Virus record (IMG/VR): IMGVR_UViG_3300045051_001472
Location: 1-26,437 of that record
DNA from: a virus
Length of the DNA: 26,437 bases
Strand: one strand, 5' to 3'
Program-made: the position numbers and the translations under genes
Notes under the pieces: generated by a model
Seen by the model: the letters and a program-made list of their open reading frames with translations, nothing else
What the model was told of the DNA's origin: nothing
Databases searched by the model: none
Part shown: positions 1-26,437 of the stretch, one piece after another
How positions within the stretch are numbered: the first letter of the stretch is position 1
Layout: every line of letters starts with the position of its first letter

Positions 1-414
1 CTGCAGCGATCCTATCTCTGATCCCTGCTGGGATATTTGCATTTTAAGGTTCGCATTCTCTTCCGAGAGTTTCAGCATTCCAGAGGTCAGTTCCCTGATC
101 TTTTCAGGATTGACTTCAGGTGTTGACAGAGTATTGGGGGGAGGCGGTGGCAAAGGTGGATCCATTACCTTTGTTTTGAGGTTTTCACCTTCGAGAGCAA
201 AAGCATTATCGATCACTTCCTGCCAGAATGATACGGGTGTTCCCGTGTCATTGGTAAAAGTTGCGTACTCGGTCGGAATCTTTTGCTCACCATGGGGAGC
301 TTTGGCTACCGATGTGATTACATAAGGATTTCCCACGGTAAATCCCTTACCGACCACTTTAGGGTTATTCCCAGATACGATCAGTTTTTTTCCTTGTTCT
401 AATTTAATTGACAT
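1..414 (-). CDS. Hypothetical protein with proline linker, 3' end outside window
   Basis: Open from an ATG at 412-414 to the left edge, giving 138 residues without a stop, so the C-terminus is missing. The first 80 residues look like a small globular domain. A proline run at residues 86-93 acts as a linker into a hydrophilic, probably coiled-coil segment (residues 100-138). It follows the 421-714 gene by 6 nt and is probably co-transcribed with it. Similar proline-rich linkers occur in the 18500-19300 and 25067-26182 products, which hints at a virion-associated protein, but I do not recognise the family. The plus-strand reading here is only a shadow. Confidence 0.75.
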   Translation of the reverse strand, partial: MSIKLEQGKKLIVSGNNPKVVGKGFTVGNPYVITSVAKAPHGEQKIPTEYATFTNDTGTPVSFWQEVIDNAFALEGENLKTKVMDPPLPPPPPNTLSTPEVNPEKIRELTSGMLKLSEENANLKMQISQQGSEIGSLQ

Positions 415-420
415 TTTCTG

Positions 421-714
421 TTACTTTTTAATAGTGAATTTATCTCTGAGTCGGTTGACTTCAGGCAACCTTTGTTCAGTCGAAAGTTTTAGAAAATCAA
501 TATTCTCACCTATTCCCTGAGGAATATCGGAAAGTGTCAGGTTAGCCGCCTTTAGTACGGCAGACATCTTTTCAGAAAACTGACGCAGACGTTTACGGCA
601 TTCGGCATCGGCAAAACTTCCTGCATGATATACGCCTGCAGCAATGATCTTCCAGTAAAAACGATAGTTACCGGCCGCTTTTTCAATTGGCCGGTATATG
701 TCTGATATTGCCAT
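421..714 (-). CDS. Hypothetical protein, 97 aa
   Basis: A complete small gene with TAA stop at 421-423. The product is basic and mostly helical by eye, with no membrane segment or cysteine motif. It lies 35 nt after the 750-1706 gene and 6 nt before the next one, so the three probably form one transcript. I do not recognise the family. Confidence 0.7.
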   Translation of the reverse strand: MAISDIYRPIEKAAGNYRFYWKIIAAGVYHAGSFADAECRKRLRQFSEKMSAVLKAANLTLSDIPQGIGENIDFLKLSTEQRLPEVNRLRDKFTIKK

Positions 715-749
715 TTTGTAAAATTATACAAATATTATAAAAATGCAAA

Positions 750-1706
750 TCAAAATCTTTTCCAGTTAAATCCCTTAACTAAACCGGGTTGAGAAACGAC
801 TATTTCATTTACTCCCTCGGGATTGTACTTATCGATCGGTACCTGGAAATAGTCACAGATGGTGTTGCCGAATGATACATTGGCGGGAATAATGTCCTGT
901 ATGGATTCCATTTCCCGGGGATGATGAACCGATGTTCCCAGGTTATAAATTTTCCACAGTGTCATATCATCACCTGTTCCCTGTTCCCTTTGGGCGCGAA
1001 GCTCCTTGAGATAGTTGGCTCCGATCACGTTGAGCTGTCCTTGGTTGAGGGCGATGGGATCCGTTGACTTGGTGCGGTCAATCCTTTGAAGAGTGAAAAG
1101 ACCGATAAGCCTCTGCATGTCCGCAATGCCCACATTGATCTCTTTCATCATTTTAATGATCTTTCCTTCCCATTCCCAGCGGTAATCGGCTACCTTGGCC
1201 CAGCCGCGGAGGATATTCATCACCGATTCAATATCCGATTTTGCGTCACGTGAGTTTATGACAACAGAGTGGCCGGCTCCCAGAATGGTCATATTGGAAC
1301 ATATCCTTACGTTAGGACCATAACCGATCTGAATCCCTGCCTGGTGGTAAGATATGGCAATGGATTCGATTTTTTCGTCATCCTGGAACTTCATTAAGTT
1401 CAGCTTGGTGAGCAGTTTACGGAAGGTGAAGGTTTTGATGTGATTCTTTCCGTAGGTGCGTTCCAACTCTTCCGATGTTTCCACTCCCGGGGTCTGTTCG
1501 CGGGATGCTGCCACATAGATCTTTTCCAGTTCCGGCTTATACCCGCCCTGTTCGAAGATTTCTTTCACTTTCTCGATCAGGTCATAATGCCTGATGCCGT
1601 TCTGAAATGCATTACCGCCGATGCGCGGGATATTGCTTTCACGGAGCTGTTCAATGTCCACTGACTGAACTTTCTCCTTAGTGAAGTCTTGCATAATTTC
1701 AATCAT
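750..1706 (-). CDS. DUF3871/DUF932-like phage protein
   Basis: A 318-residue product. The middle carries a segment reading VRICSNMTILGAG, and further on there is FTLQRIDRT followed by PIALNQGQLNVIGANYLKE. This order (a short Cys/Asn-rich strand, a helical region, then a nucleotide-level conserved 'L-N-x-x-Q-x-N' stretch) resembles the Bacteroidota DUF3871 and the phage/plasmid DUF932 families as I remember them; their biochemical role is not established. The start at 1706 is followed by another ATG at 1694, so either could be used. Upstream is an AT-rich leader and the terminator at 1735-1771, so this gene opens a new transcription unit running left into 421-714 and 1-414. GC content is higher than in the small-gene clusters to its right. 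Confidence 0.75.
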   Translation of the reverse strand: MIEIMQDFTKEKVQSVDIEQLRESNIPRIGGNAFQNGIRHYDLIEKVKEIFEQGGYKPELEKIYVAASREQTPGVETSEELERTYGKNHIKTFTFRKLLTKLNLMKFQDDEKIESIAISYHQAGIQIGYGPNVRICSNMTILGAGHSVVINSRDAKSDIESVMNILRGWAKVADYRWEWEGKIIKMMKEINVGIADMQRLIGLFTLQRIDRTKSTDPIALNQGQLNVIGANYLKELRAQREQGTGDDMTLWKIYNLGTSVHHPREMESIQDIIPANVSFGNTICDYFQVPIDKYNPEGVNEIVVSQPGLVKGFNWKRF

Positions 1707-1734
1707 GATGATTTGTAATTTTAAAGATTAATTA

Positions 1735-1771
1735 AGAAAAAATAAACCCTTGGCGATAAGACCAAGGGTTT
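1735..1771 (-). terminator. Intrinsic terminator after 1864-2763 gene
   Basis: A perfect 10-bp stem, AAACCCTTGG at 1744-1753 with CCAAGGGTTT at 1762-1771, and an 8-nt loop. On the minus strand the stem is followed by TTATTTTTTC. It ends the transcript of the 299-aa gene and precedes the leader of the 750-1706 gene. Confidence 0.85.
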
Positions 1772-1863
1772 CTTACGGTCGACAATTGGGGATTGAGGAT
1801 TCGTAACTCACAAAACTAATTCAATTAACACCGAACGTTGCCGTAAAAATATATAGTAAAAAT

Positions 1864-2763
1864 TTAATTTGCAACATTATTTGCTTTTTTTTGCAAATAT
1901 TCTTTCCTGAATATTTTTTTACGGTTGTTTACGGCTGACCTGATCAGATCCATTCTCTTTTGTTTATTGGCTTTTGTCTTGAATGACGGAACGGAAGGAA
2001 AGATATCCCGTCTCGACTCGTAATCGGTATCTTTCATGAATTCGATGACATCACTTATTACTTCGGAAGTTATTGTAATTCTTTTCAGAAATTTCATCGG
2101 CGCTTCCGTGTCGTAATACCCGGGCCATGAATAGAATTGAATATTCCTGGATGAGAGCAGGACAAAAAGGGTATTGAAGTCGGTAAGCGCTACAAGATCA
2201 TTTTCCCGGTACAGCTCCCTGATTTTTTTTGTTTTCAGGAAACTGATAATGGATAGTGTATGGGGTGATAATTTGTTTGTACGTACAGCACATTTCCCTT
2301 TTAACATCTCGTTTACCGTTTTCCTCTGCAGTGGATCCAGTGACTTCATAAACCTTGACCATATCCCTGGCATGACCTGTTTTCTGAGATTGTTCATTTT
2401 TTCCTTCATCTGTTCAAGGGTCGTGTTTTTGATGCGCCTTCCCTTTCCCTGGGTGATCCCGAGCGAGAGTCGCTTGGGAGAGCAGTACCCGTAAGTGTAA
2501 AAGAAATTATCAGTGCCTTCGACTGAATACTCAGGCAGTGACTCGGACATTACAGGATCGATGTACACATGAAACGTCTCGGGATCGATAGCCATCATCG
2601 ATATACCCATTGAGGCGCACTCTTTTTCTATCAGCCGTATCTTTAGGAGGTTTTTCTTCCCGAAAGTGATTTTCTCGCAGTACCGCTTGTGCCTGAGATG
2701 ATGCTTGATAAACCATTTTACTTTTCCTTTTACGCAAAGCGCTGATGCAGTTACACTTTCCAT
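1864..2763 (-). CDS. Hypothetical protein, 299 aa
   Basis: A single-gene transcription unit between a gene-free stretch (2764-3296) and the terminator at 1735-1771. The product is strongly basic at both ends, with Lys/Arg-rich stretches near residues 10-45 and 265-295, which suggests nucleic-acid binding. I see no catalytic motif, zinc site or membrane segment. A weak TATTTTG box lies upstream on the minus strand near 2785. Function is unknown. Confidence 0.75.
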   Translation of the reverse strand: MESVTASALCVKGKVKWFIKHHLRHKRYCEKITFGKKNLLKIRLIEKECASMGISMMAIDPETFHVYIDPVMSESLPEYSVEGTDNFFYTYGYCSPKRLSLGITQGKGRRIKNTTLEQMKEKMNNLRKQVMPGIWSRFMKSLDPLQRKTVNEMLKGKCAVRTNKLSPHTLSIISFLKTKKIRELYRENDLVALTDFNTLFVLLSSRNIQFYSWPGYYDTEAPMKFLKRITITSEVISDVIEFMKDTDYESRRDIFPSVPSFKTKANKQKRMDLIRSAVNNRKKIFRKEYLQKKANNVAN

Positions 2764-2939
2764 GCACGTAAAAATAATTCAAAATATTTTCATTCCCCTA
2801 TTGCAGATATGAAAATCTTTCGTTCACTTTGGAGAATTATATTTTTTGTCAAACGTCATAATGAAACCAAACCTAAGCATAAGCGGGATACATCATCAAA
2901 AGCCACTGGTGTGCTCAGGTTATCAATTATCGCTACCAG

Positions 2940-3225
2940 GAGGTCTGCAACAAGCGATAGCCCGGGGCTGGGGAATGAGGGTGTAGTGCAGGGGCCCGGT
3001 AAGGGGCTCGAAGTTGATTCCAGACCGGTGAGGCTTACCCACTACACCGGATGCGGCGAAGGGGAGGCAATGGGGGAAAATACCTGTTAAATCCAGAGCC
3101 GGACAGTCCTGAGAGAGGTAAAATTCTCTAAGGATGGACCGTGCGGCTCTAAAGAGGACTTCAAAAAGAAAATAGACCCTTTACAAGTACTTATAACTTT
3201 TTTTTGCAATTTTCTGCAACTTTTT
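2940..3225 (+). ncRNA. Candidate structured non-coding RNA
   Basis: Seen directly: helix 1 pairs GGTGTAGTG (2980-2988) with CACTACACC (3040-3048), 9 bp. Inside it CCGGT (2996-3000) can pair with ACCGG (3024-3028). A second long hairpin is built from AGAGCCG (3095-3101) with CGGCTCT (3144-3150), then TCCT (3107-3110) with AGGA (3131-3134), capped by AGAGA (3112-3116) with TCTCT (3125-3129). The segment is a GC-rich island in an AT-rich setting. The strand is uncertain. A weak hairpin, TTGCA (3204-3208) with TGCAA (3215-3219), followed by CTTTTT would end a plus-strand transcript, and one alternative helix has a G-U pair only on the plus strand. I do not recognise the family; it is not a tRNA. 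Confidence 0.4.
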
Positions 3226-3268
3226 AAAAAAATCAAGCACCCGTTTTCCCGAAGGATTGCGGGTGCTC
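3225..3268 (-). terminator. Intrinsic terminator of the 5251-3297 operon
   Basis: An 8-bp stem of AGCACCCG (3236-3243) and CGGGTGCT (3260-3267). On the minus strand it is followed, after TGA, by seven T residues (3226-3232). It lies 29 nt beyond the stop of the radical SAM gene. Confidence 0.85.
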
Positions 3269-3296
3269 TCATCTGAACCTAAAACTACAACTCAAC

Positions 3297-3773
3297 TTAA
3301 TTGTTGTACACACAAAAAATAATAACCAAATATTGTACGTACAAATTATTCATGATATTCATATTCACCTCCTTTTTAAACCCTGCATGATTAAAGTGAT
3401 ACTTGTCATTGGATACGGCAATAGTTATTGGTTTAATTTCACCATCACAGGTGTAAGCGTATATTCCAAGATTAAGTAGTACGCTAATAAAGTCATTTGA
3501 TACATCCTGAGCATTAGTAGTAAGATAAAATGATTCAATACTTACTTTTTTAGCAATAAAAATATTCAGGCATGATTGTATTATATCAGGAACAAGCGAT
3601 GGTTCACCCCCTGAAAATACAACACAATTTATGTCTGAGATTTTATTAACTGCAATGAATTTATTCAGCCATTCAGGATTAAAGTCCAGGTTCTGCGCGT
3701 TACCGCGAAGACAGTGTGGGCATTTCATATTGCACCGTCGCGTTACTTCGATAATCAGTTCGTTTAAGTTCAT
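3297..3773 (-). CDS. Radical SAM protein, apparently C-terminally truncated
   Basis: The N-terminus carries the [4Fe-4S] cluster motif CxxxCxxC (C14, C18, C21) and the SAM-binding GGEP motif (residues 55-58). A later SNDKYH segment (121-126) matches a family of phage and Bacteroidota radical SAM proteins that, as I recall, are close to 300 residues. Here the protein ends at 158, and the last 20 residues are low-complexity and encoded by AT-rich DNA containing two TGTAC operator-like palindromes. So the second half of the barrel is probably missing. The gene is the last of a five-gene overlapping operon and overlaps the gene before it by 4 nt. Possible roles include peptide or nucleotide modification; the substrate is unknown, and activity of the truncated form is doubtful. 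Confidence 0.8.
   Translation of the reverse strand: MNLNELIIEVTRRCNMKCPHCLRGNAQNLDFNPEWLNKFIAVNKISDINCVVFSGGEPSLVPDIIQSCLNIFIAKKVSIESFYLTTNAQDVSNDFISVLLNLGIYAYTCDGEIKPITIAVSNDKYHFNHAGFKKEVNMNIMNNLYVQYLVIIFCVYNN
3303..3345. promoter_or_regulatory. Pair of TTTGTRTGTACAAA-like palindromes
   Basis: Two copies 29 bp apart: GTTGTACACACAAA (3303-3316) and ATTGTACGTACAAA (3332-3345). They lie inside the 3' end of the radical SAM reading frame. The same spacing occurs at 16944/16973, where the sites overlap a promoter. They could form a minus-strand promoter that transcribes towards the terminator at 3225-3268, or serve as operator sites. Confidence 0.5.
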
Positions 3774-4015
3774 TCCGGCATTAGTTCACGTTTACTAATA
3801 GATTTAACCACACGATAAGTATTATGCTGTAATTCATATCCGCATGAGAACAAAACATTAATAAGCTTATTTCGTGCCAAAGTTATTCGTTTATCATTAT
3901 CAATTATACCGACAGTTGTTTTATTGTAATGATATTGATCCAACTCTTTAATTGCTTTGCCAATTGCTTTCATGGCTGCAATATCAATTCTTCCTTCAAA
4001 TACCTTTTCCATCAC
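3770..4015 (-). CDS. Hypothetical protein, 81 aa
   Basis: Fourth gene of the 5251-3297 operon, overlapping both neighbours by 4 nt (ATGA). The start could be either of two adjacent ATG codons. The product is a small soluble protein with a helical N-terminal half. It has no motif I recognise; its tight coupling to the radical SAM gene is the only hint to a shared role. Confidence 0.75.
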   Translation of the reverse strand: MMEKVFEGRIDIAAMKAIGKAIKELDQYHYNKTTVGIIDNDKRITLARNKLINVLFSCGYELQHNTYRVVKSISKRELMPE

Positions 4016-4251
4016 AAAAATAGTTTTAGGTTTTCGACTTCTTTTTTTCCTTCATCTGACATTGGACCAACATGCCATGATACTTCTGATAGTACAGCAC
4101 TGAGGATGATTTTAGGAACCAAAAAATTATCCTCGGTTCCTTCGATGTCTATCGCACCTGAATGAATTGCTTTTTCAATAGTTTTGTCAATGCATTCATT
4201 CATCTCTGCTCTTAGCAGTTCAATTTTCTTACGACACTGATCGTTTGTCAT
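4012..4251 (-). CDS. Hypothetical protein, 79 aa
   Basis: Third gene of the operon, with 4-nt overlaps on both sides. It is acidic and helical, with no cysteine pair or membrane segment. Family not recognised. Confidence 0.75.
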   Translation of the reverse strand: MTNDQCRKKIELLRAEMNECIDKTIEKAIHSGAIDIEGTEDNFLVPKIILSAVLSEVSWHVGPMSDEGKKEVENLKLFL

Positions 4252-4535
4252 TTGATTTTAGGTTTAACATTCCAGTTAATAATAATATCTCTCGTATCGC
4301 TGTCTGTCCAGTGATATATTCCTGACCGGTTAGTTTTATCGGTCTGGAACAACCCTGATGAAAAGATCAGCATTTTTGATTTTGCGGCAAACTTGGATTG
4401 CCATAAAGGATTATCGTGCGTCTTGAAATACTCTTCAAGTTTCAGGTAGTAGTCACGAAGTATTTCAAGAATGATGATCTGTGTATCATTAAACTCCATC
4501 TCCCGGAGAAATGAACGGTAGGTTCTTTTTTTCAT
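4248..4535 (-). CDS. Hypothetical protein, 95 aa
   Basis: Second gene of the operon, with 4-nt overlaps to both neighbours. It has a basic N-terminus and a helical first half, and a Trp-rich C-terminal half (HWTDSD, NWN). Family not recognised. Confidence 0.75.
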   Translation of the reverse strand: MKKRTYRSFLREMEFNDTQIIILEILRDYYLKLEEYFKTHDNPLWQSKFAAKSKMLIFSSGLFQTDKTNRSGIYHWTDSDTRDIIINWNVKPKIK

Positions 4536-5251
4536 TTGGTCTTCTGATAATTGAGTCCGTAATTGTGTAAAATAAATTCATAGTCATCAGTCACTTCCTT
4601 GTTAAACAGAAATGTAAGACGCGCTTTCATTTGTACAGGAAATTTATCCTTGTGATTAATTCCGTTGATGGCCACATAATGTTTCCACAGGCGATCGTCA
4701 TCATGGATCACATCAAGACTCGGCGCGGTAATAATATAAAACATCAGTGAATAATATGGTTTTACAAAGAATAATTTGTCCTTATCTACCAAATGTTCAG
4801 GATTTGTCTTGGGATATTGTGCCCAACAAGCTCCTTGTCTTATGTCCAATCCATAACGATCCATAAGGATATCCCGAATTTTCCGGTTGACCTGCTGTAT
4901 TTTTTCAACACAGCCGGCAACATAGTCAAATCCACATATTACAGCAGACTTGAATTCCTGTATTTTATCCTGAGCACAACAATCCTGGTCAAAAAGATCG
5001 TATCCTGTTATTGCATAAAATGTACAATATTTTCCATATTCGTTAAAATGAGCTTGCACATTCTCAGCAGTAAGATCGGGTATAAGTGGAACGGTTACCT
5101 CTTTACCTGATTTTTTCTTGTATCCCTTACCGGGGACAAAGATTTTTCCTTTTTCATATCCATTATCCGGGTAGAGCTCTCCGTCTACTTTCCATGCGGA
5201 AAATGGTTCTGTTGGAGTATAGTTAGAATGTATGCAGTAAAAAAACATCAT
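4532..5251 (-). CDS. Hypothetical protein, 239 aa, first gene of operon
   Basis: Opens the operon that ends with the radical SAM gene. It follows the terminator at 5276-5311 by a 24-nt AT-rich leader containing TAACCATAAAATAGA, the recurring pre-start sequence of this phage. Two ATG codons stand side by side; either may be used. The product has several cysteines (a DCC at about residue 91, CGF, GCV, GACW) and many aromatic residues, but not in a spacing I know. The family is unknown. Confidence 0.75.
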   Translation of the reverse strand: MMFFYCIHSNYTPTEPFSAWKVDGELYPDNGYEKGKIFVPGKGYKKKSGKEVTVPLIPDLTAENVQAHFNEYGKYCTFYAITGYDLFDQDCCAQDKIQEFKSAVICGFDYVAGCVEKIQQVNRKIRDILMDRYGLDIRQGACWAQYPKTNPEHLVDKDKLFFVKPYYSLMFYIITAPSLDVIHDDDRLWKHYVAINGINHKDKFPVQMKARLTFLFNKEVTDDYEFILHNYGLNYQKTK

Positions 5252-5275
5252 TAGTCTATTTTATGGTTAATACTG

Positions 5276-5311
5276 AAAAAAATAAACCCTCATCAATTTC
5301 TCAACGAGGGT
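5276..5311 (-). terminator. Intrinsic terminator with no protein gene upstream
   Basis: ACCCTC (5286-5291) pairs with GAGGGT (5306-5311). On the minus strand it is followed by TTTATTTTTTT. It has the same GGGTTTATTTTTT signature as terminators that follow protein genes here, but the sequence in front of it is the CRISPR-repeat-like region. Confidence 0.8.
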
Positions 5312-5317
5312 GGTTTC

Positions 5318-5356
5318 CGGTCCGTCAGAATTCAAACCTGATTCTTATCTGGACCG
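5318..5356 (-). ncRNA. Compact hairpin next to the CRISPR-like repeat
   Basis: An outer stem CGGTCC (5318-5323) with GGACCG (5351-5356) and an inner stem TCAG (5325-5328) with CTGA (5338-5341). It lies between the repeat element and the terminator. On the minus strand the inner part superficially resembles a tRNA T-arm (loop TTTGAAT), but no full cloverleaf can be drawn. It may be part of the same RNA as the repeat element. Confidence 0.4.
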
Positions 5357-5365
5357 AGCATTTTA

Positions 5366-5465
5366 AAAAGCGCAGCTGTTTATCAATAAGTCAAAGATAC
5401 AATTTGAAAACAAATCACAACGGCCGAATCAGTGGGCTGGCGGCTTTGGATGGGGCTGCGCTTTT
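5366..5465 (-). ncRNA. Boxed RNA element: candidate RNA anti-CRISPR
   Basis: AAAAGCGCAGC (5366-5376) and GCTGCGCTTTT (5455-5465) form a perfect 11-bp inverted repeat that encloses the CRISPR-like repeat. On the minus strand the closing stem is followed by TTTTT, like a terminator; the plus strand has TTTT. The minus strand reads the repeat in crRNA orientation, and a strong terminator lies 55 nt further on, so minus-strand transcription is favoured. Read on the plus strand, the element would be an anti-repeat followed by a GGCCG...CGGCT stem-loop, which is the layout of a tracrRNA. Both readings would interfere with, or feed, a host Cas9. No cas gene is in the window. Function is inference. 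Confidence 0.5.
5375..5421 (-). repeat. Solitary type II-C CRISPR-repeat-like sequence
   Basis: A 47-nt sequence on the minus strand beginning GTTGTGATTTG and ending AAACAGC. Aligned by eye with the 47-nt type II-C repeat of Bacteroides fragilis as I remember it, it shares the blocks GTTGTGATTTG, TTTCAAATT, GTATCTTTGA, ATTG and AAACAGC in the same order, roughly 41 positions, with one base lost and one gained. The internal ATTTG/CAAAT palindrome of the natural repeat is kept. I found only one copy in the window, so this is not an array. Confidence 0.75.
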
Positions 5466-5625
5466 ATAAAAGATAACAAAAGGATTTTTCACGTAAACGA
5501 TATAACCGGTATGTTTACACTCTATGGATTGCATACTAATTCCAAGAGTATATCTTCAAAAATTACAAAGATGTCAAGAGCGGCTTGATTCCCTTACGAC
5601 TGCGTATATCAGCCTTAGAATTTTT

Positions 5626-5667
5626 TTTAAAAGTGCAGGCGCCCTGACTATATGAAGCGCCCGCACT
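5626..5667 (-). terminator. Terminator after 5727-6050 gene
   Basis: An 11-bp stem with one G-U pair: AGTGCAGGCGC (5632-5642) and GCGCCCGCACT (5657-5667). On the minus strand it ends CACTTTT before an A-run, so the T-tract is short. It lies about 60 nt past the stop of the 107-aa gene. Confidence 0.65.
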
Positions 5668-5726
5668 AACCTAACTAACCCTTAAACTTAAACCAAATGA
5701 AATGCCTGACAAATATAATAATAAAA

Positions 5727-6050
5727 CTACCGGGAAGTTGGTTTATCAGAAGGTTTGTGAAAACATTTGAAGTCATCGCGGCTGACTGTTTTTGTTCCCC
5801 TATTGAATCGCTGCCACGTTTTGCAGGTGATCGTCATCATGTTGGGATGGGAAAATCCCGTAATGGTGTAAATTCCGTTAATCGACCTGGCATGAATCTT
5901 TGCACCCACATACAGTTCGGGATGTGACACGGTATACGGTTTTGCATCTTTTGGGAAATATTCGCAGTAATTGATCCATTTCCTCCAAAGCATATAATGG
6001 TATTTACTCATCATTAAACCGTTGCTGATGAGTCTTGTTTTGTTTTTCAT
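5727..6050 (-). CDS. Hypothetical protein, 107 aa
   Basis: A single-gene unit with a terminator on each side. The basic product has a central segment (about residues 45-95) of alternating hydrophobic strands ending SRDDFKCF, which reads like a small beta domain. The ATG at 6050 follows the leader TAATCCTTTAAATTA, the recurring pre-start sequence. A plus-strand reading starting at 5697 overlaps it and is rejected. Family unknown. Confidence 0.7.
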   Translation of the reverse strand: MKNKTRLISNGLMMSKYHYMLWRKWINYCEYFPKDAKPYTVSHPELYVGAKIHARSINGIYTITGFSHPNMMTITCKTWQRFNRGTKTVSRDDFKCFHKPSDKPTSR

Positions 6051-6078
6051 GATCTGTAATTTAAAGGATTAGTAATCA

Positions 6079-6118
6079 AAAAAAAAATAACCTCACTTCA
6101 AAAGTGCAGTTATTTTTT
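6079..6118 (-). terminator. Intrinsic terminator, possibly bidirectional
   Basis: AATAAC (6087-6092) pairs with GTTATT (6109-6114) and CACTT with AAGTG inside it, with a two-base mismatch between. The stem is flanked by an A-run on the left and a T-run on the right, so it could act on both strands. It ends the 7270-6160 operon. Confidence 0.75.
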
Positions 6119-6159
6119 TAATTCAAAAGAGAAGTGATATTACGAAAATCACAAAGATT

Positions 6160-6414
6160 TCAGTGGGTACGATTGCCTGAAGTATTCTGAATTCCATCAA
6201 AATATTTTCTGTGAAAATAGTTTAACAGAAGAATAAACAGGATTACGGCAACGGTAAGCCATGAATAAGTAAATCCGGAAATGTATTCCCGCCATTTATA
6301 AGGGCAAAACGCGCGTTTTTTCCTTTTGCTGACCACATGGATTATTTTCATCGTGATCATTGAAACTACGCCTCCTGATGCCCAAACACAGGCAATAATA
6401 AACAGTAGATTCAT
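6160..6414 (-). CDS. Small membrane protein, 84 aa
   Basis: Two hydrophobic segments, residues about 1-24 and 49-68, separated by a basic loop (KRKKRAF). That makes it a probable two-pass inner-membrane protein. It overlaps the 6411-6599 gene by 4 nt and is the last gene of its operon. It could be a phage membrane effector or lysis accessory protein, but nothing in the sequence settles this. Confidence 0.75.
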   Translation of the reverse strand: MNLLFIIACVWASGGVVSMITMKIIHVVSKRKKRAFCPYKWREYISGFTYSWLTVAVILFILLLNYFHRKYFDGIQNTSGNRTH

Positions 6415-6599
6415 TTGAAGTTTTTAAGTGAATTTTCAATTTGCTTTTTGGTGATATGTGTTCCGCCAAATGAAGGATTGGAATCGAAGAATTTCCATTT
6501 GTTCTTTACGAGTCCGATATACCCTTCGGTCCGATTATGAATTTTCATTGTAAGCCAGATATCCTGAAGTTCTGATTTGGACACTTTAGATTCACTCAT
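6411..6599 (-). CDS. Hypothetical protein, 62 aa
   Basis: A small basic soluble protein in the middle of a three-gene operon, overlapping both neighbours by 4 nt. No motif recognised. Confidence 0.7.
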   Translation of the reverse strand: MSESKVSKSELQDIWLTMKIHNRTEGYIGLVKNKWKFFDSNPSFGGTHITKKQIENSLKNFK

Positions 6600-7270
6600 A
6601 ATAAGTTGAATCTGACTTTGATAACTTCGATGATAGCAAGATATTCTTTTGCATACTTATTATTGCCATGTGTTTCAATTACTTGTTTTGTAAATTGTTC
6701 GATAGTTCCAGAAAAACATCCACAATAAATTTTGACTTTATTTTCAGTTTCCTTAAAAACGGTAGTTGTTCTATTTGAACTGCCAAACGACTGAAAACAG
6801 CAATAATCGACATCACCAGAAATCCGGGCATCACCAGAAATCCGGGCATTACCATAAATCTGGGCATCACCAGAAATCCGGGCATTACCATAAATCCGGG
6901 CATTACCATAAATCTGGGCATCACCAGAAATCCAGGCATTACCATAAATCTGGGCATCACCATAAATCCGGGCATTACCATAAATCTGGGCATCACCAGA
7001 AATCCAGGCATTACCATAAATCTGGGCATCACCAGAAATCCGGGCATTACCAGAAATCCGGGCATCACCAGAAATCCGGGCATCACCAGAAATCCGGGCA
7101 TTACCATAAATCCAGGCATTACCAGAAAGATTGGTTTCTTTTTCAATCCATCCACCAAAATCGCCTATTTCGGCATATTTAATTTTTTTAGTACACTTGA
7201 TCTGAAATAATTTAACTCCGAGAGAATTTATTTTAAAATTCTCAGTTAATTCAAAATATTTTTCATTCAT
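6596..7270 (-). CDS. Hexapeptide-repeat left-handed beta-helix protein
   Basis: The product has 224 residues. Residues 1-50 form a cap with the typical GDFGGWIEKE segment just before the repeats. Residues 51-152 are 17 uninterrupted six-residue repeats of the form [ND]-A-[RQW]-I-[SY]-G, which build a left-handed parallel beta-helix. Residues 153-224 form a short capping domain (YCGCFSGTIEQF). This arrangement is common in phage proteins annotated as polymer-forming or YdcK-like hexapeptide proteins; a catalytic role has not been shown. First gene of the 7270-6160 operon, overlapping the next by 4 nt. The strongly repetitive DNA also opens long spurious frames on both strands. Confidence 0.85.
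   Translation of the reverse strand: MNEKYFELTENFKINSLGVKLFQIKCTKKIKYAEIGDFGGWIEKETNLSGNAWIYGNARISGDARISGDARISGNARISGDAQIYGNAWISGDAQIYGNARIYGDAQIYGNAWISGDAQIYGNARIYGNARISGDAQIYGNARISGDARISGDVDYCCFQSFGSSNRTTTVFKETENKVKIYCGCFSGTIEQFTKQVIETHGNNKYAKEYLAIIEVIKVRFNLL
6815..7120 (-). repeat. 17 tandem 18-bp repeats inside the beta-helix gene
   Basis: Units of 18 bp such as GGCATCACCAGAAATCCG (plus strand) run without a break, with few synonymous differences between neighbouring units. The near-identity at DNA level, including third codon positions, means recent expansion by slippage or unequal recombination, and copy number is likely to vary between relatives. Confidence 0.9.
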
Positions 7271-7289
7271 AATTTTGAGGTTTATTTTA

Positions 7290-7466
7290 TTATATTTCTT
7301 CGTTTTGAAACATTATTATACTATCAGATACCCTGACCAATTTCCATCCGATCTTATTCTCCCTGCACCAATTAATGTAGGCATGGTAATTAGGATCAAG
7401 CGTGCTGTTGAAGGTTGCACAATACTTCTCGTTTCCATTTGGAAATACCTTGTAGAACTTATACAT
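7290..7466 (-). CDS. Hypothetical protein, 58 aa
   Basis: The ATG at 7466 is chosen because it lies one base after the TAA of the 7468-8070 gene. Longer starts at 7499 or 7556 would overlap that gene deeply. The product is small, basic and aromatic-rich (NWCRENKIGWKL). Last gene of a two-gene unit. Family unknown. Confidence 0.65.
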   Translation of the reverse strand: MYKFYKVFPNGNEKYCATFNSTLDPNYHAYINWCRENKIGWKLVRVSDSIIMFQNEEI

Positions 7467-7467
7467 T

Positions 7468-8070
7468 TTATGACGCTTTAGTATACCATGTTTCACCATT
7501 TGAAAATCGCGCAGATACGACAAGAGGAGTAGTGCATTTTTCAAATACGGATTCAACTTCTTTGATAAGCTGATCTGCTGTTTTGCTCATAAACTTGCAT
7601 GCGTTCCTTGCCTGAATAGAGGCCATTCCTGGGTTCATGTTGCTGTAGTAGATAAAATCACTCTTTACGTCAAAAGGATTAAATGAATCATCGCTGTCGT
7701 TGCAATAACAATACGAAAGGCTCCAGTCGAGATTACTGCCTTCGTAATATCCAGAGCGGGATATGGCATCAATTGTTACCGAAACGTCCATATTGCCAAA
7801 TTTTTTAGACCTGGTAACCGATCCGATAATCCTGCCTGTGAAATTGCGGTCATAATTATTTTCCCATTTATCTTCTTCTGAATAACCTTTGATTTCATAC
7901 AGGCATTCCCTGACATAATAGATCCAGTCGTTGTATTCAAATTCATCCGGAGTATACATTTCCTTTTCGCCGGTCGGTTCTCCTTCATCATCAAGCACAT
8001 CATCTTCATAGGACATACATCCTGCATAGATCTTGCTTGCATTTTTATTGTAAAAATTCGCTGTTCCCAT
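7468..8070 (-). CDS. Hypothetical protein, 200 aa
   Basis: The ATG at 8070 is preferred over 8097 because the recurring leader AACCTCTAAAATAA stands just before it. The product is acidic (GDE-rich around residues 25-45) with many aromatic residues and a long central strand-rich part. It has no catalytic motif that I recognise. First gene of a unit that follows the terminator at 8094-8124. Confidence 0.75.
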   Translation of the reverse strand: MGTANFYNKNASKIYAGCMSYEDDVLDDEGEPTGEKEMYTPDEFEYNDWIYYVRECLYEIKGYSEEDKWENNYDRNFTGRIIGSVTRSKKFGNMDVSVTIDAISRSGYYEGSNLDWSLSYCYCNDSDDSFNPFDVKSDFIYYSNMNPGMASIQARNACKFMSKTADQLIKEVESVFEKCTTPLVVSARFSNGETWYTKAS

Positions 8071-8093
8071 AATAGTTATTTTAGAGGTTAAAA

Positions 8094-8124
8094 ACAAAAA
8101 AAAATAAACCCTGTAGGATTTATT
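8094..8124 (-). terminator. Intrinsic terminator of the 10829-8126 operon
   Basis: AAATAAACCC pairs with GGATTTATTT around a TGTA loop, with one mismatch. On the minus strand it is followed by a run of at least nine T residues with the standard GGGTTTATTTTTT signature. It abuts the stop codon of the 8126-8485 gene. Confidence 0.8.
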
Positions 8125-8125
8125 T

Positions 8126-8485
8126 TTAATAATCAGGTGGCTTTGTTAATTTGGTTATACCACTCAATACACTTTGCAAGATGTTTAAAGACTGGAAGGA
8201 TCTCCATATATAATGAATCAGAACTGTTACCGTAGTTTCAAATTCCAAACTGTGAAGTTTTAATTCGACATATTTCTTGCAGACAGGAATAAGCCAATCC
8301 CATTTTTCATGAAATTTTAACATTGCATGATATCCAATCCCGTTTACTTCCTTTAACTCACAGTCATACCATTCATTGTAGTATGTATTTCCACCCACTT
8401 TTGAATGATAATATACAGGGGTATAAATTCCACCCATAAACTCTGCAATGAGTTTGTTCCCGTTTATTATTTCTTCGTTGGTCAT
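8126..8485 (-). CDS. Conserved phage protein with NEEIINGNKLIAEFMGG motif
   Basis: The start at 8485 is chosen because the protein then begins MTNEEIINGNKLIAEFMGG. As I recall, this opening, followed by an HEKWDWLIPV segment (normally YHSxWDWLMPV), belongs to a small protein found in many Bacteroidota phages, of unknown function. A longer frame reaches up to 8533 but overlaps the zinc-ribbon gene. Last gene of the long 10829-8126 operon. Confidence 0.8.
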   Translation of the reverse strand: MTNEEIINGNKLIAEFMGGIYTPVYYHSKVGGNTYYNEWYDCELKEVNGIGYHAMLKFHEKWDWLIPVCKKYVELKLHSLEFETTVTVLIHYIWRSFQSLNILQSVLSGITKLTKPPDY

Positions 8486-8496
8486 AGCTTTGATTT

Positions 8497-8685
8497 TTAC
8501 AATCCATTTTCTGTACAATAACACTGAGGACAAACACTGTAATCAGTGTCATATGTATTTCCACATTTATGGCATTTTTTCTCTTTCCCGAAGTATTCTT
8601 TTAGTAGGGAGTTGAGATCATCAGTAATCTTTGTTCCATTGTATTCTGACATTTTATAGAAACTCTGAACAATACCATCTTTCAC
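8497..8685 (-). CDS. Zinc-ribbon protein, probably cut by an early stop
   Basis: The C-terminal half has two CxxC pairs (C38/C41 and C52/C55) typical of a zinc ribbon. From 8685 it is 62 residues, but the same frame stays coding-like upstream (EKFKALREYIQECEKKEVP) as far as a TAA at 8752-8754, which is codon 3 of a frame starting with ATG at 8760. That ATG overlaps the end of the extended upstream gene as ATGA, the usual junction here. So the natural protein was probably about 87 residues and has acquired a nonsense codon; translation could restart at 8685. Confidence 0.65.
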   Translation of the reverse strand: MKDGIVQSFYKMSEYNGTKITDDLNSLLKEYFGKEKKCHKCGNTYDTDYSVCPQCYCTENGL

Positions 8686-8756
8686 GAAAAATATCGGAAC
8701 TTCTTTTTTTTCACATTCCTGGATATACTCTCTAAGAGCTTTAAACTTTTCTTATC

Positions 8757-9131
8757 TCATGGCTCAACCCTTTCTATTTTACGTTCGTCAATTTCAGATA
8801 CAGATTCAACAGGTGATGTTTTACCCATTAAACGCCATTCACTGCCAGTCCATTTTCATAGATTAACATATACATTATCATCGGCATTTCCAGCGTGAAA
8901 GTTTTTCAATTGCTCGTAGTATGCAAGACGATGTTCGTGAATCTCAATATTACTATGGCTTTCAAAATCCATTGATAAACTTTTTATTTTATATCCATTA
9001 TAACAAGATAATGTGCCATAATCGTCCCAAAAATGAACTCCGAATGATCCAGCTTTTTTTATTACTGAATACACTTCTTTTGCAGCCTTTAATTGCTCTT
9101 TTGTTAATTCTAATTCTGAATAATCTTTCAT
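8757..9131 (-). pseudogene. 91-aa hypothetical gene with in-frame TGA
   Basis: Translation from 9131 gives 91 residues up to a TGA at 8856-8858. After this stop the frame continues with coding-like sequence (KWTGSEWRLMGK and on) for 33 codons to a TGA at 8757-8759, which overlaps the next ATG at 8760. A TGG-to-TGA change would explain it. The 91-aa product (8856-9131) may still be made. Sequence error is the main alternative. It overlaps the upstream 9128-9631 gene by 4 nt. Confidence 0.6.
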
Positions 9132-9631
9132 TTGGGTTCAATTAAATTAATATCCACTGCCTGATTTTTCTCAATCAGCCTATGTAAATCGAAATGATTT
9201 TGATATAGCCATTCAAAAAGTTGGAGTTGATTGTCAATTACACATGATGTATATTCAATTGACCCGTCTTCATTCATGCTAATATCCGTAAGCCAAAATC
9301 CATTTTTAGTATAGCCAAATATGTATGACGCTTCTCCATTTAGCATTCCGACACATTCACCGTCAGTTATTAACCAATTATGATCAGAAACGCATATTTT
9401 TGCCATTTCCACTATTGGTATCTTTCCTCCCTCTAAGCATGGATTAACAAGATCAGACAAGGGGCGAAGAATCGGCTTAACAGTATAAAGCGGATAAGCT
9501 GAGTTGTTTGAACCTACATGAATTTCTCCAAATAATTCAGGCAAACTATCCATGATTATAATTAATCCATCGGCATACCGACATTTCAGTTTATAGGGTA
9601 AATACCCTGCAATGTGTTTTAGTTCCATCAT
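9128..9631 (-). CDS. Conserved Bacteroidota phage protein, KPILRPLSDL family
   Basis: The 167-residue product opens with AGYLPYKLKC and contains VKPILRPLSDL near residues 51-61, then a C-terminal FEWLYQNHFDLHRLIEKNQA. As I recall, this combination is frequent in hypothetical proteins of Bacteroidota phages and mobile elements, without known function. It overlaps its neighbours by 4 nt on both sides and is part of the 10829-8126 operon. Confidence 0.8.
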   Translation of the reverse strand: MMELKHIAGYLPYKLKCRYADGLIIIMDSLPELFGEIHVGSNNSAYPLYTVKPILRPLSDLVNPCLEGGKIPIVEMAKICVSDHNWLITDGECVGMLNGEASYIFGYTKNGFWLTDISMNEDGSIEYTSCVIDNQLQLFEWLYQNHFDLHRLIEKNQAVDINLIEPK

Positions 9632-10020
9632 AATGAATTTTTGATTGCTTTTATTTTATTGTTAATGTCATTATCTGATTTAAACTCAAAGATAAAATCA
9701 TGATGACGTAACGTAATGGTGGTAAACCATTCTGAAAAATAAAGAGGATAATATGAAAGGTTTGACGCATGTAAACGCCTAAACCATACTATTTCAAAAT
9801 CTATTCCTTTAATTTTCTGAGTAGCAATAATTGTCTCATCCAAATCTTCGGTTCTGATAAATCTATACCCAGATTTTCGCGAATCATCTTTTCGACAAAA
9901 TTTTTTAATCATTTCGGTATTGCCTTTTTTAAGCCACAAAAAGACATTTTCTTGTACGTTTGCCCAATTGCATTGCGGAATAGGACTAAACTTAGGGTAG
10001 ATTAGAATTTTACTTTTCAT
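9628..10020 (-). CDS. Hypothetical protein, 130 aa
   Basis: A basic soluble protein with many aromatic residues. It overlaps the 9128-9631 gene by 4 nt and the 10010-10201 gene by 11 nt. No motif recognised. Confidence 0.75.
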   Translation of the reverse strand: MKSKILIYPKFSPIPQCNWANVQENVFLWLKKGNTEMIKKFCRKDDSRKSGYRFIRTEDLDETIIATQKIKGIDFEIVWFRRLHASNLSYYPLYFSEWFTTITLRHHDFIFEFKSDNDINNKIKAIKNSL

Positions 10021-10201
10021 TTTTTACTGCTTCATTATAAAGTGGAATTAATCGTTCCTGTTCAGCTCTGAGTTCATCGACTGATAATTTATGCAATCTC
10101 TTGTAATGTTTTGTCCAGTCATATGCAGGATCAATTTTATTTTTCATCATTTGTATATTGACGATGACATTCATCTGTTCCGGTGTTACTCTATTTTTCA
10201 T
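10010..10201 (-). CDS. Hypothetical protein, 63 aa
   Basis: The ATG at 10201 (MKNRVTPEQMN) gives an 11-nt overlap with the 10191-10457 gene; the longer frame from 10354 would overlap it almost entirely. The product is helical and highly charged. Family unknown. Confidence 0.65.
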   Translation of the reverse strand: MKNRVTPEQMNVIVNIQMMKNKIDPAYDWTKHYKRLHKLSVDELRAEQERLIPLYNEAVKNEK

Positions 10202-10457
10202 GCGGAATATCTTTAGCGGTTGGTAATGAAAAAGATTTTGGGTTTTCAAGATAAATGAATACATGGTTCCAGAACTTAAATTTCTCAGGTGATATTGCCC
10301 ATGTAAACGAAGTGCCAAGTACATCAAAAATATCATAAAATATATCCTTGACATTTGCCTGGTTTTGATTTTTGATGTTATTCAATGCCCTTCGCCTGAT
10401 CCAGAACGGAAGTTCCTTGCTCTTAGTAAGGATATCTTCAGCCGATTTGTACATCAT
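10191..10457 (-). CDS. Small phage protein with SFTW...FW motif
   Basis: The 88-residue product contains SFTWAISPEKFKFWNHVF. A pattern of a 'F-x-W' pair, then about ten residues and 'FW', is shared with the tandem proteins at 12352-13244 and with small proteins I recall from other Bacteroidota phages. The start directly follows the TAA of the 10458-10829 gene. Function unknown. Confidence 0.75.
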   Translation of the reverse strand: MMYKSAEDILTKSKELPFWIRRRALNNIKNQNQANVKDIFYDIFDVLGTSFTWAISPEKFKFWNHVFIYLENPKSFSLPTAKDIPHEK

Positions 10458-10829
10458 TTACAAGAATTCAACTTCTTCATTGTTATCAAAGGCTTTCTGG
10501 CATCCGTTTCTGAACTGGACAGCAGATATCCTGAAATGATATTCACGCGATGCTTTATTCATTTCTTCGGGTTTTTTCATTTTAGAGATAATGTCATCCA
10601 ATCCTGTAATGATCGATTTACATTCATCGACGGTTAGTTTTCCGTCGCAATCAGAATGATTCAGAAGTGGAATTATTCCATGTTCTGTTTCGTTAAGATC
10701 ATGCAAATCTCCGCCAAATTCAATTTGCCGGTCAAGATCAATATTGATCTGTTTGGCAAGAAAAGTTCTGAATTCGTGGAATGAACTGTAGGGTCCATTC
10801 CAGCAGTCATGTGTGGTATTAAGTCCCAT
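10458..10829 (-). CDS. Conserved phage protein starting MGLNTTHDCWNGPYSSF
   Basis: The 123-residue product begins MGLNTTHDCWNGPYSSF and later reads HGIIPLLNHSDCDGKLT. As I recall, both are highly conserved in a widespread family of small phage and host proteins of unknown function; the His/Asp/Cys-rich LNHSDCDG segment could bind a metal. First gene of the eight-gene operon that runs to 8126. It follows the terminator at 10859-10893 and the leader TAAACCTCTAAAATTA. Confidence 0.85.
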   Translation of the reverse strand: MGLNTTHDCWNGPYSSFHEFRTFLAKQINIDLDRQIEFGGDLHDLNETEHGIIPLLNHSDCDGKLTVDECKSIITGLDDIISKMKKPEEMNKASREYHFRISAVQFRNGCQKAFDNNEEVEFL

Positions 10830-10858
10830 ATCAATTAATTTTAGAGGTTTATAATCAG

Positions 10859-10893
10859 TAAAAAATAAACCCTGACCATATTTCAGGTCAGAG
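10859..10893 (-). terminator. Intrinsic terminator after 10902-11336 gene
   Basis: CTGACC pairs with GGTCAG around ATATTTCA, extended by AAC with GTT across a mismatch. It is followed on the minus strand by GGGTTTATTTTTT. Confidence 0.85.
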
Positions 10894-10901
10894 TTGTATT
10901 T

Positions 10902-11336
10902 TTAATTCTTCTTGATCGCATGTATCTCAATCAATTCAGGATTTCCTTGATAAGCCGGTTGATATCTGACTTTAAAATACTCAGCCTGAGAACTGTCCAT
11001 GTCATATTTACTCATGACTTCAGCATCAGATAAAGTAAGAGAATCCCAAACCTTTTCAATTTTCTCTTTTGATCCGGATTTAATTGTGCCTGTATCATCC
11101 CTGATTTCCCAGTAGTTTACAGCAGGATAAAACTGTAACAGTTTATCGATAAGCAAGGGAATGCATTGACTGGGGACTTGTATCTCACATCGTCCATACT
11201 GATCCCTGGAAGTGATCGGAGTCAGCTCGATCACTTCTTCGGTTATCTGTTCAACGTTCAGTCCTTTGGCCTTAAAATGACCGTTACGGCCCAGAAATGA
11301 AACCAGTCTTGGATAGATAATTTTAAATGCTTTCAT
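10902..11336 (-). CDS. Hypothetical protein, 144 aa
   Basis: A soluble, mixed-charge product with no membrane segment or known catalytic motif. It is the last gene of the 13244-10902 run; its start overlaps the preceding 58-aa gene by 14 nt. Family unknown. Confidence 0.75.
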   Translation of the reverse strand: MKAFKIIYPRLVSFLGRNGHFKAKGLNVEQITEEVIELTPITSRDQYGRCEIQVPSQCIPLLIDKLLQFYPAVNYWEIRDDTGTIKSGSKEKIEKVWDSLTLSDAEVMSKYDMDSSQAEYFKVRYQPAYQGNPELIEIHAIKKN

Positions 11337-11499
11337 TGCACAGTTGTTTTATGGATTCAATACCGTGCTCCACTTCGAGAGATTCCAATTCACCATCTTC
11401 GATCTCGTCGCTTGCAAGCATGACAACATCGGCGATACTGCTTATCTTGTCAGGATATTTTTGGACCATTTGCCTGGCGTAGTCCATTAACGGTTTCAT
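11323..11499 (-). CDS. Hypothetical protein, 58 aa
   Basis: A small gene with ATG at 11497-11499, overlapping the stop of the 11496-11837 gene as ATGA, and TAA at 11323-11325. The product begins MKPLMDYARQMVQKYPDK, is acidic and helical, and fits the operon's overlap pattern. Family unknown. Confidence 0.7.
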   Translation of the reverse strand: MKPLMDYARQMVQKYPDKISSIADVVMLASDEIEDGELESLEVEHGIESIKQLCNESI

Positions 11500-11837
11500 T
11501 TCTTTTGCCTTTTCTTTTCGATTATTCTGGCCTCGGCAGCAAGGTCCTGCAATTCACTTCCCGCTTCAACGGCAAGAGATTCGTAATAGTCCTGCTCCAT
11601 CTGTTTGGCGTCACTGATGATCAGTTGAGCATTTTTCCTTACAGCCCGGGTGATCCATGATCTGAGATAATCCGATGGATAATCAAGGTTACTATTATTA
11701 GCAGGTTTAATAAGTCGCGTGCTTTCTATAGTAAGCGCTTTACTATCGATAGCGTCAAAGTCTGACTTCGAATTATTGCGGTAACTCTCGCATTGCTGAA
11801 GCATTTGCAGTTTGGGAGCATCAAATTTGTTTTCCAT
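11496..11837 (-). CDS. Hypothetical protein, 113 aa
   Basis: A hydrophilic, helical product with a Lys/Arg-rich C-terminus (EKKRQKK). It lies in the 13244-10902 run, 17 nt after the 11855-12352 gene. No motif recognised. Confidence 0.75.
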   Translation of the reverse strand: MENKFDAPKLQMLQQCESYRNNSKSDFDAIDSKALTIESTRLIKPANNSNLDYPSDYLRSWITRAVRKNAQLIISDAKQMEQDYYESLAVEAGSELQDLAAEARIIEKKRQKK

Positions 11838-11854
11838 TTTTGAAGTAAATTAAG

Positions 11855-12352
11855 TTACTGATTATTGAATTTTCTGAATGTTTCAATCCAAAGTTTTTTC
11901 GAGGTTTTTACCGAAAACCTGCTCATTTCCGCAACCATATTTAATGCGTCAGCAATTTCTTGCGGACTCAGCGTGCTCGTGGCAGAATAAACCGTGCAAA
12001 CTTCGTTTTTCCATGATTCTTTGGGAGTGTTGTCAATTATATTGTACACTTTACCCACTCGCTTAATAATTGAATATTTATCCATTGTTAAAGTTTTAGG
12101 TATGTATTTGCCATCCGCTGGCCGGTTCGATTGAAACACTGAACGTGGGAGCCTGTCCGGATCCGATATATCCTGGAACATCTGATCATAACATTCGCCG
12201 CATATTCCCGAGATAATGATTTCGCGTTCTGCCGGAGTAAGATTTAGACATACATTTTGAATCTTTACTCCCATCGAATGACGGAAAAGCTGTTCATCGG
12301 TCACATTGACATTAACATGTTTGTGACAACAGATACACTCGTATGTTTTCAT
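11855..12352 (-). CDS. Zinc-finger-like protein, 165 aa
   Basis: The ATG at 12352 overlaps the TAA of the upstream gene by one base and is preferred over 12418. The N-terminal part carries C6/C9 and, after an insertion, C51/C54 (CGEC), which could bind one zinc. The C-terminal part is helical. A nucleic-acid or protein-binding role is likely but not shown. Confidence 0.75.
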   Translation of the reverse strand: MKTYECICCHKHVNVNVTDEQLFRHSMGVKIQNVCLNLTPAEREIIISGICGECYDQMFQDISDPDRLPRSVFQSNRPADGKYIPKTLTMDKYSIIKRVGKVYNIIDNTPKESWKNEVCTVYSATSTLSPQEIADALNMVAEMSRFSVKTSKKLWIETFRKFNNQ

Positions 12353-12663
12353 TATCTTGTTTTTAAAGGTTTGATGACGGCAAAAAGATGTCTGGTCCAC
12401 AAAAGATCGAGATTGCACCAGATATCTATTTCATCATAGGGCCATTTAAATGCTCCGATAACAGGTGCAGTAATTATTCCCCTGGAGTAAATAATATCAC
12501 CGATCCATTTATCAAATGATATTGAATATCCCATTTTCCTGAAGTTTTTCATGAATTTATGATAAACCCCATGCCTGCGTAAAAAGGACACGAACAATTG
12601 TTTCAGTTTCCTTTTACCGATACTTTTTCTGAAAATATCTTCCTGGATGATATTTCTGGTCAT
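12352..12663 (-). CDS. Tandem paralogue 3 of FVSFLRRHGVY family
   Basis: The 103-residue product contains LFVSFLRRHGVYHKF near its N-terminus and a Trp-rich C-terminal part (FKW, then IDIWCNLDLLW). It aligns over its length with the two upstream genes. Related small proteins with 'F-x-W...fW..i...W' patterns are, as I recall, common in Bacteroidota phages without known function. Confidence 0.75.
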   Translation of the reverse strand: MTRNIIQEDIFRKSIGKRKLKQLFVSFLRRHGVYHKFMKNFRKMGYSISFDKWIGDIIYSRGIITAPVIGAFKWPYDEIDIWCNLDLLWTRHLFAVIKPLKTR

Positions 12664-12667
12664 GATA

Positions 12668-12952
12668 TCATGATATCAGTCGTTTACACTGTTCTCGCCA
12701 CAAAAGATCATACTTTTTCCAGAATTCATTCTGGTCATAATCAATATGAGAATTACCAAGGCTTTTATGCCATATAAATCCTCTGAGAATGACTTTTTCC
12801 ATTTTATTCTCAAATGAATGGTTGATCAGCCAATGATTTAAGTCAAGCTTGTTATCAGGATTGATATCGTAAGCTTTTTTAAATTTGCTGTATATCCCGT
12901 GTCTCTTTAAGAATGACACGAAATGTGATTTGGTTATTTTATTTCGGTTCAT
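12668..12952 (-). CDS. Tandem paralogue 2 of FVSFLRRHGVY family
   Basis: The ATG at 12952 gives 94 residues starting MNRNKITKSHFVSFLKRHG and a 14-nt overlap with the upstream gene; an upstream ATG at 12997 would overlap more. HFVSFLKRHGIYSKF matches the first and third paralogues, and the C-terminal part has FIW and FWKKYDLLW. Product of local gene duplication. Confidence 0.75.
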   Translation of the reverse strand: MNRNKITKSHFVSFLKRHGIYSKFKKAYDINPDNKLDLNHWLINHSFENKMEKVILRGFIWHKSLGNSHIDYDQNEFWKKYDLLWREQCKRLIS

Positions 12953-13244
12953 GCTCGGTGGTGTTGAATTTGGTTTCGGGAGCGTTCTTGTTGACAACTG
13001 CAGTATAGTGAGCGCACCATTTCTTATTAAGCGTGCTCCATTTCAGAATCTCGCCATTGGGCCAGATAAAAGAGTTGTAGAAAAAGCCTAAGGGATGTAC
13101 TTTTTTTACATTGATATAGTAGTCGATAGTTATTCCTGATCCATCGACTTTGTGGTGTTCTTTTAATTTCTTTGAGAAGTCATGGTATACCTTCTCTCTT
13201 CTGAGGAAAGATACGAATAAAGATTTTACGTCAATTGTACTCAT
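12939..13244 (-). CDS. Tandem paralogue 1 of FVSFLRRHGVY family
   Basis: The 101-residue product contains LFVSFLRREKVYHDF near the N-terminus, then FIWPNG and a Trp-rich end (KWSTLNKKW). It opens the run and follows the leader TAAACCCTTAAAACTA, the recurring pre-start sequence. The three copies have diverged strongly, so the duplication is not recent. Confidence 0.75.
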   Translation of the reverse strand: MSTIDVKSLFVSFLRREKVYHDFSKKLKEHHKVDGSGITIDYYINVKKVHPLGFFYNSFIWPNGEILKWSTLNKKWCAHYTAVVNKNAPETKFNTTEHEPK

Positions 13245-13294
13245 CTATTAATAGTTTTAAGGGTTTATAATCGGAAAAAAATAAACACTTGTCA

Positions 13295-13573
13295 TTAATC
13301 CTCGGGAAGAGGAGAATTGTCGTTAAACGGCATCAGACGGGAAGACTGACAGGAGACATACCTGACTTTTTTCCCGTCATTATAATAGGTGATCACATAC
13401 TGCAGGAAGGAGGCCTCGGAGCTTATCTTAAGCCTGTAGCCCCTGACTATGGCAACGAACGTCTCCTCGGTCTGCTTCTCCCTGTATAGTATTCTGCACC
13501 CTTCATCCAGATATCCCCACTCAGCAAGGTATTTGAGAATATCCCTCCGCCAATTCTTCTGTAGTTGTCTCAT
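13295..13573 (-). CDS. Hypothetical protein, 92 aa
   Basis: The ATG at 13573 (MRQLQKNWRRDIL) is preferred over 13597 because it sits right after the AT-rich leader. The product is basic and aromatic with no cysteine motif. No strong hairpin separates it from the tandem paralogues, only the TTTATTTTTTT remnant at 13268-13278. Family unknown. Confidence 0.7.
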   Translation of the reverse strand: MRQLQKNWRRDILKYLAEWGYLDEGCRILYREKQTEETFVAIVRGYRLKISSEASFLQYVITYYNDGKKVRYVSCQSSRLMPFNDNSPLPED

Positions 13574-13697
13574 AGGTTTCAGAAAGAAAATAAACACACG
13601 TCAAAAGTAATTATTAATTTATCATATCAAAACTCCATCGCGCACACGTGCACCCGCGCGTATTATATGTGCGCCCCCGTGAACACGCGCCCGCATA

Positions 13698-13732
13698 ACG
13701 CGCGCATCATGTATCGCGCACGCGCGTTTTTT
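13698..13732 (+). terminator. Terminator-like GC hairpin with T-run
   Basis: ACGCGCG (13698-13704) pairs with CGCGCGT (13721-13727), followed by T residues to 13732 on the plus strand. No plus-strand gene precedes it, so it may end a short RNA or simply be a product of the alternating CG sequence. Confidence 0.4.
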
Positions 13733-13859
13733 ATATATACCGGAATATACCCACTTGCCTGATTTAACATTTCGGCATTCAACAAGTATTACTATTTTAC
13801 TGCAAGGATGAAGTAAAACTTCAAACAAGCTTAACAGAGCATACACACATACCCTGCAA

Positions 13860-13881
13860 GACTGATGCAAGACTGATGCAA
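13860..13881. repeat. Tandem direct repeat GACTGATGCAA x2
   Basis: Two exact 11-bp copies side by side (13860-13870 and 13871-13881), with a partial third, TGCAA, before them. Nearby are TAGGTTAT twice (13927-13934 and 13937-13944, 10 bp apart) and ATTCATGGTGGTG twice (13998-14010 and 14096-14108). These iteron-like repeats in a gene-free stretch could be protein-binding sites. Confidence 0.6.
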
Positions 13882-14121
13882 GACCGGGTACCCTCTCATT
13901 CCCCCAGTGTTTTCAGGGGTTACACTTAGGTTATGATAGGTTATATTCTGCGTGCGTGCGCGTGCATGGTGCGCCTGTTATGTGTGTACGCGTGTGGATT
14001 CATGGTGGTGTCATGCTGGTGTGTACGGTTGACAGGGACGGTATTATTTTACAGTTGGAAGAATGCAGGGGGAGGATTGAAATGGTTTTAGGTTAATTCA
14101 TGGTGGTGCCCTTGTTTTTGC

Positions 14122-14165
14122 TTTGTGTGCACAAATAAGAAAGCCCCTATACTTGTGTGTACAGA
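14122..14165. promoter_or_regulatory. Pair of TTTGTRTGTACAAA-like palindromes
   Basis: TTTGTGTGCACAAA (14122-14135) and CTTGTGTGTACAGA (14152-14165), 30 bp apart. In plus orientation TTTG (14122-14125) and TATACTTG (14147-14154) are spaced like a Bacteroidota promoter, which would run against the lipoprotein gene. Confidence 0.45.
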
Positions 14166-14174
14166 GGCTTGTGG

Positions 14175-14366
14175 TTACTTTGGAAACATGTGTGGATTGT
14201 GCCAGCATGGGCTTATTTTCTTGCCTTTCACTCTTGCCAGCTCCTGTTCGAGAGCGTATCTCGCTTCAAGGAATAGTTTTTCTGACCGGTATTGCTTCAT
14301 ACTGATACATGAGGATGAAACAATAATGATTACGGAAATAATAAGCGCTTTTAATAATTTTTTCAT
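14175..14366 (-). CDS. Small lipoprotein, 63 aa
   Basis: A Lys-rich start, a hydrophobic stretch (residues 6-16) and a lipobox ending SSSC at C20 mark a lipoprotein signal peptide. The mature part is about 43 residues and charged. Size and type would fit an outer-membrane spanin subunit of a lysis cassette, but no partner holin or endolysin is nearby, so an exclusion or envelope role is equally possible. Single-gene unit after the 14404-14437 terminator. Confidence 0.75.
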   Translation of the reverse strand: MKKLLKALIISVIIIVSSSCISMKQYRSEKLFLEARYALEQELARVKGKKISPCWHNPHMFPK

Positions 14367-14403
14367 GATCTTGGATTTAAGTTGAACAAAGATAATATTT
14401 ACA

Positions 14404-14437
14404 GAAAAAAATAAGCCCCCTGATGAGAGGGAGCTTA
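14404..14437 (-). terminator. Intrinsic terminator after 14443-15216 gene
   Basis: AAGC pairs with GCTT and CCCT with AGGG around GATGAG, with one mismatch. On the minus strand it is followed by TATTTTTTT. Confidence 0.85.
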
Positions 14438-14442
14438 AGTGA

Positions 14443-15216
14443 TTAATCGGGCAAAACTTCTGCTTTTTCCGTTTCTGCGGGCTCTTCTTCGGCTACAACG
14501 GGATAAGTTGCCTTATCTGCATTGTATTCGTTGATGAAGAGAGGCACAATGCGACCTTTGGGGTCTTTGAGGTCTTTCTTCATAACAACGTTGCCGAACA
14601 GGTCGAGGCCGTCTTCAACGTCGATCTGCAGGTCGATCTGGTCATACGGTGTCCCGTCGTCGTTGGCTTCAGCGTTGTAGATAGCGCCAATGGAAGCGGC
14701 GAGGATGGATACTGCCTGCTTCGTGCGTTTCTCGTCAACGATGCGAACCTTTTCTCCTTCGGGAGTCATCTGAACAGCATAACCTTCGTGCTCTTCAAGG
14801 CCTGATGCGAGCCATTCCTGGTCGGAATAATCACTCTTGCGCTTGTAGCCGATAAGGTTAAACCTTGCAGGGATATGAGCGTGGGATTCGCCGTATTTGC
14901 CTGCAATACATTCAAACATGACACCGACCTGCGGAGTTGGTTCTGCGAACAGAGCATCGTCTTCCTTCTCTCCGAGAGTGATTTCGATGTTATTCTTCTC
15001 CGCGTTCAGCCTGAATCCGTCCCATGAACAGAACGGGCGCTCTACCTTCTTGCCGTCGATCTCATCCTCAACGGTCACGATAACGCCCAATACACGGCAA
15101 GGATACACGCCTTCAGGCAATGAGGCGATCCTTTTGATTGCATTGACTACCGATAAGCCAAATGCCTTGAGCGATGCGAGCATGCGCTCTTTACGAAGCT
15201 GTCTTTGTTTTTCCAT
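14443..15216 (-). CDS. Hypothetical acidic protein, 257 aa
   Basis: A soluble protein with a basic first 20 residues, a strand-rich central part, and a Glu-rich tail (about residues 240-257). GC content and codon choice resemble the structural genes on the right more than the small minus-strand genes, which suggests a strongly expressed protein. Single-gene unit between two terminators. I do not recognise a family; a DNA-binding or virion role is possible. Confidence 0.8.
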   Translation of the reverse strand: MEKQRQLRKERMLASLKAFGLSVVNAIKRIASLPEGVYPCRVLGVIVTVEDEIDGKKVERPFCSWDGFRLNAEKNNIEITLGEKEDDALFAEPTPQVGVMFECIAGKYGESHAHIPARFNLIGYKRKSDYSDQEWLASGLEEHEGYAVQMTPEGEKVRIVDEKRTKQAVSILAASIGAIYNAEANDDGTPYDQIDLQIDVEDGLDLFGNVVMKKDLKDPKGRIVPLFINEYNADKATYPVVAEEEPAETEKAEVLPD

Positions 15217-15269
15217 TGTACAATGTTAACGACTGTCCTTTTCAGCCGATTTTAGTGAATAATAAAGAC

Positions 15270-15299
15270 AGAAAAAAATAAACCCTTTTGGGCTTATTA
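15270..15299 (-). terminator. Intrinsic terminator after 15307-15621 gene
   Basis: AATAAACCC and GGGCTTATT pair around TTTT with one mismatch, followed on the minus strand by TTTATTTTTTT. Confidence 0.85.
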
Positions 15300-15306
15300 A
15301 TCTTTA

Positions 15307-15621
15307 TTAGTCCTGATCAATGGACAGATACTCTTCGTCAGGCTTTTCATAACCCAACTCAACATTGGCTTTCTTGGTAGCCCACGCTTCCATGTACCCG
15401 ATACGCAGAAGGCTGTCCTTGTACATCCTGTACACATTTTCCTTCAAATGGATCGTGTTGATCTTGTAAGCATACACGGCAAGCTCCCTGATGCTGTCGT
15501 TCCTTGCAATCATCTTGTCATAGGCGGTTATGGGTTTTGAATCATGATATAACCCAACACATACAACAATAGAAATATACAAGCACACAACAACGGTAAT
15601 AACAAACAACGGATTCTTCAT
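15307..15621 (-). CDS. Small membrane-anchored protein, 104 aa
   Basis: The ATG at 15621 is preferred over 15708, because only then does the protein begin with a normal membrane anchor (MKNPLFVITVVVCLYISIV) and leave the TGTACA repeats upstream as a control region. After the anchor (residues 4-23) follows a charged, helical domain that would lie outside the membrane. It has features of a phage inner-membrane or i-spanin-like protein, but no function is certain. Confidence 0.75.
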   Translation of the reverse strand: MKNPLFVITVVVCLYISIVVCVGLYHDSKPITAYDKMIARNDSIRELAVYAYKINTIHLKENVYRMYKDSLLRIGYMEAWATKKANVELGYEKPDEEYLSIDQD

Positions 15622-15650
15622 GTCAATAATATACACATGAGAGGTTAGCA

Positions 15651-15786
15651 TGTGTACAATAAAAACTAAACTCTTTTGTGTACACACATACACACACATT
15701 ACATTCATACAATCACACTATTTGTACACACAACACATACATTTTATGTGTACATTATTTTATTACATTATATTTGTATGTACATC
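15651..15786. promoter_or_regulatory. Cluster of five TGTACA operator-like palindromes
   Basis: TGTGTACA at 15651-15658, TTTGTGTACACACA at 15675-15688, TTTGTACACACAAC at 15721-15734, TTATGTGTACATTA at 15742-15755 and TTTGTATGTACATC at 15773-15786. The last overlaps TATATTTG (15769-15776), a perfect plus-strand -7 box. They lie upstream of the membrane-protein gene on the minus strand. Confidence 0.6.
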
Positions 15787-15949
15787 ATTACAATCATCAA
15801 TCACTGCTCAACACGCAATCATCAAAGAAAAAAACACCCAACAGATATTCACCAAATACAAGCCCCCCGCCAGGTTTCCAGAGCAAACCCCCCGCAAAGA
15901 TCACACCCGCTCTCCCCGTTCTCACTAGAAATAAAAAAATTTTAAAAAT

Positions 15950-15994
15950 TTTGTACATACAAATATAAGGTTTCAGGAAATGTGTACACACAAA
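15950..15994 (-). promoter_or_regulatory. Minus-strand promoter with operator pair
   Basis: On the minus strand TATATTTG (15960-15967) matches the Bacteroidota -7 box TAnnTTTG. A TTTG (15991-15994) lies 23 nt upstream, slightly far for a -33 box. TTTGTACATACAAA (15950-15963) and TGTGTACACACAAA (15981-15994), 31 bp apart, overlap both boxes. Confidence 0.6.
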
Positions 15995-16024
15995 AAAAAG
16001 GATACCCTGTTATGGGGTATCCTT
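15991..16024 (-). terminator. Intrinsic terminator of the Tad2 gene
   Basis: A perfect 10-bp stem, AAGGATACCC (15998-16007) with GGGTATCCTT (16015-16024), followed on the minus strand by a run of eight T residues. Confidence 0.9.
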
Positions 16025-16042
16025 TTAATTTTGAATTATTGA

Positions 16043-16570
16043 TTAAAGGATTTTCCAGTCGTCTGAAAGCATGTCGGTCTGAGAGGCTAACCATCCGTTC
16101 ACGATGGTGCCGTCTGCTGCTTTAAGGCAGAGGTATGGGGTGAATTTCACCACGTCATCCGGTGATAAGGTAAGTGGTTTGCCTTTGTCGTCTATGCAAT
16201 CCTGCAGGTAGTAATCCTTCACGCTTTGCGGCAGTGATTTTATTTCCCTTGCCACGAAGTCGACATGCAGTTCTGCGGCAGGGCGCATGAAGATAAACAT
16301 TCCTTTGCCGTTCCATCCTGTGCGTGCAGCCATGAGTCCTTTTTTAAGAGCTTCAAGAGCCAGTCCGAAATTCAGATTATCGGTTTGACGGTAGGCTTCT
16401 TCAAATGCTTCTTTCGGTGACCACGACTCGTATCCGTCGGGATATTTGACAAGGTACCCTTCTCTTTCGGGATTTTCGTTTGCAGGGATTGTCCATCCGC
16501 GGTACTTGTTGTACTGGCCGAGGTTCATTGATTCTGCTTCGATGATTTTTGTTCCGATGTAACGTTCCAT
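16043..16570 (-). CDS. tad2: Thoeris anti-defence protein, Tad2 (DUF2829) family
   Basis: Residues 67-175 match the DUF2829/Tad2 family: NFGLALEALKKG, then AARTGWNGKGMFIF, and the C-terminal LKAADGTIV...WLASQTDMLSDDW. Tad2 proteins bind and sequester the cyclic ADP-ribose-type signal made by Thoeris and so block this defence; some members also bind other cyclic nucleotides. Residues 1-65 are an extra N-terminal segment (YRGWTIP, SWSPKEAFEEAYR) that I recall in other phage proteins. Here the core carries a longer insertion (about 100-142) than the short Tad2 proteins I know. It lies near the divergent promoter region with small membrane and zinc-ribbon genes, as expected for an early gene. Confidence 0.85.
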   Translation of the reverse strand: MERYIGTKIIEAESMNLGQYNKYRGWTIPANENPEREGYLVKYPDGYESWSPKEAFEEAYRQTDNLNFGLALEALKKGLMAARTGWNGKGMFIFMRPAAELHVDFVAREIKSLPQSVKDYYLQDCIDDKGKPLTLSPDDVVKFTPYLCLKAADGTIVNGWLASQTDMLSDDWKIL

Positions 16571-16602
16571 AATTGATTGGGTTTTACAAAGCCCTCCCGG
16601 GG

Positions 16603-16770
16603 CTATATATCTTCCGGCAGTGGCGCCGTTTTGAGTTTTTCATTACAGTATGTGCAGACAAGCTTTTCATCCAGTTTGTCGTTTCGCAGCCACAGGCCGC
16701 ACAGGATACAGTGGTTGTAATATTGTCTCACCTTTTCGGAGACGGTTAGCCGTGTTGTCTTTTTTTTCAT
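16603..16770 (-). CDS. Zinc-ribbon microprotein, 55 aa
   Basis: ATG at 16768-16770 overlaps the TGA of the preceding membrane-protein gene (ATGA), and TAG stands at 16603-16605. The product begins MKKKTTRLTVSEKVRQYYNH and has two cysteine pairs, C21/C24 and C39/C42, a likely zinc ribbon. The overlap pattern and the cysteine spacing support a real gene despite its size. It precedes tad2 by 32 nt and may be co-transcribed with it. Confidence 0.75.
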   Translation of the reverse strand: MKKKTTRLTVSEKVRQYYNHCILCGLWLRNDKLDEKLVCTYCNEKLKTAPLPEDI

Positions 16771-16925
16771 CGGTAAAAGGTATCGTCTTCGTCCGAATAA
16801 TCTTTCGTGTCATACTCAGAGGGGTCGTCATCTTTAATTTCTCCGCAGATAACGCTGAATGCCCAGTATATGAGGATAAAAACAAAAAGCAGTATGACTG
16901 CGATGGCAATAATACTTTTAATCAT
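16767..16925 (-). CDS. Small single-pass membrane protein, 52 aa
   Basis: The ATG at 16925 puts a hydrophobic anchor at residues 2-22, followed by a very acidic tail (DDDPSEYDTKD). A start at 16985 would run through the promoter and operator sites and is rejected. First gene of the minus-strand unit that also holds the zinc-ribbon protein and tad2, read from the divergent promoter at 16954-16986. Confidence 0.75.
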   Translation of the reverse strand: MIKSIIAIAVILLFVFILIYWAFSVICGEIKDDDPSEYDTKDYSDEDDTFYR

Positions 16926-16943
16926 TTTACCATAGAATTTAGG

Positions 16944-16986
16944 TTTGTGTGTACAAAAATAATAATATTTGTTTTGTATGTACAAA
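16944..16986 (-). promoter_or_regulatory. Divergent minus-strand promoter with two operators
   Basis: On the minus strand TATTTTTG (16954-16961) matches TAnnTTTG, and TTTG (16983-16986) lies 21 nt upstream. The palindromes TTTGTGTGTACAAA (16944-16957) and TTTGTATGTACAAA (16973-16986), 29 bp apart, overlap both boxes, so one protein could control both directions. Confidence 0.65.
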
Positions 16987-17003
16987 ATAAATAAATATAT
17001 TTG
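16973..17003 (+). promoter_or_regulatory. Plus-strand promoter for the right block
   Basis: TTTG (16973-16976), a 19-nt spacer and TATATTTG (16996-17003) fit the Bacteroidota -33/-7 consensus. The start codon at 17021 is 17 nt downstream. The -33 box lies inside a TTTGTATGTACAAA palindrome. Confidence 0.8.
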
Positions 17004-17020
17004 TAAAAAATAAAAGACAA

Positions 17021-17371
17021 ATGAAAAAGTGGGTTATTCTGTTGTTTATGGTTCCTCTTCTCGGGTTAGGTCAATCAAAAACCGGTATTGGTACAAAAGA
17101 AAAAGGGATTTCAATTCCCAACACCAAACAGGAAATTGCAAAAACACTTGCCCCGGAGTGGGATAATTACGTAAGGGCCTGTTTTAACGATAGTTCTTTG
17201 CAGGTTGTATGGATTTATACAGGGAAAGAAAAACCAGAGATTAAAATGGACTCCACCATAATCAAAGGCAGGAAAACCCGGGTAATAACAATCATCCCGA
17301 CACAACAAATGCAATGGATCAGACCAAACCCGACATGGAAAGGGTTTGAAGAGTATTTATTGTTAAAATAA
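17021..17371 (+). CDS. Secreted hypothetical protein, 116 aa
   Basis: The first 18 residues (MKKWVILLFMVPLLGLGQ) are a typical signal peptide without a lipobox cysteine, so the mature protein is probably periplasmic. The mature part is strand-rich with several Trp residues. First gene of the rightward unit. Its role is unknown; a phage-encoded exported protein next to the control region could act in superinfection exclusion. Confidence 0.75.
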   Translation: MKKWVILLFMVPLLGLGQSKTGIGTKEKGISIPNTKQEIAKTLAPEWDNYVRACFNDSSLQVVWIYTGKEKPEIKMDSTIIKGRKTRVITIIPTQQMQWIRPNPTWKGFEEYLLLK

Positions 17372-17410
17372 AAAGTCTTTCGCATATGAAAGATTTAAAA
17401 GAAATATGTT

Positions 17411-17620
17411 ATGACAAAGGTAAGGGTTCCTTTAAGGATGGATGCGACACTGGTCGATAATATCGACAGGATCGCAAAGGCTACCGGGAAAGGACGCACC
17501 GAGATAATTGAGAAATTCTGCACCGCGGGAATTAACGGAATGCAGCGGCTCATAGAGGAGAAGAAGAAATTCTCAGTGGAACATCCTGCGGCTCCTGACG
17601 GGGTTTTTCCGGAAGAGTAA
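17411..17620 (+). CDS. Ribbon-helix-helix DNA-binding protein
   Basis: Residues 3-45 follow the ribbon-helix-helix pattern of Arc/CopG/MetJ: a beta strand with alternating residues (KVRVPLRM), helix A (VDNIDRIAKAT), a GKGR turn and helix B (TEIIEKFCTAGI). Such proteins bind palindromic operators as dimers or tetramers. It is encoded about 430 bp from the palindrome pair at 16944-16986 and is the only obvious transcription factor in the window, so it is the best candidate for recognising the TGTACA sites. This link is inference. Confidence 0.8.
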   Translation: MTKVRVPLRMDATLVDNIDRIAKATGKGRTEIIEKFCTAGINGMQRLIEEKKKFSVEHPAAPDGVFPEE

Positions 17621-17650
17621 TTGATATGAGTTTATTTTTTTTTGAAAAAT

Positions 17651-18055
17651 ATGGCTGATTTACTTTACAAGAAAAGAAAAGTGAAGCGGATTCCCAAAAA
17701 GTTTATGGCTTTACAGGAGGATTATGACCTGACTGAACTTATTGAGGACTGCGAATCGACGAGGTTATCTGCAGCAGAACGGAAAACGCTGGATAAACTG
17801 TACGGGGACAATGAATTCAGGATTCTGCTGAGCCAGTTCCTGAAAGAATTGAAACAGTCACAGCTGATTGTTTATAATCTCATTGAAAACCTTGATCCTG
17901 TATCATTCAACAGGGTCAAGGTTCGTAACGGCGAGGATTACTTTACCGTAATATTCCGGAGGGGACTTTCGTCAAGAATTGAGGTAAGGTGTTCCGACGA
18001 ACTGTTCAGGTGTTCTCCGAACGATAAGAAAAACATGATTTACCGGTATCAATGA
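17651..18055 (+). CDS. Hypothetical protein, 134 aa
   Basis: The ATG at 17651 (MADLLYKKRKVKRIPKK) is preferred to an upstream TTG. The N-terminus is very basic, followed by helices and a strand-rich end. The gene overlaps the next by 4 nt (ATGA). Family unknown. Confidence 0.75.
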   Translation: MADLLYKKRKVKRIPKKFMALQEDYDLTELIEDCESTRLSAAERKTLDKLYGDNEFRILLSQFLKELKQSQLIVYNLIENLDPVSFNRVKVRNGEDYFTVIFRRGLSSRIEVRCSDELFRCSPNDKKNMIYRYQ

Positions 18056-18411
18056 AACTGTTTGTAGCCAGGGATATTGCCAGGATAAGAAATGACTTCA
18101 GGGAAGAGTGCAGGTTCACCTGTCTTGAGACAGATCTTCACAGGATGATCTTTGAGCAGTATGTGCGCATTCTCAAAGAGAGAGACCGCAATTCATACTG
18201 CATATGGTGGTGGACGGTAAGAAAACAGGACGGGCTGTGCTCCGCCGAAATGCTTTCGTTCAGAGATTTCAGGGCGATGGGATTCTTCTTCGGTGAATAC
18301 TACCCCGATATACACAAGACGGCTGAGGATTTGGGGATGAAACTGCACTGTATCGCCGGATCGCTCATGGATCAGCCGGATTATATGGATAACAGTGGTT
18401 TTAGTGAATAA
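18052..18411 (+). CDS. Hypothetical protein, 119 aa
   Basis: A soluble product with an aromatic cluster (YCIWWWTV) in the middle and four cysteines without zinc-site spacing. Last gene of the 17021-18411 unit, directly before a strong terminator. Family unknown. Confidence 0.75.
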   Translation: MKLFVARDIARIRNDFREECRFTCLETDLHRMIFEQYVRILKERDRNSYCIWWWTVRKQDGLCSAEMLSFRDFRAMGFFFGEYYPDIHKTAEDLGMKLHCIAGSLMDQPDYMDNSGFSE

Positions 18412-18416
18412 AGACA

Positions 18417-18457
18417 AAAAGCGGGTACCTGCATTAATTAGATGCGCCCGCTTTTTT
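18417..18457 (+). terminator. Intrinsic terminator of the 17021-18411 unit
   Basis: AAAAGCGGG (18417-18425) pairs with CCCGCTTTT (18447-18455), with an inner GCAT/ATGC stem, followed by a T-run. Clear plus-strand terminator. Confidence 0.9.
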
Positions 18458-18499
18458 AAAATTTCAGCTTTTTCAGTAATAATGTAAATAAAAAACAAG

Positions 18500-19300
18500 A
18501 TGCTTAAACTGATCACCAAGGTAGAACTTCTGAGGGAAGGGAAATCCGGGTTTGAACTATCCGGCCTCGATGTTATCCGTAACACGGAACACTCGAAGAT
18601 CTCAGACAACATTGTCCGTACGCGTACTTTGCCGGTGCCGTTCTGGTCGCGCGACCTATTCCATGCACTGCGTTACCCGGTACTGGTTTATACCCGCCAC
18701 TGGCTCCCGCTGTGGGATTCTTATCTGACCGAAGACAAGATGAAACTGGATAATCAGAAGATTGCCAATTATCCAAAACTAAAGCACGACGAATGGGTGA
18801 TCGCCAAGCTGCAGAATATATGGAAGGAAACAACCGTTCACTCCATAGAGGATACGCCCCAGGGATTCAAGGTTATCGCGTCGATCGTCATGGGCGGGAA
18901 AAATAACAGGATCAATTGCCTGATCGACGAAGAGGCTGATTCCAACATCTACCTGCGCACACAGGAACTGTTCGAAACCATTTGTGAGGAGTTTGCTAAA
19001 CTGATGACGCAGAACATTCTTCCTGCCACATCGGAGGAGATCAAGCAGATTGCCGGAGAGATCGATCAGAACCTTGAACTGCTGACTGATGACCAGATGC
19101 TTGGAAAGATACTCGAGCTGGCAGAAAAACGAAATGTGCAGATAGGGTTCTCGGTGGATCAGATCATGAATGCGCTGCCGGATATCGAAGACGACACTGC
19201 GGTGATCACGAGTATCAAAACGGAAGCGCCTCATGAGTTTGAAAAAGTGGAAATGATTCTTCCCCCGCCTCCTCCACCTGAAATACTGCCTGAAGAATGA
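18500..19300 (+). CDS. Hypothetical protein with polyproline tail, 266 aa
   Basis: Opens the packaging/head unit. Residues 1-120 look globular and contain several conserved-looking Trp residues (PFWSRDLF, RHWLPLWDSY). The second half is helical and acidic, and the protein ends with a six-proline run. It overlaps the nuclease gene by 4 nt. Position suggests a role in packaging or head assembly, but I do not recognise a family. Confidence 0.75.
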   Translation: MLKLITKVELLREGKSGFELSGLDVIRNTEHSKISDNIVRTRTLPVPFWSRDLFHALRYPVLVYTRHWLPLWDSYLTEDKMKLDNQKIANYPKLKHDEWVIAKLQNIWKETTVHSIEDTPQGFKVIASIVMGGKNNRINCLIDEEADSNIYLRTQELFETICEEFAKLMTQNILPATSEEIKQIAGEIDQNLELLTDDQMLGKILELAEKRNVQIGFSVDQIMNALPDIEDDTAVITSIKTEAPHEFEKVEMILPPPPPPEILPEE

Positions 19301-20070
19301 TAGATGAAAGAAAAAAACTTGCGTTTGACCCTTACATCACTTTTTACCCTGATACCCATCAGTATTTTGATCCGGACAACCGTGAATACACGCCGGTAAG
19401 CAAAGTACTGAAAACATTTGTCAAACCCTTTAACGGAAAGAGTGTATCCGGTGCCATGACCTCTTCGAAAGAGGAACAGGATAAACTTCTGGCAAAATGG
19501 GATTACAAGAGGGAATCGGCATCGATCTACGGAACGCGTATTCATGAGCCTTTGGAAGATTACTACCGTACGGGAGTAATTAAGCCGGGATTTGAATATA
19601 TCATCGACCAGATCGATGCGATGATCAGACCCTATGATAAGGTGTTCCCGGAGTTCAAGTTCTATTCAAAACAGCATTTGATCTGCGGGACGGCTGATAT
19701 TCCCTTTACGCGAAGGAAGGTAAGGGTGGGGGATCAGACGATAGATGTTCTCGACATCGGCGATTACAAGACCAATATAGCCAACGGGATCCGTTATTCG
19801 TCGACCTACTGGAAGGAAGGATTGTGGAAACACAATGGGTACCTTTTGGGACCTTTGCAATATTTGGAGGACTGTGAGTACAATAAGTACTGTATGCAGT
19901 TATCTTTGTATGCAAGAATGGCAGAAATGGAATACCAGGTAATAATCGGACGTTTGTTTATTATTTATATCGGGCTCAACGAACGGGTCGAGTATATTCC
20001 CGTGCCTTACCTCAGGTATGAAGCGGATGCGGTTCTGAGTACATATTCAGGATTAAAGAAATTAACATAG
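19297..20070 (+). CDS. PD-(D/E)XK (RecB/Cas4-like) nuclease
   Basis: The motifs of the RecB-type PD-(D/E)XK fold appear in order: YGTRIHEPLE (H83, E87), CGTAD (D134), GDYKT (D156, K158) and QLSLY (Q201, Y205). These residues bind the metal ions and cleave DNA in this family. There is no cysteine cluster of a Cas4-type iron-sulphur site. Phages use such nucleases in recombination, DNA end processing or host DNA breakdown. Its place directly before the terminase cluster, with a terminator of its own, suggests a link with genome processing. Confidence 0.9.
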   Translation: MIDERKKLAFDPYITFYPDTHQYFDPDNREYTPVSKVLKTFVKPFNGKSVSGAMTSSKEEQDKLLAKWDYKRESASIYGTRIHEPLEDYYRTGVIKPGFEYIIDQIDAMIRPYDKVFPEFKFYSKQHLICGTADIPFTRRKVRVGDQTIDVLDIGDYKTNIANGIRYSSTYWKEGLWKHNGYLLGPLQYLEDCEYNKYCMQLSLYARMAEMEYQVIIGRLFIIYIGLNERVEYIPVPYLRYEADAVLSTYSGLKKLT

Positions 20071-20074
20071 CAAT

Positions 20075-20107
20075 AGCGGTCCTTAACGGCCGCTTTATTT
20101 TTTTAAC
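20075..20107 (+). terminator. Intrinsic terminator after nuclease gene
   Basis: AGCGG (20075-20079) pairs with CCGCT (20090-20094), followed by TTATTTTTTT on the plus strand. Confidence 0.8.
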
Positions 20108-20115
20108 CTAATCTT

Positions 20116-20640
20116 ATGGATTCAATCTTTCGGATTGATCAGCAGGGTAAAGTTATGCTTGCTCCCGACGCAGTGGGGTTATGCCCCGAGTTTAACCTTC
20201 TCGAACAGGAACAGGTCGTTTACCTGGTGCTTGCCTATGACTGCATGAACACGGTATTCAAACAGCAGCCGCGCAGCGAATGGCGCAAACTGGCTGCCAA
20301 GCATGTCTACGGTACCAGTGCGACAGCGGAATGGGCTGATTCGCTTATTCCCCAGCCGGCAATAGACAAATTCAAGGAACTGGTACGCGATGAAGAGCGT
20401 GAATGGAAACTCACGCTGATCGATAAGCTTGACGAGATCAATGTAAAAATCTCGGCCGAGACCGAAATAAAAAACATGAATAACCTGGTTGCCATGCGCA
20501 AGCATGTCAAAGAACTTCTGCAGGAAGCCGAAGAGAAGATATCCATGACCGATGAGAAAGTGAGGCTGGCGGGAAAGAACGCACAGTTATCCTATATCGA
20601 GACATGGCAGCTCAGACAGAAAAAATTCGCTAACCTATGA
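20116..20640 (+). CDS. Coiled-coil protein before terminase, 174 aa
   Basis: A globular N-terminal half is followed by a long charged helix (about residues 88-160) likely to form a coiled coil. It overlaps the large terminase gene by 4 nt. By position and size it could be the small terminase subunit, but I see no clear helix-turn-helix, so this remains a guess. Confidence 0.75.
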   Translation: MDSIFRIDQQGKVMLAPDAVGLCPEFNLLEQEQVVYLVLAYDCMNTVFKQQPRSEWRKLAAKHVYGTSATAEWADSLIPQPAIDKFKELVRDEEREWKLTLIDKLDEINVKISAETEIKNMNNLVAMRKHVKELLQEAEEKISMTDEKVRLAGKNAQLSYIETWQLRQKKFANL

Positions 20641-22823
20641 CACAAAGGGGATATTCCAAAAAAGATGGCCTGTGGGTTCCTGATCCGATGGATTATCACC
20701 CGATCAGGAAACATCTTCATTTCGATCCCTGTCCGGTAGCTGGAAACATACCGTTTTATGCCGATGCAAAGAAAAACCCCAGGTGTGTGGATACAACGGC
20801 TTTTACTGATTTTTGGGATGAACAGTTCGACCGGTGCGTCAATGGTTACGAGACGGGAGGGATATGGATTCCCGGGAGATATTACTACTTCCTCAACTTT
20901 GCAATCATCGATGGAGTGTTGGGAAAACAGTACCCGTGGTATCTCGATATTCAGCTGGAATTCTTCCGTACCGTTGAATATGTCAAGCAGGAACATAAAC
21001 TCGGAATAGTTATTCCCAAGGCACGAAGAAGAGGAGTGACCGAAATGATCGAGTTCGGCATCATGGGACACGGTCTTCGGTTTATCGAGGGATATAAGGG
21101 AGCCGTGGCTGCAGGTGATAACAAGTATATCACCGTTTTCAGGAACAAGTTTGACAAGTCTGCGGGAGAGATCCGCGACGAACTGAAACTGAATATTATT
21201 GCCGATAACAAGGATGAATACAAGATCGGTTACGAGATATACAATGCAGTCAACCAAAAGGAGGAGGCCGGATTCGGCGGGATGCTTAAGTTTGCATCGA
21301 TGTATGACAAGGCAACCAAACTGGAAGGAGAATATTTTCATGACGTGGATTGTGAAGAGTCCGGACAGTTTTCTTTTTTACTGGATACCGTGGAGTCGAT
21401 CAAGCCGGCGCTTATGATGGGGTCGGTTACAAAAGGAACCTTTTACCTGGGAGGATCGGTAGGCAATATCCTTACCTCGTCAAGAGGGTTCAAAATGGCA
21501 TGGGATGAAGCGGAGAAGTTTGACCTGGTACCTTTTTATATCTCAGGGCGTAGGATGCTTTACCCGTTCATAGGACTCTCTTCGGCAACCATGGAACGGC
21601 ACAATGCGTCGGCAGTCAAGGAAGACGACAAACTGGTCAGCGATCTTCCCAATTTGTCAAAACTGGGATGGCAGCCTCATGAACTGGTCGGATGCGAGGA
21701 TATCGCCGCATCGGAGAAGTGGATCTTAGACAAGACAGAGGAGTACAGCAAACTGCCCAACAAGAAAAACCTCATCAAGCACAAGCAGAACTTTCCGATT
21801 ACCGTGCAGGATGCCTTTACATCGGGAGGCTCCAATGACTTCAACACGGGACTTCTGATGATGCAGAAGCATGAGATCTACAAGAATACCGATGACCGGT
21901 TTACCCCGGGAGACTATATCCTTGAATTTGAAAAGACCAAGGATAATTATGGCCTCGACGTGATCAAGTCTCCTTTGAAAGTTTCCATGCGTATTGCAAC
22001 ACCCACCGATAAGGAGTGGGAAAAAGTGCGTATCCTCGAGCCTCCGCTTAAGACACGTAAGTCGAAGATGGATCATGCCGGAGTGGATGCCTATGAAATG
22101 GATGATTCGGAGACTACGACCTCTCTGGGTGGGATATGTGTCCTGAGAGATTCGAGGGTATCTGGATACCAGGGTATCATGCACCGTCCCGGGATTTATC
22201 CTATCGCCTGCTATTACAAACGTCCCCCGAGAAAAGAGTATTTTTTTGAGATCTGCCTTAAAATTGCAGTATTGTATAATACCCGAAGGCGCACGATGAT
22301 ATCGGCAGAACATGAGAGCTGTATCGATTTTTTTAAGAAAAACTACGGCGAGAAATATCTTGCCTTCCGTCCTAAGGCGCTCGATTCTCCAAAAAGCAAG
22401 ATGGTTCACAAGTACGGAACCAAGATGACTCCCTATTCCAAGCCAAGATTCCTTTCGATCATGCAGACGTGGATCGAGGATTATTTTGATCTGATATGGT
22501 TCGAGGAGCTGATCGATGATTACCTGACTTATGACAAGGAGAATATGGGCAACGACTGGGACCTTGCAGATGCCTGCGGCAATGCACTGACTTCGATATT
22601 GAAGAAAAATGCAAGTGGCGAACAAGCGGATTTTGCCGATGAGGGAGATGATGACGAGGACGAAAAAGAATATCAGAAATTTCGCAACCTGCCGACCTAT
22701 GGCTATGATCGGCGTGGTAACTTCGTAACAGACATGAGCAAAGTAACCATTGTTCAGGATCAGAAACCGAAAGAGACCGGTCCCGACAGGGAACACCGGG
22801 GAACAGACTTTATAAGATGTTAA
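20637..22823 (+). CDS. terL: Terminase large subunit
   Basis: The 728-residue protein has the two TerL domains. In the ATPase part, IPKARRRGVTEM (127-137) is a non-classical Walker A, FHDVDCEES (234-242) the Walker B with catalytic glutamate, and GGSVGN (272-277) a coupling motif. In the RNase H-like nuclease part the metal-binding acidic residues are likely D484 (GVDAYEMDD), E558 or E560 (SAEHE) and D642/D645 (NDWDLADA). It powers DNA packaging and cuts the genome at the portal. Its length is above the usual 450-600 residues because of an N-terminal extension of about 100 residues and an acidic C-terminal tail. Confidence 0.93.
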   Translation: MTQRGYSKKDGLWVPDPMDYHPIRKHLHFDPCPVAGNIPFYADAKKNPRCVDTTAFTDFWDEQFDRCVNGYETGGIWIPGRYYYFLNFAIIDGVLGKQYPWYLDIQLEFFRTVEYVKQEHKLGIVIPKARRRGVTEMIEFGIMGHGLRFIEGYKGAVAAGDNKYITVFRNKFDKSAGEIRDELKLNIIADNKDEYKIGYEIYNAVNQKEEAGFGGMLKFASMYDKATKLEGEYFHDVDCEESGQFSFLLDTVESIKPALMMGSVTKGTFYLGGSVGNILTSSRGFKMAWDEAEKFDLVPFYISGRRMLYPFIGLSSATMERHNASAVKEDDKLVSDLPNLSKLGWQPHELVGCEDIAASEKWILDKTEEYSKLPNKKNLIKHKQNFPITVQDAFTSGGSNDFNTGLLMMQKHEIYKNTDDRFTPGDYILEFEKTKDNYGLDVIKSPLKVSMRIATPTDKEWEKVRILEPPLKTRKSKMDHAGVDAYEMDDSETTTSLGGICVLRDSRVSGYQGIMHRPGIYPIACYYKRPPRKEYFFEICLKIAVLYNTRRRTMISAEHESCIDFFKKNYGEKYLAFRPKALDSPKSKMVHKYGTKMTPYSKPRFLSIMQTWIEDYFDLIWFEELIDDYLTYDKENMGNDWDLADACGNALTSILKKNASGEQADFADEGDDDEDEKEYQKFRNLPTYGYDRRGNFVTDMSKVTIVQDQKPKETGPDREHRGTDFIRC

Positions 22824-22835
22824 AACTTTAACGTT

Positions 22836-25055
22836 ATGAATACGATGCCCAATGTCATTGATGTCGACTGGACAGCCAATGAAAACGAGAAAGCAAAGGA
22901 GATGGTAAACTTCGGGATAGGACTGGCCGCTGAACGAGTCAAGGCTTCGGCGCAGTTCAACCGTAACTACAATGCCTATCATGGCGAGTACACTCAGGAG
23001 GAACTGACCAAAATGACTACCAAATATGGTCATGTCTCGCAAACACCCTACAAGTCGATGAAGCTGGGAAAAGTAAAACTTGACCGGCTGATCGGTGAGG
23101 CCATCGAACTGAACTTCCAGGCAGAAGTGACCACGACCAACAGGGATGCCATTTTGAAAAAAGCCAAACAGATCGCCAGGGCAAAAGGACGGTCGCTGAT
23201 GAAACCGTTTATCGAACAGCAGCAGCAACAGGGGCATGATATCTTCTCCGGAGTTAAAATTCCGGATTACGGCGATCCTACTGCATGGGATCCCAAGAAT
23301 TTCCGCACCAACAACGAAAGGATCATGGACATCCTTCTCAAACGCAAACTGAAGGATCCTGAAGCGGATTATATCTATTCCATGCTTTTTATATCGGGCT
23401 GTTTTACTTCAGAGATCCACTCGCTGGTAGTGGACAGGGGAGCAAAGAACTACTTTCCTCAGGTTATCCCGTCGGAACAGATGATCTTCATGGATACCGG
23501 CCTCGACAACCAGACCGGAAAGAGTCCCATCATAGGCCATAAGGAGAAGATGACCTTCGGGGATGTTGTCAAACGTTTCAATCTCGACGTTTACGGCAAC
23601 GATTATAAAAAAGTAAAAGAATATTTCCAGACAGGCACCTCTGCAGATGCTCAGGGTGGTGGAACGACAACAAAGTCGGGCCCCTATTCCTGGGTATATT
23701 TTTTCCAGTGGAGGATATACAAAACCAAATGGTTTAAGGTACAGGAAATTACCGAAGGAGAAGATCAGGGAAAAACAAGAATCGATGATATCACCGATCA
23801 GTATAACAGTGATGAGAAGTTCCGAGAACAAACCGATGCCGACAATGAATCAAAAAAATACAATGTGCAAAGGGCAATCGTTGAGAGTATCTATGAGGGT
23901 GCGTCTGTGGACGGTGTAGTATTCCTCGGGTTTGGGGAAGCTCAGAACCAGATCAAACTGCGTGATTACAAGAACCGGTACAATGTATCCTATGACTATA
24001 CGACTACACTGATCAAAACCATTGGCAATAAACGTACTGCTTATGCCAATGTCATGCTCGACCTCAACGAGGAGTATGATCATACCTGGTGGCTGATCAG
24101 GAAAAACCTCAAAAAGCTTAAGGTAGTCCCTATTGTTATTGACCAGGCAGCGCTGGGTGGAAAAACGTTGGATCTATTGTTCAACGAAATGGAAGAGAAC
24201 GACGTGATCATTATCGATTCCTCCCATGAATCGCTCAATACCGAGTTTGATGATGCCCGTAAGGTGGTGGGATCGCTCAATGGACAGAGTAATGCACAAT
24301 CTATCGTACAGGCGCTGCTTACAGTGGCAAATGACATTGAACGCGCCATGGACCTTTTGACCGGCATCAACGACGCGCGTCAGGGAATCGAGAAAGCCAC
24401 GACTACGGCAACGACCAACCAGAGCAATCTTAAGGCTTCCCGGTCTGTAACCTATGACCTGTTCTATTTTGCACAAAAGCATGAAGAGGTCGCCATGACC
24501 AAGGTACTCAACAAAGAGAAACTGGCTGTGGCTCTCAATCCTGAAGATTATCAGTTCCTCGACGAGTTTGACAATGCATTTATCAAGGCTACCGTGGAAA
24601 TTGCAATGGATGATTATTCTGCAAGGGTTACCGATGGGAAAAGAGAACACGATCTGAAGAATGACATTGATCTGTATCTGCCTCAGGAAGTCAATGCACG
24701 CAGGATATCAACGGCTGATGTGATTGATTTTAAAATATCAGACTCTTTTTCAGAAGCCGTAAAAATCCTTCGGGATGCCGTTCAGCGTTCCGAACAACTG
24801 GAAAAACAGATGGCCGATTCCAAGAATCAGACCGTCCTTCAGAATACCCAGCAGCAGACACAGGCCATGACCCAGAACCGCGAAGACGAACAGGCCCATG
24901 ACATGGAGAAGACCATGTATGTCGAAAATAACAAGCGTTACCTTGAAAATCTTAAACTGCAGGCCAAAGCAGCAGCAGATACCAATAAAAACATCACGGC
25001 GATATTCACCAGCGCCCAGAAAGCGAGTGAGGCAAATAAAAAGAAACCAAGTTAA
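22836..25055 (+). CDS. Portal protein
   Basis: A 739-residue product directly after terL, with the size and layout of a large portal protein: an N-terminal alpha/beta region, a long central part with a helical stem-like segment around residues 500-560 (DIERAMDLLTGIND), and a glutamine-rich, coiled-coil C-terminus (about 650-739). The portal forms the dodecameric DNA channel at the capsid vertex and docks TerL. A second ATG at codon 4 could be the true start. The identification rests mainly on gene order and overall character. Confidence 0.85.
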   Translation: MNTMPNVIDVDWTANENEKAKEMVNFGIGLAAERVKASAQFNRNYNAYHGEYTQEELTKMTTKYGHVSQTPYKSMKLGKVKLDRLIGEAIELNFQAEVTTTNRDAILKKAKQIARAKGRSLMKPFIEQQQQQGHDIFSGVKIPDYGDPTAWDPKNFRTNNERIMDILLKRKLKDPEADYIYSMLFISGCFTSEIHSLVVDRGAKNYFPQVIPSEQMIFMDTGLDNQTGKSPIIGHKEKMTFGDVVKRFNLDVYGNDYKKVKEYFQTGTSADAQGGGTTTKSGPYSWVYFFQWRIYKTKWFKVQEITEGEDQGKTRIDDITDQYNSDEKFREQTDADNESKKYNVQRAIVESIYEGASVDGVVFLGFGEAQNQIKLRDYKNRYNVSYDYTTTLIKTIGNKRTAYANVMLDLNEEYDHTWWLIRKNLKKLKVVPIVIDQAALGGKTLDLLFNEMEENDVIIIDSSHESLNTEFDDARKVVGSLNGQSNAQSIVQALLTVANDIERAMDLLTGINDARQGIEKATTTATTNQSNLKASRSVTYDLFYFAQKHEEVAMTKVLNKEKLAVALNPEDYQFLDEFDNAFIKATVEIAMDDYSARVTDGKREHDLKNDIDLYLPQEVNARRISTADVIDFKISDSFSEAVKILRDAVQRSEQLEKQMADSKNQTVLQNTQQQTQAMTQNREDEQAHDMEKTMYVENNKRYLENLKLQAKAAADTNKNITAIFTSAQKASEANKKKPS

Positions 25056-25066
25056 ATTTTTAAGTT

Positions 25067-26182
25067 ATGGCAGTAAAAACAGCAGATCCGAACGATGCGA
25101 AGAACGCAGCGGCGATCATTGAAGCAATGTTTAAAGGCGAACCGCCTAAAGATCCTGTTAATCCACCGGTTGATCCCCTCAATCCGCCGAAAGACCCTCC
25201 TGATCCGACGGCAGATCCCAAAAATCCTCCTGCTGATCCCGAAGAGATCAATCTTCTGGGAGATGATCAGGCCATCATCAGGGATCCAGAGAACCATTTC
25301 GAGCGTCTTGCAGTCGATTATGGCATTGAACCGGACGAAGATCAGAAGGGCGATGACTTCAAATGGGATTACGACTCCCTTAAAAAGGGACTCGACAAAA
25401 AAATTGATGAGTGGCAGAAGAAGCTTAACCTTGACGAATACGATCCTGATTCGCGCAAGGTGATCGAATATTTTACGGACAAAAAAGGTAATCTTGTAGA
25501 TTTCTACAAAAATCCACAGTTGGCAGAAGTTGAAAAACTGAAAAACCTCTCCGATGAGGAGCTATGGAAACGCAATTCCATAAGGCAGTACGTTAACATG
25601 GGATTTACCGAGGCAGAGGCGCTTATTAAGGCCGAAGCTGATATTGAGGCATTTGGCGACAGAAAAACAGGCATTTTCAAATTATTTGCAGATAACGCAA
25701 AGAATAATCTCGACAAATACGCCGAGCAGGTCATTAAACAGATGATTGACGAAAAAAACAATTACATCGAGCAAAACAACAAGAAAATAGCAGCAAAAGC
25801 GACCGAGGAACGCCAAAAAATGGTCAAGGAATTAAATAAAATGACCTCTTTTATGGGAATCATGCTTAACGATGCAACCAAGAAAGCGATCATCCATAAT
25901 ATTGAATCCGGAAAATTTTTGGAAAAATTAAAAGACAACCAGGCACAGGCTAATCTTAACGCTTATCTTTCGACTGTATTACAGCAGACCATCGTGAAGA
26001 CTTACCAGGATAAGATCATGAAAACTGCGGAAGAGCAACGGAGCAACCAACTGATAGAATTTTTAAAATCCAATTTCAACGCTGCTCCGGGAATGACTCC
26101 ACCGAGGGGATCGGGTCCAGGGTTTAATCAGAACGATGCGAATGCGGTAAACAACTTTTTAGATACAGTCCTTAAAAAATAA
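25067..26182 (+). CDS. Probable capsid scaffolding protein
   Basis: The 371-residue product has a proline/aspartate-rich repeat (about residues 25-60, NPP/DPP units), an acidic stretch, and then long charged helices to the end. Such composition, and the place between portal and the next virion gene, fit an internal scaffolding protein that guides capsid assembly. No protease motif is visible. A tail or minor head protein is the alternative. Confidence 0.6.
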   Translation: MAVKTADPNDAKNAAAIIEAMFKGEPPKDPVNPPVDPLNPPKDPPDPTADPKNPPADPEEINLLGDDQAIIRDPENHFERLAVDYGIEPDEDQKGDDFKWDYDSLKKGLDKKIDEWQKKLNLDEYDPDSRKVIEYFTDKKGNLVDFYKNPQLAEVEKLKNLSDEELWKRNSIRQYVNMGFTEAEALIKAEADIEAFGDRKTGIFKLFADNAKNNLDKYAEQVIKQMIDEKNNYIEQNNKKIAAKATEERQKMVKELNKMTSFMGIMLNDATKKAIIHNIESGKFLEKLKDNQAQANLNAYLSTVLQQTIVKTYQDKIMKTAEEQRSNQLIEFLKSNFNAAPGMTPPRGSGPGFNQNDANAVNNFLDTVLKK

Positions 26183-26208
26183 GTTGTTAAACCTAAAAAA
26201 AGCACAAA

Positions 26209-26437
26209 ATGCGAATTCAAGTTGAAACAGGTACATTCTCCAACGGGGAACTGAATATGTACCATCTGCAATCATGGATGAAGGCAGGAGTAGGAAAAGC
26301 GATAGATATTGTACTCTATGCCGAACAGCGTTTTTGCTTTACGATGCTCGTATCGGGCGCGTTCAGCAAAAATTATCACACTTCAGGTTATTTGCCGGGT
26401 TATAGCGGCAGTACTGTCGCTACAAGGATTCCCGCCA
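26209..26437 (+). CDS. Virion protein, possibly major capsid protein, 5' part
   Basis: An ATG at 26209-26211 after an A-rich leader opens a frame that runs off the window after 76 codons. The start MRIQVETGTFSNGELNMYH and the later TMLVSGAFSKNYHTSGY are strand-rich. Gene order (terL, portal, scaffold) makes a major capsid protein likely, but the fragment is too short to prove it. Confidence 0.6.
   Translation, partial: MRIQVETGTFSNGELNMYHLQSWMKAGVGKAIDIVLYAEQRFCFTMLVSGAFSKNYHTSGYLPGYSGSTVATRIPA

Follow-up and report, generated by a model that had tools for sequence, protein, structure and literature searches.

A phage-borne, solitary Bacteroidota type II-C CRISPR repeat as a candidate RNA anti-CRISPR

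Introduction

What is the purpose of a single CRISPR repeat in a phage, with neither an array nor a cas gene beside it? The question is raised by a 47-nt sequence in the IMG/VR virus record IMGVR_UViG_3300045051_001472, a 26.4-kb record that is probably a fragment and that was analyzed over its whole length of 26,437 nt (the window). A sequence-only reading of the window had pointed to the resemblance between these 47 nt and the type II-C repeat of Bacteroides and had put the locus forward as a candidate RNA anti-CRISPR.

Solitary repeat units (SRUs) in viruses have been described, and RacrIF1 and other RNA anti-CRISPRs (Racrs) of this origin inhibit CRISPR types I-C, I-E, I-F, and V-A (Camara-Wilpert et al. 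2023; PMC10651486). RacrIF1 acts via Cas6f and Cas7f, and Racr candidates were reported for all CRISPR types except VI, with IMG/VR among the sources that were searched (PMC10651486). A review describes two further viral strategies: mini-arrays, and a RuvC-inactive Cas9 encoded by a phage, which probably uses a phage tracrRNA to sequester crRNAs (PMC11656645).

Results and Discussion

A 47-nt match to Bacteroidota type II-C repeats.

The minus-strand sequence GTTGTGATTTGTTTTCAAATTGTATCTTTGACTTATTGATAAACAGC occupies exactly positions 5421 to 5375 of the window. When 84,980 species genomes were scanned with the core pattern GTTGTGATTTGNTTTCAAATT(N0-2)GTATCTTTGA, 54 stretches were recovered, nearly all of them Bacteroidota CRISPR arrays with a period of ∼77 nt. 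The best relative was a Bacteroidia repeat (L051), which aligned with the phage copy without gaps over the whole 47 nt and was identical at 45 positions, the two differences in the phage copy being C12T and A46G. The array repeats of L020, L022, L025, L036, L038, and L043 were identical at 44 of 47 positions, also without gaps. The repeat form of gut Bacteroides and Phocaeicola, which has an extra A and ACCATTGGAAACAGC, was identical to the phage copy at ∼41 positions, the figure that the sequence-only reading had given for Bacteroides; a second form, without the extra A and with GACNTATTGATAAACAAC or GACTTACTGATAAACACC at its 3′ end, was far nearer. The repeat-like sequence was thus confirmed in place and strand, and its match to other Bacteroidia proved closer than had been claimed.

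Approximately 3e-20 matches with two or fewer mismatches would be expected by chance per repeat in this window. The Rfam model CRISPR-DR49 (RF01362) matched exactly positions 5375 to 5421 of the minus strand over its full length (1 to 47 of 47; E = 0.00035), with a score of 35.3 bits, which is below the gathering score of 41. Chance similarity was ruled out by an expectation of about 1e-20 together with this independent match, and the resemblance on which the earlier proposal turned withstood comparison with the repeats and tracrRNAs of Bacteroidota. The phage sequence belongs to the same 47-nt class as the Bacteroidota type II-C repeats but differs from them in being a single copy with no spacers.

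A single, intergenic copy of the repeat.

The whole record contains one match to the repeat pattern. Within 140 nt on either side, no second copy better than shuffled sequence was found, the best flank alignments being equalled or beaten by 57 of 500 and 281 of 500 shuffles. An upstream sequence, TATCTTTTATAAAAGCGCAGC, is faintly like the end of a repeat and was considered as the trace of a degenerate mini-array, a possibility that was rejected because the 57 shuffles did as well. No match to cas families was detected among the window proteins searched, which come from a 26-kb fragment. Thus, the earlier statement that there is no array and no cas gene was borne out for the flanks and for these proteins.

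The repeat copy is located in a 475-nt gap between two minus-strand open reading frames (ORFs), an upstream neighbor of 107 amino acids (positions 5727 to 6050) and a downstream neighbor of 239 amino acids (positions 4532 to 5251), neither of which was assigned to a known family in the family searches. In this part of the window, the ORFs that probably represent genes are on the minus strand. A 68-amino-acid plus-strand ORF overlaps the repeat copy, and this ORF is without support. A neighbor-protein search returned no viral relatives, and no known anti-CRISPR was recognized next to the repeat in family searches; single-sequence structure models of the two neighboring proteins had pLDDT values of 46 and 35 and were unusable.

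The SRUFinder cut-offs are at least 90% identity, at least 90% coverage, and a bit score of at least 41.1 (PMC10651486). With blastn-short the phage copy had 97.8% identity to the L051 repeat, with 45 of 47 nt covered and a score of 81.8 bits, in a comparison with repeats fetched here rather than with the published repeat database; the top score elsewhere in the window was 28.2 bits. Our own shuffle test, rather than the exact flank rule of the pipeline, gave no sign of another repeat, whole or partial, within 100 nt, and the copy is intergenic. By the cut-offs applied, the sequence qualifies as a solitary repeat unit. It also shares with the Racrs the lack of associated cas genes, within the window proteins searched, and it has one repeat only, compared to the two or more repeats and the spacer or spacers of a viral mini-array. 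The agreement of several independent tests supports the presence of a type II-C solitary repeat in a Bacteroidota-associated phage.

Predicted RNA around the repeat.

In type II-C systems the guide lies 5′ of the repeat, and the first half of the repeat pairs with the tracrRNA. In the phage the guide position is taken by a GC-rich, hairpin-forming block of 30 to 33 nt (positions 5422 to 5454, minus strand), and the block and the repeat are enclosed by a 16-nt inverted repeat that is 88% complementary. The 5′ arm of the inverted repeat is at positions 5455 to 5470 and the 3′ arm, GCTGCGCTTTTTAAAA, which includes a terminator-like T run, is at positions 5361 to 5376, both read on the minus strand; the 3′ arm overlaps the 3′ end of the repeat by two bases. 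Directly before the first stem arm is TATCTTTT (positions 5468 to 5475, minus strand), a possible match to the Bacteroidota −7 box, the consensus of which is TAnnTTTG. As boxes of this kind occur often in the window, at ∼2 per kb by chance, this one is weak evidence of a promoter. On the minus strand, TATCTTTT is therefore followed by one stem arm, the GC hairpin, the repeat, the other stem arm, and a U-run, an order from which we infer that a non-coding RNA of ∼103 nt (positions 5365 to 5467) may be transcribed from the minus strand. The predicted fold of this RNA (−29.3 kcal/mol; z, −4.19) was not equalled by any of 200 shuffles, and z ranged from −4.2 to −4.3 across tests.

A second −7 box, TATCTTTG, lies within the repeat itself (positions 5392 to 5399, minus strand) and matches the full consensus, so the repeat could fire transcription leftwards, towards position 5286. 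A strong intrinsic terminator, with an 11-pair stem and a T-run, is located 3′ of the repeat at positions 5286 to 5311 (minus strand), and the 117 nt downstream of the repeat fold well and end at this terminator. The full box is also present in the array repeats of L036, L033, L002, L020, and other Bacteroidota, which suggests that host repeats may each be able to start transcription of the next spacer. Repeats of the type II-C arrays of Neisseria are known to do so.

The full box in the phage repeat and the well-folded 117 nt are favorable to the alternative that survives best, namely that the phage captured a repeat from a host array and put it to another use, as a promoter for a structured RNA reaching down to position 5286 or as an integration or recombination site, or simply kept it as a neutral relic. 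Repeat-like sequences have been proposed to serve viral integration into arrays (PMC10651486). However, no integrase was recognized among the window proteins searched, a promoter alone would have no need of the conserved half of the repeat that pairs with tracrRNA, and 45 of 47 identical positions inside a neat inverted repeat would not be expected of a relic unless the capture was very recent. Thus, it seems unlikely that capture for such other uses accounts for the locus.

The guide-position block.

If the 30 nt before the repeat were a real guide, the locus would be a minimal viral crRNA that borrows the host Cas9 and tracrRNA against a competitor or a host gene. One downstream type II-C repeat could suffice for this if transcription begins upstream. 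The length of the block is near that of host spacers (∼30 nt), its composition is distinct (63% GC compared to 41% for the window), and a type II-C mini-array with two spacers on another phage contig (L063) indicates that the strategy exists in this setting. The block folds into a hairpin of −7.5 kcal/mol, a value that 37 of 583 host spacers equalled or exceeded in stability, and 29 of the 583 were as GC-rich, which places its GC content in the top 5%; the block is therefore unusual yet inside the range of spacers.

The search for a target argues against a guide. With up to 3 mismatches allowed, no target was found in 395 Bacteroidia genomes, and no plasmid target was found at 80% coverage. 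At the same coverage there was one weak phage match (E = 1), and three 18-mer matches to viral contigs were at the chance level. A guide with a real target was rejected, as nothing convincing came from the genomes, plasmids, phages, or viral contigs. Together with the hairpin, the high GC content, and the absence of an upstream repeat from the shuffle-tested flank, this makes a minimal crRNA improbable. The locus and the viral mini-arrays (PMC11656645; L063) are alike in that a phage uses host-type repeats, whereas mini-arrays have at least two repeats with spacers and the phage copy is one repeat with no recognizable spacer target.

Predicted pairing with host tracrRNA.

The second repeat form occurs in L036 together with Cas9 (1,538 amino acids), Cas1, Cas2, and a tracrRNA on the opposite strand. 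Related repeats in L033 and L050 are also beside Cas9, with opposite-strand tracrRNA matches in both. Neither Csn2 nor Cas4 was seen among the few ORFs examined, which is consistent with type II-C. The host tracrRNAs have TACAATTTGAA(A)GCAAATCACAATAAGGATTATTCCGTTGTGAAAACATT in common, so the anti-repeat spans just the first ∼24 of the 47 repeat nucleotides. It is followed by the tail TAAGGATTATTCCGTTGTGAAAACATT, which is absent beside the phage copy.

A type II tracrRNA has a partial anti-repeat followed by its cognate nexus and tail. The plus strand of the phage locus likewise has an anti-repeat followed by a hairpin and a U-run, but its tail is unlike those of the host tracrRNAs and its anti-repeat is far longer than those seen in L036, L033, and L050. 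A copy of a tracrRNA was ruled out, since there is no nexus or tail and the homology extends past the ∼24-nt anti-repeat; homology over all 47 nt in a flank without the tracrRNA tail indicates that the phage copy derives from an array repeat. A plus-strand, tracrRNA-like antisense decoy that diverts pre-crRNA repeats from the real tracrRNA is the least probable of the alternatives, because, although the inverted repeat yields a stem and U-run on that strand too and the layout of full anti-repeat, hairpin, and terminator resembles a tracrRNA, host anti-repeats stop where the missing tail should begin, no plus-strand promoter candidate lies upstream, the neighboring genes run along the minus strand, and an antisense RNA would be mismatched at the two positions that differ from the L051 repeat, differences that would be harmless in a repeat mimic.

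Read from the minus strand, repeat nucleotides 1 to 24 (positions 5398 to 5421) are predicted to pair with the host anti-repeat. Duplexes of the phage repeat with four host tracrRNAs, computed with RNAduplex, ranged from −22.6 to −31.1 kcal/mol, compared to −25.0 to −33.5 kcal/mol for the native repeat and a mean of about −12 kcal/mol for shuffles. The L036 tracrRNA gave −26.4 kcal/mol with the phage repeat and −28.8 kcal/mol with the native one, the shuffles again being near −12 kcal/mol. The paired region has one difference, C12 to U, which can remain a U-G wobble, and in cofolding the tracrRNA paired with nucleotides 1 to 26 of the phage repeat. In a pseudoknot-free computation, the closing stem competes with tracrRNA pairing: the net gain was −4.6 kcal/mol for the clamped phage RNA versus −22.9 kcal/mol for the unclamped native form. 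The gain is this small because, in this algorithm, the duplex can form only once the clamp is opened, and as clamp and duplex are not representable together, the true gain is probably larger.

A candidate type II-C RNA anti-CRISPR.

The analysis shows the match to the repeat, its solitary location between genes, the inverted repeat built around it, and, by computation, its pairing with tracrRNA. The interpretation that we place first, at a probability of roughly 0.55, is that the locus is a type II-C Racr candidate whose RNA would tie up tracrRNA and Cas9, ahead of capture for another use, then a single viral guide, then a plus-strand decoy. Under this interpretation, a small RNA gene transcribed leftwards from the minus strand would bear one host-type II-C repeat, preceded in the guide position by 30 to 33 nt that fold on themselves and do not target, and closed by a stem ending in a terminator. 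If the infected cell has a matching type II-C system, as we infer for the host, repeat nucleotides 1 to 24 would form a duplex with its tracrRNA, and this duplex would enter Cas9 as a crRNA would. The resulting complex would be without a usable guide, and tracrRNA and Cas9 would thereby be diverted from phage-targeting crRNAs. Such a decoy is the most economical reading of the pairing and the non-targeting hairpin. A more specific version, to which we give somewhat less than an even chance, is a natural Cas9 anti-CRISPR RNA that titrates tracrRNA, in which a stem-clamped II-C repeat with a hairpin in place of the guide would leave Cas9 unable to read DNA.

An anti-CRISPR function fits the anatomy of the locus and the published solitary-repeat class; of the sequence-only interpretation, the part on a solitary type II-C repeat in a phage associated with Bacteroidota stood up to several independent tests, and the proposed inhibitory role is in line with that anatomy and class. 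Like the Racrs (PMC10651486), the locus has one full-length, host-like repeat, is intergenic and viral, lacks cas genes, and likely specifies a small structured non-coding RNA. It differs in its inverted repeat, which clamps the CRISPR repeat, and in the hairpin ahead of that CRISPR repeat. A II-C version would also need tracrRNA and Cas9, unlike the tested I-C, I-E, I-F, and V-A examples, and a mechanism other than that published for I-F would be required in such a tracrRNA-dependent system.

The suggestion that a type II-C version would be new holds in part. Type II candidates exist as predictions, given that candidates were published for all types except VI from sources that included IMG/VR, and this locus may already be among them. 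RNA anti-CRISPR activity has been demonstrated against types I and V, and no tested example against Cas9 or type II was found in the open-access literature searched. Because Cas9 requires tracrRNA, mimicry of the repeat could interfere at a step missing from types I and V-A. The type II-C specificity and the clamped architecture make the phage locus worth testing. If the interpretation is correct, a short, self-contained natural RNA would jam type II-C Cas9, which is easily tested and might provide an off-switch, and repeat mimicry would reach the most widely used CRISPR effector.

Other repeat-like sequences in viral contigs.

Further viral sequences with repeat-like features were observed. 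The phage contig with the mini-array (IMGVR_UViG_3300029998_001016; L063, positions 1600 to 1790) has tail- and lysin-like genes, and its small type II-C array has two intact 47-nt repeats, GTTGTGATTTGCTTTCAAAAAATTGTATCTTTGACTTGATAAACAAC, a third that is degenerate, a pair of 30-nt spacers, and a terminator; no match to either spacer was found in the phage collection. In IMGVR_UViG_3300027271_000025 (L061, positions 5578 to 5909), a CRISPR array and a truncated portal gene adjoin each other at the contig end. This may be a host array that was joined to the phage in assembly, via a shared spacer and protospacer, rather than a phage-borne array. IMGVR_UViG_3300012942_001077 (L060, positions 4206 to 4251), a phage contig with small and large terminase subunits, has a lone intergenic 46-nt repeat-like sequence, GTTGTGATTTGCTTTCAAATTTTCAGTAGCTTAGTTCTTCGACAAC, and is a second solitary-repeat candidate; a matching array was present in none of the 395 sampled genomes, and its Rfam match was weak (E, 0.46). 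Five other viral matches to the 19-nt core (L056, L057, L058, L059, and L062) were rejected as unlike full repeats, and that of L062 is inside a probable small coding frame.

The phage and its likely host.

The window includes genes for a terminase (PHROG 6681), a portal protein (PHROG 6547), and an exonuclease. Terminase relatives in IMG/VR had roughly 45 to 49% identity, one of them on a 93.7-kb contig, and the crAss-like phages cr124_1 and cr131_1 gave distant matches only. A Bacteroidota host is likely, based on the repeat and a weak DUF3871 match. Matching repeats with Cas9, Cas1, and Cas2 are present in Bacteroidia, and no spacer from the 54 array loci clearly matched the phage; when 585 extracted spacers were compared with it, the best among the matches listed was a 15-nt exact match, which is within chance. 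The repeat element was absent from the nine records searched of 13 terminase relatives found, which points, on present evidence, to a lineage-specific acquisition.

Several other features of the window were observed. A Radical SAM domain protein (Pfam PF04055; E = 1e-8) is encoded in the phage at positions 3297 to 3773. The minus-strand ORF at positions 6596 to 7270 has many imperfect hexapeptide repeats (such as GNARIS and GDAQIY) and matches PHROGs 7964 and 5070, both of unknown function; two other frames of the same DNA are also open over long stretches and encode repeats. Three consecutive minus-strand ORFs of ∼100 amino acids at positions 12352 to 13244 have a common motif like FVSFLRRxGVYxKF and are apparently tandem paralogues of unknown function.
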